Source: Geothrix sp. 21YS21S-2 (GTDB lineage: Bacteria; Acidobacteriota; Holophagae; Holophagales; Holophagaceae). Taken from it: a stretch of 64,000 nt of DNA. Both the position numbers and the translations under genes were made by a program. Below, in pieces: positions 1-64,000 of this stretch (positions within the stretch are counted from its first letter, which is position 1; the number at the start of each line of letters is the position of its first letter). The notes below the pieces were generated by a model. It was not told where the DNA came from, did not search any database, and was given only the letters and a program-made list of their open reading frames with translations. The stretch spans positions 778,001-842,000 of the forward strand of contig NZ_CP132910.1 of assembly GCF_030846775.1 (NCBI RefSeq), read 5' to 3'.

Positions 1-72
1 TTCATGGTGAATCCAAGGAAAGGCCCGCGGGCGCGGGATTCCATGGATGCGCCGTCCGCTCTCGCGGTTCCG

Positions 73-600
73 CTATCTGGCCTGGGCCTGGACCGGCGGC
101 GCCCCCACCTGCAGCGCGTGCCAGCCCCAGCCGAGCCCCGCCGCCAGCAGGAGCCAGCCGATGGGGGACCGCGCCGCGATCCGCACGTCCTGCCAGGACG
201 GCAGCGCCGCATAGATGAGGTTTGCGATGACGTACACGGCCAGCGCCTCCCGCCACCCGAACACCGGCACGCCCCGCAGCCGCCAGACCACCAGGGCGTA
301 GGCCGCAGGCAGCAGGAGCAGCGGGGCCATGCCGATGAAGAAGGCGTTGTACCACCTTATGTGGGTGAAGCTCACCGAGCCCATGGCCCATCCCGTCCCC
401 TCCCGCCGGGGCAGGAGGTTGAAGCCCACCGGCCCGCCGTTGAGGAGGATGCCGAAGACGTAGTGGAGGGCCTCGTGGGCGAAGGTCCCCGGCAGCACCA
501 GCAGCGAAAACACCCAGAAGATCCGGCGGATCCCGTGGAGGCCGAAGAGGGCGGCCACGATGAGGCCGATGTAGATCCATTCGCGCGGGTGGCTAGGCAT
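73..600 (-). CDS. M50-like integral membrane metalloprotease homologue
   Basis: A 175-residue membrane protein. An HExxH zinc-binding signature (HEALH) sits in the second hydrophobic segment near residue 42, and further hydrophobic segments lie around residues 85-105 and 120-160. This arrangement is typical of M50-type site-2-protease relatives, where zinc is held inside the membrane. No conserved PDZ domain is visible and the protein is short for a full site-2 protease, so the activity is inferred. The start codon overlaps the stop of the upstream SRAP gene by 8 bases, so the two are probably translated together. A catalytically inactive membrane protein with a chance HExxH is the main alternative. 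Confidence 0.7.
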   Translation of the reverse strand: MPSHPREWIYIGLIVAALFGLHGIRRIFWVFSLLVLPGTFAHEALHYVFGILLNGGPVGFNLLPRREGTGWAMGSVSFTHIRWYNAFFIGMAPLLLLPAAYALVVWRLRGVPVFGWREALAVYVIANLIYAALPSWQDVRIAARSPIGWLLLAAGLGWGWHALQVGAPPVQAQAR

Positions 601-1237
601 CCAGGGGCTCCAGGAGGGAGGGGTCGTCGTTGCGCACGTTGCCCACCCGGGGCCCCACGGGGCGCACCTCGAGCCAGGCGTCGGGGCACGGGCGCAGCAG
701 CGCCGTCCCCCCCTCGTCCAGCCACCGGCCGTAGTCCTCCCGCGCCAGGATCACCGGCATGCGGTCGTGGATGGGGGCCATGGCCCCGTTGGCGGTGGTG
801 GTGATGATGGTGCAGGTCTCCAGGACCCCCGACGGCCCTTCCCAGCGGTCCCACAGGCCCGCGAAGGCCAGCAGGCCGCCCCCGGCGGCGCGGATGGCGA
901 AGGGCTGCCTGGGGGTTCCGGCGCGCCACTCGTAGAAGGCGTCGGCGGGGACGATGCAGCGGCTGCGCTTGAAGGGCGCGCGGAAGCTGGGCTTGTCCGC
1001 CACGGTCTCGGCCCGGGCGTTGGCCATGCGCGCGCCCATGGAGGGGTCTTTCGACCAGGCGGGGATCAGCCCCCACTGCTGCAGGACGATGACCCGGCCC
1101 GCGGCGCCGTTGCGCACCACCGGCACCGGCGTGGTGGGGGCGATGTTGTACCGCGGCTGGAGCAGCGCCTGGGCCTCGGCCTCGAACTGGGCTTCCAGGG
1201 ACTCGATGGGGGAGGAGAGGGCGTAGCGGCCGCACAT
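593..1237 (-). CDS. yedK: SOS response-associated peptidase / abasic-site shield (SRAP, YedK/HMCES family)
   Basis: A 214-residue protein with the SRAP layout. It begins MCGRY, so removal of Met exposes the catalytic Cys2, which in this family bonds covalently to abasic sites in single-stranded DNA. The family's NARAE segment carries the catalytic Glu, near residue 75. The PIHDRMP segment with the active-site His lies near residue 160. Length matches the family (about 220 residues). The protein protects replication forks from abasic-site breakage. It is divergent from the gene at 1312 and its stop overlaps the start of the membrane gene that follows. Confidence 0.95.
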   Translation of the reverse strand: MCGRYALSSPIESLEAQFEAEAQALLQPRYNIAPTTPVPVVRNGAAGRVIVLQQWGLIPAWSKDPSMGARMANARAETVADKPSFRAPFKRSRCIVPADAFYEWRAGTPRQPFAIRAAGGGLLAFAGLWDRWEGPSGVLETCTIITTTANGAMAPIHDRMPVILAREDYGRWLDEGGTALLRPCPDAWLEVRPVGPRVGNVRNDDPSLLEPLDA

Positions 1238-1311
1238 GCCCCGATTCTACCCCAGGGGAACCTTGGGGCCCCCGGTGCCATCGGTGAGGCTCGAGCCTGA
1301 ATCGTGCCGCC

Positions 1312-2379
1312 ATGCCCTCCGTCAACGTCCTAACCCTGCTCCTGCGGTTCGCGAACATCTTCTTCGTGGCCACCGCCCCGCTCCTCTGGCACCGCAACGC
1401 CGCCATCCTGAAGAGCACCCCCCTGCTGGGGCTGGGCGCGATCCTGGTGGTGGCCTGGGTGATCTACCGGCCCGCGGCCGTGCCCAAGGTCCTCACGCTG
1501 GCCTGGGTGTCGGACGCCCTGTGCGGGGTCCTCCTGCTCGGCCTCTTCGGCCTGCGCCTGGCGGCCCCGCCCTGGGTCTACGGGGCCTTCGCCCTGGCCC
1601 TGGGCGTGGGCATGGCCGGCACCGAGGTGGCCGCCATGCGCATGGCGGTGCGGTCCAGCCATCCCCCCGAGCTGCGCAGCCGGATCTCCTGGTTCAGCTT
1701 CACCAAGGCCCTGGGCGTGGGTTCGGGCTTCCTGGTGGGGGGGGCCGTGGCGGGCACCCCCCGGGCGGCGGTGCCCGCGCGGGTGCTGGTGGCCCTGGCC
1801 GGCGTGGCCATCGTCGCCCTGTCCGCGGCCATCGCCCTGGCCTGGGCAGACCCGGATCCCCCCGACCCCGCGGCGCCCCTGGAGGAGGGGCCCCCCCTGG
1901 CCGCCCTGGCCGGCATGGGCCTGATCGCCCTCAATTTCACGGTGATCAACCTGGCCAACGCCCTGATCCCCTACCGCCTTTCCCAGGCGTGCTCCCTGCC
2001 CAAGGAGTGGATCGGGGTGCTGCTGGCCGTCGAGGCCTACGCCCACGCCTTCGGCACCCTCGCGTTCAGGAACGGCCTTGGACCGCTGGGGGACCGGAGC
2101 TCGTACGCCGTGGGCCTGGGGGGGAGCGTCGCGCTCCTGGGACTCCTGGTGGCCTTCCCCCGCTGCGGACCGGGCGCGTGCCTGACCCTGCTGGCGGGCC
2201 TGGGCCTGACCTCGGCGCTGTCCTACATGGCGTCCACGATCCGGTTCTATGCCTGCGCGTTTCCCAGGGCCATCTTTCCCCGGGTCGCGGTGCAGAAGCT
2301 GGCGTCGAGCTCGGGGCGGGCGATGGGGAGCTGGCTGGCGTGGAGGGCCGTGGCCTGGCTGGACAGGGGGGGAGGCTGA
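1312..2379 (+). CDS. MFS-like multi-pass membrane protein
   Basis: A 355-residue protein with about ten hydrophobic segments separated by short charged loops, consistent with a truncated or 10-helix major facilitator relative. A central loop near residues 180-200 is acidic and proline-rich (DPDPPDPAAP), dividing the protein into two helical halves as in MFS transporters. No substrate motif can be recognised, so the cargo is unknown. It stands alone, divergent from the SRAP gene with a 74-base gap, and no clear Shine-Dalgarno sequence precedes the ATG. Confidence 0.7.
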   Translation: MPSVNVLTLLLRFANIFFVATAPLLWHRNAAILKSTPLLGLGAILVVAWVIYRPAAVPKVLTLAWVSDALCGVLLLGLFGLRLAAPPWVYGAFALALGVGMAGTEVAAMRMAVRSSHPPELRSRISWFSFTKALGVGSGFLVGGAVAGTPRAAVPARVLVALAGVAIVALSAAIALAWADPDPPDPAAPLEEGPPLAALAGMGLIALNFTVINLANALIPYRLSQACSLPKEWIGVLLAVEAYAHAFGTLAFRNGLGPLGDRSSYAVGLGGSVALLGLLVAFPRCGPGACLTLLAGLGLTSALSYMASTIRFYACAFPRAIFPRVAVQKLASSSGRAMGSWLAWRAVAWLDRGGG

Positions 2380-2459
2380 AGGCTGTTTTTTCCTCATGAT
2401 TCCCCATATGGACAGGGGCCTCCGGGCGGAGGACAATGCCACACCCTCCGGAGTCACCC

Positions 2460-3986
2460 ATGCCGCTGCTCACCCGCGCCGAAGCAACCCGCTACGAGGA
2501 GACCTCCCGCCACGCCGACGTCATGGCCTTCATCGCGGGGCTCTCGGCCCGGGGGGACCGGCGGCTTCACGTGACCTCCTTCGGGGCCAGCCCCCAGGGG
2601 CGCGAGCTGCCGCTGCTGGTGCTCTCGTCCCACGCCGTCACGACGCCCATGGAGGCCCGGGCCCTGGGGCTGCCGGTGGTGCTTGTGATCAGCGGGATCC
2701 ACGCGGGCGAGGTGGAGGGCAAGGAGGGCTGCCTGATGCTGGTCCGGGACCTGCTGGACGGAACGCACGGCGGAGACCTGCTGGCGGAAGTCACGCTCGT
2801 CGTGGCGCCGCTCTTCAACCCCGACGGCAACGACGCCATCGAGCCGGGGAACCGCAGGCTGCACCTCCCCAAGCTCACCGGGCAGCTGGGCCCCGACAAC
2901 GGCGTGGGCACCCGGGTGAACGGCTCGGGCATCAACCTCAACCGCGACTACATGCGCCAGGAGACCCTGGAGATGCGCCTGCTCCAGACCCGGGTGTGCC
3001 AGGAATGGGAACCGGACCTCACCATCGACAACCACGCCACCAACGGGTCCGTGCACCGCTTCTCCATGACCTACGACATCCCCCACACCATCGAGAGCGG
3101 CCGCGCCGAACCCATCGACTACATGCGCGAGGTCCTCCTGCCCCCGGTCACCGCCGCCCTCAAGGCCAACCACGGCCTGGACGCGGGCTGGTACGGCAAC
3201 TTCGTGGAGGACGAGCGGGTGCTGGACGCCGACGGCGACGCCGATCCGCGCTCCCCGGTGCGCGAAGGCTGGATGACCTACCCCCACCACCCCCGCTTCG
3301 GCAGCAACTACCGGGGCCTCACCAGCCGCATGGACCTCCTGCTGGAGTGCTACTCCTACATCACCTTCGAGGAGCGGGTGCGCACCGCCTACGCCTTCAT
3401 GCTCGAGACCCTGCGCTTCGTGGCCGCCCACCGGGACGACGTGGTGCAGACCGTGGCCTCCTGCCGCGCCCCCAGGGACCGCATCGCCGTGCGCTACCGC
3501 CTCGAACGCGCCAAGGCCCCCGTCACCATCCTCACCCGCACCCCCCGCACCCTGGAGGGCGAGCCCAGCTCCATCGTCCTGCCCCACCTGTCCCGCTTCG
3601 TGGGCAGCCTCGTGGTGCCGCGGCCCCGGGCCTACCTGGTGCCCGCCGGCGTGGGCGAGGCGCTCAAGGGCCACGGTCTCGCCGTGGAGACGCCCTCGGG
3701 CACCTACGACGTGGACGTGCCCACCGTGGAGGGCCTGGGCGCCCAGACCGGCCGGGCCATCCTGGAGGCCGCCAAGGTGGGCGAGCTGTCCGTGTCCTGG
3801 CGCCGGACCGCCCGCATCGCCCCGGCCGGCTCCGTCCTGGTGCGCACGGACCAGCCCATGGGCGCCATCGCGGTCTACCTGTGCGAGCCCGGGAGCGACG
3901 ACGGCGCGGTGGAGAACGGCCTCATTCCCGTCCCGGCCCAGGGTGCGGAGCTGCCCATCTGGCGGGTGGAGGGGGATCTGCCCTGA
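2460..3986 (+). CDS. M14 family zinc carboxypeptidase
   Basis: A 508-residue peptidase domain protein without an obvious signal peptide. Zinc ligands are seen as HAGE (His81, Glu84) and the later NHATNG (His192). The general base is probably Glu296 in LLECYSY. These define the M14 metallocarboxypeptidase fold, which removes C-terminal residues from peptides or cell-wall peptides. About 150 residues follow the catalytic domain and resemble a beta-rich accessory domain. The chosen ATG has GGAG six bases upstream. An in-frame ATG at 2436, preceded by GGAGG, would add eight residues and cannot be excluded. The S9 peptidase follows on the same strand. Confidence 0.9.
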   Translation: MPLLTRAEATRYEETSRHADVMAFIAGLSARGDRRLHVTSFGASPQGRELPLLVLSSHAVTTPMEARALGLPVVLVISGIHAGEVEGKEGCLMLVRDLLDGTHGGDLLAEVTLVVAPLFNPDGNDAIEPGNRRLHLPKLTGQLGPDNGVGTRVNGSGINLNRDYMRQETLEMRLLQTRVCQEWEPDLTIDNHATNGSVHRFSMTYDIPHTIESGRAEPIDYMREVLLPPVTAALKANHGLDAGWYGNFVEDERVLDADGDADPRSPVREGWMTYPHHPRFGSNYRGLTSRMDLLLECYSYITFEERVRTAYAFMLETLRFVAAHRDDVVQTVASCRAPRDRIAVRYRLERAKAPVTILTRTPRTLEGEPSSIVLPHLSRFVGSLVVPRPRAYLVPAGVGEALKGHGLAVETPSGTYDVDVPTVEGLGAQTGRAILEAAKVGELSVSWRRTARIAPAGSVLVRTDQPMGAIAVYLCEPGSDDGAVENGLIPVPAQGAELPIWRVEGDLP

Positions 3987-4104
3987 CCGGGGTGCGGGGG
4001 AAACCGGGTTTCCTCATCAAGGGCATGGGTTCGCCGCAGGAGCAGCGGGTGCTGGCTTTCCAGGGCCGCCGATGGGACAGTGGAGCCTTGCCCCCGGAGC
4101 ACCC

Positions 4105-6510
4105 ATGACCTCGATCCGGCTCGTCCTGGCCCTGGCGGCCCTCCTTCCCGCCTCGGCCCAGGCTCCCCTCGCCTTCCGCACGCCCCCCAAGGTGATCCAG
4201 GATCTGGTGGACGTGGAGACGCCGCCCTCGGCCCTGGTGGATCCCCGGGCCCGGGTGCTGGCCCTGGTCAAGCGCCCCGCCCTGCTGACTCTCGAGGACC
4301 TCGCCCAGCCCGAACTGCGACTGGCGGGACTCCGCATCAATCCCCGCACCCACAACCTGTCGCGCACAAGGACCCTGCGCGGCCTGGAGCTGCGCGAGGT
4401 GGCCACGGGCAGGGCCATTCCCGTCACGGGCCTGCCGGCGGACCTGCGCTTCGAGCATCCCGCGTTCTCCCCCACCGGCGCCCACCTGGCCCTGGTGGAG
4501 GTCCAGGCCGCGGGCCTGGCGCTCTGGACCGTGGACACCACGACGGGCCGGGCCCGGCGCCTCACGGAACCCGTGCTGAGCGCGGTGCTGGGTGCGCCCT
4601 TCGCGTGGAGCCCGGACGGCGCGGGGCTCTACGTCCGCGTGCGGCCGACCCTGGACCCCTGCCCCGAAGGCTCCGCCCTGCCCCTGGGCCCCGCCGTCCA
4701 GGAGGCCACCGGCGTGCGCGCGCCTTCGCGCACCTACCAGGACCTGCTCCACTCCCCCGCGGACGAGGCCCGCTTCGCCTACTACGCCACCACCCGCATC
4801 CAGCGCGTGGACCTGGAGGGCAGGACCTCCGGCGTGCTGCCTCCGGCCCTCTACCGCGGCATCCTGCCCGCCCCCGGCGGCGCCTTCCTCCTGGTGACCG
4901 AGCTCTTGCGGCCCTTCTCCTATCTGTTCCCCGAAAGCCGCTTCCCCGCCACCGTGCGCATCGTCACGGCCTCCGGAGCGCCGGTGGCCACCCTGGCGCA
5001 ACGGGGTCTCCAGGACCGGATCCCCGTGGACTTCGACGCCTGCGAGGCGGGGCGCCGGCGGTTCCAGTGGCGCGAGGACGAGGCCGCCACCGTGGCGTGG
5101 ACCGAGGCCCAGGACGGCGGCGCGCCTTCCCGGGACGTGCCCCTCCGCGACCACGCGTACCAGCTCCGCGAGCCCTTCACGGGCGCGCCCGCCCTGGTCT
5201 TCCAGGCGAAGTACCGCCTCCACGAAATCGTGTGGGGCGACGATCACACCGCCATCGCCGTGGAGAGCTGGTGGAAGACCCGCCGCGCCCGCACGAGCCT
5301 GGTGGACCCGTCCCGGGGCGGCCCGGGGCGGCTGCTCTTCGAGCGCTCCTCCGAGGACGCCTACGGGGACCCCGGCGACTTCGTCACCGCCCGCAACGCC
5401 TTCAACCGCATGACGCTGCTCTTCAGCCAGGACCGCAAGCGCCTCTTCCTCGAGGGCGAGGGCTGCGGACCCAAGGGCAACCGCCCCTTCCTGGACGCCT
5501 ACGACCCGGCCACGGGCAAGGCGGAGCGGCTCTGGCAGGCCGACGGCGCCACCACGTACGAGCACATCGTGCGCGTGCTGGACCCCTCCCGGCTCCTCAC
5601 GCAGATCCAGGGACCCGCGCGCTTCCCCGACCTGAACCTGCGCACCCTCGGGAAGAAGCCCTCCCTGCAGCCCCTCACGCACACCGAGAATCCCTACAAG
5701 GCCCTGGCGGGCGTCTCCCGCACGACGCTCCACTACAAGCGCGCCGACGGCGTGGACCTCAGCGCCGTCCTGCACCTGCCCGCCGGCTACGATCCCGCGC
5801 GGGACGGGCGCCTTCCCGTGCTCATGGAGGCCTACCCCACCGAGTTCAAGGACGCCGCCAACGCCGGCCAGGTGAAGGAATCCCCCAACCTCTTCTCCGC
5901 CCCCCGCTGGTCCATGCCGCTCTACTGGACCCTGCGCGGCTACGCGGTGCTCGAGAACGCCAGGTTTCCCATCGTCGGCCAGGGCGCCGCGGAACCCAAC
6001 GACACCTACATCGAGCAGCTGGTGGCCAACGCCAAGGCGGCCATCGACGAGCTGGACCGCCTGGGGGTGGGCGACCGCAGGCGCGTGGCCTGCATGGGGC
6101 ATTCGTACGGCGCCTTCATGGTGGCCAACCTCCTGGCCCACTCCGATCTCTTCGCCGCCGGCATCGCCCGCAGCGGCGCCTACAACCGCACGCTCACGCC
6201 CTTCGGCTTCCAGGCCGAGGAGCGCACCTACTGGCAGGCTCCGGGGGTCTACCACGCCATGTCGCCCTTCGACGCGGCCGGGCAGATCAAGGCGCCCATC
6301 CTCCTCATCCACGGCGACGCCGACAACAATCCGGGCACGTTCACCCTGCAGAGCGAACGCCTCTTCCAGGCCATCAAGGGCCTGGGCGGCAGGGCGCGGC
6401 TGGTGCTGCTGCCCCTGGAGTCGCACAGCTACGCCGCCCGGGAGAACGTCCTGCACATGCTCTGGGAGCAGGACCAGTGGCTGGAGACCTACGTCAAAGG
6501 CCGAAACTAG
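4105..6510 (+). CDS. Secreted S9 family prolyl-oligopeptidase-type serine peptidase (glutamyl-endopeptidase-like)
   Basis: An 801-residue protein beginning with a hydrophobic signal sequence ending near ASAQA. Residues of roughly 30-540 form repeated beta-strand segments expected of a propeller, followed by an alpha/beta hydrolase domain. The catalytic triad can be read as Ser667 (GHSYG), Asp738 or Asp740 in the HGDADNN loop, and His774 (ESHSY). Overall order resembles the bacterial and chloroplast glutamyl endopeptidase branch of S9, though specificity is inferred. CGGAG stands five bases before the ATG. The stop overlaps the convergent alkyltransferase-like gene by four bases, so no terminator lies between them. 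Confidence 0.92.
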   Translation: MTSIRLVLALAALLPASAQAPLAFRTPPKVIQDLVDVETPPSALVDPRARVLALVKRPALLTLEDLAQPELRLAGLRINPRTHNLSRTRTLRGLELREVATGRAIPVTGLPADLRFEHPAFSPTGAHLALVEVQAAGLALWTVDTTTGRARRLTEPVLSAVLGAPFAWSPDGAGLYVRVRPTLDPCPEGSALPLGPAVQEATGVRAPSRTYQDLLHSPADEARFAYYATTRIQRVDLEGRTSGVLPPALYRGILPAPGGAFLLVTELLRPFSYLFPESRFPATVRIVTASGAPVATLAQRGLQDRIPVDFDACEAGRRRFQWREDEAATVAWTEAQDGGAPSRDVPLRDHAYQLREPFTGAPALVFQAKYRLHEIVWGDDHTAIAVESWWKTRRARTSLVDPSRGGPGRLLFERSSEDAYGDPGDFVTARNAFNRMTLLFSQDRKRLFLEGEGCGPKGNRPFLDAYDPATGKAERLWQADGATTYEHIVRVLDPSRLLTQIQGPARFPDLNLRTLGKKPSLQPLTHTENPYKALAGVSRTTLHYKRADGVDLSAVLHLPAGYDPARDGRLPVLMEAYPTEFKDAANAGQVKESPNLFSAPRWSMPLYWTLRGYAVLENARFPIVGQGAAEPNDTYIEQLVANAKAAIDELDRLGVGDRRRVACMGHSYGAFMVANLLAHSDLFAAGIARSGAYNRTLTPFGFQAEERTYWQAPGVYHAMSPFDAAGQIKAPILLIHGDADNNPGTFTLQSERLFQAIKGLGGRARLVLLPLESHSYAARENVLHMLWEQDQWLETYVKGRN

Positions 6511-7100
6511 CGTTTACCCTGGGTCCGCAGCGTGACCGAAGGGGCCTGCGCGGTGGCCCGGGCCAGTTCCTGGGCCGTGGTGGGCAGCGAGGCGGCGGTG
6601 AGGCCGGTGGATTCGCCGGGGACGATGTCCTCCAGGTTCCTGAGGAAACGGATCCAGGGCGGCAGCTTGCCGGCCTCCTCCCAGCCCAGCACCCGGTGGG
6701 TGGGAACCAGGATGGCCACGGGGCTGGCCCGCAGGGCGGCGGCGACGGCGTTGGCCTGTTCGGTTGCTTGCATCCGCTCGGCCAGGACCTTGAGGCTCAC
6801 GCACTGGCCGAACCCCAGCAGGAGCGTCTCCGCCCACACGCGCTGTTCCAGGGCATCGCCCGCCAGGTGGATGGGCAGGTTGAAGGTGCGCAGGGTCCGG
6901 CGGAAGTATCCGTCCAGCTGGCTCTTGAGGAAATCCAGAACCCGCGGCTCCCGGCGGTTCCGGGGCGTGAGGATGAGGGTGTCCTCGGATTCGGGCAGGA
7001 CCTCCAGGCGGCCGATCTTCCCCCCGTCCGCCAGCCCAACGCCGATCCAGCCCAGGGGGCTGTGGAGGTAATGGTGGAAGGGGATGGGGGGTGCTGCCAC
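6507..7100 (-). CDS. Alkyltransferase-like protein, MGMT homologue lacking the acceptor cysteine
   Basis: A 197-residue relative of O6-methylguanine-DNA methyltransferase. Both the N-terminal ribonuclease-like domain and the C-terminal DNA-binding domain are recognisable. In repair-competent members the active site reads PCHR. Here the same position reads PTHR, in the segment ILVPTHRVLG, so the acceptor Cys is replaced by Thr. The protein therefore cannot accept alkyl groups by the standard mechanism. It may only bind lesions, like ATL proteins, which usually have Trp there. The GTG start was chosen because GAGGAG lies seven bases upstream. Starts farther up (ATG at 7127, GTG at 7133) lack a ribosome site. 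Confidence 0.8.
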   Translation of the reverse strand: MAAPPIPFHHYLHSPLGWIGVGLADGGKIGRLEVLPESEDTLILTPRNRREPRVLDFLKSQLDGYFRRTLRTFNLPIHLAGDALEQRVWAETLLLGFGQCVSLKVLAERMQATEQANAVAAALRASPVAILVPTHRVLGWEEAGKLPPWIRFLRNLEDIVPGESTGLTAASLPTTAQELARATAQAPSVTLRTQGKR

Positions 7101-7158
7101 GGGTAGGCTCCTCGTAACCTTGAACATACGCACCGGGCGGCCCCGCGCACGGCGAAAT

Positions 7159-8841
7159 CTAGCGCGTAAGCTTCCGGTAGTGGATGCGGTGCGGCCCCGC
7201 GTCCAGGCCCAGCTGCTCGCGGCGGTAGGCTTCGTACTGGGAGTAGTTCCCGTCGAAGAACTCCACCCGGCTGTCGCCTTCGAAGGCCAGGATGTGGGTG
7301 GCCAGGCGGTCCAGGAACCAGCGGTCGTGGCTGATGATCACGGCCGAACCCGCGAAGGCCTCGATGGCCTCCTCCAGGGCGCGCATGGTGTTGACGTCCA
7401 GGTCGTTGGTGGGCTCGTCGAAGAACAGCACGTTGGCGCCGCTCTTGAGGGTGAGGGCCAGGTTCAGGCGGTTCTGCTGGCCGCCGGATAGCTCGCGCAC
7501 CTTCTTGGTCTGGGACTCGCCCGAGAAGCCGAACTTGGACATCCAGGCCCGGCCGTTGACGAGCTTGCCGCCCATCTCGATCATGTCGGAGCCGCCGGTG
7601 ACGGCCTCGTACACGCTCTTGTCGGGGTCCAGGCCCTGGCGCAGCTGGTCCACCACGGCCATCTTCACGGTCTCCCCGATGCGGATGGAGCCGGCGTCGG
7701 GGGCCTCCTGGCCCGCGAGCATGCGGAACAGGGTGGTCTTGCCCGCGCCGTTGGCGCCGATGACGCCCAGGATGCCGCCCCTGGGGATGGCGAAGGTGAG
7801 GTCCTCGAAGAGCACCTTCTCGCCGTAGGCCTTGCTGACGCCGGTGAGCTCGGCCACCAGGTCGCCCAGCCGGGGGCCGGCGGGGATGAAGATCTCCAGG
7901 TCCTTCTCCCGCTGGACGTTCTCCTGGCTGAGCAGGTTCTCGAAGCTGGAGATGCGGGCCTTGCTCTTGGCGTGCTGGCCCTTGGGGGACATGCGGATCC
8001 ACTCCAGCTCGCGCTCCAGGGTCTTCTGGCGGGCCTTGTCGGACTTCTCCTCCTGGGCCAGGCGCTCCTGCTTCTGCTCCAGCCAGCTGGAGTAGTTGCC
8101 CTTCCAGGGGATGCCCCGGCCGCCGTCCAGCTCGAGGATCCACTCGGCCACGTGGTCCAGGAAGTACCGGTCGTGGGTGATGGCGATGACGGTGCCCTCG
8201 TAGCGCTGCAGGTGCAGCTCTAGCCAGGCCACGCTCTCGGCGTCCAGGTGGTTGGTGGGCTCGTCCAGGAGCAGGATGTCGGGCTGCTGGATGAGGAGCC
8301 GGCACAGGGCCACCCGCCTTCGCTCGCCCCCGGAGAGGACGCTGATGGAGGTCTCCGGGTCCGGGCAGCGCAGGGCGTCCATGGCCTGCTCCAGCTGGGC
8401 GTCCAGGTCCCAGCAGTCCAGGGTGTCGATCTGGTCCTGCAGCGCGCCCTGGCGGGCCAGGAGGGCATCCATGTCCGCGTCGGGCTCCCCGAAGAGCTCG
8501 CTGATCTCGTTGTACTCGCGCAGCAGGGCAACCTTCACCGCGGCGCCCTCCTCCACGATCTCGCGCACGGTCTTGGTGTCGTCGAGCTTGGGCTCCTGCT
8601 CCAGGAGGCCGGTGGTGTAGCCTTTGCTCAGCACCGCCTCGCCGTTGAAGTCCTGGTCCACGCCCGCCATGATGCGCAGCACCGTGGACTTGCCCGAGCC
8701 GTTCAGGCCCAGGACGCCGATCTTGGCGCCGTAGAAGTAGGACAGGGAGATGTCCTTGATGACGGGTTTGTTGTTGTAGAATTTGCTCACCCGCATCATG
8801 GAATAGATGATTTCGGGCTGATCGGTGGTGCGCTTGGCCAT
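7159..8841 (-). CDS. ettA: ABC-F translational throttle protein EttA
   Basis: A 560-residue cytosolic ABC-F ATPase with two nucleotide-binding domains and no membrane segment. Walker A motifs are GLNGSGKST (near residue 40) and GANGAGKTT (near 360). Signatures LSGGERRR and LSGGQQNR precede Walker B segments LLLDEPTNHLD and LFFDEPTNDLD. The linker between the domains is charged and matches the P-site tRNA interaction motif region. EttA binds the ribosomal E site and gates the first elongation step according to the ATP/ADP ratio. The ATG encoding MAKRTTD is chosen because its length then matches E. coli EttA (about 555). It is divergent from mgtE with an 80-base gap. Confidence 0.95.
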   Translation of the reverse strand: MAKRTTDQPEIIYSMMRVSKFYNNKPVIKDISLSYFYGAKIGVLGLNGSGKSTVLRIMAGVDQDFNGEAVLSKGYTTGLLEQEPKLDDTKTVREIVEEGAAVKVALLREYNEISELFGEPDADMDALLARQGALQDQIDTLDCWDLDAQLEQAMDALRCPDPETSISVLSGGERRRVALCRLLIQQPDILLLDEPTNHLDAESVAWLELHLQRYEGTVIAITHDRYFLDHVAEWILELDGGRGIPWKGNYSSWLEQKQERLAQEEKSDKARQKTLERELEWIRMSPKGQHAKSKARISSFENLLSQENVQREKDLEIFIPAGPRLGDLVAELTGVSKAYGEKVLFEDLTFAIPRGGILGVIGANGAGKTTLFRMLAGQEAPDAGSIRIGETVKMAVVDQLRQGLDPDKSVYEAVTGGSDMIEMGGKLVNGRAWMSKFGFSGESQTKKVRELSGGQQNRLNLALTLKSGANVLFFDEPTNDLDVNTMRALEEAIEAFAGSAVIISHDRWFLDRLATHILAFEGDSRVEFFDGNYSQYEAYRREQLGLDAGPHRIHYRKLTR

Positions 8842-8921
8842 ACGTGGTTCTCCAGCGTCCATCATAAGCCAGGGGCGGCCCTGAATGGCTTCATGGTTCC
8901 AAACCCATTGAGGGAGAGCAC

Positions 8922-10310
8922 ATGGCGGAGACAAAGGACACCCTGACCGCCCCGGAGCTCCGCAGGCTCATGGACGCGGGACGCTGGTACCGCCTCAGGC
9001 GGGCCCTGGATGCGCTGCACCCCGCGGACGTGGCCGAACTCCTGGAGGGCGTGGGCGCGTCCCAGGAGATCCTCCTTCTCCGGCTCCTGGGAAAGCGCCA
9101 GGGCGAGATCTTCGCCTACCTGCCCACCTTCCAGCAACGTCGAATCCTCAGGAAGACCGCCCCGGAGCAGCTGGCGCAGCTGGTGGGCGCGCTGCCGCCG
9201 GACGACCGGACCCAGCTGCTGGCCAAGCTGCCCCTGCCCGTCGCGCACACACTGCTCGGTCGCCTTCCCGCATCGGAACTGAAGCAGGGCCTGGCCCTGC
9301 TCAGCTACAAGGACAACACGGCCGGACGCTACATGACGCCGCAGTATGCCTCGATCCTGCCCGGCATGACGGCCCGGGAGGCCCTGGAGGCCATCCGCAC
9401 CACGGGCCGGGGCAAGGAAACCCTGAATGTCATCTACATCGTCGACGAGGACGGCAGGCTGGTGGAGGACCTGAGGCTGGGGTCACTGGTCCTGGCCGAC
9501 CCGGCCATGCTGGTCACCGATATCACCGACCCGGGCCTGGTGGCCCTGCTCGACACCGCGCCCGTGGGGGAGGTCCTGCAGGCCTTCGAGAAGTACGACC
9601 GGGTCGCCCTGCCGGTGGTGGACCAGGCCCAGCAGATGCTGGGCATCATCACCATCGACGACGTGGTGGACGTGGCCGAGGCCCGGGCCACCCGGGACAT
9701 CCAGAAGATGGGCGGCGTCGAGGCCCTGGACATGCCCTACGCCGATTCCGGCTTCTGGGCCATGGTCCGCAAGCGCGGCGGGTGGCTGGCGGTGCTGTTC
9801 CTGGGGGAGATGCTCACGGCGACGGCCATGGGCCACTACGAGAAGGAGATCGCCAAGGCGGTGGTGCTGGCCCTGTTCGTGCCGCTGATCATCAGCACCG
9901 GGGGCAATTCCGGGTCCCAGGCCACCTCCCTGATCATCCGGGCCCTGGCCCTGCAGGAGCTCAAGCTGAGGGACTGGATCCGGGTCTTCCGCCGGGAGCT
10001 GTTTTCAGGGCTCGCCCTGGGCGGCGGCCTGGGCGCGATCGGCTTCACCCGGATCGTGATCTGGCAGCGCATGGGCCTCGCGAACTACGGCCACAACTAC
10101 ATCCTGGTGGCCCTCACCGTCTGGATGAGCCTGACCGGGGTGGTGCTCTTCGGCACCCTGGCCGGGAGCATGCTGCCCTTCCTGCTGCGCCGCTTCGGCT
10201 TCGACCCGGCGACGAGCTCGGCCCCCTTCGTCGCGACGCTGGTGGACGTCACGGGGCTGGTGATCTACTTCCAGGTGGCCTCCATGATCCTCAAGGGGAC
10301 CATCCTCTGA
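8922..10310 (+). CDS. mgtE: Magnesium transporter MgtE
   Basis: A 462-residue protein with the MgtE domain order. The cytosolic N domain of helical repeats covers about residues 10-130 and a CBS pair about 140-265. Five transmembrane helices span roughly 285-460, including the conserved PLIISTGGNSGSQA pore segment. The N and CBS domains sense cytosolic magnesium and close the channel when it is plentiful. GGGAGAG stands just before the ATG. No M-box or other magnesium riboswitch is visible in the short 80-base gap to ettA, so control is probably post-translational. Confidence 0.95.
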   Translation: MAETKDTLTAPELRRLMDAGRWYRLRRALDALHPADVAELLEGVGASQEILLLRLLGKRQGEIFAYLPTFQQRRILRKTAPEQLAQLVGALPPDDRTQLLAKLPLPVAHTLLGRLPASELKQGLALLSYKDNTAGRYMTPQYASILPGMTAREALEAIRTTGRGKETLNVIYIVDEDGRLVEDLRLGSLVLADPAMLVTDITDPGLVALLDTAPVGEVLQAFEKYDRVALPVVDQAQQMLGIITIDDVVDVAEARATRDIQKMGGVEALDMPYADSGFWAMVRKRGGWLAVLFLGEMLTATAMGHYEKEIAKAVVLALFVPLIISTGGNSGSQATSLIIRALALQELKLRDWIRVFRRELFSGLALGGGLGAIGFTRIVIWQRMGLANYGHNYILVALTVWMSLTGVVLFGTLAGSMLPFLLRRFGFDPATSSAPFVATLVDVTGLVIYFQVASMILKGTIL

Positions 10311-10443
10311 GCATGGATTCTGCAGTTGAAGTCCCAGGGCTTGCTGAAATCTCGACAGCCACGCCTCCGTTGTGGACAGGCGGAGCACCGCCTGTCGCCC
10401 ACGCCGGCCCAAAACGGCCGCGCAGGTGAAAATCGAATAAGTC

Positions 10444-10457
10444 TTGATCCAGATCAA
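10444..10457. promoter_or_regulatory. FNR/CRP-type binding site
   Basis: The sequence TTGATCCAGATCAA is a perfect match to the FNR consensus TTGAT-N4-ATCAA. It lies 46 bases before the ATG of the ferredoxin-like gene. A site centred near -41.5 would put the transcription start about 10 bases before that ATG. Activation under low oxygen by an FNR/Dnr-family regulator is inferred; no such regulator gene lies in the window. Confidence 0.75.
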
Positions 10458-10503
10458 GGCGCCGTTCCCGCGCGCCCGTCATGCTTGGTCCCCGGGAGAC
10501 GCC

Positions 10504-11325
10504 ATGGAACGCCAGATCATCCGCATCGACGAGGACCTGTGTGACGGCTGCGGCCTTTGCGCCGACGGCTGCCCCGAAGGGGCCCTGCAGATCATCGACG
10601 GCAAGGCCCGCCTGGTGAGCGAGATCACCTGCGACGGGCTCGGGGCCTGCATCGGCGAGTGCCCCCAGGGGGCCATCGAGGTGGAGACCCGGGAGGCCGC
10701 CCCGTACGACGAGCGAAAGACCATCGACAACATCCTGCCCAAGGGACCCAACACCCTCAAGGCCCACCTCAAACACCTCCACCACCACGCCCAGACCGCC
10801 TACCTCAAGGAAGCCGAGGCCTACCTGGCCGAGCTCCAGGTCGCCATCCCCCCGTACAAGGAGAAACCCATGGGCTGTCCCGGTTCCGCCCCCCGCAACC
10901 TCGAACGCGCCGCGGCCCCCGCCCCGGCCGAGGGCCTCCAGAGCCAGCTCAGCCACTGGCCCGTGCAGATGCACCTCATCTCGCCCATGAACCCGGTCTT
11001 CCACAAGGCCGACCTGCTCCTGGCCGCCGACTGCGTGGCCTTCGCCCTGCCCGACTTCAACCAGAAGTGGCTGCCCGGCAAGAAGGTGGCCATCGCCTGC
11101 CCCAAGCTGGACACCAACCAGGAATCCTACGTCGCCAAGCTCACGGCCCTCATCGACGAGGCCCAGGTGAACACCATCACCGTCATGATCATGGAGGTGC
11201 CCTGCTGCGGCGGCCTCCTGCGCTGCGCCCAGGTGGCGGCCCAGGCGGCGAAGCGCCGGGTGCCCCTCAAGGTGGTGGTGGTCGGCGTCGACGGGGAAAT
11301 CCGAAAAGAGGACTGGGTCGCCTGA
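10504..11325 (+). CDS. 4Fe-4S ferredoxin-type protein, probably anaerobically induced
   Basis: A 273-residue soluble protein. Residues about 10-65 form a bacterial ferredoxin fold with two cysteine sets: CDGCGLCADGC and CDGLGAC with ECPQG. The second set has an altered spacing. The remaining 200 residues include a cysteine pair in a PCCGG segment (near residue 235), which resembles CCG-type redox domains. Its partner is unknown. Similar proteins are found beside hybrid-cluster proteins and nitrosative-stress genes in other bacteria, but no such neighbour is here. The ATG is chosen because the ferredoxin fold begins at once. A longer frame reaching back to 10444 would run through the FNR-type site. 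Confidence 0.85.
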   Translation: MERQIIRIDEDLCDGCGLCADGCPEGALQIIDGKARLVSEITCDGLGACIGECPQGAIEVETREAAPYDERKTIDNILPKGPNTLKAHLKHLHHHAQTAYLKEAEAYLAELQVAIPPYKEKPMGCPGSAPRNLERAAAPAPAEGLQSQLSHWPVQMHLISPMNPVFHKADLLLAADCVAFALPDFNQKWLPGKKVAIACPKLDTNQESYVAKLTALIDEAQVNTITVMIMEVPCCGGLLRCAQVAAQAAKRRVPLKVVVVGVDGEIRKEDWVA

Positions 11326-11384
11326 TCCGCCCCCTTTTCCGGTGAACATGAGTCCGCGTATCATTCGGAAGTCGCGGAGGCTCC

Positions 11385-12524
11385 ATGAAGATCGCCGTCC
11401 CAGTCGAGGTCCGGCCCGGTGAGAACCGGGTCGCGCTGGACCCCGAGTCCTGCCGGAAGCTGGTGCAGGCCGGGGCCGAGGTGGCCGTCGAGCCGGGCGC
11501 CGGGGAGCGGGCCTTCTTCCCGGACGAGGCCTACCGCCAGGCGGGGGCGACGCTCGGCGATCCCTGGGACGCGGACCTGGTCCTGAAGGTCAACGCCCCC
11601 ATGGAGCGCCCCGGCGGCGCCCTCGAGGCCGACCTCCTGAAGCCCGGCGCGATCCTCCTGGCCTCCCTCTTCCCCACCCGGCACCTGGACGCCATGCAGC
11701 GGCTGGCGGCCCGGGGCGTGACGGCCTTCTCCACCGACTGCATCCCCCGCACCACCCGGGCCCAGGCCATGGACACCCTCTCCAGCCAGGCCAACATCAC
11801 GGGCTACAAGGGCGTGCTGCTGGGCGCGGCTGAGTTCCCGGGCTACTTCCCGATGTTCATGACCGCCGCGGGCACCACGCCCCAGGCCAAGGTCTTCGTC
11901 ATCGGGGCGGGCGTGGCCGGGCTGCAGGCCATCGCCACCGCCCGGCGCCTGGGGGCCAGCGTCAGCGCCACCGACGTGCGCCCCGAGGTGCGCGAGCAGA
12001 TCGAGTCCGTGGGCGGCAAGTACGTGGGCATCGACGTGAAGGCCCACGCCGGCGGAGGGTACGCAGCGGAATTGTCCGCGGAGGACAAGGCCCTCCAGGC
12101 CCGCATGCTGGCCGGACACTGCGCGGGCATGGACGTGGTGGTCACCACCGCGCTCATCGGGGGCGTCTTCGCGCCCAGGCTCCTGGACGAGGCCATCGTG
12201 GCCACCATGAAGCCCGGGTCGGTGATCGTGGACCTGGGGGCCGACGGCGGCGGCAACTGCACCCTGAGCCGGCCCGGGGAGACCGTGACGGCCCACGGGG
12301 TGCGGATCCTGGCCCCCCTCAACCTGCCTTCCACCCTGCCCCGGGCCGCCAGCACCCTCTTCGCCCGCAACCTCCTCAACTTCGTCCTGGCCTTCTGGGA
12401 CAAGGACGCCGGGAGCCTGCGCCTGGACCGGGAGGACGACATCCAGAAGGGCTGCGTGGTCACCCGGGATGGCGAGATCGTCCACGGCCCCACCCTCCAG
12501 GCCCTTGAAAGGAGCCACCCGTGA
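11385..12524 (+). CDS. pntAA: Proton-translocating NAD(P) transhydrogenase subunit alpha part 1 (NAD-binding)
   Basis: A 379-residue soluble dI component. It has the N-terminal alanine-dehydrogenase-like domain with conserved RPGENRVALDP, the mobile loop region, and a Rossmann fold with GAGVAGLQA near residue 173. This subunit binds NADH and passes hydride to NADP bound by PntB, coupled to proton entry. GGAGG lies just before the ATG. The stop overlaps pntAB by four bases, so the three transhydrogenase genes form one operon. The gap to the ferredoxin-like gene is 59 bases, so read-through from the FNR-controlled promoter is possible. Confidence 0.96.
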   Translation: MKIAVPVEVRPGENRVALDPESCRKLVQAGAEVAVEPGAGERAFFPDEAYRQAGATLGDPWDADLVLKVNAPMERPGGALEADLLKPGAILLASLFPTRHLDAMQRLAARGVTAFSTDCIPRTTRAQAMDTLSSQANITGYKGVLLGAAEFPGYFPMFMTAAGTTPQAKVFVIGAGVAGLQAIATARRLGASVSATDVRPEVREQIESVGGKYVGIDVKAHAGGGYAAELSAEDKALQARMLAGHCAGMDVVVTTALIGGVFAPRLLDEAIVATMKPGSVIVDLGADGGGNCTLSRPGETVTAHGVRILAPLNLPSTLPRAASTLFARNLLNFVLAFWDKDAGSLRLDREDDIQKGCVVTRDGEIVHGPTLQALERSHP

Positions 12525-12822
12525 CCCACGGCCCCGTCGACATCATGGGCGCGCTCTTCGTGTTCATGCTGGCCACCTTCATCGGCCTCATGTCCATCCA
12601 GCGCGTGTCCCGGCTCCTGCACACGCCGCTCATGAGCCTGACCAACGCCATCTCCGCCATCGCGGTGGTGGGCGCCATCATCGTCTCGGCCGGCTCCCAC
12701 CAGCCCTGGTGGGTCACGGCCCTGGGCCTGGCGGCCATCTTCTGCTCCACCACGAACATCGTCAGCGGCTTCCTCATCACGGACCGCATGCTGAAGATGT
12801 TCAAGAAGCGGGAGGGCGCCAA

Positions 12823-12826
<4 letters not shown>
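12521..12826 (+). CDS. pntAB: NAD(P) transhydrogenase subunit alpha part 2 (membrane)
   Basis: A 101-residue membrane protein with three hydrophobic helices and the conserved C-terminal segment CSTTNIVSGFLITDRML. It supplies part of the proton channel (dII) of the three-subunit transhydrogenase. The split of the alpha subunit into AA and AB is usual in alphaproteobacteria and many other phyla. ATG overlaps the pntAA stop by four bases and the stop overlaps the pntB start by four bases, which implies coupled translation and a fixed ratio. Confidence 0.95.
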
Positions 12827-14241
<1,415 letters not shown>

Positions 14242-14301
14242 CGGTTGCCGGCCGCGCGCCCATAGTTATTGGCATTTCCAGCAAGGCCGGAGGGAGCGTC
14301 G

Positions 14302-16317
14302 ATGAGGAACAACCAGCCCGTGACCAGGGTGGAACGGCATCTGGAGGACGGAGCCTTCATCGTCTCCATGACCGATACCCGGGGCGTCATCACCTTCGCC
14401 AACGACGAGTTCGTGCGGGTGAGCGGCTACACCCGGGAGGAGCTGCTGGGCCAGCCCCACAACCTCGTGCGCCATCCCGACATGCCCCCCTCGGCCTTCG
14501 CGGACCTGTGGGCCACCCTCGGCCGCGGCGAGACCTGGCAGGGCATGGTGAAGAACCGCGCCAAATCGGGGGACTTCTACTGGGTGGACACCACGGTCTC
14601 GGCCATCGTCGAACACGGGAAGCTGGAGGGCTACGTCTCCATCCGCAGCAAGCCCGACCGGATCCAGGTGGAGGAGGCCGAGCTCCTGTATGCCGGCATC
14701 CGGGCCGGCAAGGCGGCCGAGACGGTGTTCCGCCAGCCCTGGATCACCTTTCCCCGGATGCTCTTCACGACCCGCATCTGGATGACCGCCAGCCTGATCC
14801 TGGCCATCATCGGCCTTTTCTCCCTGCTCAACTTCTTCTCCTTCATGGGCAACTTCAACGCCGCCACGGGCGTGGGGGAGCGGGACCTGCCCGGGGCCCT
14901 GTCGGCCGACGAGATGGCCTACCAGACCGTACAGATCCAGCAGTTCTTCACCGACGCCTGCCTCACGGGCCACGCGGACGCGCTCAAGGAGGCCGAGGGC
15001 GCCGCCGCGGCCTTCCGGACAGCCCTGGCCGACTACCGGCGGAGCGTCCAGGACGATCCCCGCGCCCCCGGCCGGGCCCTCGAAGGCGACCTGGACGCCC
15101 TGGTGGCCACCGGCCGGACCATGTACGAGGCCTACCGGGGCAAGGGCCAGGCCGAAGGCAACCGGGTCATGGAGACCTTCGACGCCTCCTCGGCCCGGCT
15201 CAGCAAGGCCGTGCTGGCCCTGCGGGAGCGGGAGGTGGGCGATGTCCGCGCCAGACTGGGCGGCATCACCCGCGCCTCCCGCGCGAACCTGTGGGCCATC
15301 ACCCTGGGGGGCCTGGCCGCCTTCCTGGTGTGCATGTTCCTCTTCCACCGGCTGGTCAAGACCCTGTCCAACCAGCTGGGCAGCGACCCCCTCGTGGCCA
15401 TGGGCATCGCCCGGGCCATCGCCGGGGGCGACCTGCACGCGGAGATACGCACCCGCCTGGGCGACCGCACCAGCCTCCTGGCGGCCCTGAGGATCATGCA
15501 GTCCCACCTGAAGGGCATGATCAACCGCATCCACTTCGACGCCATGCGGGTGACCGAACACGGCGCCACGTTCGCCGCCGCCAACGCGGCCGTCAGCGCC
15601 CATTCCCGCGAACTGGCCCGGAACGCCGAGGACCAGCGGGCTTCCGCCGAACGCATGGCCGCTGCGGTGGCCGAGCTGTCGGGCTCCATCCAGGACGTGT
15701 CCGCCCACGCCCGGGACAGCCATCTGCGAGCCATGAAGGCCGTGGAGACGGCCCAGCAGGGCGACCGATCCGGGGAGGCCGCCATCCAGGCCATGGGCCG
15801 GGTCGCGGACACCACCGCCCAGGTGGTGGCCGCCGTGCAGGTGATCCAGGAGATCGCCCGGCAGACCAACCTCCTGTCCCTCAACGCCGCCATCGAGGCG
15901 GCCAAGGCCGGAGCGGCCGGGAAGGGCTTCGCCGTGGTGGCCGAGGAAGTGCGCAAGCTGGCCGAACGCAGCAGCGCCGCCGCCCGGGAGATCGCCGAAC
16001 TCATCCAGGGCAGCGACCGGGCCATCGCCGAAGGCCAGACCACCGTCCAGGAGGCCGTCCACGCCCTGGGCGTCATCAAGGACCTGGTCGGGCAGGTGAC
16101 CGCCATGTCCATGGAGATCGGCTCGGCCTCCGAACAGCAGTCCCGGGCCAGCGCCGACGTGGCGCAGCAGGTGGCCGCGGATGCCCGCAAGGCCGTCGCC
16201 AACGCCGAGGCCAGCCTCCGGCTGTCGGCCACCGTGGAGGCCACCGCCGCCGCCTCGGGCCGGCTCACCGTCACCGCCGAAGGCCTGGTGGGCCTCGTGG
16301 AACGTTTCCAGGTCTGA
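14302..16317 (+). CDS. PAS-containing methyl-accepting chemotaxis protein, Aer-like
   Basis: A 671-residue chemoreceptor. Residues about 10-120 form a PAS domain with the Aer hallmark [17 protein letters not shown], the flavin-binding type used in energy taxis. Two hydrophobic helices (about 155-180 and 330-355) enclose a helical sensory segment of about 150 residues. That segment is longer than in E. coli Aer, so both PAS and periplasmic input are possible. A HAMP-like stretch and the MCP signalling hairpin follow, with the tip around [25 protein letters not shown] lies eight bases before the ATG. An ATG at 14269 in the same frame lacks such a site. It stands alone, away from che genes. Confidence 0.92.
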
Positions 16318-16373
16318 AACCAATCCCGGAGAATGGGCACCCCTCCCGTATCGAACGACCGGGAGGAGTGTCC

Positions 16374-18131
16374 ATGACCGCAAACTCGATCCGCTGTCCC
16401 AGGCTGGTGCTGGGCATGGCCTGCATGCTCGCCGCCGGGGCCCTGGCCCAGGCGGCGCCCACCAGCCGCCAGAAGGCCCTGGCCCATTCCCGGCGCCTGC
16501 AGGCTGAAATCCGGGCCTGCAAGAAGGCTGCCCGGGAGGCTCGCAGCGCGGAGGAACCGGCCCCGCAGGCGCCAGCGCTTCGCCCGCCCGCCGCAGCGCG
16601 TCCCAGGCTGGGCGGGGTGTTCTGCATGGCCCTGCTGGGCATGAGCGCCCTCACGGACCCGGCGGTCCTCCAGGCGCTTGCCCAGACGGACCCGACCGAC
16701 CGCTATCTGACCGAGGCCACGAACGGTCTGGCCGCCTTGGATCCCGTGTGCGGCCCGGCGGCCCTGGCGGGCCGGGTCCTCCCCCCCTGCGATCCGGACT
16801 ACCGGGCCGGCGTCCTCTCCCAGGCCCGGGGCATCCTGGCCCAGGCGCGGCGCCTGTTCCAGGATCCGGAGGTCCTGGGCGCGGGCTGGTGCCTGCGCGG
16901 CGAGTCCGTGGCCGAGGCCAAGGAGCGCATCGCGCTGCTCCAGAGCGATCAGCTGGCGGAATTCGACCGGGTGAGCGCGCAGGCCACGGCTCTCATGCTC
17001 CAGCTCAACCGGGATGCCTTCCGGGTGCAGGCGGCCGGGGCGGGCCTCCACCTCGGGCAATCGGCCCTCCTGGCCGCGGGCGGAGGGGAAGTCGCCGCCA
17101 CGGCCGCCTTCGCCCTGGGGCAGGTGGGCGAAAGCCTGGCGGCCGTCGGGTACGTGATCGGGGGCGTCGCCGACGGCTTCGGCGAGGTGGGCTCCCTGAC
17201 CCTCGCAAAGCGGGCCGCCTACCAGCGTTACGCCAACGCCCAGGACGCCCTGGCCCTGAACTGCACGGGTGCCCCGGAGACGGCGGACGACGCCAGCCTC
17301 ACGAGCCTGACCTCCCCCCTGTCCGCCATGGATACCGCGCTGCGTGGGATGTCCGAGGGCTGCGCCCTTGCGGCCCGGCACCACCTGGACCTCCCCGTGT
17401 GCGGCGCGCAGGTGGCCGAGGCGTTCCGCTCCCATAACGCCACCATCGCCCACCTCTATTCCCACGGCATCGCCTGCCTGACCGCGGGCATCCTGCGAGG
17501 GCGCCAGGCCCCCTGCCCCACCACGCCCCTGTCCGACGCCCGCAGCCGCTCCGACACGTTCACCTACTTCGACGAGTTCGCGGGCCTGGTCGGCGCGGCC
17601 GGGGACTGGACCCTGAGCCTGGGCAACGGCCTGTTCGCCGGTTCCAGGGGTCTCATCCTCGCGGCCAACGCCGCCGCCCGGGCCGGATCCACCGCGGAGG
17701 CCGCCGATCTGTTCACCGGGGCCGGCGCCGTGGCCCTCTCGGCCGGCACCGTCTACGCCGAGGGTTTCGATCTGCTCCGGATCGCCGCCCTGTCGCGGGT
17801 CTGGCTCACGGAGGTCATCCAGACCTTCAACGCCGAGAGCATGGCCCACCTGAACGCGCGGGAGGCCGAGGATGCCGTCCTCGCCAGCTCCGCCCCCGAA
17901 GGGGAGTCCTCCACCGCCGAGCCCATCCCCTTCGTCCTGGCGGTATCCGGCACGCCCCAGGCGGCCTCCGGCACCGCTCCGGCCGAGGTTCTCGTCCTGG
18001 CCGGGCTCTCCAGCTCGGGCCCGACGGACGGCGCCACCAGCGGCGCCCCCCGGGCGCGGACGTCCGGCCTGCTGGATCTGGTGCGGCGCCTGCTGCCCTG
18101 CCCGAGGCGGGCTGCGGAAGGGGATCTGTGA
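16374..18131 (+). CDS. Large secreted protein of unknown function
   Basis: A 585-residue protein that I do not recognise. It has a signal peptide (hydrophobic core LVLGMACMLAAGALAQA) and then a basic, proline-rich region to about residue 80. The main body is rich in Ala, Gly and Leu and contains about a dozen cysteines outside the signal peptide, possibly disulfide-bonded after export. Hydrophobic Ala/Gly-rich helices around residues 220-290 and 410-470 could be membrane-active or bundle-forming. The C-terminus has a Ser/Thr/Pro-rich segment and a basic tail (RRLLPCPRRAAEG). GGGAGGAG precedes the ATG. It lies between a chemoreceptor and an ABC transporter, but the gaps do not prove an operon. 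Confidence 0.75.
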   Translation: MTANSIRCPRLVLGMACMLAAGALAQAAPTSRQKALAHSRRLQAEIRACKKAAREARSAEEPAPQAPALRPPAAARPRLGGVFCMALLGMSALTDPAVLQALAQTDPTDRYLTEATNGLAALDPVCGPAALAGRVLPPCDPDYRAGVLSQARGILAQARRLFQDPEVLGAGWCLRGESVAEAKERIALLQSDQLAEFDRVSAQATALMLQLNRDAFRVQAAGAGLHLGQSALLAAGGGEVAATAAFALGQVGESLAAVGYVIGGVADGFGEVGSLTLAKRAAYQRYANAQDALALNCTGAPETADDASLTSLTSPLSAMDTALRGMSEGCALAARHHLDLPVCGAQVAEAFRSHNATIAHLYSHGIACLTAGILRGRQAPCPTTPLSDARSRSDTFTYFDEFAGLVGAAGDWTLSLGNGLFAGSRGLILAANAAARAGSTAEAADLFTGAGAVALSAGTVYAEGFDLLRIAALSRVWLTEVIQTFNAESMAHLNAREAEDAVLASSAPEGESSTAEPIPFVLAVSGTPQAASGTAPAEVLVLAGLSSSGPTDGATSGAPRARTSGLLDLVRRLLPCPRRAAEGDL

Positions 18132-18165
18132 GGAACCCGGCCCCGCTTTGCGCTAGGTTAGGTCC

Positions 18166-18912
18166 ATGGATTACGCCCTCGACCTCCAGGATCTCACCAA
18201 GACCTTCGGCGACAAGGTGGCCGTGGACGGCCTGACCCTCCGGTTGCCGCCGGGCAGCTTCCTCGGCCTCCTGGGCCGCAACGGCGCCGGCAAGAGCACC
18301 ACCCTGAAGATGGTGACGGGCCTCCTGCGGCCCACCCGGGGAACCATCCGGATCCTGGGCCTGGACCTGGCCCAGGACGACCTGGCCATCAAGCGCCGCA
18401 TCGGCGTCATGCCCGAGGAGATGGCGCTGCTCGAATACCTCACCGGACCCCAGTACCTGCGCTTCGTGGGCCGCATGTACGGCCTGCAGGACCCGGTGGC
18501 CGACGCCCGGCGGGAGGAGCTCTTCGGCAAGCTGGACCTGGCGCCCGCCAAGGGGGCCCTGGTGGCCGACTACAGCTACGGCATGAAGAAGAAGCTGGCG
18601 TTCTGCGCGGCCATCCTCCACGGGCCCGAGGTGGTGTTCCTGGACGAGCCCTTCGAGGGCATCGACGCGGTGACCAGCCGCACCATCAAGGACATCCTGG
18701 CCGCCCTGCAGCGCACCGGCGTCACCCTCATCCTCACCTCCCACATCATGGAGGTGGTGGAGAAGCTCTGCCCGACGATCGCCATCCTGGACCAGGGCCG
18801 CCTCCTGGGCTTCGGGCCCCTGGAGGAGCTTCGGGGCGGCGCCGCCAACCTGGAGAGCCTGTTCGTGGAGCTGGTGGGCGGGGCCCGCACGGGAGAGCTC
18901 TCGTGGCTGTGA
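18166..18912 (+). CDS. ABC transporter ATP-binding protein
   Basis: A 248-residue ATPase with Walker A GRNGAGKST near residue 40, Q-loop region near 80 and Walker B VVFLDEP near 155. The signature reads YSYGMKKK instead of the usual LSGGQ, a variant frequent in export-type ABC subunits of the YhaQ/CcmA-like group. It ends within the start of the adjoining permease gene (10-base overlap), so the two form one transporter. The direction is probably export; the cargo is unknown. Confidence 0.92.
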   Translation: MDYALDLQDLTKTFGDKVAVDGLTLRLPPGSFLGLLGRNGAGKSTTLKMVTGLLRPTRGTIRILGLDLAQDDLAIKRRIGVMPEEMALLEYLTGPQYLRFVGRMYGLQDPVADARREELFGKLDLAPAKGALVADYSYGMKKKLAFCAAILHGPEVVFLDEPFEGIDAVTSRTIKDILAALQRTGVTLILTSHIMEVVEKLCPTIAILDQGRLLGFGPLEELRGGAANLESLFVELVGGARTGELSWL

Positions 18913-20477
18913 CCCCGGCCCTCGCCCTCCTCCAGGCCCACCTGCAGGCCACCTGGAACCGGTCCCGGCGGGAGCTGGGGACCTTCGGGCGGGTGATGTA
19001 CGGGGTGTTCCTGGGCCTGGTGGTCCTGCTGTTGGCCCTGCCGACGCTGGGCCTGGCCCTGGTGGGCGGCTGGTACCTGGGCCGGGATCTGGCGAACCCC
19101 GTCCACGCGCGGGTCCTGGGCGGCATCCTGGGGGGCATGGCGCTCTTCGGGGGGCTGGCGGGAGGGGTGGCCGGGGGCAGCCGGGTCCTGGCCTGGGAGG
19201 GCGTCCGCACCTTTCCCGTGAAATTGAGGAGCCTGTTCGCGGCGGAGCTGGTGGCGGGGCTGGGCGATCTCCTGCCCCTGACCGTCGCGCTGACATCGTT
19301 CTTCCTGCTGCTGGGGACCGGGGCCGCCCGGCCCCGGCTCCTGCCGCTCCTGCCGCTGCCCTGGCTGGGGACCGTGGGGGGCCTGCTCTGCATCCAGTAC
19401 CTGGTCAACAGCCTCGCGGTGCGCGCCGTGAAGCGGCTCCAGGTGGGGCTCACCCTCCTGGGGGTGGCGGCCTGGGCGAGCCTGACCCTGCTGCCGGCCC
19501 TGGGCGGAAAGGCCGCCCTGTTCCGCCGGGCCGTCCCGGCCCTCGGGGCCCTGGCCGGGGCCCTCCTGGCCACGCCGCCCCTCCAGTGCGCCGCCGGCCT
19601 CCGGGAGGCCGCCCTGGGCCACTGGGGCGCCGCCCTGGGCCTGCAGGTCTATCCCCTGGCCGCCCTGGGCCTGCTCCTCCTGGTTTCGGCGCGCCTGATG
19701 GCGCGGGAGGCCGAGGGCGCAAGGCCCCAGGCCCGGGGCCGGGAGCGGCTGTGGTCCTTCCCCACCCCCGTCCTGGGCGTGGCGCGCCTCCACTGGCGCA
19801 TCCTCATCTCCAGCCACCTCGGCAAGTTCGGGCTGCTGGTGCCGCTCATGGTGCTGGTGTTCCTCAAGGGCCCGGCCTCCCGGTCCGCGACGGCGGCGCT
19901 GTGGGGCGCGCCGGCGAGCTTCGCCTACCTCGCCCTGTCCGGTGTCCAGATGCAGCTCAACCAGTTCGGCCTGGACGGCCCGGGCGTCAAGACCCTGCTC
20001 CTGCTCCCGCTGACCTCCCGCGACCTGCTGGCCGGCAAGGCCCTGGGCCTCCTGGCCTACATGGGCGCCCAGGCCCTGCTGTTCCTGACCCTGATGGCCG
20101 CCACCGGCAACCTGCCTCCGGCCCAGGCCCTCCCGGCCCTCTGCCTCAGCGGGTGCCTCTTCTTCTACCAGGTGAGCCTGGGGCACTGGACCAGCGCCTG
20201 GCTCCCCCGCCCCATGCCCCGCGACAGCCTGCGCAACCACAACCTCTCCCCGGCCATGGTGTGGCTGGGCATGGGGGCGACCCTGGCCGGCGTGGCGTTC
20301 TTCGGCGGGGCCTGGGCGCTGGCCGTGTGGCTGGCACCGGCCCTTCTCCTGCCGGTCATGGCCCTCCTGCTGGGGTGCGCGGTCCTGGTCCACCGCAGGC
20401 TCGCGCTGCCCCTGGCCGCGCAGTACCTCGACCGGCGCCGGGAGGCGCTGGTGCACGCCCTGGGGAGGAACCCGTGA
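18903..20477 (+). CDS. ABC transporter permease
   Basis: A 524-residue membrane protein with about twelve hydrophobic segments. It has a large central arginine-rich loop near residues 265-290, matching permeases of the YhaP/ABC-2-like export group. The GTG start at 18903 is chosen because GGAGAG lies five bases upstream. A second GTG at 18909 sits exactly in a GTGA overlap with the ATPase stop and is nearly as likely. The stop codon overlaps the start of the hydrolase that follows, so the three genes are co-translated. Confidence 0.85.
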   Translation: MAVTPALALLQAHLQATWNRSRRELGTFGRVMYGVFLGLVVLLLALPTLGLALVGGWYLGRDLANPVHARVLGGILGGMALFGGLAGGVAGGSRVLAWEGVRTFPVKLRSLFAAELVAGLGDLLPLTVALTSFFLLLGTGAARPRLLPLLPLPWLGTVGGLLCIQYLVNSLAVRAVKRLQVGLTLLGVAAWASLTLLPALGGKAALFRRAVPALGALAGALLATPPLQCAAGLREAALGHWGAALGLQVYPLAALGLLLLVSARLMAREAEGARPQARGRERLWSFPTPVLGVARLHWRILISSHLGKFGLLVPLMVLVFLKGPASRSATAALWGAPASFAYLALSGVQMQLNQFGLDGPGVKTLLLLPLTSRDLLAGKALGLLAYMGAQALLFLTLMAATGNLPPAQALPALCLSGCLFFYQVSLGHWTSAWLPRPMPRDSLRNHNLSPAMVWLGMGATLAGVAFFGGAWALAVWLAPALLLPVMALLLGCAVLVHRRLALPLAAQYLDRRREALVHALGRNP

Positions 20478-21241
20478 CCGACTTCGACGTGACGGCCGGT
20501 GGCAGGCGCCTGCGGGTGCGCCGGCTGGGGGCCGGCGATCCCGTCCTCGTCTTCCTCCACGAAGGCCTGGGCAGCATCACCCTGTGGCGGGACTTCCCCC
20601 AGGCCCTGTGCGAGGCCACGGGGCTTGGCGCCATCGTCTACGACCGCTGCGGCTACGGCGCCTCCCAGGAGCGGGAGGGCCCCCTGGAACCCGGCTACCT
20701 GGAACGGGAGGCCGCCGTCCTGCCCGAAGTGCTGGAGGCCGCGGGCGTGAGCCGCCCCATCCTGGTGGGCCACAGCGACGGCGCCAGCATCGCCCTGCTC
20801 TACGCGGCCCGGGTCCCCGGCGCGCCCCGGGGCGTCATCTCCGAAGCGGCCCACGTCTTCGTGGAGGACAGGACCGTCGCCGGCGTGGCCGAGGCCGGAA
20901 AGGCCTTCGGGACCACCCCCCTGCGCGAGCGTCTCCGGCGCCATCACGGGGACAAGGTGGACGCCGTCTTCCGCGGCTGGAACGACGTCTGGCTCTCCCC
21001 GGGGCACCGCGCCTGGGACATGACGGACCGGCTGGGGGCCATCACCGCGCCCCTGCTTGCCATCCAGGGCGTCGACGACGAATACGGCTCCGCCTTGCAG
21101 GTGGAGGCCATCGTCCGGGGGGTCCGCGGCCCCGCCCGGAGCCTCCTGGTGCCCGGCTGCGGCCACGTCCCCCACCACCAGGCCAGGGGCCCGGTCCTGG
21201 AGGCCATGGCCCGGTTCGTGCGGGAGCTCCCGCCCCCTTGA
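20474..21241 (+). CDS. Alpha/beta hydrolase
   Basis: A 255-residue alpha/beta hydrolase fold protein. The nucleophile elbow is GHSDGAS (Ser near residue 99), the acid is in the IQGVDDEYGS segment near 200, and the catalytic His is in the GCGHVPHH loop near 233. The oxyanion-hole motif HEGLGS is near residue 27. This family cleaves esters and related bonds; the substrate is unknown. The GTG start has GGGGAGGA seven bases upstream and overlaps the permease stop by four bases. Coupling to an exporter suggests a shared substrate or resistance role, which is inference. Confidence 0.88.
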   Translation: MTDFDVTAGGRRLRVRRLGAGDPVLVFLHEGLGSITLWRDFPQALCEATGLGAIVYDRCGYGASQEREGPLEPGYLEREAAVLPEVLEAAGVSRPILVGHSDGASIALLYAARVPGAPRGVISEAAHVFVEDRTVAGVAEAGKAFGTTPLRERLRRHHGDKVDAVFRGWNDVWLSPGHRAWDMTDRLGAITAPLLAIQGVDDEYGSALQVEAIVRGVRGPARSLLVPGCGHVPHHQARGPVLEAMARFVRELPPP

Positions 21242-21293
21242 ATTGCCGCGGGGCCTGGGGCACAATCCTGGACGCGTTTCCAAGGAGATCGCG

Positions 21294-21662
21294 ATGGGCA
21301 ATCCCGTAGGCTGGTTCGAGATCTACGTGCAGGACATGGCGCGGGCCAAGGCTTTCTACCAGGCGGTGTTCCAGACCGAGCTGGCGAGCCTGAGCGCCGC
21401 CGAACCCGAGATGTGGGCGTTCCAGGGCGACATGACGAGCTACGGCACGCCCGGGGCCCTGGTCCGGATGGACGGCTGCCCCTCGGGCGGCAACAGCACT
21501 CTGGTCTACTTCAGCTGCAAGGACTGCGCGGTGGAGGCCGGCCGCGTCGCGAAGGCGGGCGGGAAGGTGGCCAAGGAGAAGTTCGCCATCGGGGAGTACG
21601 GCTTCATCGCGCTGGCCCTGGACACCGAGGGGAACATGTTCGGGCTGCATTCGATGGCCTAA
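21294..21662 (+). CDS. VOC family (glyoxalase/bleomycin-resistance fold) protein
   Basis: A 122-residue protein with paired beta-alpha-beta-beta-beta modules of the vicinal oxygen chelate fold. It starts with WFEIYVQDMARAKAFYQ and ends with the characteristic DTEGNMFGLHS. Metal ligands cannot be assigned with certainty. A possible role is binding or modifying a small molecule. AAGGAGA lies five bases before the ATG. It follows the hydrolase by 52 bases on the same strand. Confidence 0.88.
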   Translation: MGNPVGWFEIYVQDMARAKAFYQAVFQTELASLSAAEPEMWAFQGDMTSYGTPGALVRMDGCPSGGNSTLVYFSCKDCAVEAGRVAKAGGKVAKEKFAIGEYGFIALALDTEGNMFGLHSMA

Positions 21663-21812
21663 GGCGCCGGGCCCGCCCTCGAATTGAAAGGACGGTCATC
21701 TCATTTTGATCTTCCCGCCCCCGGAAGCGGGCCGACCTCCGTACGTAATGGATGATTCAATTCCGGTTATCAAGTGGCCCGGAACGTGCAATTCCTGGGT
21801 CAGGGGGATGCC

Positions 21813-21995
21813 ATGGAATTCGAAGCGATCCTGATCACCAGCCTGTCCTTTGCGCTCATCCTCCTCGCCGCGATGCTGGCCGGGCACGTGACCCTCCAGC
21901 GGAATGCCGGACCCCGGCTGGTGGTGTTGCGTCACTCCCGGCGGCTCAGGGAAGTCGCGAAGGGCGCCCGGCGAGGCCGGGGCTGCCGATTCTAG
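21813..21995 (+). CDS. Small single-pass membrane protein, unknown
   Basis: A 60-residue protein with one transmembrane helix (about residues 6-25, ILITSLSFALILLAAMLAG) and a strongly basic C-terminal tail rich in Arg. AGGGGG stands five bases before the chosen ATG. No family is recognised. It is followed closely by the acidic protein gene at 22015, and the basic cytoplasmic tail with the acidic partner could interact; that is speculation. Confidence 0.55.
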   Translation: MEFEAILITSLSFALILLAAMLAGHVTLQRNAGPRLVVLRHSRRLREVAKGARRGRGCRF

Positions 21996-22014
21996 GCCGC
22001 CGATGGAGGTGCCC

Positions 22015-22284
22015 ATGGCACGCAGGAAGCGAAAGAAGGACCCACTGGACCTGACCCCCATGGAGGCCGAATCCTTGGGCATCGGAATACGGGCTGCCGA
22101 GCGCCCGCAGCTTCCGCTGGAGGTGCGGGAACGCCCGCTGCACGAGCAGGTGGCCGGGGCCCTGACGGAGGATGACGTGGTCGAGTCCATGCTGGACGAG
22201 GTCACGCTAGAAGGCCACGAGGACGTGGAAGAGGCCGTCGCGGACCAGCAGGAGGACGCAGCCGAGGAGGATGCGGCCAACTAA
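22015..22284 (+). CDS. Small acidic protein, unknown
   Basis: An 89-residue soluble protein. It opens with a basic patch (ARRKRKKD) and then becomes highly acidic, ending in a run of Glu, Asp and Ala. GGAGGT precedes the ATG with a four-base gap. The charge pattern suggests a disordered or nucleic-acid/ribosome-associated protein, but no family is recognised. It ends ten bases before a strong palindromic hairpin facing the convergent gene at 22330. Confidence 0.6.
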   Translation: MARRKRKKDPLDLTPMEAESLGIGIRAAERPQLPLEVRERPLHEQVAGALTEDDVVESMLDEVTLEGHEDVEEAVADQQEDAAEEDAAN

Positions 22285-22293
22285 GACCCCGGC

Positions 22294-22320
22294 CCGCGGC
22301 CCGGCATGTCCGGGCCGCGG
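22294..22320. terminator. Hairpin between convergent genes
   Basis: A perfect 11-bp inverted repeat, arms CCGCGGCCCGG and CCGGGCCGCGG with a five-base loop. It lies between the plus-strand gene ending at 22284 and the minus-strand gene ending at 22330. No U-tract follows on either side, so it would act as a pause or RNA-end-protecting hairpin in both directions rather than a classical intrinsic terminator. Confidence 0.6.
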
Positions 22321-22329
22321 CCGCCGCCG

Positions 22330-22575
22330 CTATTTGTGCGCGCCGGGCTTCTGCTGGTGCTGCTGGGCGCCGGCCTTGAGATGCTGGCCGGTGACGTCCT
22401 GGACCGGCAAGGGGCTGGGCGTCCGTTCCACCTGCAGCTCGTGCTGGTGCTGGGCGAAGCTCATCTTGTGCTTGTCGGGCGCGGGCACTTCGTTGTTCGG
22501 ATCGGCGGGCGCGCTGGAGCCCTGCTGATGGAGGGCGAGCTTGGGTTTCTTGGCATTGCGTGATCTGGCTGCCAT
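22330..22575 (-). CDS. Small hydrophilic protein, unknown
   Basis: An 81-residue, Gln/His/Pro/Lys-rich protein starting MAARSRNAKKPK, without hydrophobic segments, probably disordered. AGGAG stands five bases before the ATG, which supports expression. Composition recalls small stress-associated or DNA-binding proteins, but no family is recognised. Confidence 0.6.
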   Translation of the reverse strand: MAARSRNAKKPKLALHQQGSSAPADPNNEVPAPDKHKMSFAQHQHELQVERTPSPLPVQDVTGQHLKAGAQQHQQKPGAHK

Positions 22576-22928
22576 GGATGCTCCTGTTGAAAGGGGTTGC
22601 CGCTGGGAACGGGACGCTCCCGCAAGCCCCGCTCAACCCATGCAGGATTCGCACCAGGAGTCTGGACATCGCATCTCTTCCCACCGCATCAATAAGGTCC
22701 CCACATGAGCCATCGGCCCCCTCAACGTGGAGGACGTCTCCAATCAAACTGATCGACGGTTTGAGGCGGTGGGTCGCAGCATCCTCCAGGCCCGGCCCAA
22801 CGAATCCAAAGGAGGTCCGGACCCACAAGAGGGCCTGATTCCAGGGCCCTTGATGCCCGTCAATTCCCCCGGCACCCATCCGGTCCATCGTGGAGTTGGA
22901 GGCCGCCCTCCACCTGAAAGGCACGACC
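22576..22928. other. Intergenic region between divergent genes
   Basis: About 350 bases separate the minus-strand small protein and the hemerythrin gene. Base composition is lower in GC than in the genes. No convincing gene, tRNA or strong hairpin is seen. It presumably contains promoters in both directions, but I cannot assign -35/-10 elements with confidence. Confidence 0.5.
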
Positions 22929-23339
22929 ATGAACCTCGACCGCTACCGGGAACACCATGAGGAGATCCACGGCCTCCTTGGGGACCTGAATCACCGTCTC
23001 CAGCCGGGTTCCTTCGACGCCCTCGGGGCGCGGCAGCTGCTGGTGACCCTGGGAGCCCGGCTGAACATCCACCTCGCCTTCGAGGACCGGGCCCTGTATC
23101 CCACCCTGCTCAAGAGCCCCGACGCCGCGGTCCGGGAGAAGACCCTGGCCTACATGGGCGAGGTGGGCGGACTCAAGGAGGCCATGACGGCCCACCTGAA
23201 GCGCTGGCTCGCGACCACGGAGGTGCTCGCCGAACCGGAGGCCTTCCGCACCGGGACGCTCGGCTTCCTGCAGGCCCTGGAGCGGCGCCTGCAGGCCGAG
23301 GACCAGGACTTCTACCCGTTCATCGAACGCCTGGCCTAG
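22929..23339 (+). CDS. Hemerythrin-like (HHE domain) protein
   Basis: A 136-residue four-helix bundle protein. The diiron ligands appear as HHEEIH in helix 1 (residues 9-14), the His/Glu pair in NIHLAFEDRALYP, the His in MTAHLKRW and the EDQDFYP motif near the C-terminus. Such proteins bind oxygen, nitric oxide or iron. The ATG is chosen over a GTG 39 bases upstream because the HHE domain starts at once and a GAAAGG site lies before it. It ends overlapping the convergent ATP-grasp gene by four bases. Confidence 0.9.
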   Translation: MNLDRYREHHEEIHGLLGDLNHRLQPGSFDALGARQLLVTLGARLNIHLAFEDRALYPTLLKSPDAAVREKTLAYMGEVGGLKEAMTAHLKRWLATTEVLAEPEAFRTGTLGFLQALERRLQAEDQDFYPFIERLA

Positions 23340-24586
23340 CGCCCCCCGGAAAAACGCCGGCCCACCGCGGAGGCCAGCTGCCGGAACACCGGCAGCGGAT
23401 CGTCGAGGCTCCAGACGGCGTCGGTGCGCGCATGGCGGAACCCGCCCAGGAATTCCCCGAGGCCCATCTTCCCGCGCAGGATCTCACCCGGGCTGTCCTC
23501 CAGTTCGTGCCGGAGGTCGGTCCACCGCACGCCGTCGTCCTGGCGGGGGCCCTGGATGGGCTGGCCCAGGGCGTCCTTGTAGGCGATGAGGCTGAGGTTC
23601 ACCCCGGCGGCTGTGGACAGGGTATGGTGCAGCCAGTGCCTGGCGTTCACCTCCATGAGCTTCAGCCTTCCGTCGCGCGGATCGAGCTTGAATTCGGTGC
23701 CCGAGACCCCGTGGAAGGAGAGCTCGGCAAGCAGGCGCAGGGTGGTGGCCACGACCTCGTCGTTCCAGTCGCTCTCGGCGATGCGCGCCTCCCCGAAGTC
23801 GCGCGGGTGCTGGCGCAGCTTCCTGGACACGAAGAGGCCCAGCGGCCTGGACGCGGCGTCGTGGTAGGCGCCGCACGTGTAGAAGGCGCCGTCCCCCCCG
23901 GGAATGATCTCCTGCAGAAGGAGGGGGCCGCAGATCCGGGCCTTCTCATAGGCGGCGGGAAGGTCGGCGGCGGTGGGGACCGGGATCACCTTGAAGCCGA
24001 AGCGCCTTCGCATCTCCTGGGGGCGGATGGGCTTGAACAGGGCCGGGAAGGCCATGCCCGAGGCCGCGCCCTCCAGGTCCCCGGGGGCGTGGACGTAGGC
24101 GGTCCTGGGGATGTCGACCCCCACGGCGGCGGCGGCCTTGAGCTGCAGCTCCTTGTCCTCCACCCGCCGCATCACGTCCCAGCCGGCGAGGGGGATCCGG
24201 TAGAACCTGGAGAGGCGCTCGCGGTGGCGGGACACCGCCCACACGTGGTCGTCGAAGGCCGGGAAGAGGACCGCCCGCTGCGGCAGGGCCTCGCCCAGGC
24301 GCTCCAGGTCCTGGATGAGGGCCTCCTCGCCGTGGTGGCGCGGGTCGTGGCAGGACACCGGGATCGCGTAGCGGGACGCCAGGCCCATGGCCGAGGGGTT
24401 GTCGTCCATGGCGACCATGGGCACCCCAAGGCGGCCCAGGTTGCGCAGGATGCCCAGGCCCGTGCCTCCGGCAACGGGAAGCACCACCGCCGGCGGGATC
24501 GCCTCCATGCGGGCCTGGATCTCGGGTTGCAGTACCGGCCAGAGGGTCGCCGAATTCCGTTCCAGATACCTCGAAAGCCAGGTCAT
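23336..24586 (-). CDS. ATP-grasp carboxylate-amine ligase-like protein
   Basis: A 416-residue ATP-grasp protein. An N-terminal nucleotide-fold segment (LPVAGGTGLGILRNLGRLG) is followed by ATP-grasp lysines near residues 145 and 187. The metal-binding acidic residues lie in the VSGTEFKLDPRDG and LMEVNARHW segments near 290-315. Members join an amine to a carboxylate through an acylphosphate. Substrates are unknown. The start lies only 27 bases after the ygfK stop, with AGGA seven bases before the ATG. It is therefore probably the third gene of the operon with the molybdenum hydroxylase and YgfK. Confidence 0.85.
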   Translation of the reverse strand: MTWLSRYLERNSATLWPVLQPEIQARMEAIPPAVVLPVAGGTGLGILRNLGRLGVPMVAMDDNPSAMGLASRYAIPVSCHDPRHHGEEALIQDLERLGEALPQRAVLFPAFDDHVWAVSRHRERLSRFYRIPLAGWDVMRRVEDKELQLKAAAAVGVDIPRTAYVHAPGDLEGAASGMAFPALFKPIRPQEMRRRFGFKVIPVPTAADLPAAYEKARICGPLLLQEIIPGGDGAFYTCGAYHDAASRPLGLFVSRKLRQHPRDFGEARIAESDWNDEVVATTLRLLAELSFHGVSGTEFKLDPRDGRLKLMEVNARHWLHHTLSTAAGVNLSLIAYKDALGQPIQGPRQDDGVRWTDLRHELEDSPGEILRGKMGLGEFLGGFRHARTDAVWSLDDPLPVFRQLASAVGRRFSGGR

Positions 24587-24613
24587 CGCAGGTCCTTCAA
24601 GCAGCCTGATCGG

Positions 24614-27600
24614 TCAGATCCCGGTTCCCGCAAGATCGGGCACCGACGCCCCGGCATTGAGGAGTACGATCAGCGTACCATAACCTGACAGGTCGATTTC
24701 GGTTCCCTCGGCGAGATTGCCCTCCACCTCCCAGTCCGTGATCTCCCAGGAGCCGCTCCGGGAACGCGCCGTGAACTGGCCGCTGCGGTAGACGGTGCCG
24801 GCGGGACCCGATTCCAGGCGGTGCTCCCGGCCCCCGATCCGGGCCTCCAGGACCAGGACCGGTCCCTGCCGCTTCATGCGGAAGGCGTCGTCCGGGGCTT
24901 CCCGGAAGCCGTCCCGGTCGATCCAGAACCGGGGCTTGTCCCGGTAGGGCGCCCCGGCCGTGGGGCAGAAGGAGGTGCAGTTGCCGCACTCGTTGCAGAA
25001 GTCGGCGATGTTGAAGGTCTGCACGGCCTGGTCCACCTCGAAGGGGCGGGTGCCCTTGAACACCAGCCTGCCGTCGCGCTGTTCCAGGACCGGCAGGGAA
25101 AGGCGCGTGGGGACCATGGGGAAGGCGAGCATGGCCCGGTTGGGGCAGACCGTGACGCACAGGCTGCACAGGTCGTCGCAGTCCAGGCAGCGGGAGGCCT
25201 CCTTCGCGGCGGCCTCCGGCGTGATGGAGTGGAGCACCTCCTCGAACCCGCGGCGCTCGGCGACGGGGAGCACCGGCACCTGAAGGGCGGGGGCCACCCG
25301 GGCCTTCTTCTCCAGCAGCGCGACCCCTGCCGCGCCCTTCTCGAGGTAGGCCTCCCGGGGGATCGCCGCGCCGTGGCGCCAGGCGATGGTCTCGGCCACG
25401 GCCCGGCCGTCGGCGATGGCCTCGATGATCGAGGAGGGCCCGTGGACGACGTCGCCCCCGGCGAAGAGCCCGGGCACGGACGTTTCGCGGGTGACCGGGT
25501 CCACCTCGAAGGTGCCGTCCCGGCGCAGCGCCACCGGGAGGCTCTCCAGGAAGTCCAGGACCGGTTCCTGGCTGATGGCGGGAATGATGGTGTCGGCCGG
25601 GAGGAGCTCCTCGCCGCCCTCCACGGGCACGGGCCGGGGCCGGCCCGAGGCGTCCCGCTCGCCCAGCGCCATGCGGGCGCAGGCCAGTCCCGTCACCCTG
25701 CCGCCTTCGGCCACCACCGAGGCCGGAGCCAGCAGGTCGCGCAGGTCCACGCCCTCCTCCAGGCAGTCCACCACCTCCGCGGGGTCCGCGGGCATCTGGG
25801 CCCGGGTGCGGCGGTAGACGATGGTCACGGTGCCGTCCTTCACCAGGCGCCGCGAGCAGCGCGCGGCGTCCATGGCGGTGTTGCCCGCGCCGATGATGAT
25901 CACGCGCCGGCCCAGGTCCATGGGCGTGCCGGCCCGCACCTTGTCCAGGAAGTCCAGGGCGTCCACCACCCCTTCGGCCTCCTCGCCGGGGATGCCCAGG
26001 CGCTTGCCCTTCTGGGCCCCCACCCCCAGGAAGACGTAGGCGAAGTCGCGCCGCAGGCCGGCGAGGGTACGGTCCCGGCCCAGGGCCACGCCCAGGTGGA
26101 AGGTGACCCCCAGGTCCACCAGGCGGTCCATGTCCGCGCCCAGGGCCTCCCCCGTGAGCCGGAAGCCCGGGATGACCCCGGAGACCATGCCGCCCAGCTC
26201 CTTCTTCGCCTCGAAGACGTGGGCGTCGAAGCCGTTCCTGGCCAGGTAGTAGGCGGCGGAGAGGCCCGCGGGCCCCGCGCCCACGATGGCCACCTTGATG
26301 TTGCGCCGGGGCCCGGGGACCTCGGGGAAGGCGCCGCCCTGCTCGAAGGCGAACCGCTTTATCTCCCGGATGGCCAGGGGCGCGTCGTAGAACATGCGCA
26401 CGCACTTCTCCGTGCAGGGGTGGTCGCAGACGCTGCCGGTGATCCCCGGCTGGGGGTTGGTGCGCAGGATCACCTCCATGGCCTCCCGGGGCTTGCCGTG
26501 GGCCACGAGCCAGAGGTAGTCGGGGATGTTCTGGTTGGTGGGGCAGCCGTCCACGCAGGGCGCGAAGATGCAGTCGAAGTGCCCCAGGGGCCGGGAGCCC
26601 TTGAACTGCAGGGGCCGGGGACGCCGGGCGTAGGCGTCGTCGCCCGTCACCTTCACGGAGTGCCGGGCCAGGTTGAAGCGGGCGCCGTGGCCGCCCGAGG
26701 CCGCGAGGATGTAGGCGTCCAGGCTGGGGGCGCCGGCCATGGCCGCGTCGAGGTTGCGCAGGTACTGCTGGAGCCGGGCGTAGCCGCCGGGCTTGAGGAG
26801 GTCCGTGCACACGGTGACCGGGCCCAGGCCGTCGGCCACCAGGTCCGCGAAGTTCCCCGCGTCGGCGCCGCCGCAGAAGCTGATGGGCACCTGGCCGTCC
26901 AGCCCCTCCGAGATGAGCTGGGCCAGGTTCAGGGTCAGCGGGTGGAGGGCCCGGCCGGAGAGGTACATCATCTTCTCGGCGGGGGGGAACACCGTGCGGT
27001 GGTTCCTCACCTCCAGGGTGTTGGTGAGCTTCAGGCCGAACTGCAGGGGCAGGTCCCGGGCGGTGGCGGCCAGGTTCCGGATCATGGCCACGGCCTGGTC
27101 GAACTTGGGGTCGTGGTCGAAGGCGCTGTCGGGCACCTCGATGTCGAAGCCCTGGGTGGCGTTGAGCATGCCCCGCAGGCGCGGGGCGCCCAGGAGCGTG
27201 GGGTTGAGCTTGACCCAGGTGTGGACCCCCACCTCGGTGAGCAGGAAGGTGGCGATGCGCTGGATCTCGTCGGGGGGGCACCCGTGCATGGTGGAAAGGG
27301 TGATGTGGTTGGACAGCTCGTCGGGGATGTCCAGGTCCTTCACGGCGGGGTAGACCGTGGCGACCCGGGCGACGGCGTCGGCGAGGGCGGCGCCCCCGTG
27401 GCGCATGGCGGCGATGTAGGCCTGCACGCGGGGCGTCTGGATGCCCTTGAGGTCGTAGCCCACGCTCATGTTGAAGTGGGTGCCGGGGCCCGGCAGGCCC
27501 AACCTGTGGGCGAGCGCATGCAGGAGCACCCAGGCGTTGAGGTACTCGGTGAAGGACTCCTCCAGCTTGAGCTCCTGGCTCCACTCGCAGTTGTAGCCCT

Positions 27601-27907
27601 CGTCCTCCACGTCGATGCAGGGCCGGCTCACCTCGATCTCGTCGAGGATCTGGACGGTCTTCAGCTCGATGAAGCGCGCGCCGCAGAGCCAGCTGGAGAC
27701 GATGTTCTGGGCCAGCTGGCTGTGGGGGCCCGCGGCCACGCCCAGGGGCGCGGCGACGGCGTGGCCGAACATCTCGCGGGCCATGGCCGCGGTGGGCACC
27801 TGGAAATTCGCCTTGGGGATGCCCATGACGGTGTCCCGCGCGTCGAGCTCGCGGAAAATCCAGCCGGCGAGCATCTCGAGCGGCGCTGTGCGGAAGGGCT
27901 TGCCCAT
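24614..27907 (-). CDS. ygfK: YgfK-type (putative selenate reductase subunit) Fe-S flavoprotein
   Basis: A 1097-residue protein with the YgfK domain order. A dihydropyrimidine/dihydroorotate-dehydrogenase-like barrel (about 1-420, with STMHGCPPDEI) is followed by an Fe-S segment (CIFAPCVDGCP and CDHPCTEKC, about 440-500). An NAD(P)H-FAD module follows (GAGPAGLSAAYY near 535, GAGNTAMDA near 665). The C-terminal region has ferredoxin cysteines (CLDCDDLCSLCVTVC and CNECGNCTSFC). It likely passes electrons between NAD(P)H and its partner hydroxylase. Its start lies ten bases after the hydroxylase stop. The selenate reductase name is historical; a role in selenium-dependent purine metabolism is the better-supported inference. 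Confidence 0.9.
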   Translation of the reverse strand: MGKPFRTAPLEMLAGWIFRELDARDTVMGIPKANFQVPTAAMAREMFGHAVAAPLGVAAGPHSQLAQNIVSSWLCGARFIELKTVQILDEIEVSRPCIDVEDEGYNCEWSQELKLEESFTEYLNAWVLLHALAHRLGLPGPGTHFNMSVGYDLKGIQTPRVQAYIAAMRHGGAALADAVARVATVYPAVKDLDIPDELSNHITLSTMHGCPPDEIQRIATFLLTEVGVHTWVKLNPTLLGAPRLRGMLNATQGFDIEVPDSAFDHDPKFDQAVAMIRNLAATARDLPLQFGLKLTNTLEVRNHRTVFPPAEKMMYLSGRALHPLTLNLAQLISEGLDGQVPISFCGGADAGNFADLVADGLGPVTVCTDLLKPGGYARLQQYLRNLDAAMAGAPSLDAYILAASGGHGARFNLARHSVKVTGDDAYARRPRPLQFKGSRPLGHFDCIFAPCVDGCPTNQNIPDYLWLVAHGKPREAMEVILRTNPQPGITGSVCDHPCTEKCVRMFYDAPLAIREIKRFAFEQGGAFPEVPGPRRNIKVAIVGAGPAGLSAAYYLARNGFDAHVFEAKKELGGMVSGVIPGFRLTGEALGADMDRLVDLGVTFHLGVALGRDRTLAGLRRDFAYVFLGVGAQKGKRLGIPGEEAEGVVDALDFLDKVRAGTPMDLGRRVIIIGAGNTAMDAARCSRRLVKDGTVTIVYRRTRAQMPADPAEVVDCLEEGVDLRDLLAPASVVAEGGRVTGLACARMALGERDASGRPRPVPVEGGEELLPADTIIPAISQEPVLDFLESLPVALRRDGTFEVDPVTRETSVPGLFAGGDVVHGPSSIIEAIADGRAVAETIAWRHGAAIPREAYLEKGAAGVALLEKKARVAPALQVPVLPVAERRGFEEVLHSITPEAAAKEASRCLDCDDLCSLCVTVCPNRAMLAFPMVPTRLSLPVLEQRDGRLVFKGTRPFEVDQAVQTFNIADFCNECGNCTSFCPTAGAPYRDKPRFWIDRDGFREAPDDAFRMKRQGPVLVLEARIGGREHRLESGPAGTVYRSGQFTARSRSGSWEITDWEVEGNLAEGTEIDLSGYGTLIVLLNAGASVPDLAGTGI

Positions 27908-27917
27908 CGGATTCCTT

Positions 27918-30518
27918 TCAGGCCTTGTTCTTCTTGCCCAGGAGCCGCATCTCCCGGAGGGGGAGGGAGGTGCGCCGCACGCCGTCGAACTGCCGCAGGG
28001 CGTTGGCCACGGCCGGGGCCGTGGGCACCAGGCCGATCTCGCCCACGCCCTTGGCGCCGTAGGGGCCGTGGGCGTCCGCCACCTCCACGCCGATCACGTC
28101 CAGCTCGGGCATGTCCCGGGTGCGGAGGATGCCCAGGTCCGCCATCTTCCAGGACACGGGCCAGCCGTCCCGGTAGGGGAAGTCCTCGGTGACCGCGTAG
28201 CCCAGGCCCATGTGCAGGGAGCCCTCGATCTGCCCCTCGAAGAGGGTGGGGTTCATGATCCTGCCCGCGTCGTGGGCGGCGGTGACGCGGGTGATGCGCC
28301 CCGTGTCGTCCAGTTCGACCATCTGGGCGGCGTAGCCGTAGGAGTAGTGGGTGACGATCGGCCTGCCCTCCGGGGGCTGCGCGCCCACCTTGGTGGTCCA
28401 GTCGCAGACCCACTCGCCCCGGTACTCCCGGCCCGCCAGGTCGGCCAGGGTCCTGCCCGCGGCCAGGTCCGCCTTCAGGCCCCGGGCGGCCTCCCGCACG
28501 GAGTTGCCCACCAGGGACGTGCCCCGGCTGGCGGTGGTCATGCCGCACCAGGTCTCGGCGTCCGTCTCCACCCGCACCTCGATGCAGCCCGGGTCGATGC
28601 CCGTCTCGGTGACCAGGGTCTGAAGGGCCATGTTGTGGGCCCCCTGCCCCATCTCGCACCAGCCGTGATGGAGGACGACCCTGCCCCCGGCCAGGACCTC
28701 GAGCTTGGCCTTGCCGGAATCCGGCATGCCGCAGCCGATGCCCGTGTTCTTGATGCCGGCGGCGATGCCGGCGAATTTCGCGGCCTGGAAGCGGTCCTTG
28801 AGGGCCTCCAGGCAGGCCCGCACCCCCACGCCGCTGGTGAGCACCTGCCCGGTGGCGGTGGCCTTGCCCTCGGTCAGCGCGTTGTCCCAGCGGAACTGCC
28901 AGCGGTCGAAACCCCCCAGGGCGCACAGCTCGTCCACGCTGGACTCGATGCCGAAAGCCGCCTGGTTGGCGCCGAAGCCCCGCATGGCGCCGCAGGAGGC
29001 GTTGTTGGTGATGACCGCCGTGCCCTTCACGTGGACGTTGGGGATGGCGTACGCCCCGGCGGAATGGGCCACGGCCCGTTCGATGACCTTCATGCCCACG
29101 CTGGCGTAGGCCCCGGAATCCGAGTGCATGTGGGCCACCAGGGCCACCAGATGGCCGCCGGCGTCGCAGCCCACCTCGTAGTCCATGACGATGGGGTGGC
29201 GCTTGGCGTGGGTGCGCAGGGAGGTCTTCCGGTCGAAGCGGACCATGACGGGGCGGCCCGTGGCCAGGCAGAGCATGGCCGCGTGGTGTTGGCCCATGAG
29301 GTCCTCCTTGCCGCCGAAGGCGCCGCCGTTCTGGACGAGCACCACGTTCACCAGCCGCTCCGGGAGGTCCAGGAGCTCGGCGATCTGCCGGCGGTCCTCG
29401 TAGCCGCCCTGGCCCCCATCGAAGATCTTCACGCCCGCCTCGCCGTCCTTGGTCCAGGGCACGGCCAGGGCCGCCTCGGGCTCCAGGAACGCGTGCTCGA
29501 TGCGCTGGGTGGTGTAGCGCTGGCGGGTGACGTGGGCGGCCGTCCTCATCGCCCCCTCCGCGTCGCCCAGGCGCACCTCGGTGACCGAGAGGACGTTGCC
29601 GTGGTCGGTGAGCTGGGGAGCCCCGGGCTCCAGGGCCTCGAAGATGTCCGTGACCGGCTCCAGCACCTCGTACTCCACCCGCACCAGGGCCGCGGCGGCG
29701 TGGGCGGCCTCCTCGGTCACGGCCGCCACGGTGGCCAGCACGTCGCCGATGCAGCGGGTCTCCTCGCCCTCCAGCACCATCACGGGCCAGTCGCGGTAGA
29801 TCATGCCGTTGACGCGCTTGCCCTTGATGTCCCCGGCCGTGAGGACCGCCAGGACGCCGTCCACCTGGAGCGCCTCCGAGATGTCCACCTTCAGCACCCT
29901 GGCGCGGGGGTGGTCCGAGAAGCGCAGGGCGCCGAAGACCATGCCGGGCTCCACCATGTCGCCCACGAAGACCCGCTCGCCGAGCACCGCCTCCCGGGCC
30001 GTGTACTTGGGATGGCGGGTGCCCACGGCGCCCGTGCCCTCGGGGAACGCCACGGGCCGGTGCAGGCGCAGGGCCTCGGCCGCGCATTCCACCGAGTCGA
30101 GGACCTTCTTGTAGCCGGTGCACCGGCAGAGGTTCCCGTTGAGGCCGTCGCAGATCTCCTGGCGCGTGGGATCCGGGTTCTTCTGGAGGATGGAGGCCGC
30201 CTTCATGACGATGCCGGGGGTGCAGAAACCGCACTGCACGCCGCCCTTGAGGACGAAGGCATCGGCAAAGGCGTCGCGCTCCTCGGGGGACAGGCCCTCC
30301 ACCGTGGTGACCGATCTGCCCGCCACGTCCTTGACCGCCATGCGGCAGCTGAGCCGGGCCCTGCCGTCCACCAGGACCGTGCAGCAGCCGCAGATCCCCT
30401 CGCCGGAGCAGCCGTCCTTGGGACTCTTGAGCCCGGCCTCGTCCCTGAGCCAGGCCAGGAGCTCCCGGGAGGGATCCCCATCGAACGTCCGGTCCTGGCC
30501 GTTGAGCGTGAACTCCAT
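27918..30518 (-). CDS. Selenium-type xanthine dehydrogenase, fused Fe-S and molybdopterin subunits
   Basis: An 866-residue enzyme of the xanthine oxidase family with no FAD domain. Residues 1-155 hold two [2Fe-2S] clusters (CSGEGICGCC and CGFCTPG...CRCTGY). The molybdopterin domain follows from about residue 165, with GGAFGGKED, GAMRGFGANQAAFG and the catalytic-Glu region KGVGEIGLVP near the end. Fusion of the Fe-S and Mo parts and pairing with YgfK match the selenium-dependent xanthine dehydrogenase/XdhD group. There selenium is a labile cofactor of the Mo site, not selenocysteine. The substrate is probably xanthine or another purine. Electrons probably leave through YgfK. Cofactor-insertion genes are not in the window. 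Confidence 0.92.
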   Translation of the reverse strand: MEFTLNGQDRTFDGDPSRELLAWLRDEAGLKSPKDGCSGEGICGCCTVLVDGRARLSCRMAVKDVAGRSVTTVEGLSPEERDAFADAFVLKGGVQCGFCTPGIVMKAASILQKNPDPTRQEICDGLNGNLCRCTGYKKVLDSVECAAEALRLHRPVAFPEGTGAVGTRHPKYTAREAVLGERVFVGDMVEPGMVFGALRFSDHPRARVLKVDISEALQVDGVLAVLTAGDIKGKRVNGMIYRDWPVMVLEGEETRCIGDVLATVAAVTEEAAHAAAALVRVEYEVLEPVTDIFEALEPGAPQLTDHGNVLSVTEVRLGDAEGAMRTAAHVTRQRYTTQRIEHAFLEPEAALAVPWTKDGEAGVKIFDGGQGGYEDRRQIAELLDLPERLVNVVLVQNGGAFGGKEDLMGQHHAAMLCLATGRPVMVRFDRKTSLRTHAKRHPIVMDYEVGCDAGGHLVALVAHMHSDSGAYASVGMKVIERAVAHSAGAYAIPNVHVKGTAVITNNASCGAMRGFGANQAAFGIESSVDELCALGGFDRWQFRWDNALTEGKATATGQVLTSGVGVRACLEALKDRFQAAKFAGIAAGIKNTGIGCGMPDSGKAKLEVLAGGRVVLHHGWCEMGQGAHNMALQTLVTETGIDPGCIEVRVETDAETWCGMTTASRGTSLVGNSVREAARGLKADLAAGRTLADLAGREYRGEWVCDWTTKVGAQPPEGRPIVTHYSYGYAAQMVELDDTGRITRVTAAHDAGRIMNPTLFEGQIEGSLHMGLGYAVTEDFPYRDGWPVSWKMADLGILRTRDMPELDVIGVEVADAHGPYGAKGVGEIGLVPTAPAVANALRQFDGVRRTSLPLREMRLLGKKNKA

Positions 30519-30589
30519 GGGATCCCCTTCCAGCTATGTCCCTTGGACTCCGGCCGGGTGGGTTTGGTGACAGGCGCGGTGAACGATAT

Positions 30590-32011
30590 CTACCGCGGCG
30601 GCGCGCCGTGCTCCAGTTCGTAGCTGCTCACCTCCCGCATGGTCTCGGAGGCGTGCCGGGGATTGCGGCCCTCGAAGTGCGTGTAGGTGTACCCGCCGCC
30701 CTCGTAGTAGTCGCCGGTGACGGTGTCGCGGGTGCCCGAGGGGTCGGCGTGGTAGACCTTGCCGCCCTCCAGGTCGGAGACCCAGTAGCTGTTGCCCCGG
30801 CGGTAGTCGTCCCACCTTGAGTCCATGTAGTCCTTGCGGGCCTGGCGGTCCTCCCAGGCCTTCTGCAGGTCGGCGCGGGCGTAGTTCAGGCTGCGGATGG
30901 AGGCGGCGGTCTCGGCCTCCATCCGCCTGAGCCTGGCGAGGCCGTCCTGGATGTAGCGCCTGGCGAAGGCGTCATTGAGCCCGAAGGAGTCGGCCACCTG
31001 TGCCAGCATGGGCAGGTGGCGGCCGAAATCCCCCCGCGGACCCCAGACGCCGGCGATGAGGCAGCGCCACTGGCCCAGCACCACGGGCAGGCCGTTGATC
31101 ACCTTGAAGGCCCCCATGCACGCCACGCCCCCCTTGGAGGTCCAGGAGGCCACCAGGTCCGAGGCCTGGGCGGGGCGGCCGGTGGAGGCCCGGTACTCGG
31201 CCGCCGACGCCGCGTCCGGCGCGTCGGAGAGGATCCTGGGGTCGTGGTGGCCGAAGCCCGTGAGGATGAGGGGCAGGGTCCGCCCGGGGGGTTCGAAGGC
31301 CCGGCCGATGACGCCCTGGGCGACGGTGGCCCCGCGCAGGGCGGGGTTCCCGGCGAAGGAGGTGAAGATGAAGCCGGCGCCGCCCCCCGGCGCGCCGGTG
31401 ATGACGGTGCCCTTGGCGGCCAGGAAGGTCCACGCCTCGGGGACCTTCATGCGCAGGCTGCCGTCCGGGGCCCGGCGCTCCACCAGGTTCCAGGAGGGCG
31501 GCGGGGGCGCGCCGCCACCGGGCGCCTTGATGAAGGCCACGCTCATCATCACGTTCATGAGCACGGGGCGCAGGGCGTCAAGCTGGGCCACGGGCGCGGC
31601 GTAGCACTGGGTGGCCATCCTGCCGTCCCCCGCCTCGACGAAGATCCGGCCGCGGCAGGGCCGGCCCCCGGCGCGGAACTCCAGGGTGGCCACGGCCCGG
31701 GCCCCGTCGCGGGAGACGAACACGTCCGAGAGCCGCGCCCCGGCCTCCCGGTCCCGGGCGGCGCGCAGCAGGTCCACGGCCCGGGTTCCTCCCCGGGCCC
31801 AGAGGAGCCGGACCCGGGCCAGGCCGTCAGGGGAGGCCACCTGGAGGGTGTAGGACGCGGCGGAGGCGGCCTCCTCCACCTTCCAGCCCGGGGGCCGGTG
31901 CAGGGCGCAGATCCGGCTGGGCGTCGCGCAGGCTTCCAGCTTCGGGGCGGCGGCGGCCGGGCCGGCCAACGCCAGGATGAGCAGAAGGGGCGTCGGGTGC
32001 GGGATGAACAT
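30590..32011 (-). CDS. Secreted protein of unknown function
   Basis: A 473-residue exported protein. The ATG at 32011 was chosen because GGAGG lies seven bases upstream and a typical signal peptide (PLLLILALAGPAAA) follows. An upstream start in the same frame would add about 98 residues unlike anything secreted. Two similar halves of roughly 150 residues each (around 30-160 and 165-330) look like paired beta-rich domains. The C-terminus is Tyr/Gly/Asp-rich (GDYYEGGGYTYTHFEGRNP). No family is certain. It is divergent from the hybrid kinase at 32299. Confidence 0.75.
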   Translation of the reverse strand: MFIPHPTPLLLILALAGPAAAAPKLEACATPSRICALHRPPGWKVEEAASAASYTLQVASPDGLARVRLLWARGGTRAVDLLRAARDREAGARLSDVFVSRDGARAVATLEFRAGGRPCRGRIFVEAGDGRMATQCYAAPVAQLDALRPVLMNVMMSVAFIKAPGGGAPPPPSWNLVERRAPDGSLRMKVPEAWTFLAAKGTVITGAPGGGAGFIFTSFAGNPALRGATVAQGVIGRAFEPPGRTLPLILTGFGHHDPRILSDAPDAASAAEYRASTGRPAQASDLVASWTSKGGVACMGAFKVINGLPVVLGQWRCLIAGVWGPRGDFGRHLPMLAQVADSFGLNDAFARRYIQDGLARLRRMEAETAASIRSLNYARADLQKAWEDRQARKDYMDSRWDDYRRGNSYWVSDLEGGKVYHADPSGTRDTVTGDYYEGGGYTYTHFEGRNPRHASETMREVSSYELEHGAPPR

Positions 32012-32298
32012 GGTCATGCCTCCGCGTCGAACCGGGATCCCCCATTTTACGCCCCGAGAGAATATGGGCGCCTTATCCCATCCCGGAGGCCCATGCGAAA
32101 ATTCGGGAATATTCTTGACGCCCGGCCAATCGGGACCAATCTTGAAGAGACCAAAGGTTCCGTTTAACGAGCGGAACGCCTTGCCGGGCAGATTCGTGGT
32201 CTGCAAGTCGAAGGCGCAATTTCCATCGACCCGTTCCGGGGATGGAAGTTGCGCCATCGGCATCCTCTCCTCCTCAACCCGATCCCCCAAGGCAACGC
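32012..32298. promoter_or_regulatory. Structured divergent control region
   Basis: About 290 bases between a secreted-protein gene and a hybrid kinase. Two inverted repeats stand out. GTTCCG/CGGAAC lies at 32157-32177. A 15-bp repeat at 32213-32255 has arms GGCGCAATTTCCATC and GATGGAAGTTGCGCC, pairing with one G-U. TTGACG at 32114-32119 could be a -35 element for the kinase, but its -10 is weak. The RNA upstream of the kinase would be highly structured. No known riboswitch family is recognised. Confidence 0.55.
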
Positions 32299-35200
32299 AT
32301 GGCACCCATCGAGGGAACGCAGAAGCCCCCCGCCCGCGGCCGGTCCCGGCCGCCCTGGGTGGCGGAAGCCTTCGCCATCCTTTCGGCCTGCGTCGCCCTG
32401 ACGGCCCTCGCGGGCGGCCTGGCCCGCCACCCGGTGCTCGGCGGCCTGGGCCGGGGCTTCGTGCCCCTGGCGCCCCAGGCCGGCGCGCTCTTCATCCTTC
32501 TGGACGCCGCCATCCTGCTGCGGCGCCTGGGGCGGACGCGCTGGCTCCGGGGCCTGGGCTCCTTGTGCGGCATCGTCGTGGTCACCCTGGCCCTGGCGAT
32601 GCTCGCAGGTTTCGTCATGGGCGGCCCGCTCTCCGCCGTCCTGGAACTCCGCCTCGTCTCCAAGGTGACCGCCGTGACCCTCCTCCTGGGCGGGCTGTCG
32701 TACGCCATGCCCGGCGCGGCGCCCCTCGCGCCCCACTGGCAGCGCCAGCTGGCGGCCATGCTGGCCCTGGTCCCGGCAGCCACCTGCGCCGTGGTGATTC
32801 TCAGCTACGCGGCGGGCGCGCCCCTCCTCTACCAGTCCGGCAACACGCCCATGGCCCTGCCCTCGGCCCTGGCGGGGCTCCTGACCTCCCTGGCTCTGGT
32901 CGGCCTTCCGGGGCGCGACACCTGGCCCATGGCGCTCTTCCGCGCCCCGGGCGCGCCGGACCGGGGCGCCGAGCGGGGCCCCATCGCGGCCTTCGTCCTG
33001 CTGGCCCTGGCGGTGCTGGTGGTCGGTTCCTTCTACCTGCGCGGCCAGCTCGGCTCCGCCCGCAAGGCCGCCCAGGACGGGCTTGCCGCCATCGCCGACC
33101 TCAAGGCGGGCGAGATCGCCGCCTGGCACCGGGAGCGCCTGGCCGACGGAGGCCGGATCGCGGGATCCCGGCTCCTGCAGGGCCACCTGGCCCGCTTCCT
33201 GGCGGGAACGGAACCCGCCGGCGAGCTGGGGGAGTGGATGGAGGGGCTGCGCCGGGGGGGCACCTGCAGCGAGGTGGTACTCTTCGACGCCCTGGGCCGC
33301 AGGCGCCTGCCCGCGGGTGGGCCGGTCCCCGGGGCCCGGCTCCAGGCCGCCCTCGCGGCCCGGGCGGTGGTCCTCGACGACCTCGCCCGGGACGACGCCG
33401 GCATCCACATGGACCTGTGGGTGCCCGCGGGCCCCGGCATCCTGCTCCTGCGCCTGGATCCGGGCCCCTTCCTCTTCCCCCTGGTGCAGTCCTGGCCCGC
33501 CTCCAGCGCCAGCGCCGAGACCCTCCTGGTGCGCCGGGAAGGCGGCGACGCGGTCTTCCTGAACGAGCTGCGCCACCGCGGCGGAACGGCCCTCGCGCTG
33601 CGGCTGCCCATCGCGGGGAACCCCGGCCTCCCTGCCGCCCATGCGGTCCAGGGCGCCGAGGGCCTGATGCGCGGCCGGGACTACCGCGGGGTCCCGGTCC
33701 TGGCCGCCCTGAGGCGCGTTCCCGGCACGCCCTGGTCCCTGGTCGCCAAGGTGGACGAGGACGAGATCTTCGGCCCCCTGCGGGCGCGGGGCTGGGTCAG
33801 CGGAGCCACCCTCCTGGGCCTGGTGACCCTCCTGGCCCTGGGCGTCAGCCTGCTGCTGCGCCAGATGGAGACCACCCGCATCACGGAGCTGCTGGACCGG
33901 GAACGGCAGGCGCGGTTCCTGGAGGGCCGGTACCAGACCCTCCTGCGCCTGGCCAACGACGCCATCCTCACCTTCGACGCCCAGGGCCGGATCCTGGACG
34001 CCAACGATCGCGCCCTGGAGTACTACGGGCACTCCCTGGCGGAGTTCCGGGAGCTCTCGGTGCCGGACCTGCGCTCCCCCGGGGACGCGCCCAGGGCCCG
34101 CGGGCAGTTCGCGGAGCTGGCGTGCACCGGCAGGGCGCGCTTCGAGGCCGTCCATGTGCGCAAGGACGGCTCCACCTTCCCCGTGGAGGTGAGCTCGCGG
34201 CTCCTGGAGATCGAGGGGGAGCAGGTGGCCTTCTCCCTGATCCACGACATCACCGACCGCCGCGCCCGGGAACGGGAGGCGCTCGAAAGCGGGGAACAGT
34301 ACCGCAGGCTCTTCGAGCAGTCCCCGGTGGGCTACATGACCCTGGACGCCCAGGCGCGGATCCTGGACGTGAACCGGACCCTCCTGGCCATGCTGGCCTG
34401 CGGCCGGGAGCACCTGGCCGGGCGCCCCTTCTGGGACCTGATGACCCCCGCCTCGGCGGAGGTGGCCCGCGGGCTCCACGGGGCGGCCGGCGGGAGGATC
34501 CCGGCCACGCAGTTCACCCTGGTCCGCGAGGACGGCACCACCCTCGTGGTGAACCTCGAGGGCTCCGCCGGTTTCGACGCGGCGGGGCGGTTCCTGCACA
34601 CGCAGTGCGCGCTGTCCGACCTCACCGACCGCCTGGAGGCCGAGGCCGCCCACAGCGAGCTTCAGGCCCAGCTGCACCAGTCCCAGAAGATGGAGAGCCT
34701 GGGCAGCCTGGCCGGGGGCATCGCCCACGACATCAACAACGTGCTGGCCGCCATCCTCAGCCTGGCCTCGGCCCACCGGGAGGACCTGGATCCCGGCGCG
34801 GTGCTGGCGCAGTCCCTGGACACCATCACCCGGGCGTGCCTGCGCGGGCGCGACGTGGTGAAGAGCCTCCTCTATTTCGCGCGAAGGGGCGCCACCACGA
34901 TAGGCCCCGTCGACCTCAACGAGGTGGTGCGGGACCTGATCCAGCTCCTGGCCCGCACCACCCTGAAGCGGATCCGCCTGGAGACCGACCTGCAGGACCC
35001 CCTGCCCCACATCCACGCCGATCCCGGGACCCTGAACCACGCGCTCATGAACATCTGCGTGAACGCCAAGGACGCCATGCCCCAGGGCGGCACCATCCGA
35101 ATCAGCACCCGCACCCTGGCGGACGGCTCCCTCCAGCTGGGGGTGCGGGACACCGGCGAAGGCATGCCCGAGGAGGTGCGCCGGCGCGCCATGGAGCCGT

Positions 35201-35763
35201 TCTTCACCACCAAGCCCCAGGGCCAGGGCACGGGGCTGGGCCTGGCCATGGTCTTCGGGACGCTGAAGTCCCTGGGCGGGTCCACGGAGATCCTCAGCGA
35301 ACCCGGGCGGGGCACCGAAGTCCTGCTCACCTTCCCCGCCCCCACGGGCACGGAGGTTCCCGCGGCGCCCGAGGCGGTCCTCCGGGAAGCGGGCCCGGCC
35401 AGGGCCCTGACCATCCTCCTGGTGGACGACGACGAGCTCATCCGCGGCTCAGTCGTCCCCATGCTCCACCTCCTGGGCCACCACGCCGACAGCGTGGACA
35501 GCGGAATCAAGGCCCTGAACCTCTTCCAGGGGGGCCTGGAGGTGGACCTGGTGATCCTGGACATGAACATGCCCGGCATCAACGGCGCCGAGACGCTCCA
35601 CGGCATCCTGCTCCTGCGGCCCTCCCAGGCGGTGATCATGGCCAGCGGCTACAACGACCACGACCTCGCCAGGCTCCTGGAGGGAAGGCCCCGGGTGGTG
35701 AGCGTCCAGAAGCCCTTCCACCTCCACGAGATCCAGAAGTGCATCGCGGCGCTGGGGCTGTGA
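32299..35763 (+). CDS. Hybrid sensor histidine kinase with MASE-like membrane input, PAS domains and receiver
   Basis: A 1154-residue sensor. About seven N-terminal hydrophobic helices (residues 20-210) form a MASE-like membrane sensor. An eighth helix precedes a 190-residue likely periplasmic region and another helix near 500-520. Two PAS domains follow (about 550-670 and 675-790), then the phosphoacceptor His810 in GGIAHDINN. The ATPase has N-box MNICVNAKDAM and G-boxes DTGEGMPEE and GQGTGLGLAM. A C-terminal receiver carries Asp1088 (LVILDMNMPG). No separate response regulator is adjacent, so the output may act through another phosphotransfer protein. Expression may be controlled by the structured region just upstream. 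Confidence 0.93.
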   Translation: MAPIEGTQKPPARGRSRPPWVAEAFAILSACVALTALAGGLARHPVLGGLGRGFVPLAPQAGALFILLDAAILLRRLGRTRWLRGLGSLCGIVVVTLALAMLAGFVMGGPLSAVLELRLVSKVTAVTLLLGGLSYAMPGAAPLAPHWQRQLAAMLALVPAATCAVVILSYAAGAPLLYQSGNTPMALPSALAGLLTSLALVGLPGRDTWPMALFRAPGAPDRGAERGPIAAFVLLALAVLVVGSFYLRGQLGSARKAAQDGLAAIADLKAGEIAAWHRERLADGGRIAGSRLLQGHLARFLAGTEPAGELGEWMEGLRRGGTCSEVVLFDALGRRRLPAGGPVPGARLQAALAARAVVLDDLARDDAGIHMDLWVPAGPGILLLRLDPGPFLFPLVQSWPASSASAETLLVRREGGDAVFLNELRHRGGTALALRLPIAGNPGLPAAHAVQGAEGLMRGRDYRGVPVLAALRRVPGTPWSLVAKVDEDEIFGPLRARGWVSGATLLGLVTLLALGVSLLLRQMETTRITELLDRERQARFLEGRYQTLLRLANDAILTFDAQGRILDANDRALEYYGHSLAEFRELSVPDLRSPGDAPRARGQFAELACTGRARFEAVHVRKDGSTFPVEVSSRLLEIEGEQVAFSLIHDITDRRAREREALESGEQYRRLFEQSPVGYMTLDAQARILDVNRTLLAMLACGREHLAGRPFWDLMTPASAEVARGLHGAAGGRIPATQFTLVREDGTTLVVNLEGSAGFDAAGRFLHTQCALSDLTDRLEAEAAHSELQAQLHQSQKMESLGSLAGGIAHDINNVLAAILSLASAHREDLDPGAVLAQSLDTITRACLRGRDVVKSLLYFARRGATTIGPVDLNEVVRDLIQLLARTTLKRIRLETDLQDPLPHIHADPGTLNHALMNICVNAKDAMPQGGTIRISTRTLADGSLQLGVRDTGEGMPEEVRRRAMEPFFTTKPQGQGTGLGLAMVFGTLKSLGGSTEILSEPGRGTEVLLTFPAPTGTEVPAAPEAVLREAGPARALTILLVDDDELIRGSVVPMLHLLGHHADSVDSGIKALNLFQGGLEVDLVILDMNMPGINGAETLHGILLLRPSQAVIMASGYNDHDLARLLEGRPRVVSVQKPFHLHEIQKCIAALGL

Positions 35764-36498
35764 TCAGTCCGCCCCGGGCATCCCCTCCACGATCACCGGG
35801 TCGCTCTGCTCCTGCAGGTGGGTGGTGCCCGTGAAGTCGATGTAGTGGCCCGAGCGCCGCGCCTTGGTCTCCAGGTAGAAGCGGTTGTGGGCGTTGGGGG
35901 GCAGCAGGTGCGGCAGGCGCCGGGAGACGTTCACTCCGTAGCGGGTCAGCTGCTCGACCTTCGAGGGGTTGTTGGTCATGAGGTGGATCGAGCCGATGCC
36001 AAGGCTGTGCAGCATGTGGGCCGCCACGGCGTAGTCCCTCTCGTCGTCCCGGAAGCCCAGGGCGAGGTTGGCCTCCACGGTGTCGAGGCCCTGGTCCTGG
36101 AGGGCGTAGGCCCGGATCTTGTTGGCCAGGCCGATGCCGCGGCCCTCCTGGCGCATGTAGAGCACGACGCCCCGCTCCAGCTGGCCGATGCGCATGAGCG
36201 CCGTCTCCAGCTGGTCCCGGCAGTCGCAGCGCAGGGAGCCCACCACGTCGCCCGTGAGGCACTCGGAGTGCATGCGCGTGGCCACGTCCTCCGCGCCCAC
36301 CACGTCGCCGTGGATGATGGCGATGTGGTCCTTCTGGTCGCGGTTGTTCCAGAAGGCCGCGATGCGGAAGTCGCCGAAGCGGCTGGGAAGCTTGGCCACC
36401 GCCACGATGCGCACGCACACCTGGTCGGGGCCGAAGCCCTTGCACTCGTGCTCCCGGTCCCGTTCGACCAGATCGAGAAGCTTGGAATCCATGCTCAT
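35764..36498 (-). CDS. ribA: GTP cyclohydrolase II
   Basis: A 244-residue enzyme of riboflavin synthesis, converting GTP to a diaminopyrimidine phosphate plus formate and pyrophosphate. Zinc cysteines are in CLTGDVVGSLRCDC near residues 82-95 and the catalytic RQEGRGIGL segment is near 118. It lacks the DHBP synthase domain of bifunctional RibBA. The ATG with AGGAG five bases upstream overlaps the upstream oxidoreductase stop by four bases, so the two are co-translated. Confidence 0.95.
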   Translation of the reverse strand: MSMDSKLLDLVERDREHECKGFGPDQVCVRIVAVAKLPSRFGDFRIAAFWNNRDQKDHIAIIHGDVVGAEDVATRMHSECLTGDVVGSLRCDCRDQLETALMRIGQLERGVVLYMRQEGRGIGLANKIRAYALQDQGLDTVEANLALGFRDDERDYAVAAHMLHSLGIGSIHLMTNNPSKVEQLTRYGVNVSRRLPHLLPPNAHNRFYLETKARRSGHYIDFTGTTHLQEQSDPVIVEGMPGAD

Positions 36499-37547
36499 GA
36501 AGGCTCCTGGGTGAGGCGGCCCGCCAGGCGGGTCCCGGAAAGCCAGGCGGCCTGAAGGCCTCCTCCTGGCGAGAAGACGTCCCCGGCCAGCCCCAGGCGG
36601 GCGCCTCCGGGAAAATCGATGCGCAGCGGCTCCGCCAGCTCGCTGGTGGGGCCCAGGCGGGCGTAGCGCCAGCGGTGCGGGTAGCTCCAGAGCGGCGCGG
36701 CCGCCCAGGGGCCGAGGTGGAGGGCGGCCTCGTCCAGCAGCTCCCGGCCCCACTGGTCCAGGGGCGCCTCCAGCCTCTGCCGGGACCATTTCGGCCGGGC
36801 CTGGGCCACGAAGGTGCGGAACCGGGGGGCCTCCCGCTTGGAGGAGTCCAGGGCCACCAGTTGCAGGACCTCCGAGGCCTCCGGATAGAGCACGTCCCAG
36901 GCGGGCGCCGGCGCGTCCAGGGCGTAGCCCGCCATGACCGCCAGGCAGGGGACGCTGCCGAAGAGGCCCAGGAGGGCCTGGAGGCCCGCGGCCTGGGGGA
37001 AGGGCTCCAGGGTGCCCAGCAGGCGCCGGGACTGCTCCAGGGCCAGGGCCAGCACCAGGTCGCGGCAGCGCAGGGGCGCTCCCTCGCCGGCCGTCACCTC
37101 GAAGCCGCCCTCAACCGCCCGGATGGCCGTTACCCGCGTCTCCAGGTGGATCTCCAGCCCCTTGGCCAGGTGGCGCGGGAAAGCCTTCATGCCCTGGGCG
37201 AAGGCGATCCGGCGCACCGTGGGCTCCAGGGCGCCCGGTTGGCAGGGAGGCCCTCCGCCCTCCACCCGCCGCGGCCAGTCCCGGATGGGATCCGCGTCCA
37301 CCTCGCGCAGGGCCTGCAGGAAGCCAGGATGATGCCCGTGCGCGAACAGGGGACCGAAATCCACCGGCTGTCCGTCGAAGCGCCGGGTGGCGCACCGGCC
37401 GCCGACGCCGTGGGCCCGCTCCAGGACGAGCACCTCGCGCCCCGCCCGCTTCAAGGCCCCCGCGCAGCTGAGCCCCGCCACGCCCGCGCCCACCACGATG
37501 GTTTCCAGGAAGGGGGACGGCGCCCGGGAAGGGGAGGAATCGGCCAT
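36495..37547 (-). CDS. FAD-dependent amine-oxidase-like (renalase-type) oxidoreductase
   Basis: A 350-residue flavoprotein with N-terminal GAGVAGLSCAGAL (FAD dinucleotide-binding) and the GGRCATRRF motif characteristic of renalase-like NAD(P)-linked oxidases. A C-terminal GDVFSPGGGLQAAWLSG completes FAD binding. The substrate is unknown. It shares an operon with ribA, which makes the flavin precursor, so the pair may be functionally linked. Of two possible starts (37547 and 37562) the downstream one is used; neither has a clear Shine-Dalgarno sequence. Confidence 0.85.
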   Translation of the reverse strand: MADSSPSRAPSPFLETIVVGAGVAGLSCAGALKRAGREVLVLERAHGVGGRCATRRFDGQPVDFGPLFAHGHHPGFLQALREVDADPIRDWPRRVEGGGPPCQPGALEPTVRRIAFAQGMKAFPRHLAKGLEIHLETRVTAIRAVEGGFEVTAGEGAPLRCRDLVLALALEQSRRLLGTLEPFPQAAGLQALLGLFGSVPCLAVMAGYALDAPAPAWDVLYPEASEVLQLVALDSSKREAPRFRTFVAQARPKWSRQRLEAPLDQWGRELLDEAALHLGPWAAAPLWSYPHRWRYARLGPTSELAEPLRIDFPGGARLGLAGDVFSPGGGLQAAWLSGTRLAGRLTQEPS

Positions 37548-37604
37548 GGCGAAGTCTAACATCAGCACCGCCCACTCATTGCGGGTCCCGGGTAGAATCC
37601 CGTC

Positions 37605-38456
37605 ATGCGAACCTCCCTCCTGCTGGTGACCGCCATGACCCTGACCGCCCAAGCGCCCCTGTCCCTGGGGCGGATGACCGTCTGCCCCCTGGTGGACGGC
37701 ACCCTCTCGCTGGAGGCCTCCCTCCTCAAGGGCATCCCCCTGGCGGAAGCGGTCCGCCTGCTGGATGGCCGCACCGCCGCCACCACGCCCGTGAAGGCCT
37801 ACCTGGTGCGCCTGGCCGGCAAGGTCATCCTGGTGGACACCGGCATGGGGAAGGACCCGGAGGAGAATTCCGGCCATCTCACCGAAGGCCTCGCGGCGGC
37901 CGGCGTCACCCCCGCCCAGGTGGACCTGGTGCTCATCACCCATTTCCATTTCGACCACGTGGGGGGCCTGCTGCGGCCCGACGGCGCCCGGGCCTTCCCC
38001 CGGGCGAAACTGTGCGTGGCCCGGGCCGAGCACGACCTCTGGACCGCGAAGGAGGGACTTCCCGAGCGGCTGTGGGACCGCATCCCCAAGGTGCGGGCCA
38101 TCTTCGCGGCCTACGGGTCCGATGTCGTGCTGACGAAGGACGGCGACACCGTGGCCGAAGGGGTGACCGCCCTGGCCGCGCCCGGCCACACCGCCGGGCA
38201 CACCGTCTACGCGTTCCGCTCAGAGGGGCGGGAACTGTGGTGCATCGGCGACCTCATCCACTTCGGACCGGTGCAGTTCCCGCGGCCGGAGACGGGCATC
38301 GCGTTCGACCTGGAGGGGGAGCGGGCGATCCGCACGCGGCAGGCCTTCTTCCGGAAGGCCGCGGCGGCAAACGTGGTCCTGGCGGGTGCGCACCTGCCCC
38401 ACCTGGTGCGGATCGTCGAGGAGGGCGCCGGCTTCCGGACCGTCAACGCCGACTAG
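37605..38456 (+). CDS. Secreted metallo-beta-lactamase fold hydrolase
   Basis: A 283-residue exported protein with a short signal peptide and the zinc-binding HxHxDH motif HFHFDH near residue 111. The later His in APGHTAGH (near 190) and the Asp in IGDLIH (near 213) complete the dizinc site. The family includes lactonases and quorum-quenching enzymes. The conserved layout resembles those, but the substrate cannot be stated. It is divergent from the oxidoreductase, and its stop lies inside the convergent TfoX-like gene. Confidence 0.88.
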   Translation: MRTSLLLVTAMTLTAQAPLSLGRMTVCPLVDGTLSLEASLLKGIPLAEAVRLLDGRTAATTPVKAYLVRLAGKVILVDTGMGKDPEENSGHLTEGLAAAGVTPAQVDLVLITHFHFDHVGGLLRPDGARAFPRAKLCVARAEHDLWTAKEGLPERLWDRIPKVRAIFAAYGSDVVLTKDGDTVAEGVTALAAPGHTAGHTVYAFRSEGRELWCIGDLIHFGPVQFPRPETGIAFDLEGERAIRTRQAFFRKAAAANVVLAGAHLPHLVRIVEEGAGFRTVNAD

Positions 38457-38772
38457 GCTTCTTGCGCGGTGCCGCCAGGCCGTCGGCGGTGGCCCGGGCC
38501 AGGGCCCCGAGGCGCTCCCGGTCGTCCCAGTCCTCCTCCGGGATGAGGAAGCAGGGCTTCGCGCCCGGATAGGGGGGCGCCTCGGTCACGGTGCCGAGCA
38601 GCTCGCGCCCGGCGGGCGTGGGTTTGAAGAACAGCCGGTCGTCGCAGATCATGGCGAACATCTTGTCGTCCAGGAAGACGCCGTATTCCCCGAACATCTT
38701 CTTGGCCGAGACCGCGCCGGCGTCGCCGAGCTGATCCAGGACGTAGTCGACGGTGCCCTGTCTGGTGGCCAT
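38443..38772 (-). CDS. TfoX/Sxy N-terminal domain protein
   Basis: A 109-residue protein with the TfoX N-domain signature MFGEYGVFLDDKMFAMICDDRLFFK, ending in a basic Arg/Lys tail. TfoX/Sxy proteins act as competence regulators in some bacteria. Stand-alone N-domains like this are widespread and mostly uncharacterised. It overlaps the convergent hydrolase gene by 14 bases. Confidence 0.88.
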   Translation of the reverse strand: MATRQGTVDYVLDQLGDAGAVSAKKMFGEYGVFLDDKMFAMICDDRLFFKPTPAGRELLGTVTEAPPYPGAKPCFLIPEEDWDDRERLGALARATADGLAAPRKKPSRR

Positions 38773-39218
38773 GGGAAACCTCGCGCAAAGGGAGGGGTAG
38801 GAGGAGGGAAGGCCCGTCGCCGGGCCACGGGCATCTTCTCATTGGGAGCCCCATTCCTTCAAATTGATCGGTCCAAGGCCGGGCGAAGACTCCCCCTCCA
38901 GCCAACTGCCCTGATCCGGCCCTCGCCGGTTGTGGCATCCGTTATGCAAAGGTCCCTTGCGGTCCACCCCCGGGTGAACGCATCCAGGGACCCGCTGCCG
39001 ACTCCCAACCCGCAGGTGCACCATGCAAGACGCCCGGATCCACCCCGCCTACCGCGACCCCTCCCCCACGTTCTGGTGGGCCCGATCGTCCGATCCCATC
39101 CAGCCGCTGCCGGAACCTTTCAATGAGGGACCCTACTCGCCGGACCCCTACTCCCCCGACCCCTACACCCTCACGTGAAGGGGAGGGCATGGGAACCTGG
39201 TGGTCGAGAGGATCTAGG
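38773..39218. other. Intergenic region next to the phage attachment site
   Basis: About 450 bases between the TfoX-like gene and the tRNA fragment. A GGCCCG/CGGGCC hairpin with a four-base loop lies at 38810-38825, in the expected 5' leader of the TfoX-like gene. A possible 51-codon frame is listed separately. Nothing else is recognised. Confidence 0.5.
39023..39178 (+). CDS. Possible small tandem-repeat protein
   Basis: A 51-codon frame encoding a Pro/Asp/Tyr-rich peptide that ends with repeats of the type YSPDP. It has an ATG but only a weak ribosome site (CAGGTG). It ends 40 bases before the tRNA fragment. No family is recognised and it may not be translated. Confidence 0.3.
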   Translation: MQDARIHPAYRDPSPTFWWARSSDPIQPLPEPFNEGPYSPDPYSPDPYTLT

Positions 39219-39263
39219 TGGTGGCCCCACAGGGATTCGAACCCTGGACCAAGCGGTTATGAG
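39219..39263 (-). repeat. attL: 3' half of a CAU-anticodon tRNA gene
   Basis: The minus strand reads, from the anticodon loop CTCATAA to the end, a normal variable region, a T-arm with the loop TTCGAAT and paired CAGGG/CCCTG arms, an acceptor strand, and the CCA end. Sequence beyond the loop (39264 upward) no longer pairs as an anticodon or D stem, so only the 3' half is here. This is the classical product of integration into a tRNA 3' end. The intact tRNA should lie at the far end of the prophage, outside this window. The anticodon CAU and TTGGTC variable region fit tRNA-Ile2 or elongator tRNA-Met. Confidence 0.88.
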
Positions 39264-39297
39264 CAGAAGGGTCTTCGATTACTCATTATTTTTCCAA

Positions 39298-40587
39298 TTA
39301 CTTAGGCGTCACAGTCCCCACGGTGGGGACTGTTTGGGGATTGGTTGCCAAATTTCCCGCGCGGACAGCCCCGCTTGGTCCCGTTTCCTCAAGGTCCATG
39401 AGTTTCCCGAGCTTTTCCAGGGCCTCGGCCTGCTCCTTGGGACGCTCGATGATGTAGCGCTTGAAGGTGATCATGGGGTCCTCGTGGCCCATCATCTGGG
39501 CGATTTGGCCCAACGGCGTACCGATCTCCCAGAGCCCGGTGGCGAACGTGCGCCGCAGTCCGTGCGGCGTAAGGCGCTCGATCTTGAGCGCTCGAGCTCC
39601 AACCTGCACCATCTTTTTCGTCGAGCCCTCACCATGGGCCTTCCCATTCCGAGCGATCAGCAGGAGGCCCCTGGAGGGTTTCTTCTGATCGTTATGCCAT
39701 TGCGCAAGATAGGTCAGGAGCCAGGATGGAATTGGGATCTCTCGGATGGTCCGGTCCTTCACTTTCTTTCCTGTGGAGGCTGACTCCGCCACGATGAACA
39801 ATTGACGGCGCCAGTCCACGCGATCCCATTCGGCGTGGAGCGCTTCGTTCTCCCGCAGGCCCAGCCCCAGCATGAGCCGGGCGGCGATCCCCGCATGCGG
39901 GAAGAGATCCTTTTCCCGCTCCTTGCGAATGGTGTCCACGGCCGCCAGGAAGGGCCGCACCTGCTCCGGCCACAGGACCCCCTTGGAGGTTTGGCTGACA
40001 GGTAGTTTCCGAGCCTTGAAGGGCACCGCCTTCAACCGTCCGGTTTCCGCCCCCCAGCCCACCAGGGCCCGGAGTTGCGTGAGCACCTTGTTCCAGCCCC
40101 CCTCGGAGTGCCTGCGCACCACGTGGTCCTTGTCATCCGGCTTCTTGGCCCCGTTCTTCTTGAACCCCTTCCCCTCCTTGGCCAGGTAGCGAGCACGCAG
40201 GTCGTCCACAGCATCCGTGGTGAGTTGGTCCGCGGGCAAATTCAAGAATTCGTAGGTGTGCTGGTGGATGACGCCTCTCATCCACCGTCGATGCGAGGCA
40301 CTCACGCTGGAGGCCTTCCGTTCGTCCCACGCTTCCCAGAGCTTGACGAGCGTTGGCGCCGAGGGTTCAGCCTTGCCGAAGGCCAGGTCCTTCATGCGCC
40401 TGTGGAAGTCCGCAATCCAGGCCCGCGCGACCTCCTCCTTGCGCTCTCCGGTCGATCCCTTGAAGTGCTTGCCCCGGATCCGGAAGTCGTAAAGGAAATC
40501 ACCCTCAGGTGAGTTCTTGTAGAGCCAGTTCCGCAGGATGGGTTTGCCATCATCGGTGAACCAGGGGTCTTTCGGTCGCCGTCCCAT
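39298..40587 (-). CDS. int: Phage tyrosine integrase
   Basis: A 429-residue site-specific recombinase. The N-terminal part (about 1-190) holds the arm- and core-binding domains, and the catalytic domain follows. Catalytic residues read Arg245 (GLRENEA), His342 and Arg345 (PHGLRR), His368 (GHEDP) and the nucleophile Tyr378 (FKRYI). A 50-residue tail rich in Thr, Val and Pro follows. The stop codon lies 34 bases from attL, the typical int-att arrangement. It lies just downstream of the repressor gene, with a four-base gap. Confidence 0.95.
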   Translation of the reverse strand: MGRRPKDPWFTDDGKPILRNWLYKNSPEGDFLYDFRIRGKHFKGSTGERKEEVARAWIADFHRRMKDLAFGKAEPSAPTLVKLWEAWDERKASSVSASHRRWMRGVIHQHTYEFLNLPADQLTTDAVDDLRARYLAKEGKGFKKNGAKKPDDKDHVVRRHSEGGWNKVLTQLRALVGWGAETGRLKAVPFKARKLPVSQTSKGVLWPEQVRPFLAAVDTIRKEREKDLFPHAGIAARLMLGLGLRENEALHAEWDRVDWRRQLFIVAESASTGKKVKDRTIREIPIPSWLLTYLAQWHNDQKKPSRGLLLIARNGKAHGEGSTKKMVQVGARALKIERLTPHGLRRTFATGLWEIGTPLGQIAQMMGHEDPMITFKRYIIERPKEQAEALEKLGKLMDLEETGPSGAVRAGNLATNPQTVPTVGTVTPK

Positions 40588-40591
40588 TAGG

Positions 40592-41050
40592 TTATTTCCA
40601 AAGCTGCATTAGGGCCTTTGCAACGTCACCTTCTGTCGGAGATCTTCTTTCTTTCATGCATTTAAGCGTGATCCTTAAAGCGACTCTAGCAAACGTGTCT
40701 GGTTCGAGATCGATTCCGCGTTCCTTGAGGGACTTGGCCGCAATTATGGCTGATGGGCCAAGATACTCCTCCAGCGTCAGCTCCTGCCCCTCAGGAGTGT
40801 CGAACATTAAGTAATCCACACCCTCAACGCTCTTGTCTTCCCTTGGACCTGTCCCGGTTCGGATCCATTCGTTTTCAACATCAAGGGCATTGGCAATCTT
40901 TAGTCGAGTGCTCCCGCGCGGGATCGCTTCGTCGGTTTCCCAGCGAGAGACCATGGACCGATCCCCCATGCCCAGTGATGCCGCGAGGTCTGCCTGGGTC
41001 CACCCCTTTGCCTCCCGGGCAGATTTAATCCTTGAACCGACGCTGTCCAT
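40592..41050 (-). CDS. XRE-family phage repressor (CI-like)
   Basis: A 152-residue regulator with an N-terminal HTH_3 domain (about residues 5-65, ADLAASLGMGDRSMVSRWE as the helix-turn-helix). A C-terminal part probably mediates oligomerisation. No Ser/Lys protease dyad of LexA-like repressors is visible, so antirepressor-based induction is likelier than RecA cleavage. That fits the two antirepressor genes downstream. The ATG with GGAG five bases upstream is preferred over one 39 bases earlier. Confidence 0.88.
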   Translation of the reverse strand: MDSVGSRIKSAREAKGWTQADLAASLGMGDRSMVSRWETDEAIPRGSTRLKIANALDVENEWIRTGTGPREDKSVEGVDYLMFDTPEGQELTLEEYLGPSAIIAAKSLKERGIDLEPDTFARVALRITLKCMKERRSPTEGDVAKALMQLWK

Positions 41051-41410
41051 ATCTGCTCCATCCATGGAAACGAGAAAAACGAAGTCCACGAAAAATCCTC
41101 ATTGACGAGGACAGAATGTGGACTTACCATTCTTTCTGTCCAACCTCCAGGGCCTTACGAAACAAGCGGAGAAACGAATACGAGAGATTCATCAAGAACC
41201 CGCCAAGACCGTAACTGAGGACACCCCGAACACTTTCACCCTAAAAATAGCACGTCAAGTCCCCGAGTCAATACCCGGGCTTCGTTTTTGCTGCACAAAC
41301 ACACATTTTCTGTTCGTTCAGTAGGAAAAATAAGCCTGAACCTACAAAAAAGACCCCGGTGCGAACGGGGTCTGCCATCGGCCTGGACAGGGCCAGAAAG
41401 GTAATACGGC
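41051..41410. promoter_or_regulatory. Divergent early control region (immunity region)
   Basis: About 360 lower-GC bases between the repressor and the first early gene. A minus-strand promoter has -35 TTGACT (41266-41271) and -10 TATTTT (41244-41249) with a 16-base spacer, suited to repressor transcription. An inverted repeat GGACAGAA/TTCTGTCC lies at 41109-41141, and a related half site TTCTGTTC lies near 41308. These are operator candidates. The plus-strand early promoter could not be fixed. Confidence 0.6.
41345..41373 (-). terminator. Intrinsic terminator reading leftward
   Basis: Arms AGACCCCG and CGGGGTCT with a seven-base loop. On the minus strand the hairpin is followed by a run of T. 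It lies between the early operon start and the immunity region, so it would shield the repressor promoters from antisense transcription. On the plus strand it is a leader hairpin without a U-tract. Confidence 0.55.
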
Positions 41411-42106
41411 ATGCACAGTCTCAACTCTTTCTCCTTCGGGGTCAAGCCCATCAGGGTGGTCCTCGTGGACAACGAACCCCAGTGGGTGGCAAAGGATGTC
41501 GCGGACGCCCTCGGGTATTCCCGGTCCACCATAACGAACCTGACGAAGACTGTGGACCACGTTCCGGCGGAATGGAGGGGTCGGTATCGGATACCTACCC
41601 CCTCCGGTGACCAGGACATGGTCACCCTCACCGAGGCCGGCCTCTTCTTCTTCCTCAACCGCTCGGACAAGCCCGCGGCCCTGCCCATGCAGAAGTGGGT
41701 GGCCGGCGAAGTCCTCCCCTCCATCCGGAAGACTGGAGCCTACAGCGTCCAGGCCCGGGCCGGGGTGCCCACCGCGATCGAGATCGCATCCGCAGTGGTC
41801 GCGCAGCTGGGCGAGCACGCCGACTGGGAGCAGCCCCTGGCGGAGAAGATCGAGCAGGGCCGACGCTGCGCCAAGGCCGTCTACGAGATGGAGAAAAACA
41901 AGGTCATCCCGGCCCTGGAGCGCATTGAGAAGCGGCAGACCTCTCCCTTGGGCTCCGCGAGCGCCAAGGAGGCGACAGCCCTCCTCAACGCCATCTCCAA
42001 GGTCACTTCCAACCCCCGGGCCTACGAGGCCGCGAAGCGCGCCCTGCCCGGTCTTTTCCCCGAGAACGGGCAGATCCAGCCCCCGCTCCCCGGGCTGGAG
42101 GGCTAA
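41411..42106 (+). CDS. Bro-N domain phage antirepressor
   Basis: A 231-residue protein. Residues 1-110 form a Bro-N domain (WVAKDVADALGYSRSTIT, then VTLTEAGLFFFLNRS and the WVAGEVLPSIRKTGAY motif). The C-terminal half is helical. Such proteins oppose the prophage repressor or bind DNA. It is the first gene of the rightward early operon. The next gene begins on the base after its stop. Confidence 0.9.
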   Translation: MHSLNSFSFGVKPIRVVLVDNEPQWVAKDVADALGYSRSTITNLTKTVDHVPAEWRGRYRIPTPSGDQDMVTLTEAGLFFFLNRSDKPAALPMQKWVAGEVLPSIRKTGAYSVQARAGVPTAIEIASAVVAQLGEHADWEQPLAEKIEQGRRCAKAVYEMEKNKVIPALERIEKRQTSPLGSASAKEATALLNAISKVTSNPRAYEAAKRALPGLFPENGQIQPPLPGLEG

Positions 42107-42613
42107 ATGGCAACCACCGGCCAGCTCATCCGCATCGCGCGCCTCAAGGCCCACATGAGCCAAAACGAGCTTGGCAGGAAGCTTGGTGTTACCGGCTTCC
42201 TTGTCTCCCATTGGGAAGCGAACCGGAAGCCCGTGACCGACATGGACGCGCTCGCAGGGGCTCTCGGTGTCTCGGTTGAGGAGCTCGCTGGATTCAACGC
42301 GCCCCCATCCGGCGAGACCAGCCGAAGGCCTGCAAGGAAGGACGTGCCCCTCCTCCCCCCGAAGGCCGAAGGGTCGGTGGTCCTCCCATACATGACCATG
42401 GCCGGCCTGCTCCGGTGGATCCGAAATACCTACGGGATGAAGGTCTACTACGGGCAGGTCTACGACTGGATCGCCACGAAGAAGTTCCCGTGCTACGAGA
42501 ACCGCCTCAAGAGGAACCCCCAGGGCGAGATCACCTATCTGTTCGTCGCGAACGAGGTGGCGAAGTGGTTCGCCCAGATGTTGCCGCCCGTGAACCAGGA
42601 CGTTCCCGCATGA
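42107..42613 (+). CDS. XRE-family HTH regulator (Cro-like, extended)
   Basis: A 168-residue protein with a helix-turn-helix domain at residues 5-65 (SQNELGRKLGVTGFLVSHWE). A C-terminal domain of about 80 residues begins near the PYMTMAGLLRWIRN segment and may be a second DNA-binding module. Position directly behind the antirepressor suggests a Cro- or CII-like early regulator. Its exact role is not fixed by sequence. Confidence 0.82.
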   Translation: MATTGQLIRIARLKAHMSQNELGRKLGVTGFLVSHWEANRKPVTDMDALAGALGVSVEELAGFNAPPSGETSRRPARKDVPLLPPKAEGSVVLPYMTMAGLLRWIRNTYGMKVYYGQVYDWIATKKFPCYENRLKRNPQGEITYLFVANEVAKWFAQMLPPVNQDVPA

Positions 42614-42672
42614 ACGAAAAAGGGGCCGCTGCAACGGCCCCCGGATTTCCCTCTCGAAAGGAGAATCGATGA
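42610..42672 (+). CDS. Possible 20-residue coupling peptide with internal hairpin
   Basis: A short frame starting in an ATGA overlap with the upstream stop and ending in an ATGA overlap with the next start. It contains a hairpin with arms GGGGCCG and CGGCCCC (42622-42641), and AAAGGAG serves the following gene. It may only bridge translation between the neighbours. The peptide itself may have no function. Confidence 0.35.
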   Translation: MNEKGAAATAPGFPSRKENR

Positions 42673-42935
42673 ACCAAGCATCCCGTCTCGCCTCCCCCTT
42701 GTCAAGGGCCATCCCTGCGGGCGAACCCTGGCATGTCACCCGCCAGCGCATGGTGGTCAAACTCCTCCAGGCCGGCGGAAGGCTGGACATGCAGGAGGCG
42801 CCCGACGCCAAGGTCCTGGAATACCTGGCCCACGAGGTCCAGGAGGTTCTGCGCGTCCTGTTCGTGATCCGGATGCAGGGCGTCATGGCCGCCAAGACCC
42901 AGCTCTTCCAGCAGTCGCGGGAGGGCCGGGCCTAG
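42669..42935 (+). CDS. Small phage protein, unknown
   Basis: An 88-residue, mostly helical soluble protein with AAAGGAG seven bases before its ATG. No family is recognised. It lies in the early operon between the Cro-like gene and the DUF2303-type gene. Confidence 0.65.
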   Translation: MNQASRLASPLSRAIPAGEPWHVTRQRMVVKLLQAGGRLDMQEAPDAKVLEYLAHEVQEVLRVLFVIRMQGVMAAKTQLFQQSREGRA

Positions 42936-43006
42936 GGCCTGCCTCCCTCTCCCCCATCACGGCAGGGCCCGTGCGCCCGCCACCACCCAACCCTCACGGA
43001 GGCCGA

Positions 43007-43369
43007 ATGGCACCCCCCACTGAAATCACCCTGGCCAACCTGGCAGGTGGCGCCCTCATGGAGTGCGCAACGCTGGAGTTCCGCAAGATCTGCGCGAACA
43101 TCCAGGACCCCAACACCTCCGCCGAGGCCAAGCGCAAGCTGACCATCAACGTCCTCATCGAGCCGGACGAGAAGCGCGGCATGGCGCGGATCACCTACGA
43201 GGTGAAGTCCAGCGTCCCCGGCCCGGACGCCGGGAAGACCTCCGCCTACATCGCCTTCGACCCGGCTTCCAAGGCCCTGGGCCTCTTCGAGGTGGAGTCG
43301 CACCCCCCTCTCTTCGAGCCCGACGAGCCCCTCCCGAACGTCTCCGAACTCCCCGCCAAGCGCGCCTAA
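43007..43369 (+). CDS. Small phage protein, unknown
   Basis: A 120-residue soluble protein with a beta-rich core near residues 40-90 (KLTINVLIEPDEKRGMARITYEV). GGAGG stands four bases before the ATG, which is preferred over a start 36 bases upstream. Proteins of this size commonly precede DUF2303 genes in phage early operons. No biochemical role is known to me. Confidence 0.75.
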   Translation: MAPPTEITLANLAGGALMECATLEFRKICANIQDPNTSAEAKRKLTINVLIEPDEKRGMARITYEVKSSVPGPDAGKTSAYIAFDPASKALGLFEVESHPPLFEPDEPLPNVSELPAKRA

Positions 43370-43384
43370 CCCAAGGAACCCAGC

Positions 43385-44134
43385 ATGTTCAACGACGTCA
43401 CCTCCGAGACCATCCAGAAGATCCTGGACATCTCCACCCCGAAGACCTACGACCTTACGGACGTGCACGGCACCCAGGCCGTCTTCTCTTTCGAGCCGCT
43501 CCACCAGGTCCTGGCCGCCCCCCCGCCCGAACCGAAGCTGGTGAGCGTGAACACCCTCGCCGGGTTCGCGGACCTCATCCGAGCCAACCTGGAGAACGAG
43601 GATTTCCCCTTCGAATACCTCATCCACGTGGAGTCGGAAACCACGGTTGCTCTCAAGGCCAAGGAAACGGACGAGTACGGCCGGCGCCTGGTCCTCATCC
43701 GTGCGCAGCCTGTCACGTTCGACAAGTTCAAGTTCGGGCAGTGGCTCGACCAGGAGACCTTCGCGATCGCGGTGGCATCCCTCTTCGCCGAAACCCCGGA
43801 CAAAGACTACGTGATCAACCTGGCCTCCAGCCTCACCAACGAAGCCACAAGCACGAGCGATGACAACGGGTTCACCCAGAAGGCCACAGTTAAGGCCGGT
43901 CTCAGCCACAAGGCCCAGGTGACCATCAAGCCGCGGGTAGCCCTGGCGCCCTTCCGGACCTTCCCCGAGGTGGCCCAGCCGGTCTCCGAGTTCGTGTTCC
44001 GCGCCCGGATCACCGACAGCGGCCCCGCCCTCATGCTCATCGAGGCGGACGGCGGCCGCTGGAAGGTGGACGCCATGAAGACCATCCGCGAGGCCATGGA
44101 GGGCTTCGCCCTGGAGATCCCCGTCATCGCGTAA
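43385..44134 (+). CDS. DUF2303 (YfdQ-like) phage protein
   Basis: A 249-residue protein matching the DUF2303 pattern found in many siphophage and prophage early operons. Features include the EYLIHVESETTVALKAKE segment, the KFGQWLDQETFA region and C-terminal DAMKTIREAMEGFALEIPVI. Its function is unknown. A GC-rich hairpin follows its stop directly. Confidence 0.85.
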   Translation: MFNDVTSETIQKILDISTPKTYDLTDVHGTQAVFSFEPLHQVLAAPPPEPKLVSVNTLAGFADLIRANLENEDFPFEYLIHVESETTVALKAKETDEYGRRLVLIRAQPVTFDKFKFGQWLDQETFAIAVASLFAETPDKDYVINLASSLTNEATSTSDDNGFTQKATVKAGLSHKAQVTIKPRVALAPFRTFPEVAQPVSEFVFRARITDSGPALMLIEADGGRWKVDAMKTIREAMEGFALEIPVIA

Positions 44135-44166
44135 GCCGGGGCCTGCGCCGGGGCCCAGGCCCCGGC
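44135..44166 (+). terminator. GC-rich hairpin after DUF2303 gene
   Basis: A perfect 10-bp inverted repeat, arms GCCGGGGCCT and AGGCCCCGGC, begins on the base after the stop codon. Only a few Us follow, so it is more likely an attenuator or RNA-stability hairpin within the operon than a full terminator. Confidence 0.5.
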
Positions 44167-44190
44167 GATTTCAGGCTGGCCGAGACCACG

Positions 44191-44388
44191 ATGGATGACC
44201 CCTCCCCAGATTTCCCGCGCTGCCGGATGTGCCAGCGGCGCTTGAAGACCCCCGAGGCCCGGGCCCGCGGATTCGGCTCCACGTGCTGGCCCCGGCGGGT
44301 CGCCTACCTGAAATCGCTGGACCCCAAGGATCCCCGGGCGCTCCAGATCGGCATCACCACTCCCCTTTTCCCCGAGGAACTCGAATGA
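44191..44388 (+). CDS. DUF6011-type small zinc-binding protein
   Basis: A 65-residue protein with CRMCQRRLK near residue 10 and a later Cys in GFGSTCW. This is a treble-clef or beta-ribbon pattern found in DUF6011 phage proteins. It probably binds zinc and possibly nucleic acid. Its stop overlaps the next start by four bases. Confidence 0.75.
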   Translation: MDDPSPDFPRCRMCQRRLKTPEARARGFGSTCWPRRVAYLKSLDPKDPRALQIGITTPLFPEELE

Positions 44389-44756
44389 ATTCCGTCCACC
44401 AGCTACGCGAGGCCCGGGTCCTGGATGCCGTCCAGCGCCTGGGAACCCCTAACACCATGGAGGTGTGCATCGCCACCGGCCTCCCGACCCGAGAGACCCG
44501 GGCCCACCTCCACCAGTTGGAGATCGAGGGCAAGATCCAGGCCCGAGGCCGGCGGTGGACCGTTCCATCCCTGGCCGTGACGCGCCTCGAAGAGGCCGGC
44601 GCCCAGGATCCCTACGATGAGGAAGACCCGGAGAAGGGGTGCCCGGGGCCCAGGGATGGCTGCGGGTGGCTCTCCCTCCTTCTGGTGGCGAGCGCCGCCG
44701 CGGTCATCGCCGCCATGCGGGCATGCGTGGTGCGCGTGTTCCACGGGGGGTTCTGA
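44385..44756 (+). CDS. Winged-helix-like protein with C-terminal membrane helix
   Basis: A 123-residue protein. Residues 1-60 resemble a winged helix (ARVLDAVQRLG...EVCIATGLPTRETRAHLHQLEIEGKI), as in MarR/HTH_24-type folds. A short acidic linker leads to a hydrophobic helix near residues 95-115 and a short tail. A DNA-binding domain tethered to a membrane segment is unusual in phages, but the hydrophobic segment is clear. The start overlaps the previous stop by four bases. Confidence 0.65.
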   Translation: MNSVHQLREARVLDAVQRLGTPNTMEVCIATGLPTRETRAHLHQLEIEGKIQARGRRWTVPSLAVTRLEEAGAQDPYDEEDPEKGCPGPRDGCGWLSLLLVASAAAVIAAMRACVVRVFHGGF

Positions 44757-45271
44757 TGCGGATCCTCAGCGCCCAGACCGCCATGGACCTCCAGCAGGTG
44801 AAGCGGTGGCACACCCGCCGGGTGGACCACGAGCAGACCGTGGCGGCCCACACCGCCTCCATGATCGCCCTGGCCCTCATCCTGGCCGAGCCTTACAACC
44901 TCTCCGCCCAGGACCGGTGCGACCTCATGCAACTCGCGCTGGTCCACGACGCCCACGAGACGGTGTTCGGCGACATTCCCTACCCCAGCCGGATGAAGAT
45001 CTTCGAATCCAAGCACATGGATATCGACCAGGAAACCCGGATGGAATTCTGGGGCGGCGTGGACCCCTACGTCGAGGTGACCCCCCAGGTGCGTGACCTG
45101 GTGGAGATGGCCGATTCCCTCGAGGCCGCCCTCTGGTCCCAGCGCTACGCCCCCAATCTCACCGCGGCCGTGGTCTCCCAGGCCGTGGCAAAGGCCCAGC
45201 AGCTCCTCGACAACCAGGGCGTGGCCCGCGTCCTGGAAATCCTCGGCATCCGCCCGGAGGTAGAACGATGA
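44756..45271 (+). CDS. HD-domain hydrolase, YfbR-like
   Basis: A 171-residue protein with the HD motif LVHDAHE near residue 65 and an N-terminal HTASM segment near residue 35 contributing another metal ligand. The pattern resembles YfbR-type dNMP 5'-nucleotidases and other phage HD hydrolases. Degrading host deoxynucleotides or regulating nucleotide pools is a plausible role. The start overlaps the previous stop by one base. Confidence 0.82.
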   Translation: MRILSAQTAMDLQQVKRWHTRRVDHEQTVAAHTASMIALALILAEPYNLSAQDRCDLMQLALVHDAHETVFGDIPYPSRMKIFESKHMDIDQETRMEFWGGVDPYVEVTPQVRDLVEMADSLEAALWSQRYAPNLTAAVVSQAVAKAQQLLDNQGVARVLEILGIRPEVER

Positions 45272-46392
45272 CCAACCCCATCCACCAGGAGGAATTCAAC
45301 CTCCGCCCCATCCGCGGCATTTACCGGAGCGATCAGCCCTGGATCGTGGCGCCCGATGCGGCAACCATCCTGAACTTCGACCGCCCCATGGAGGCGATCG
45401 AAGCCCTGTGCCCGGAGAGCCTGCTGTGCACCGTCCCCCAGTTGGGCGGCCCCGGCATCCCCCTCACGATCATCAACTTGAAGGACCTGGCCCGCCTGGC
45501 GTCCCACTCTTACCTCCCCAACAAGGCCGGGTTCCTCTCTTGGATCCAGGGATTCGCCCACAGGGTTTCCCTCCATGGATCGCAGCCCCGGGCCTGGGTC
45601 CTGGAGGAGACTCCCTCTGCGCCCGGAGCCGCCACACCGGATCCCGGCGCCCTGGTGACCCTGGCCTCCGGCGGGGAGCCCCGGACCTCCTCCCTGGCAA
45701 TCGCCCAGGGGACCGAGAACGATCACGCCAGCGTCATCAAACTCGTCAGGACCTATCGGGCAGACCTCGAAGAATTTGGCTTGGTCGGATTTGAAATCCA
45801 ACCAAGACCATCGGGGCAGCACGGCGGAGGTGATGTTGAATTTGCCCTCCTGAACGAACAGCAGGCGACGCTCCTCATGACCTACATGCGGAACTCGGAG
45901 ATCGTCCGGAAATTCAAGATGCGGCTCGTCAAGGCCTTCTATGAACTCCGGAATCACGCGCAGGCCATGCGCATGCCCCAGACCCTCCCAGAAGCCCTAA
46001 GGGCGTATGCCGAGACCCTGGAGAAGAAGGAAGCCCTGGAGGTCAAGGCCCGGGACCAGGCGGCCACGATCCAAACCATGGGGCCCAAGGCCGCATTCCA
46101 TGACGCAGTTTCCATCTCGGCGAGTTCCGCGATCTCCATTTCCGAGGTGGCCCAGTTGCTGGGCTATGGGTCCATCAGATTTTTCGCGCTCCTGAAGGAT
46201 AAGGGGATCCTGCTCAGCCATGGAAGCCGCGAGAACCTGCCCTACCAGGAGTTCATCGACCGCGGGTATTTCGAGGTCAGGGAGGGGATCCGGGAAAACA
46301 GTCCGTCCGGAGAGCCAAAGACCTACCGCCATGCCCGGGTGACCGGCAAGGGCCAGGCGTGGCTCCAGGCCAAGTTCGGAAAGGCCAAGTGA
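45268..46392 (+). CDS. Rha-family antirepressor with KilAC C-terminal domain
   Basis: A 374-residue phage regulator. Residues from about 150 to 235 match the Rha domain (NDHASVIKLVRTYRADLEEFG, then MRNSEIVRKFKMRLVKAFYEL). Residues about 265-370 are a KilAC/ANT domain (ISISEVAQLLGYG...KGILLSHGSRENLPYQEF). An N-terminal 130-residue region of unknown fold precedes them. This is the second antirepressor-type gene in the operon. The start overlaps the HD gene stop by four bases. Confidence 0.88.
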   Translation: MTNPIHQEEFNLRPIRGIYRSDQPWIVAPDAATILNFDRPMEAIEALCPESLLCTVPQLGGPGIPLTIINLKDLARLASHSYLPNKAGFLSWIQGFAHRVSLHGSQPRAWVLEETPSAPGAATPDPGALVTLASGGEPRTSSLAIAQGTENDHASVIKLVRTYRADLEEFGLVGFEIQPRPSGQHGGGDVEFALLNEQQATLLMTYMRNSEIVRKFKMRLVKAFYELRNHAQAMRMPQTLPEALRAYAETLEKKEALEVKARDQAATIQTMGPKAAFHDAVSISASSAISISEVAQLLGYGSIRFFALLKDKGILLSHGSRENLPYQEFIDRGYFEVREGIRENSPSGEPKTYRHARVTGKGQAWLQAKFGKAK

Positions 46393-46622
46393 TGATCCCG
46401 ATGACCCCGAAAGAACGAGAGTCCGTCCTCTATTCCCTGACCCTCCGCTGCGTTGGCCTTTGGGAAGGCATGCCCCCCGAAGCGATGAGCCGTCTTTGGA
46501 AGGCCGATCCGGTCGCATCGGGCCTCAACCGAGTGCTCTACCTCGACGATTGCATTCGGCCGCCGCGAGACCGCTGGTTCGTCAAGATCCGGGCTCCCAG
46601 GGACAGGAAGGTGTCCGCATGA
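46392..46622 (+). CDS. Small phage protein, unknown
   Basis: A 76-residue protein starting MIPMTPKERES, helical at the start and basic at the end. It overlaps the preceding stop by one base and the following methyltransferase start by four bases. No family is recognised; its place suggests a small partner of the methyltransferase or a spacer gene. Confidence 0.6.
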   Translation: MIPMTPKERESVLYSLTLRCVGLWEGMPPEAMSRLWKADPVASGLNRVLYLDDCIRPPRDRWFVKIRAPRDRKVSA

Positions 46623-48397
46623 CCGCCACCACCGTCTCCCTCTTCTGTGGCGCCGGGGGCGAATCCCTGGGGAAGCACGCCGCTCTCCGAGAGCTCGGCC
46701 TCGAGGACGCCACCCTGATCAGCCACGCTGTGAACCACTGGGACCTGGCGGTCCAGGCCCATGGGATCAACCTCCCGAACGTCCTGGTGCACCAGGAGGA
46801 CATCACCCAGGTTTCCGCCGCCACCTATGGTCTGACCCGGATCCAGCTCCTCTGGGCCTCCCCCAGCTGCGTGCACCACAGCCGGGCCCGGGGCGGGAAG
46901 CCTCGGGAGGACCAGCAGCGCTCCCACGCCTGGGAGGTCACGGACCGGTGGCTGCGGGTCGCCCAGGTGGATGTCCTTCTCATCGAGAACGTTCCCGAAT
47001 TCGAGGAATGGGGACCCCTCAACGAAGATGGCCAGCCCATCCAGTCCCGCAAGGGCGAGGCCTTTCAGGCCTGGGTCGCCGATCTCCGGTCCCTGGGCTA
47101 TGAGGTGGACTGGCGCGTCCTGTGCGCCGCCGACTTCGGGGCCCCCACCACCCGCCGGCGGTTCTTCCTCCAGGCCGTGAAGGACGGCAAGGGGATCCAC
47201 TGGCCGGAGCCCTCCCACCGGGACCCCCGGAAGCCCGCGGGGCTCTTCGACGCTGCCCTGCCGCCCTGGCGCACCGCCGCGGAGTGCATCGACTGGAGCA
47301 TCCCCTGCCCCAGCATCTTCGACAGGAAGAAGCCCCTGGCCGAGGCCACCCTCCGCCGGATCGCCGCCGGCGTGGTCCGCTACGTCGTGGAAGCGCGGCG
47401 CCCGTTCCTGGTGAACCTCACCCACGGGGGGCGGCTGGAGGACCTGGACGAGCCCTTCAAGACCATCACCGGGGCGAACCGCGGGGAGAAGGCCCTGGTG
47501 GTCCCCTCCCTGGTGGGCGTGGGCGGCCGGGCCGGGCAGTCCGGTCCCCGGGGCGCGGACGAGCCGATGCACACCGCCACCACGAAGGCGGATACAGCCC
47601 TTGTGGCGGCCTCCATGGTGAGCCTGCGGGGAACCTCCCCGGAGCAGATCAAGGGCAGCTCCGGGAGCGTGGAGGAGCCCGTCCGGACCATCTCCGCCGG
47701 CGGGGGGCATGCGGCCGTGGTCGCCGCCTTCCTGGCCAAGCACTACACAGGGGTGGTGGGGTCCAGCGTCGAGCAGCCCATGCCCACGGTCACCGCCACG
47801 GACCACAACGCCCTGGTGGCCGCCTCCCTGGTTCAAATGTGCTACGGCGAGCGCGACGGCCAGGCGCCGAGGGCCCTGGATATTGAACAGCCCCTGGGAA
47901 CCGTGGTGGCCGGCGGCATCAAGCACGGCCTGGTCGCCGCCCACATGATGAGCATCGACCAGCAGAGCACTGGGGCCAGTGCCTCCCGCGGGGCCGACGA
48001 ACCGATCAGCACGGCCACGACCAAGGCCCGCCATGCCCTGGTGGCCGCCTTCATCTCCCACTACTACGGCCAGGGCACCACCGCCCAGGACCCGGGCCAG
48101 CCCCTGCACACCATCACCACCCTGGCCCGCCACGGCTTGGTGACCGTGGAGATCGACGGCGAGACCTACATCATCACCGACATTGGAATGCGGATGCTGG
48201 AGCCCAAGGAGCTCGCCGCGGCCATGGGGTTCCCCGAATGGTACCGGTGGGTCATGGCAGGCGGGGCCCCGCTCACAAAGCGTGACCAGGTAAAGATGAT
48301 CGGCAACGCCGTTCCGCCACCCTTGGCCAAGGCCCTCGTCCTGGCCGTGGCCGGGCCCCGCCCCGAGCTCTTCGGGCTGAAGGAGCGGATCGCATGA
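46619..48397 (+). CDS. Phage DNA cytosine-5 methyltransferase with internal repeats
   Basis: A 592-residue methyltransferase. Motif I is VSLFCGAGG (residues 6-14), motif VI ENV at 123-125, motif VIII TTRRRFFL near 177 and motif X MIGNAVPP near 560. The catalytic loop reads SPSC, giving Cys84 with Ser instead of the usual Pro before it. Between about residues 275 and 500 are seven imperfect repeats of 33-38 residues with a DEPxxTIT-type core, in the place of the target-recognition domain. No partner endonuclease gene is adjacent, so it probably protects phage DNA from host restriction or modifies host sites. Confidence 0.93.
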   Translation: MTATTVSLFCGAGGESLGKHAALRELGLEDATLISHAVNHWDLAVQAHGINLPNVLVHQEDITQVSAATYGLTRIQLLWASPSCVHHSRARGGKPREDQQRSHAWEVTDRWLRVAQVDVLLIENVPEFEEWGPLNEDGQPIQSRKGEAFQAWVADLRSLGYEVDWRVLCAADFGAPTTRRRFFLQAVKDGKGIHWPEPSHRDPRKPAGLFDAALPPWRTAAECIDWSIPCPSIFDRKKPLAEATLRRIAAGVVRYVVEARRPFLVNLTHGGRLEDLDEPFKTITGANRGEKALVVPSLVGVGGRAGQSGPRGADEPMHTATTKADTALVAASMVSLRGTSPEQIKGSSGSVEEPVRTISAGGGHAAVVAAFLAKHYTGVVGSSVEQPMPTVTATDHNALVAASLVQMCYGERDGQAPRALDIEQPLGTVVAGGIKHGLVAAHMMSIDQQSTGASASRGADEPISTATTKARHALVAAFISHYYGQGTTAQDPGQPLHTITTLARHGLVTVEIDGETYIITDIGMRMLEPKELAAAMGFPEWYRWVMAGGAPLTKRDQVKMIGNAVPPPLAKALVLAVAGPRPELFGLKERIA

Positions 48398-49035
48398 CGG
48401 CCAAGCCCTTCATCATCACCGTCCCGGCCGTGCCCCCGGGTCTGAACATCACCAAGCGGATGCACTTCCGCCTCCTGGCCGAGCTCAAGGAGCGCTGGTG
48501 GGTCCTGATCCGGAACTCCCTGGTGAGCTGCCCCATCCCGGCCCCAACGGGCCGGCGCCGGGTGGATGTGATCGTCTGGACCGCCGCCCAGGTGGAGCAG
48601 GACCAGGACAACTTCGTGGGCGGGTGCAAGGAGGTCATCACCGACAACCTCAAGCCCCCCAAGTCCGAGATCTGCACCTACCGCAAGGGGCCCCGGGCCG
48701 GGCAGAAGTTCTCGCGCCGGCGGATCGGGCTCGGCCTGATCCTGGAGGACAACAAGAAGTGGCTGGAGTGGGGCGAATTCCGCCAGATCCAGGTGCACGC
48801 TGACGGAGAGGAGCGAACCTCCATCATCCTCACGGACTGCGACGAAGGCCTGACGGCCGAGCAGCGCCGGGACGAGGTGGCGCTCTACGCCCTCCAGGCC
48901 CGCCGGTTCCTGATCCGGATCCTGGCGCCCGGCATGGTGCCCGAGGTCGAGCAGGATGCTCGCGACGAGGCCGAGACGTTCATCAATGAGCCCCTTCCCG
49001 GGGCGCTGCAAGCATACGAGGTGCGCAATGCGTGA
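48394..49035 (+). CDS. RusA-like Holliday-junction resolvase
   Basis: A 213-residue protein with RusA-like acidic residues in VEQDQDNFVGGCKEVI (near 70-85) and the LEDNKKWLEW segment (near 120). This is the spacing of the D-x-D-N and later acidic pair in RusA nucleases. It would resolve branched DNA during phage replication. The C-terminal 70 residues are extra compared with E. coli RusA (120). The stop lies within the start of the initiator gene. Confidence 0.8.
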   Translation: MTAKPFIITVPAVPPGLNITKRMHFRLLAELKERWWVLIRNSLVSCPIPAPTGRRRVDVIVWTAAQVEQDQDNFVGGCKEVITDNLKPPKSEICTYRKGPRAGQKFSRRRIGLGLILEDNKKWLEWGEFRQIQVHADGEERTSIILTDCDEGLTAEQRRDEVALYALQARRFLIRILAPGMVPEVEQDARDEAETFINEPLPGALQAYEVRNA

Positions 49036-50356
49036 CTATGGCGTGATCCTGCCCTCCTTCTGGACGGGTGACACCGGACGAAAAATCCGGGCGCTCGGGG
49101 CCCAGGCACAGTTGATCGGGGCCTACCTGCTGACCGCTCCGGGCAGCAACATGATCGGCCTTTACTATCTCCCCCTGCCCACCCTGGCGCATGAGGCCAA
49201 CACCCCGGAGGACATGGCCCTCCTCCTGCTTGAGCACCTGAACGGCCTGGGGTTCGCGGCCTACGACCGCAAGAGCGAGACGGTCTGGGTCAGGAATATG
49301 GGGTTCTACCAGGTCGGGGAGAAGATCCAGCAGAAGGACAAGCGCTGGCCAGCCATCTTGAAGGAGGCCACGAACTACAGCGGTTCTCCCCATTTCGAGG
49401 GATGGCTCTCTGTCTATGGTGCGCCGTGGAACCTGGATGAGGCATTCCTGGCTGGAGCCGTTCTCGAATCCCCTTCGAAGGGGGTTCAGAGGGCCATCCG
49501 GAAGCGGAAGCAATCCCCTCTGAAGGGGGTTCCGTCCATGGATGAGCCCGAGCAGGAAGACCCTCTGAAGGCATTCACGCCGACCGGAAACCAAGATTCG
49601 GAAAACCAGGAAGCCCCTTCGAAGGGGGTAGCCGAGGACGGAAAACCTGGATCCGAACCCCCTTCGATGCCAAGAGCAAGAGCAAGAGCAAGAGCAGAAG
49701 CAGGAGCAGGAACAAGAGCAGAAGCAGAAGCATCAACCGGCGCGTCGGAGCCCCCGGCCCCCGCCCCCAGACCAAGAGATGCCGCCGCTGCCGCCGCCCT
49801 TCCCCCCTTCCTTGAGAAGCGCTTGAAGGAGCTGGGAGTCTCCGGTCAATACCCCCAGCAGCTCCTGGAGAAGCTGGGCCGCGTCGGGCTCCAATGCGCG
49901 GTCTACAAGATCTCCACGAAGCCTGGTGGGCGGAACCCCCCGGGCCTCCTCCTGACCCACGGCTCCGAACTGGCATCCGAGGGGAAGGCGCTCCTTGAGG
50001 AAGCGGTCGCCGTGGCCGGGAAAGGGGCCCCTGGAGCGTGGACCGATCCCCGATGGGGGAAACTCCCGCCGGAACTCCGTGACGACCTGGAGGCGCAGAC
50101 AGCCTGGGCGGACTGGATCCGGGTGGAGCGACAGTGGGCCGCCGCCCGGGGCGGCGCCGGGGAGGAAGAGGCCGGCCTCACCGAGAAGGGCGCGCGCCGG
50201 ACGCTCCTGAAGATCCTCCAGGACCACCATCCGGACCCCTCGGCCCTGGGCCAGGACGTCCAGAAACGCATGGCGGCCATGCCCGCCGCCCTGCAGGCCC
50301 CCGTCGCCAAATTCATGGCACTCACCGCGGCCCTTGGCCTTGGAGGAAAAGCATGA
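49028..50356 (+). CDS. Phage replication initiator/helicase-loader-like protein
   Basis: A 442-residue protein. The N-terminal 140 residues (MRDYGVILPSFWTG...AQLIGAYLL) resemble the winged-helix part of phage replisome organisers and DnaD-like loaders. The middle (about 150-260) is low-complexity with repeated PSKGV/PLKGV words and an Arg/Ala/Glu-rich stretch encoded by purine-rich DNA. The C-terminal 160 residues are helical. Direct evidence for an initiator is modest; the case is strengthened by palindromic repeats inside the gene and by its place between RusA and Mor-like genes. Confidence 0.65.
   Translation: MRDYGVILPSFWTGDTGRKIRALGAQAQLIGAYLLTAPGSNMIGLYYLPLPTLAHEANTPEDMALLLLEHLNGLGFAAYDRKSETVWVRNMGFYQVGEKIQQKDKRWPAILKEATNYSGSPHFEGWLSVYGAPWNLDEAFLAGAVLESPSKGVQRAIRKRKQSPLKGVPSMDEPEQEDPLKAFTPTGNQDSENQEAPSKGVAEDGKPGSEPPSMPRARARARAEAGAGTRAEAEASTGASEPPAPAPRPRDAAAAAALPPFLEKRLKELGVSGQYPQQLLEKLGRVGLQCAVYKISTKPGGRNPPGLLLTHGSELASEGKALLEEAVAVAGKGAPGAWTDPRWGKLPPELRDDLEAQTAWADWIRVERQWAAARGGAGEEEAGLTEKGARRTLLKILQDHHPDPSALGQDVQKRMAAMPAALQAPVAKFMALTAALGLGGKA
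49466..49736. repeat. Palindromic iterons plus polypurine tract: candidate phage origin
   Basis: Copies based on CCCCTTCGAAGGGGG occur at 49470-49484 and 49614-49628. A variant CCCCTCTGAAGGGGG lies at 49515-49529. Degenerate copies lie at 49561-49571 and 49658-49667. Spacing is about 45 bases, and the perfect copies are true palindromes. Directly after them, 49674-49732 is almost purely purine with interspersed C on the plus strand. Iterons followed by an asymmetric tract inside the initiator gene match the layout of the lambda origin within gene O. Function is inferred. Confidence 0.55.
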
Positions 50357-50673
50357 TCGAGACCATCGCAAGGCGCCGGGAATTCAAGGCCCGGATCGTG
50401 AAGACCATGATCAGCAAGGGGATCGCGGCGGCCATGGCCGAATCCCTGGCGACCCTCTCCGTCGATAGCATCTGGGCGGAATACGGCGGGCAGCGGGTCT
50501 ACTTCCCGAAGGGCCGGAACGTCAAGGCCGACCCCGAGCAGATCTGGGAGGCCTTCACCGGGCGGAACCACCAGGAGCTGGCCACCCGGTTCGATGTGAC
50601 CGTGCGCCGGATCGAGCAGATCGTGGCCGAGCGCACCGCGGCCCTGAAGGTCCCCAAGGGAGGCCTGCCGTGA
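50353..50673 (+). CDS. Mor-family (middle operon regulator-like) transcription factor
   Basis: A 106-residue protein. The segment VDSIWAEYGGQRVYFPKG is the beta-strand core of the Mor dimerisation region, and the following NHQELATRFDVTVRRIEQIV is its helix-turn-helix. In Mu, Mor switches on middle transcription. Here it is a candidate activator of later phage genes. GGAGG precedes the ATG, which overlaps the previous stop by four bases. Confidence 0.82.
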   Translation: MIETIARRREFKARIVKTMISKGIAAAMAESLATLSVDSIWAEYGGQRVYFPKGRNVKADPEQIWEAFTGRNHQELATRFDVTVRRIEQIVAERTAALKVPKGGLP

Positions 50674-51002
50674 GCGGGAACCCCTACCCCAAGCAGAACG
50701 CCTACCGGAACCCTGCCCTCCTGGACGTCATCCGGTTCGCCCCCTGCTGTATGAACCGCGCCTGCCAGGTCAAGCAGGAGGGCCAGGTGGTCCCGTGCCA
50801 TTCGAACAGCCTCCGCCACGGCAAGGGATCCGGGCTCAAGGCCCACGACATCCCAGCTGCGCTCTGCGGGAACTGCCATGACCTGATCGACGGCCGGGCC
50901 GGGAATCTCACCCGCGCGGAGGCAGAGGCCCTGTTCTTCGAGGCGGTCTACAACACCTGGCTCTGGCTCATGAAAAGCAAGCGCTTGAGGTTGGTCCCTT
51001 GA
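50670..51002 (+). CDS. DUF1364 nuclease-like protein
   Basis: A 110-residue protein with cysteine/histidine-rich patches (CCMNRACQV, CHSN, CGNCHDLIDG) of the DUF1364 family, thought to be HNH-like nucleases encoded in lambdoid early or delayed-early operons. Zinc binding by the cysteines is likely. The GTG start overlaps the previous stop by four bases. Confidence 0.85.
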   Translation: MSGNPYPKQNAYRNPALLDVIRFAPCCMNRACQVKQEGQVVPCHSNSLRHGKGSGLKAHDIPAALCGNCHDLIDGRAGNLTRAEAEALFFEAVYNTWLWLMKSKRLRLVP

Positions 51003-51112
51003 CCCTCCCGCCTCATCCCCCCGAGCTCCGCCGGCGGGAGGTATGGCTCATGGCCACTCTCGCAGCCCTCTTCCTCATCGCCCACCTCCTCTTCAACGTC
51101 CCGAGGCCGTAA
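50999..51112 (+). CDS. Tiny membrane peptide
   Basis: A 37-residue frame from a TTG that overlaps the previous stop, ending with a hydrophobic helix (LMATLAALFLIAHLLF). An internal ATG preceded by GGCGGGAGGT-like sequence would give a 20-residue form. The stop overlaps the next ATG. Small membrane peptides are common in such phage operons; no family is recognised. Confidence 0.45.
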   Translation: MTLPPHPPELRRREVWLMATLAALFLIAHLLFNVPRP

Positions 51113-51762
51113 TGGCAAAGATCGACCCCACCAAACCCGCCCCACCCACGGTTCCCATGGTCCCGCTGGAGAACCTGCAGGCCGCGATCGCGCGGTCCAA
51201 GCAGCTCATTGCAGAGCACAAGGCGATCCGCCCGGACAACCTGGACATCCCGGCCATCACCATCTGGGCCCAGCACAAGGAGACCCTGGAGTGCGGCCTG
51301 ACGATGCTGGAGCAGCAGGAGGCCGTCCGATGGCGGGATGTCCCGGTCCCCGGGGGGCGCCCGGCCCAGCCTACCCCGGCTCCGGCGCCCGTTCCGGACC
51401 GCGCTACCCCGGCTCCGGCCCCGGTTCAGGCCCGGCCCACCCCGGCAGCTACGCCGCCGGCGCGCCGCCCGGCGATCCTCCCGCCCCTGAAGAGGGAGCG
51501 CCACACCAACCAATCACCCCGGGCCCTGGTTGAGGAGCGCGTGGCCAAGGCCTGGGTGGCATTCGCCGAGGCCCAGACGTGCCGAACCCTCGAAGAGTTC
51601 CTCAAGAAGCGCCAGCGGGTCCAGCAGCACCGCTACCTGATCCAGAAAACCTGCCGGACCTATGGTCTGGCGCTCCCCGACATGCCGGAATCCCCGGCGA
51701 ACCGCTTCCCCCTCGGCAAGCCCGGCCGGAAGCCCAAGACCCAGGAGGTCGAACATGTTTAA
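51112..51762 (+). CDS. Phage protein with proline-rich linker, unknown
   Basis: A 216-residue protein. A helical N-terminal part of about 80 residues and a C-terminal helical part (about 140-216, with a basic tail) are joined by a Pro/Ala-rich linker built from repeats of the type PAPAPV. The linker DNA is repetitive. No family is recognised. The ATG overlaps the preceding stop. Confidence 0.65.
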   Translation: MAKIDPTKPAPPTVPMVPLENLQAAIARSKQLIAEHKAIRPDNLDIPAITIWAQHKETLECGLTMLEQQEAVRWRDVPVPGGRPAQPTPAPAPVPDRATPAPAPVQARPTPAATPPARRPAILPPLKRERHTNQSPRALVEERVAKAWVAFAEAQTCRTLEEFLKKRQRVQQHRYLIQKTCRTYGLALPDMPESPANRFPLGKPGRKPKTQEVEHV

Positions 51763-52333
51763 GACCATCGCGAGGTGGTTCGGATTTTCCCGTGGGCCCG
51801 TGGAGCCCGGCCCTTGGGAGGAGCCCACCGGGCCCATCGCCCACACCGGACCAGATTCCGTCAAGGTTACGGTCACCTTCTCGGATTACGCGAAGGCACT
51901 CAAGGTAATCAACGACCGCCTTCGGGATCAGGTCCCTCTGAACCAGCGCAGGGCATCGGAGTTCGTCCGCCACACGCTCTCCGAGATGCGGGCCAACTTC
52001 GAGCGGGACGAAGCTTACAAGGACCGGGACCTCTGGTACGGCAAGGCGGTCGCAGCGGAAGACCGCCTGGTAGACCAGGGGGCCAGCCTCCAGATCGCTC
52101 TGGAGGAGAACCGGAAGCTGAAGGAGGACCTGGCCGAGATGAAGACCGGGGCCTACGTCGAAGGGATCTTGGAATCCGCCCGGGCCGGGGGGCGCCAGCT
52201 GGAGCACGTTGAAATCTCCCGACGGTTCTTCCAATGGTGGTCCATTGCCAGCATTGAGCCCGGAGCCACGTTCCCGACCTGGCACCAGATCCACAAGGTT
52301 CTGAACCCGAAGGTCGAGGTGCCCCATGCATGA
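51755..52333 (+). CDS. Phage protein, unknown (helical, coiled-coil segment)
   Basis: A 192-residue protein with a likely coiled coil around residues 60-135 (rich in Glu, Leu, Lys) and a C-terminal aromatic segment (FFQWWSIASIEPGATFPTW). AGGAGG precedes the ATG, which overlaps the previous stop. Function is not recognised. Confidence 0.65.
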   Translation: MFKTIARWFGFSRGPVEPGPWEEPTGPIAHTGPDSVKVTVTFSDYAKALKVINDRLRDQVPLNQRRASEFVRHTLSEMRANFERDEAYKDRDLWYGKAVAAEDRLVDQGASLQIALEENRKLKEDLAEMKTGAYVEGILESARAGGRQLEHVEISRRFFQWWSIASIEPGATFPTWHQIHKVLNPKVEVPHA

Positions 52334-52592
52334 GGCGCTGCAGGTATCCCAGGCCCTGCTGGATAAGCGGGATAGCGCGCGCCTGATCCTGGGCGACTCG
52401 TATCGGGAAATCATGGCCGAATACGGCGAGGTCATCACCGCCGTGTCCAAGGACCGGGGTCTCAACATCATCGCCGCCACCTACCAGATGATCGGCGAGA
52501 GCCCCGATCTGGAGTCCACGGGGATCCTCTACCTGGTCGCGGCCGCCGTGGAACTAATCGCCCCCTCTCCCTCGGAGGTGGCCAATGGCTGA
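52326..52592 (+). CDS. Small phage protein, unknown
   Basis: An 88-residue acidic protein, mostly helical, ending in a hydrophobic helix (GILYLVAAAVELI). It overlaps both neighbours by eight bases. No family is recognised. Confidence 0.6.
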   Translation: MHEALQVSQALLDKRDSARLILGDSYREIMAEYGEVITAVSKDRGLNIIAATYQMIGESPDLESTGILYLVAAAVELIAPSPSEVANG

Positions 52593-53655
52593 AAACACCA
52601 AGATCGAGTGGTGCGACCACACCGTGAACTTCTGGTGGGGCTGCACGAAGGTGAGCCCGGCCTGCCTGAACTGCTACGCCGAACGCCAGGATGCGCACTT
52701 CCACCCGCACCTGGCCCCCAGGGACCGGTTCCAGGGCGAGAAGGCCCTTTCCTCCCACTGGGGCCCGGCGGCCCCCCGCCTGGTCCGGGTGGAGGCCGCC
52801 ACCAGGGAGGCCATGAAATACGAGCGCCAGGCCGTGGCCCTTGGCCGGCGCTTCCGGGTCTTCACGAACAGCATGAGCGACTTCTTCGAGGACCGGAGGG
52901 ACCTAGACCAGGCCCGCCTGCAGGCCCTGGAGGTGATTCGCCTGACCCCCCACCTCGACTGGCTGATCCTCACGAAGCGCCCCGAGGCGATCGTGGGCCT
53001 CCTGAAGCGGGCCGAAGGGGCGACCCCCTCATCCGGGATGAGCGACTGGCTCCGGAACTGGCTGAACGGGATCCCTCCGGCCAACGTCTGGCTGGGGACC
53101 ACGGTCGAGAACCAGGAGATGGTGGAGCCGAGGATCTGGGAGCTGATCAGGACCCCGGCCGCGGTCCGGTTCCTCAGTTGTGAGCCCCTCCTCGGCCCCC
53201 TTGAGCTCCGGCTCATGGAGCAGTGGTTGGGGTTCACCCAGGCCCGTTCCCTGATCCACTGGGTCATCTGCGGGGGCGAGTCCGGCCCTGGCGCCCGGCC
53301 CATGCACCCCAACTGGGCCCGGGGCCTGCGGGACCAGTGCCAGGAAGCGGGCGTGCCCTTCCTGTTCAAGCAGTGGGGGGAATGGGGTGCTAGCGCGCAG
53401 CACATGTCCACCGGGGAGCCCGTGTTCAGGGTCTTCGAGAACGCGGACCACTGGTGGGCCAAGGGCCCGACCTGGATGTCCAAGGGCGACATCCTCCTGG
53501 ACGCAGCCGGCGAGCACCTGCGAAACAGCGGGGACCTCATGCTCTCCCGGTACCCCCCGTTCACGGCCATGCGGAAGTTGGGCAAGACCCGGGCCGGCCG
53601 CCTCCTGGATGGGGTGGAGCACAACGGCTACCCCGACCCCGCGGGGCGCCCGTGA
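52585..53655 (+). CDS. DUF5131 (phage Gp37/Gp68-like) protein with radical-SAM-like cysteines
   Basis: A 356-residue protein beginning EWCDHTVNFWWGCTKVSP. The motif CTKVSPACLNCYAE gives Cys20, Cys27 and Cys30, a CxxxxxxCxxC set typical of DUF5131 and resembling the cluster-binding loop of radical SAM enzymes. The later WVICGGESGPGARP segment is also diagnostic. Members are common in phages and have no established substrate. A covalent modification role is possible but unproven. Confidence 0.85.
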   Translation: MAENTKIEWCDHTVNFWWGCTKVSPACLNCYAERQDAHFHPHLAPRDRFQGEKALSSHWGPAAPRLVRVEAATREAMKYERQAVALGRRFRVFTNSMSDFFEDRRDLDQARLQALEVIRLTPHLDWLILTKRPEAIVGLLKRAEGATPSSGMSDWLRNWLNGIPPANVWLGTTVENQEMVEPRIWELIRTPAAVRFLSCEPLLGPLELRLMEQWLGFTQARSLIHWVICGGESGPGARPMHPNWARGLRDQCQEAGVPFLFKQWGEWGASAQHMSTGEPVFRVFENADHWWAKGPTWMSKGDILLDAAGEHLRNSGDLMLSRYPPFTAMRKLGKTRAGRLLDGVEHNGYPDPAGRP

Positions 53656-53978
53656 ACTTCCAGCCCTACCGTGAGACCCCGTATCGGGACTGGACGATCC
53701 AGCACACCTGGCGCACCTCCCAGGAGCGCCCGGTCCCGGACGGGTTTGACCGGGTGGCGGTCAAGGGCACCCAGAAGGTGGCCCAGGACCTCCACCAGAC
53801 CTGGGCCGAGTTCACGGCCGCCCTGGACGCCCTGGACGGGTTGAGGGCGCCGAGGGCCACTACCACACCGCTCACCTCCGGAGCGCGCCCCAAGGAGGCG
53901 GCGCCCGGGAAACCACCCCCGCGCCGCCGGCGCGACCCAGACCCCAGCCTCCAGTCCCTGTTCGACCTCCCCACATGA
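53652..53978 (+). CDS. Phage protein, unknown
   Basis: A 108-residue protein starting from a GTG overlapping the preceding stop by four bases. The N-terminal half is aromatic-rich, and the C-terminal half is basic and proline-rich (GKPPPRRRRDPD), probably disordered. No family is recognised. Confidence 0.6.
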   Translation: MNFQPYRETPYRDWTIQHTWRTSQERPVPDGFDRVAVKGTQKVAQDLHQTWAEFTAALDALDGLRAPRATTTPLTSGARPKEAAPGKPPPRRRRDPDPSLQSLFDLPT

Positions 53979-53987
53979 AAGGTCCCC

Positions 53988-54215
53988 ATGAGCAACCTCC
54001 CCCCCAACACCTTCGACCTGACCATCCGGGTCACGGTCACCCTCCCCCCCGGGGAGGACCCCGAGACCCAGGACGTCCCCATGCTCATCACGGGCGGGGA
54101 CTTCAACCCCTGGCCCGGGGTCCAGATCCACGACGCCGAGATCCTGGCCTACAGGCCGCGGGAAGCGTCCGCGGATATTCAGGAGCGGACCCTCGAAACC
54201 CAGTCTCCAAGCTGA
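53988..54215 (+). CDS. Small phage protein, unknown
   Basis: A 75-residue protein with an alternating hydrophobic beta pattern (FDLTIRVTVTLPPGEDP) like phage beta-sandwich accessory proteins. AAAGG stands six bases before the ATG. Its stop overlaps the next start by one base. Confidence 0.6.
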   Translation: MSNLPPNTFDLTIRVTVTLPPGEDPETQDVPMLITGGDFNPWPGVQIHDAEILAYRPREASADIQERTLETQSPS

Positions 54216-54376
54216 TGGAGCACGCCATGCCCGACCGCCGCAACAGCCCCTTCGCCCGCCGAACCTCCCGGGAGCGCCGGGTCAGGTTCTGGGACCGCCG
54301 CCGCCACGCCGGCCCCCTCCGGATCCTCTGGATCTCCCTGGAGGACCTCCTCCCCCGCCTCCTCTACTTCCTCTGA
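54215..54376 (+). CDS. Small basic protein, unknown
   Basis: A 53-residue protein, strongly Arg-rich in the middle (RRTSRERRVRFWDRRR) with a C-terminal hydrophobic stretch (ILWISLEDLLPRLLYFL). It could bind nucleic acid or the membrane. The start overlaps the previous stop. Confidence 0.5.
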   Translation: MEHAMPDRRNSPFARRTSRERRVRFWDRRRHAGPLRILWISLEDLLPRLLYFL

Positions 54377-54387
54377 AAGGAACCCCA

Positions 54388-54612
54388 ATGCGTACCCCAC
54401 CCCGAACCCCGAACCCCGAAATCGTCGAACTGGAGGCGAAGCTCAAAGCCCTTAAACAGAGGGACGCCGTCCTCACCTTGCTGAAAGCCTGCGTGGATGA
54501 CCTGGAACGCGGCGTCGTCTCCGCGGACGGCATTCTCCAGGTCATCGTCTACCGCCTCGGGTGCAACGTCACCCTCGGGGCCAACCTCGACCACAACGTC
54601 CCCTCCTTCTGA
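54388..54612 (+). CDS. Small phage protein, unknown
   Basis: A 74-residue helical protein (EIVELEAKLKALKQRDAVL forms a likely amphipathic helix). GAAAGGA stands seven bases before the ATG. No family is recognised. Confidence 0.6.
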   Translation: MRTPPRTPNPEIVELEAKLKALKQRDAVLTLLKACVDDLERGVVSADGILQVIVYRLGCNVTLGANLDHNVPSF

Positions 54613-54621
54613 AAGGACACC

Positions 54622-54921
54622 ATGCAAGCCCTCCATCCAATCTGGCACCGGGACGCCGACGCCATCCTTCACAAGGCCCTCAAGACCTGGGGCCAGCACG
54701 AACAAGAACAGATGGCCTTCGGCGAGTGCGGGGAGTTCGTCGCCCTCGCCGCCCTGAAGGTCCAGGGGCGCCTGACCACGGAGGCCGTGGTCGATGAGAT
54801 CGCGGACGTGACGATCATGATGCGCCAGATGGCCCACCTGTACGGGCTGGCCCAGGTCGAAGAGCGGATCCGATTCAAGTTGGACCGCCTGGCCAAGAAA
54901 CTCGAACGCCACCAGGCCTAA
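54622..54921 (+). CDS. MazG-like nucleotide pyrophosphohydrolase
   Basis: A 99-residue all-alpha protein with the metal-binding pattern GECGEFVALAALKVQG and the later VVDEIADVTIMM, matching ExxE and ExxD elements of the MazG-like superfamily. Such enzymes cleave (d)NTPs or related alarmones and are common in phages. GAAAGGA precedes the ATG. Confidence 0.8.
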   Translation: MQALHPIWHRDADAILHKALKTWGQHEQEQMAFGECGEFVALAALKVQGRLTTEAVVDEIADVTIMMRQMAHLYGLAQVEERIRFKLDRLAKKLERHQA

Positions 54922-54933
54922 CCCGGAGCCACC

Positions 54934-55125
54934 ATGCAAACCCACCCCACCCAACCCGAGCTTGCCGAGGTGCAGCCCGATTCCCCGAAGCGGACCCTCC
55001 GCTTCCTCTACCTTCCCCTGACTCCCCTGGCTTTCTGGATCATCTCCAACGCGAAGGTCACAGCCCCCCGCGCCCCCGCGAGGCCCAACAAGCGTCCGCT
55101 CCTGCCGCAGGATCGGAACCATTAA
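54934..55125 (+). CDS. Small phage protein, unknown
   Basis: A 63-residue protein with a short hydrophobic stretch (LRFLYLPLTPLAFWIIS) and a basic, proline-rich tail. CGGAG stands four bases before the ATG. It could be a small membrane protein. Confidence 0.5.
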   Translation: MQTHPTQPELAEVQPDSPKRTLRFLYLPLTPLAFWIISNAKVTAPRAPARPNKRPLLPQDRNH

Positions 55126-55197
55126 ACCCAACAACCATCAGGGTCAGAACCGGAAATTGGAACGGCTGATCCTGTCCATCCTCCGGAGCCTTCCACC

Positions 55198-55650
55198 TTG
55201 CTGACCCTCGCCCCCATCGACTTCCAGGACGCCGCCAAGTTCGTCGGCCTGCACCACCGGCACCACAACCCTCCGGTCGGCTGGAAGTTTGGCATCGCAG
55301 CGATGGAAGACGAGGTTCTCCGGGGCGTGGTGATGGTGGGCCGTCCCGTGGCGCGTCATGCCGATGACGGGTTCACCCTGGAAGTCCTCCGGTGCTGCAC
55401 TGACGGCGTCAAGAACGGGTGCAGTTTCCTCTACGCAGCTGCATGGCGGGTCGCCAAGAACCTGGGCTACACCCGCCTCATCACCTACACCCTGCCCCAG
55501 GAAGGCGGAGCCAGCCTCCGCGCCACCGGGTGGCGGGAACTCTATCAGACGCCAGGCCGGTCCTGGTCCGTCCCCTCAAGGCCCCGCGTGGACTCCCACC
55601 CCCTCGGCCCGAAAACCCTGTGGGAGATGGCGGACGAAGCCGCTGGCTGA
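55198..55650 (+). CDS. XF1762-like (GNAT-related) phage protein
   Basis: A 150-residue protein matching the XF1762 family: DAAKFVGLHHRHHNPPVGWKF near the start, GVVMVGRPVAR, LEVLRCCTDG and YTLPQEGGASLRATGW. The fold is related to N-acetyltransferases, but no reaction is established. A TTG start is used because no in-frame ATG lies close to the conserved N-terminus. CGGAG stands eight bases upstream. Confidence 0.82.
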   Translation: MLTLAPIDFQDAAKFVGLHHRHHNPPVGWKFGIAAMEDEVLRGVVMVGRPVARHADDGFTLEVLRCCTDGVKNGCSFLYAAAWRVAKNLGYTRLITYTLPQEGGASLRATGWRELYQTPGRSWSVPSRPRVDSHPLGPKTLWEMADEAAG

Positions 55651-55659
55651 TGTCCAGGA

Positions 55660-55779
55660 TCACCGCCGTTTTCTCATTGCGGCTTCGATGGTGAGACGGA
55701 CTTCACGGGCATGAAGCCAGGCCATGACCTGGGGGATAGCAGCCAGGATCAGGGCTGCGAACAGCACTACGTAACTCAT
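55660..55779 (-). CDS. Tiny single-pass membrane protein on the opposite strand
   Basis: A 39-residue protein, one transmembrane helix (SYVVLFAALILAAIPQVMAWL) then a basic tail ending KRR. AAAGGA stands six bases before the ATG. It lies antisense to the phage transcription direction, in a region where GC begins to fall. Candidate functions are a moron or a small superinfection-exclusion peptide; none is shown. Confidence 0.55.
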   Translation of the reverse strand: MSYVVLFAALILAAIPQVMAWLHAREVRLTIEAAMRKRR

Positions 55780-55910
55780 GGTGGTCCTTTGTTATCGCGC
55801 TCGAGCCGCTCGTTGCGGAGCTTGCTACCAGGTTCGACATCAAGGGGTTGTGCTGGACCTCTACAGTAATCAATCCCTAACACCACGTCAAGTAGTTGTT
55901 TGGAGAAGCC

Positions 55911-56066
55911 TTGAACGATCATACAAAGGAAACAATTCATACCTGTCTTTGTGGCGGTACGGGCAAGTGCTATGACTCAAGAGCCACTACCAAGTACTGG
56001 TGGCGAAGGTACAAGTGCCTGAAATGTGGCGCCCGTTGGACCACAAGAGAATATCGGCGGCAATAG
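55911..56066 (+). CDS. NrdR-like zinc-ribbon small protein
   Basis: A 51-residue protein starting from TTG with GGAG six bases upstream. It contains CLCGGTGKC, then DSRATTKYWWRRYKC and LKCGARWTTREY. This is close to the zinc-ribbon layout of NrdR (four cysteines around a DSR segment, then FTTYE). It lacks the ATP-cone of full NrdR. Such mini-ribbons occur in phages as DNA-binding regulators. It may modulate ribonucleotide reductase or late transcription; neither is proved. Confidence 0.7.
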   Translation: MNDHTKETIHTCLCGGTGKCYDSRATTKYWWRRYKCLKCGARWTTREYRRQ

Positions 56067-56111
56067 GAATCGGGGGGCCCATGGACCCCCCGCTTGTGTT
56101 ACCTCGGCATG

Positions 56112-56465
56112 TCAGGCCGCCCGAATGCAAACCGAAGCAAGTCCCGCCTGCAAATCGGCTGAATACTTCTCCCGTTCGGCCACCTGATCAATCTCCAGGA
56201 AGGCGATCTCCCAAAGAGCATTCGGAGGGATCCAAAGGCAGCTGGACTTGTAGCAGGGGATGACTTGGCTAAGGCACCACGACTGGCCCACCATGTTCAC
56301 CTGGGAGACCAGAAGCTCACCCGGAGCCCCGGTATGCCACCACGTGCAGGTGACGACGAAGATCCCGGGGTAATCGGGGAGGATGACCCCGGGCGGGAAC
56401 AGGAAGAGAGAGTAGGCGGTGCCCGACCCCCCTTCGTAAGTCTTGAGGTTAGGGATGTGCTTCAT
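56112..56465 (-). CDS. Minus-strand phage protein, unknown
   Basis: A 117-residue protein, aromatic- and cysteine-containing (about five Cys), with hydrophobic beta-type segments (SLFLFPPGVILPDYPGIFVVTCTWW). GGAG stands five bases before the ATG. No family is recognised. It is transcribed opposite to the rest of the right-hand phage genes and has lower GC, which suggests an independently acquired cargo gene (moron). Confidence 0.7.
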   Translation of the reverse strand: MKHIPNLKTYEGGSGTAYSLFLFPPGVILPDYPGIFVVTCTWWHTGAPGELLVSQVNMVGQSWCLSQVIPCYKSSCLWIPPNALWEIAFLEIDQVAEREKYSADLQAGLASVCIRAA

Positions 56466-56493
56466 GAAAACTCCGGGAAATGTAAACTGCCAC

Positions 56494-56634
56494 TTGCGCC
56501 CGGCGTCTCAATCGGTAGAATTGCGGTTGTCAGGCAGCAACTCTTTCGAACAAAACACCGCCCCGTGGGCAAGGGTGGTAGCAGTTTGGTTAGTGCCCAC
56601 TTAAGCGTCTCTGGAAACAGGGGCGCTTTTTTTG
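56494..56634 (+). ncRNA. Candidate small RNA 1 with promoter and intrinsic terminator
   Basis: A promoter-like pair TTGCGC (56494-56499) and TAGAAT (56516-56521) with a 16-base spacer precedes about 105 bases without a gene. The expected RNA has a GTTG/CAAC stem, a GTGGGCA/TGCCCAC stem and a terminator of 11 bp with GAAA loop and seven Ts. The 5' part also resembles the 5' half of a tRNA, but its stems do not pair. No known RNA family is recognised. Confidence 0.5.
56604..56634 (+). terminator. Strong intrinsic terminator
   Basis: Arms AAGCGTCTCTG and CAGGGGCGCTT pair over 11 positions (two G-U) around a GAAA tetraloop, followed by seven Ts. It ends candidate small RNA 1. Confidence 0.85.
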
Positions 56635-56643
56635 TGCTCAATG

Positions 56644-56754
56644 ATCTGTGCCTAGTCTGGGTCCCCCAGTTGCGTCAGGCACAAGAGATCGTGCCGACGA
56701 GTCAGAATCACCCCAAGATATTGGGGAGTCAAGGGGGAGCCGTCCCCTTTTTTT
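56644..56754 (+). ncRNA. Candidate small RNA 2, multi-hairpin
   Basis: After a ten-base gap from terminator 1, a second structured segment begins. Outer arms GATCT/AGATC and inner GTGCCT/AGGCAC enclose a CTGG/CCAG stem. A CCCCAA/TTGGGG hairpin with GATA loop (56711-56726) and a second terminator follow. No promoter of its own is clear; it could be processed from or read through terminator 1. No coding frame is convincing. Confidence 0.4.
56731..56754 (+). terminator. Second strong intrinsic terminator
   Basis: Arms AAGGGG and CCCCTT around a short loop are followed by seven Ts. Together with the first terminator it isolates the early operon from the late genes. Confidence 0.8.
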
Positions 56755-56856
56755 CGCCTTTGGGAAAGAGCCATAAAAATCAAAGCGTTTATCGAACGGG
56801 CCTCCCTCCGAGAAATCAAATTCGGAACAGAAGGGTTGATCCGCAAAATCCCATCA

Positions 56857-56878
56857 CTTTCCGAAACCTTTCGCCGAA
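56857..56878. promoter_or_regulatory. Late palindrome, degenerate copy
   Basis: CTTTCCGAA-ACCT-TTCGCCGAA. The right arm differs by one base from the perfect copy at 56968, the left arm by four. It is the weakest of the three copies. Confidence 0.4.
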
Positions 56879-56967
56879 CGCAAACGTTTTAGTGTATGGG
56901 CTTGGTGAAACCAATCGAATTCATCCAAACATAATATTCTTTAATTTCAATGTTTATGCGTTATAGA

Positions 56968-56989
56968 TTTGGCGAATTGTTTCGCCAAA
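56968..56989. promoter_or_regulatory. Late palindrome, perfect copy
   Basis: TTTGGCGAA-TTGT-TTCGCCAAA is a perfect 9-bp dyad, 31 bases before the start of the DUF5675 gene. The motif GCGACTCT follows 17 bases later, as it also does after the copy at 62548. It is probably an operator or activator site for late transcription. Confidence 0.6.
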
Positions 56990-57020
56990 CCCAGGAGTTT
57001 TTGAAAGCGACTCTGGGGAT

Positions 57021-57476
57021 ATGGACAAAGCCCCCCTCCGACTCATGGTCCAGCGTAGGCGCCCCATCGGCAAAAACACGCCGGGGGATCTCTATGTCGA
57101 CGGCGTGTGGGAATGCCACACCGTGGAGGACCTGGTTCGCAAGCTGGGCCCCAAGGGCGAGGGCAAGATCCCAGGTGAGACCGCCATCCCGGCCGGCACC
57201 TACAAGGTGATCATCAACCTCAGCGCACGGTTCGGAAAGCTGATGATGCGGCTCCTGGATGTGCTCTGGTTCGTCGGCATCCTCATCCATGGGGGCAACA
57301 CAGCGGAGGACACACACGGCTGCATTCTGGTGGGCCAGAAACTCACCGCCCAAGGCACGATCGCCGCCGGCACCTCCACCCCAGCCATCACAGCCCTGTT
57401 CGCCAAGGTCCAGAAGGCCCTGGCCGAGGGCCGCGAGGTCTGGATCGAGGTGAAGGACGCCGAGGAGGGAGCCTGA
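57021..57476 (+). CDS. DUF5675 protein, probable lysis-cassette peptidoglycan enzyme
   Basis: A 151-residue protein with the DUF5675 pattern: PGDLYVDGVWECHTVEDLVR, KIPGETAIPAGTYKV and ILIHGGNTAEDTHGCILVG. The last segment recalls the catalytic HxxxxxxxxSxGC loop of L,D-transpeptidase folds. A cell-wall role at lysis is inferred from this and from the membrane and coiled-coil genes that follow. It is the first gene after the late control region. Confidence 0.75.
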   Translation: MDKAPLRLMVQRRRPIGKNTPGDLYVDGVWECHTVEDLVRKLGPKGEGKIPGETAIPAGTYKVIINLSARFGKLMMRLLDVLWFVGILIHGGNTAEDTHGCILVGQKLTAQGTIAAGTSTPAITALFAKVQKALAEGREVWIEVKDAEEGA

Positions 57477-57808
57477 TGTGGCAATGGCCGTGGACGCAAG
57501 CGACCCCTACGACGATCGACCCTACGACCATCCCTATTGGCCTGTTGAGGAGCATCCTCCGGTCGGACCATCCGGAGAGGGCCAAAGTGGCGATTGCGAT
57601 TCTGGGGGCGGTGACCCTCTGCTTCTCCCTGACGCTCATGAGCCTCGCGGTGTGGTATCAGGCCCTGATGTTCCAGAAGGTTGACGGCAACCTCGTGACG
57701 GCCCTGCTGGGCCTCTCCACCTCCGTGGCCGGGCTCGCGGGTGTGGCCTATTTCAAGAAAGAGCCCGAACCCATTCCCACCACCGCGGCCCTGCCGCCCA
57801 AGGAGTAG
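57476..57808 (+). CDS. Holin-like two-helix membrane protein
   Basis: A 110-residue protein with hydrophobic helices near residues 38-60 (VAIAILGAVTLCFSLTLMSLA) and 75-92, and a charged, proline-rich tail. Size and position directly after the DUF5675 gene fit a holin. Its start overlaps the previous stop by one base. Confidence 0.6.
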   Translation: MWQWPWTQATPTTIDPTTIPIGLLRSILRSDHPERAKVAIAILGAVTLCFSLTLMSLAVWYQALMFQKVDGNLVTALLGLSTSVAGLAGVAYFKKEPEPIPTTAALPPKE

Positions 57809-57812
57809 ACCC

Positions 57813-58061
57813 ATGCATTACCGCAACGGCCGTGAGGCCCATAACGGCGACAAGCTGGTGAAGCTGAACTTCAGCACCGGGAAGGTGGAGGCCTTCGGTG
57901 TCCTCCACAGCGCCGTCCCCGGCAACGACTACTGCAACGGCAACATCGCCACCATTCAGGCCCCCAACGAAGGCGCCTGCATGTGCGACTGCCTCCACGT
58001 GGACGACCTGGCCGCAATCATCGCGGCGGCCGGCCTCGACAAGCGGCCCGAAGGGAAGTAG
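57813..58061 (+). CDS. Small phage protein, unknown
   Basis: An 82-residue protein beginning HYRNGREAHNGDKLVKL with three cysteines near residues 50-60 (ACMCDCLHV). It resembles small phage beta-barrel proteins by its strand pattern only. It lies within the lysis-like cassette. Confidence 0.65.
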   Translation: MHYRNGREAHNGDKLVKLNFSTGKVEAFGVLHSAVPGNDYCNGNIATIQAPNEGACMCDCLHVDDLAAIIAAAGLDKRPEGK

Positions 58062-58064
58062 GCC

Positions 58065-58787
58065 ATGGCCCTGAACGGGATTCCAATAAGGGTCCGCCTG
58101 ATCGCCGTGGGCGCCCTGGCCCTGATCTGCCTGGCGATCGGATTCAGCGCGCAGAGCTGCGCGCGCCGGCGGGACCTGGCCAATCATGAACAGCAGGCGG
58201 ACCAGCACCACGTGGCGGGGAACGCCGCCGGCTCCTCCTCCGCGCAGCATGAGGGCGCGGCCCAGGGCCACGAGGCGGCCACCCATGATCTTGATCCCGT
58301 GATCCACGACGATGACGCCCAGGTCGATCAGGCCCAGGGTGCCGTGAACCACTTGGCCAGCCCCGGGGGAGCCTCCGGGCCAGGGCAGCAGGCCGGCCCA
58401 CCACTGCAGGACCCGGTGGAGCACGCTGCCCTGGACGCGGCCAAAGACCGCCTGATCGATGCCCTGAAGACGGACCTCGCCGATACGAAAGCCCAGAACC
58501 TGCACCTGGTGCAGGCGAACCTGGAGCGCCAGGCGCAGGCCGGCGACCTCAAGGTGCAGGTGGGAGAGCTCCAGGGGGAGGTGCGCGAGCTGCGCGCCGC
58601 CCTCGCCGCCCAGCCCAGGGAGCGAAAGTGGGGGGTGACCGCAATCTACGGAAGCAATTCAACCGCTGGTGCAGGCGTTTCCAGGGACTTCGGCCCGATG
58701 AGGGTCGGAATCGACGTGGTTCGCCGCCAGCTTAACCCCGGGCAATACACCCTCGAGGCCCTCGGCCGATTGAGCTGGAGTTTTTGA
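58065..58787 (+). CDS. Membrane-anchored coiled-coil protein (spanin-like)
   Basis: A 240-residue protein. An N-terminal helix (RLIAVGALALICLAIGFSAQSC) is followed by a His/Gln/Asp-rich segment to about residue 110. A coiled coil spans about 120-190 and a beta-rich C-terminal part of 45 residues completes it. The layout (inner-membrane anchor, long periplasmic coil) resembles an i-spanin, and the lysis-cassette position agrees. The C-terminal strands are extra and unusual for a spanin. Confidence 0.6.
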   Translation: MALNGIPIRVRLIAVGALALICLAIGFSAQSCARRRDLANHEQQADQHHVAGNAAGSSSAQHEGAAQGHEAATHDLDPVIHDDDAQVDQAQGAVNHLASPGGASGPGQQAGPPLQDPVEHAALDAAKDRLIDALKTDLADTKAQNLHLVQANLERQAQAGDLKVQVGELQGEVRELRAALAAQPRERKWGVTAIYGSNSTAGAGVSRDFGPMRVGIDVVRRQLNPGQYTLEALGRLSWSF

Positions 58788-59191
58788 TGATCACGACCTT
58801 CCAGTGGATCCAGATCATTGGATTCCTTCTCGTGCAGACCGTTGGCATCGTTTGGGGCGTCTCCAAGATGCTCGCCGCCCAGGACAAGGACCACCAGGCC
58901 CAGAGAGAAGAGGATCGGAAGGAGCACGATCTCAAGCACCAGCAGATATGGGGCGGAGTGAATCGCCTCGAGGCATTCACCCGAGATGAAATCTCGGTCG
59001 TGCGCGAGGCCCACAACCAGGATGTCCGTGCACTGGAGGGGAAGATCTCGGAGCGCCCGGACCGCCAGAGCCTGGAGAAGGCCCTTGAGCAGATCGAGCA
59101 ACGGCTCGGAACCCGGATCGAGACCATGACCGAGCAGATGGGCCAGCTCATCCAACTCGTTCGCGATGTGGCTCGGCCCGGGGGGAAGTGA
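58787..59191 (+). CDS. Membrane protein with long coiled coil
   Basis: A 134-residue protein. One helix near residues 4-25 (FQWIQIIGFLLVQTVGIVWGV) precedes a Gln/Glu/Lys-rich coiled coil (about 30-120). The ATG overlapping the previous stop by one base is preferred over a TTG three bases earlier. It is probably another lysis or membrane-associated component. Confidence 0.65.
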   Translation: MITTFQWIQIIGFLLVQTVGIVWGVSKMLAAQDKDHQAQREEDRKEHDLKHQQIWGGVNRLEAFTRDEISVVREAHNQDVRALEGKISERPDRQSLEKALEQIEQRLGTRIETMTEQMGQLIQLVRDVARPGGK

Positions 59192-59194
59192 TCT

Positions 59195-59983
59195 ATGGCG
59201 GGTGAAGGAACGCTGGTTTCCTATCGGGTCACGGTTGATCCGGCCTTCCATGCCTTGACGAAAGTTGAGGATAGCCAGTTTCCATATGCCTTCTCCCTCG
59301 CACTGAACAGGGCGGCAAACGATGGCCAGGAGGCCGAGCGCGGCCGGATCAAGGGCCAGTTCAATATCCGGCGCGAATCCTGGAATATGCGCGGCATCAA
59401 GATCATGAAGTCTGATCGCGCCTCCAAGACGCGATGGTCCGTCATTATCCAGGTCGCACCCGAGGCCGACTACCTCAACAAGTTCGAGGAAGCGGGGATC
59501 CACGAGCCTATGGGTGGCAGGCAGTTCGTCTGGATCCCGAACCCCAAGGTGTGGAAGAACGGCATCGTGCCCAAGGAAGATCCCTTGAGGCCCAGCAAAC
59601 TGAAGTTCACCCGGGATCCCCATGGCCGAATGGAAGGCAACCTGGGCACCTACATGATCAAGCGCCGATCTGATGGCGCGACGCTGGTGATGCAGAACAC
59701 AGGGAAGACGGGGCACAAGGGATTCACGCTGGGCAGCATGAAGGCGCTCTCCCTGGACAACGTGGCCACAGGCATGGGCCCAAGGATGCGCACCCAGAAG
59801 GCGCTCAAGAACAGGAAGGTGGCATACAAGGATCAACGCCGCATCAAGCTCTACACGCTCAAGTCCAAGGTCACCGTGCCCATCAAGCTACAGTTCGTGC
59901 CCACCATCACCAACACGGTGGATGCTCGGATCGCCTCCCGCTTCAGGGAAGCATGGGACGAGGCCATGAGGACAGCCAGATGA
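59195..59983 (+). CDS. Phage structural-like protein, unknown
   Basis: A 262-residue basic protein starting from the ATG three bases after the previous stop. The segment FPYAFSLALNRAANDGQEAERGRI resembles the N-terminus of minor tail/capsid-associated proteins of the gp10-like kind, but the assignment is tentative. It lies directly before the packaging genes. Confidence 0.6.
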   Translation: MAGEGTLVSYRVTVDPAFHALTKVEDSQFPYAFSLALNRAANDGQEAERGRIKGQFNIRRESWNMRGIKIMKSDRASKTRWSVIIQVAPEADYLNKFEEAGIHEPMGGRQFVWIPNPKVWKNGIVPKEDPLRPSKLKFTRDPHGRMEGNLGTYMIKRRSDGATLVMQNTGKTGHKGFTLGSMKALSLDNVATGMGPRMRTQKALKNRKVAYKDQRRIKLYTLKSKVTVPIKLQFVPTITNTVDARIASRFREAWDEAMRTAR

Positions 59984-60159
59984 AGAATGGAAAGCAACCC
60001 ATTCCATCCATTGCCCTTGCACCGCGAGATGGGCAGCCATTGCCCGCTCGGGTCCTTCCGGGGGGGGGCGACGAGGGTGCTCGCGCAAACCTCGCTGGAT
60101 TTCTAGCGCCAGGCCGCGGAAGTCATTTCCGCTTCCTCGTGGGGTCCGGGGGTGCCTAA
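59980..60159 (+). CDS. Small phage protein, unknown
   Basis: A 59-residue Pro/Gly-rich protein starting in an ATGA overlap with the preceding stop and ending in an overlap with the Nu1 start. Coupling on both sides suggests translation. No family is recognised. Confidence 0.45.
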   Translation: MKNGKQPIPSIALAPRDGQPLPARVLPGGGDEGARANLAGFLAPGRGSHFRFLVGSGGA

Positions 60160-60650
60160 TGGACCTTGCCCGGCTGTCCCAAAAGGAGTTGGCCAAGCTT
60201 CTGCGGGTCGAAGATCGAACGGTTCGAAATCTCAAGGACGAGAAGATCCCCTGCCACGGTGAAGGCCGCGGGATGTATTACGTTTGGGACGAAGTGGAGC
60301 CGTGGTGGTTTGATCGCCGGATGCGTTTGGTCGGCCTCAAAAAGACGGACGCGGTTGGAGTTCCCGACATTTTCATTTCCGAGGCGCGCAAGGCGGCAGC
60401 GGATGCGGAAATTGCGGAAATGAAAGCGGAAACGATGAAGGGAGGGTTGTTGGAGGCGGCCGCAGTCGAGGTGATCTGGTCCGAACACATCGCCATCGCC
60501 AAGGCCAAGCTCCGATCCATCAGCCCCCGGGTCGCCGTCCAGCTCATGGACGGAATGACCGTTCAGGAGCGCAAGGCCTTGATCGATGAGGGGATCTTCG
60601 CGGCCATGGCGGAGCTGGAGCGCGGCGAGGATGAGGCCGCGACCGCATGA
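60159..60650 (+). CDS. Terminase small subunit (Nu1-like)
   Basis: A 163-residue protein with an N-terminal helix-turn-helix (LSQKELAKLLRVEDRTVRNLK) as in lambda Nu1, followed by a helical dimerisation region (AAADAEIAEMKAE...). It would recognise the phage packaging site (cos). Its stop overlaps the large-subunit start by four bases. Confidence 0.9.
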   Translation: MDLARLSQKELAKLLRVEDRTVRNLKDEKIPCHGEGRGMYYVWDEVEPWWFDRRMRLVGLKKTDAVGVPDIFISEARKAAADAEIAEMKAETMKGGLLEAAAVEVIWSEHIAIAKAKLRSISPRVAVQLMDGMTVQERKALIDEGIFAAMAELERGEDEAATA

Positions 60651-62542
60651 ACCTGGTGAAGCTGGCCACCTCCGAGCACCTGGACCGGGCCCGTACCGTG
60701 CTTCGCCGCGCGCGCCGCGCCTGGTCCCCCCCGCCCCGGATGAGCGTGACGGAATGGGCCGACACCTACCGCCAGATGAGCGCGGAGAACTGCGCAGAGC
60801 CCGGCCGGTTCAACTCAGCGCGTGCGCCCTACCAGCGGGGCCCGATGAATGCCATCTCGGATCCCCTGATCGAGACGGTCACCATCATGAGCTCGGCCCA
60901 GGTGGGCAAGAACGAGATCTGCCACAACGGCCTGGGCTGGATCATCGACCTCTACCCCGGGCCGGCCCTGTGGGTGGCTCCGACCGAGAAGGCCGCGGAG
61001 AAGTGGAGCAAGACCCGCCTCGCCCCCATGCTCCGGGACACTCCGCGCCTAAAGGGGAAGGTGGCGGATCCGAAGAGCCGGGACACCGGAAACACGATCC
61101 TGGAGAAGCAGTTCCCGGAAGGCCTGCTCTTCATCGTCGGGTCCAACGCCCCCAGCGGCCTGGCCTCCCAGCCGATCCAGTACGTTTTCGGGGATGAAAT
61201 TGACCGAATGGAGGCCTCGGCCGGCACCGAGGGCGACATCCTAGACCTCGCCAAGAAGCGGACCACCACGTACGTGGGCCGTCGAAAGCACGTTTGGGTG
61301 AGCACGCCCGGCATCAAGGGGGTCTCCCGCATCTTCAAGAGCTGGGAGCAGTCGGACCAGCGCCGGTACTTCATGCCCTGCCCCCATTGCGGGGAACGGA
61401 TCACCTTCCGCTGGAAGGATCCCGATGGAACCTACCGGGTGATCTGGCCCCACGAACCCGAGGAGCCCGAGAAGGCCTATTACGTCTGCGACCGGTGCGG
61501 CGGCGTGATCACCGACGCCCACAAGCACAAGATGTTGGAAGCCGGGGAATGGATCGCCGGCCGCCCCGAGGTGAAGGGGCACGCCGGGTTCAACCTGAAC
61601 GAGCTCTACAGCCCCTGGCGAACCTTCGGGGATGTGGCCAAGGCCTTCCTCGAGGCCAAGGCCGGCGGCCCGATGTCCCTCATGGTGTGGGTGAACACCT
61701 CCCTGGGCGAGCCCTGGGACCCCCGGGACGGGGAAGGTCTCCAGGTCCAGGGCCTCAAGGCGCGCCGGGAGCACTACGCCGCCGAGGTCCCCATTGGCGT
61801 GGCCTATCTCACCCTGGGCGGCGACATGCAGGACGACCGCTGGGAGTACATCGTCCGGGGCTGGGGCCACGGTGGGGAATCCTGGCTCATCAAGCGCGGC
61901 ATGGTCCTGGGCAACCCCGCCATGGAGACATTTTGGGCCGATGTGGATCAGGTCCTCTCAGGAGAGTTCCGCCACGTGTCCGGATACCCCATGCGCATCA
62001 CCAGCGCCTGCCTGGACTCGGGAGGCCACTACTCCAAACAGGTCAAGGCCTTCTGCAGCCCACGGAGCAACCGACGCATTTTCGCCATCCAGGGGGCGAG
62101 CACCGCCCTGCAGAAGCCCGTCATGCGTTCCAACAAGAAGACCAAGCTGTGGCGTCTGGATACGATCGCCCTCAAGGACACGTTCTTCGCATGCCTGCGC
62201 GTCCAGGGCCCCGGGCCCGGGTTCGTCCATTGGCCGGACAACCTCCTGGACGACTATTTCGACCAGATCACAGCTGAAAAGGTCGTGTACCAGACCCGCA
62301 ATGGCGCGACCAGGCGCTCCTACAAGAAAGTCACCGAGGACGCGCGGAACGAGGCCCTGGACTGCGAAGTCTACGCCATGGCGGCCTGGGAGATCATTTC
62401 CGTGGGGACGGATGACATTGAGCGTGTCCTCAAGGCCCTCGCGGAGCAGGTTGGCCGCCCCCAGGGCTCCGGCCCGGCTGCACTTCCGTCCGGAAATACG
62501 GGCCACAGGACCCGCCGGGTGCGCAGCGCCGGCATCACCTGA
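60647..62542 (+). CDS. Terminase large subunit, GpA family
   Basis: A 631-residue packaging motor. The ATPase domain has a Walker-A-like SSAQVGKNE near residue 85 and Walker B VFGDEID near 180. A zinc-finger segment CPHCGERITF...YVCDRCGGVI lies near 245-290. The nuclease domain covers about 380-600 with acidic residues (LGGDMQDDRW, TSACLDSGGH, EALDCEVYAM). It cuts at cos and pumps DNA into the prohead. The family implies cohesive-end packaging. Length and order are normal. Confidence 0.95.
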   Translation: MNLVKLATSEHLDRARTVLRRARRAWSPPPRMSVTEWADTYRQMSAENCAEPGRFNSARAPYQRGPMNAISDPLIETVTIMSSAQVGKNEICHNGLGWIIDLYPGPALWVAPTEKAAEKWSKTRLAPMLRDTPRLKGKVADPKSRDTGNTILEKQFPEGLLFIVGSNAPSGLASQPIQYVFGDEIDRMEASAGTEGDILDLAKKRTTTYVGRRKHVWVSTPGIKGVSRIFKSWEQSDQRRYFMPCPHCGERITFRWKDPDGTYRVIWPHEPEEPEKAYYVCDRCGGVITDAHKHKMLEAGEWIAGRPEVKGHAGFNLNELYSPWRTFGDVAKAFLEAKAGGPMSLMVWVNTSLGEPWDPRDGEGLQVQGLKARREHYAAEVPIGVAYLTLGGDMQDDRWEYIVRGWGHGGESWLIKRGMVLGNPAMETFWADVDQVLSGEFRHVSGYPMRITSACLDSGGHYSKQVKAFCSPRSNRRIFAIQGASTALQKPVMRSNKKTKLWRLDTIALKDTFFACLRVQGPGPGFVHWPDNLLDDYFDQITAEKVVYQTRNGATRRSYKKVTEDARNEALDCEVYAMAAWEIISVGTDDIERVLKALAEQVGRPQGSGPAALPSGNTGHRTRRVRSAGIT

Positions 62543-62547
62543 AACGA

Positions 62548-62569
62548 TTTGCCGAAACGTTACGCCAAA
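62548..62569. promoter_or_regulatory. Late palindrome, second good copy
   Basis: TTTGCCGAA-ACGT-TACGCCAAA differs from the perfect dyad at 56968 by one base in each arm. It lies five bases after the terminase stop and before the DUF6148/portal genes, with GCGACTCT 18 bases downstream. No Shine-Dalgarno sequence precedes the next ATG, so the spacing here may serve regulation. Confidence 0.6.
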
Positions 62570-62601
62570 AAACATAGGGGCCTGAGCGCGACTCTTTGCC
62601 C

Positions 62602-62817
62602 ATGGCTGGCATAACCCTCGATCAAGCCCAATCGAAGCTCGCAGAATGGATGGCAGCGGATTCCGCGGTCGCCTCCGGGCAGGCCTACGAAATTCACGGG
62701 CGCAAGATGACCCGCGCGAACGCCGCCGAGATCCAGAACAACATCACATACTGGAACTCCTGGGTCGTTCGTCTGTCCAGGACCGGCATGCGCGTCCGCA
62801 ACGGGGTGCCCCGATGA
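62602..62817 (+). CDS. DUF6148 (head-tail-joining gpW-like) protein
   Basis: A 71-residue protein with the DUF6148 pattern (MAGITLDQAQSKLAEWM...RANAAEIQNNITYWNSWVVRL). In this place other lambda-like phages have gpW. An in-frame TTG six bases upstream is an alternative start. The stop overlaps the portal start by four bases. Confidence 0.82.
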   Translation: MAGITLDQAQSKLAEWMAADSAVASGQAYEIHGRKMTRANAAEIQNNITYWNSWVVRLSRTGMRVRNGVPR

Positions 62818-64000
62818 GCCGCCGGCAGACCATCGAGGCGATCAAGGCCGCAGTCCAGCCGACCCTCCTGGACGAGGCCATCGGCTTCTTCAGCCCCCGG
62901 CTGAAGCGGGAGCGGATCCAGAACCGCGCGACCGTGGCCATGATCGGCTCTTGGAACGGCGGTTCCCGGTCGCGGCGGGCCACGGCGGAATGGAACACGC
63001 CCACCGGTTCCGCCGATGCGGACCTCCTGTACGACCTGGAAACCATGCGGGATCGCTCCCGTGACCTGGGCCGGAACGTGCCCCTGGCCTGCGGGGCCAT
63101 CAACACGGTGGTCACCAACGTGATCGGCACCGGAATCCAAGCACGCCCCCGCATCAACGCGGAGCTGCTGGGCATGACCCCGGAGGAGGCCGACGCCTGG
63201 CAGAAGAACACCCGGCGGGAATGGGAGCTCTTCTTCGAATCAACCGACTGCGACATCACCCGGAACGATGATGGCTATGGCCTCCAGGGCATCGTCTTCC
63301 GCTCCGCGCTGGAGAGTGGGGACGTCTTCTCACTCCTCCCCCGAAAGAAGTTCGGGAAGGAGGCCTACGGCCTGAAGATCCAGGTCATCGAGGCCGATCG
63401 GGTCTGCAACCCCCAGAGCCAGAGGGAAACCGACACCTTCGCCGGCGGGGTCGAGATGGATGTGGATGGGGCCCCGGTGGCCTACCACATCCTGCGCCAG
63501 CACCCTGGATCCATCGCACCCTCCGCGCGCGTCTGGGACAGGGTTCAGGCCTACACCCCCCGGGGAACGCGCCGAATCCTCCATCACTTCGACCGCCGGC
63601 GGCCGGGGCAGACCCGCGGGTATCCCTACCTATCGCCAGTGATCGAGCTCCTCAAGCAGCTGGGCCACTACACGGATGCGGAGGTCATGGCCGCGGTCCT
63701 GAACGGCATGTTCTCGGTCTTCGTGACATCGCCCGACGGGAACGGACTGAATTCCGTCTCCCTCAACGACGATTCGAGCAGCCCTTCCAAGGACAACGAG
63801 GTGAAGCTCGGATCCGGCTCGATCGTGGATCTTCTCCCCGGGGAGAAGATCGAAATCGCGGACCCGAAGAGGCCCAACCAAGCCTTCGATCCCTTCGTGA
63901 TGGCCATCCTGCGCCAGATCGGCGTGGCCCTGGAGCTTCCCTTCGAAGTCCTGGTGAAACACTTCACCTCCAGCTACACCGCCGCCCGGGCCGCCCTCCA
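62814..64000 (+). CDS. Phage portal protein, lambda family (cut by window end)
   Basis: An open frame of at least 395 residues with the lambda portal layout. It begins TLLDEAIGFFSPRLKRERIQ and continues with RDLGRNVPLACGAINTVVTNVIG near residue 85 and a region around SALESGDVFSLLPRK (near 165). It reaches ALELPFEVLVKHFTSSYTAARAA at the window edge. The family is usually 500-530 residues, so about a quarter is missing. It forms the ring through which DNA enters the head. The ATG overlaps the previous stop. Confidence 0.95.
   Translation, partial: MSRRQTIEAIKAAVQPTLLDEAIGFFSPRLKRERIQNRATVAMIGSWNGGSRSRRATAEWNTPTGSADADLLYDLETMRDRSRDLGRNVPLACGAINTVVTNVIGTGIQARPRINAELLGMTPEEADAWQKNTRREWELFFESTDCDITRNDDGYGLQGIVFRSALESGDVFSLLPRKKFGKEAYGLKIQVIEADRVCNPQSQRETDTFAGGVEMDVDGAPVAYHILRQHPGSIAPSARVWDRVQAYTPRGTRRILHHFDRRRPGQTRGYPYLSPVIELLKQLGHYTDAEVMAAVLNGMFSVFVTSPDGNGLNSVSLNDDSSSPSKDNEVKLGSGSIVDLLPGEKIEIADPKRPNQAFDPFVMAILRQIGVALELPFEVLVKHFTSSYTAARAAL

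Follow-up and report, generated by a model that had tools for sequence, protein, structure and literature searches.

Does the repeat-rich middle of a prophage gene in Geothrix sp. 21YS21S-2 serve as the prophage's replication origin, and are its repeats kept as DNA or as the peptides they encode? The gene lies in the 64-kb stretch of DNA analysed here, which we call the window, within a prophage with integrase (39298-40587, minus strand), repressor-like (42107-42613), antirepressor-like and terminase genes (60159-62542). A first-pass annotation, made from the letters alone, had proposed an origin inside the initiator gene, with palindromic iterons followed by a strand-separating tract.

The initiator gene

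The gene runs from 49028 to 50356 on the plus strand and encodes 442 residues. The frame had been chosen correctly, as homologues share its methionine and not the upstream ATG of a mechanical 466-aa ORF. Profile searches matched the protein to phrog_1701, the DnaD-like helicase loaders (E 5.4e-27, residues 1-194), and to phrog_25210 (E 1.9e-31, residues 1-156); besides the helicase-loader PHROG, the first 160-190 residues match two unnamed PHROGs. Judged by these matches, the gene product is a relative of initiators and helicase loaders, and the gene can be described as that of a DnaD-like phage helicase loader or replisome organiser. Pfam (E 0.01) and NCBIfam gave no family for the protein, and searching the PDB by sequence gave no convincing relative.

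Codons 1-137 (49028-49438, plus strand) encode a conserved N-terminal domain, predicted to be a winged helix-turn-helix from the alignment, an AlphaFold2 model and structural matches. The model, with a pLDDT of 89.8, matches the RepA_N initiators 4pql, 5kbj and 4pt7 at Z 8.1-8.3, but CRP-type winged helices reach Z 9.3, so the likeness to the RepA_N fold is no proof of membership. The C-terminal domain (49740-50356, plus strand) is variable and fell into no known family in Pfam, NCBIfam and PHROG searches. Across the gene family all 3916 pairs of N-terminal domains are related at E 1e-3, whereas 3% of the C-terminal pairs are related and the C-terminal domains form 31 groups. In E. coli genomes many other genes match the PhiR5_2 gene through its 3' part alone. 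We infer that the N-terminal domain and the origin form a cassette that is joined to differing helicase-loading C-terminal domains.

Enterobacterial relatives and named phages carry a DnaC-type gene or a primase/helicase gene next door, downstream of the initiator gene. No helicase gene was recognised near the initiator gene in the window. Family match and translation identify a C5 cytosine methyltransferase at 46460-48397, the middle of which is a long run of similar repeated segments.

The boxes

Palindromes recurring at about 45-base spacing had been reported within the gene, and they are present: as 11-mers the repeats start at 49466, 49511, 49556, 49610 and 49655, with spacings of 45, 45, 54 and 45. 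CCCCTTCGAAGGGG is perfect at 49470-49483 and 49614-49627, with a two-mismatch copy at 49515-49528. Genome-wide counts by pattern search found two copies of this 14-mer in the 5.25-Mb host genome, both inside the initiator gene. It is therefore not a dispersed repeat, and a REP- or MITE-like palindrome was ruled out on this count.

The repeat unit had been taken to be a 15-bp palindrome, but comparison with homologues corrected it to an 11-bp box, GAAGCCCCTTC. Its outer parts are symmetric (GAAG...CTTC), and both orientations are used. Each palindrome in the window consists of two abutting inverted copies of the box, which is how the palindromes arise. All lie on the plus strand. The first pair (49466-49487), a 22-bp near-palindrome, is formed by GAATCCCCTTC and GAAGGGGGTTC with one mismatch each; the second (49511-49532) by a degenerate CAATCCCCTCT and by GAAGGGGGTTC with one mismatch; the third (49556-49577), degenerate, by GAAGACCCTCT and GAAGGCATTCA; and the fourth (49610-49631) by a perfect GAAGCCCCTTC and by GAAGGGGGTAG with three mismatches. 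The last box, GAACCCCCTTC (49655-49665), has one mismatch. At up to one mismatch the gene holds five copies of the box against 0.36 expected, and none of 1000 synonymous shuffles reached five. All five boxes are in the same reading frame, and the translation bears out the peptide words PSKGV and PLKGV first read from the repeats, the boxes spelling PSKGV-like words. The N-terminal domain of the gene contains no box within three mismatches. Elsewhere in the window there is a perfect 22-nt palindrome, ATCTTCTCCCCGGGGAGAAGAT (63829-63850), and there are three near-perfect G+C-rich palindromes, at 10375, 44146 and 56071.

The gene was compared with homologues from 21 viral contigs, with an overlapping second set of 80 loci kept of 442 viral relatives detected, with a prophage from the host's own genus (L107) and with named phages of Klebsiella, E. 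coli and Acinetobacter. A scan of genome contigs gave only two relatives. The same box is found in relatives from phages of Acinetobacter, E. coli and Klebsiella and from many metagenomes. In most relatives the boxes form compact head-to-tail tandems of two to four, with a step of 11 nt, at two places, about nt 150-200 and about nt 400-480 of the gene. The first site encodes EGASKGLRR, on residues 61-73 of the AlphaFold2 winged helix, which our reading of the fold predicts to be the recognition helix; the second lies in the linker codons. The window gene and L107 are without the EGASKGL codons, and the linker boxes of the window are more degenerate and more dispersed than those of its relatives. 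A box pair also occurs 28-59 nt upstream of the initiator start in Acinetobacter phages (L256, 32804-32825; L258, 16993-17014), in L030, where the boxes stand at -59 and -48 of its gene, and in L110; in L030 and the Acinetobacter phages it possibly serves autoregulation.

Selection on the boxes was examined in 70 non-redundant genes, fetched by protein without reference to boxes. These genes hold 101 perfect boxes, where 200 within-gene synonymous shuffles predict 2.6 (1.1 + 1.5), and 262 kb of their flanks hold none. A box within one mismatch is present in 69 of the 70, and 61 have boxes at both sites at that tolerance. Neighbouring boxes lie exactly 11 nt apart in 153 pairs; the next commonest spacing accounts for 10. 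A step of 11 nt is not divisible by three, so the reading frame shifts from one copy to the next (SPFEAPSKPLRS). When a 26-bp array was searched for in 2.9 million viral contigs, 32 of 33 stretches fell inside this initiator family. In related phages it is the DNA repeats that persist, while the peptide words do not, the pattern that the first-pass annotation had named as the mark of selection on DNA.

The one stretch outside the family (L133, 3023-4285) has array and tract where a 64-aa frame ends. Close by is another gene (MPNRIL...) that we take, on our own reading rather than a database match, to resemble a replication gene, and this gene has its own AGCAAATG repeats and GTAGTCGTAGTCGGAGGC tract. 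Judging from this contig, the layout may be common to other initiator families.

The triplet-phased tract

The repeats had been said to be followed by a nearly pure purine tract. A tract is indeed present at 49670-49735 on the plus strand, but its purity had been overstated, as 52 of the 66 bases are purines (79%); 34 of the 66 are G or C (52%). It is better described by an A at every third base than by its purines. The tract, PRARARARAEAGAGTRAEAEAS, consists of 22 consecutive codons ending in A, encodes RARARAEAGAG, and its complement reads TnnTnn throughout. This run of 22 is the longest A-every-third-base run on either strand of the window. In 5000 synonymous shuffles the mean run was 3.0 and the maximum 7, and none reached 22. 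The first phased A stands 7 nt past the end of the last box, as in relatives.

In most relatives the last box is followed by (CARGAR)n. Among 89 non-redundant genes, which include pattern-fetched loci, the longest A-every-third-base run has a median of 13 inside the gene, compared with 5 in each flank, and in 85 genes the run inside surpasses both flanks. The phased A occupies codon position 2 (EQEQEQ) in most genes, a phasing that protein selection could explain. In seven genes it falls on codon position 3, a place at which it is mostly synonymous: the window gene (22 codons), L141 (GTGTGT, 22), L119 (13), L078 (GAGAGA, 12), L129 (12), L103 (8) and L020 (8). For five of these the observed run was reached in none of 2000 synonymous shuffles, and for the other two in 2 of 2000.

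Of 78 position-2 genes, 58 have their first phased A 7 nt beyond the last box, as have six of the seven position-3 genes; in 10 more genes the distance is 18 nt (7 + 11). A tract at the 7-nt distance may read EQEQ, GTGT, GAGA or RARA. The distance is constant across codon phases, so it is the DNA spacing that is fixed and the reading frame that is free. A few relatives (L031, L132) depart from this phasing, their A recurring at every sixth base instead of every third. The frame in which boxes and tract are read varies while the DNA and the spacing stay unchanged, which shows that the boxes, the tract and the spacing between them are selected as DNA.

Divergent relatives

A relative from a Klebsiella phage (L145, 30% identity) and 80 close relatives on viral contigs have the common layout with another repeat, given as GAAAGGGTT(TC), at both sites. 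The three genes of this subfamily that were tested have no GAAGCCCCTTC within one mismatch. Their helix codons hold two copies of GAAAGGGTT with an 11-nt step between them, the linker holds one more, and the tract comes next. In the per-gene tests of this 9-mer the counts were 3, 1 and 0 of 1000 shuffles, which gives the change of box moderate support gene by gene. Nothing close to the L145 gene was found in E. coli genomes.

Inspection alone found palindromic linker repeats (GATACCCTATC and GGTATCGATAC) and then an A-rich tract in the more distant Geobacillus E2 and Exiguobacterium vB_EalM-137. The linker of gp71 of the Gordonia phage Ohgeesy (L253, 1995-3008) has AAGGGTGGC and CTAACCCC repeats and then a ACTACCGCTACC tract, with an A at about every third base. 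A gut phage relative (L252, about 2330-2640) has linker repeats with TACCCTATCGATAGGGTA, followed by CCAACACCAGCATCAACAACA, a tract that is non-purine yet has an A at every third base.

Discussion

Support for a candidate origin in the window gene comes from the selection at the DNA level, the fixed spacing of boxes and tract, the identity of the initiator and the neighbouring DnaC-type, primase or helicase genes. The RepA_N-like fold, the related N-terminal and varied C-terminal domains, the parallel with DnaD and TnnT, and the change of repeat in the L145 subfamily add to it. Against it stand three features of the window: it has no boxes in the recognition-helix codons, its linker boxes are more degenerate and dispersed than those of relatives, and no helicase gene is recognised. 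The merely moderate per-gene significance of the box change in the L145 subfamily and the sixth-base phasing of L031 and L132 also weigh against it. We consider it highly probable that the prophage has its replication origin at 49466-49735, within the very gene that encodes its initiator. The minimum of cumulative GC skew falls within 0.7 kb of the tract in L256, L257 and L258, two of which are related Acinetobacter phages; we did not count this as evidence because a switch in transcription lies close by.

From the arrangement we infer that the protein binds the boxes, that opening and loading occur at the tract and that replication starts within 49466-49735. The N-terminal winged-helix domain would bind the double-stranded 11-bp boxes, usually about one helical turn apart, and the resulting nucleoprotein array would open the adjacent tract. 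The phased A/T triplets of the tract would serve as a site for strand-specific loading, and the exchangeable C-terminal domain would bring in host or phage helicase machinery.

The boxes might instead be operator sites for transcription of the gene itself or of a neighbour, with replication beginning elsewhere. A DNA-binding winged helix is predicted for the protein, and the upstream box pair of relatives such as L030 and L110 would suit this role. The main arrays, however, are found 150-480 nt into the gene, few boxes stand upstream of it and the fixed link to the phased triplet tract would be left unexplained. We regard operators alone as unlikely, while autoregulation could accompany origin function. 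It is less likely still that the common DNA is a recombination hot spot for swapping the C-terminal part of the initiator. Its site exactly between a universal N-terminal domain and highly exchangeable C-terminal domains fits such a role, as does the lone 3' match of PhiR5_2, but a hot spot would not account for the array in the N-terminal codons, the 11-bp period, the flips of orientation or the change of repeat at both sites in the L145 subfamily. Recombination is probably a consequence of the common DNA and not its cause.

The two box arrays could also pair in the mRNA and act as an RNA element, since helix-codon and linker arrays are often mutually inverted. However, the linker boxes of L020, L054, L068, L071, L108 and the L145 subfamily share their GGG orientation with the helix site, the first array is missing from the window, and there is no credible Rfam match at the site. 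With orientations inconsistent with pairing, we rejected an RNA element, which seems very improbable. The least credible reading is that of peptide repeats in a disordered linker together with a codon microsatellite, kept by protein-level selection or by drift. The single frame of the five window boxes and their PSKGV-like words agree with it, and hexamer repeats, as is generally known, slip easily. It is contradicted by the synonymous shuffles, by 11-nt steps read in different frames and by the differing peptides that come from identical DNA at an identical distance; on these grounds peptide-level selection was ruled out. An origin kept as DNA remains the reading that we prefer.

We found no published description of the box GAAGCCCCTTC or of the origin of this initiator family, in a literature search of incomplete coverage that lacked most subscription papers; the papers listed for the box sequences all dealt, judging by their titles, with other subjects. 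An origin inside an initiator gene is a known kind of arrangement, and what we would claim as new, provisionally, is the family-level signature. We tentatively suggest that the family may represent a widespread, undescribed class of phage origins, in which the binding boxes encode the recognition helix (in most members), a phased-triplet single-strand element stands at 7 nt, and box and initiator co-evolve. If this is true, the co-evolution would give predictable groups of origin compatibility. The signature (an array of 11-bp boxes, 7 nt, phased triplets) locates the probable origin in many unannotated temperate phages, among them phages of Acinetobacter, Klebsiella and E. coli. The family also offers a clear example of a DNA stretch that is under constraint as DNA although the peptides translated from it are unrelated.

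Comparison with known systems

The best reading from our analysis is that the origin would work like that of lambda O or those of RepA_N plasmids, while being a proven member of neither. The lambda O arrangement, proposed at the outset, holds as to layout, but RepA_N origins and the DnaA-trio/DnaD element are as near as parallels. The O gene of lambda and of Stx phages has iterons and an opening region at its middle (PMC7466680). The window gene is alike in having repeats and a putative strand-opening tract inside an initiator gene, between the N- and C-terminal parts. Its box, as had been recognised, is not the lambda iteron, being 11 bp long and of another sequence. The tract, with 34 of 66 bases G or C and its triplet phasing, differs from the AT-rich one of lambda, and relatives of the gene have a second array in the codons of the recognition helix. 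The protein has no Pfam match to the phage O protein family at E 0.01.

RepA_N initiators have DnaD-like folds and a linker encoded by the origin (PMC5703833). In pSK41 Rep the winged helix of the N-terminal domain binds boxes central in rep and the C-terminal domain is genus-specific; Rep without the origin-coded linker still functions in trans (PMC5703833). Boxes in mid-gene and a variable, exchangeable C-terminal domain are shared with our family. The differences are that ours are phages rather than plasmids and have regular 11-bp boxes and a phased tract; nor does the protein match the RepA_N sequence domain in Pfam at E 0.01. With the loaders and replisome organisers of PHROG 1701 the protein shares N-terminal homology, and its distant members in Geobacillus E2 and Exiguobacterium vB_EalM-137 have, by inspection, palindromic repeats and a tract in the linker; their box sequences differ. 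The aba element of BstA is unrelated in sequence.

In B. subtilis, DnaD binds TnnT pairs in single-stranded form, on the strand that faces the DnaA-trios (PMC10201434). The resemblance to this element of oriC lies in an A or T at every third base beside double-stranded initiator boxes: in the window a repeated A-triplet adjoins the putative initiator boxes, with 22 triplets beginning 7 nt from the last box. Unlike its bacterial parallel, the window tract is inside a phage coding sequence, is longer and hexameric, and stands by phage boxes rather than DnaA boxes. Together with the proposal of a new class, and with the same reserve, we suggest that its phased-triplet element may be the phage counterpart of the DnaA-trio/DnaD element. 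If so, the trio/TnnT logic of bacterial chromosome origins would extend to phages, where it can be tested on small plasmids.
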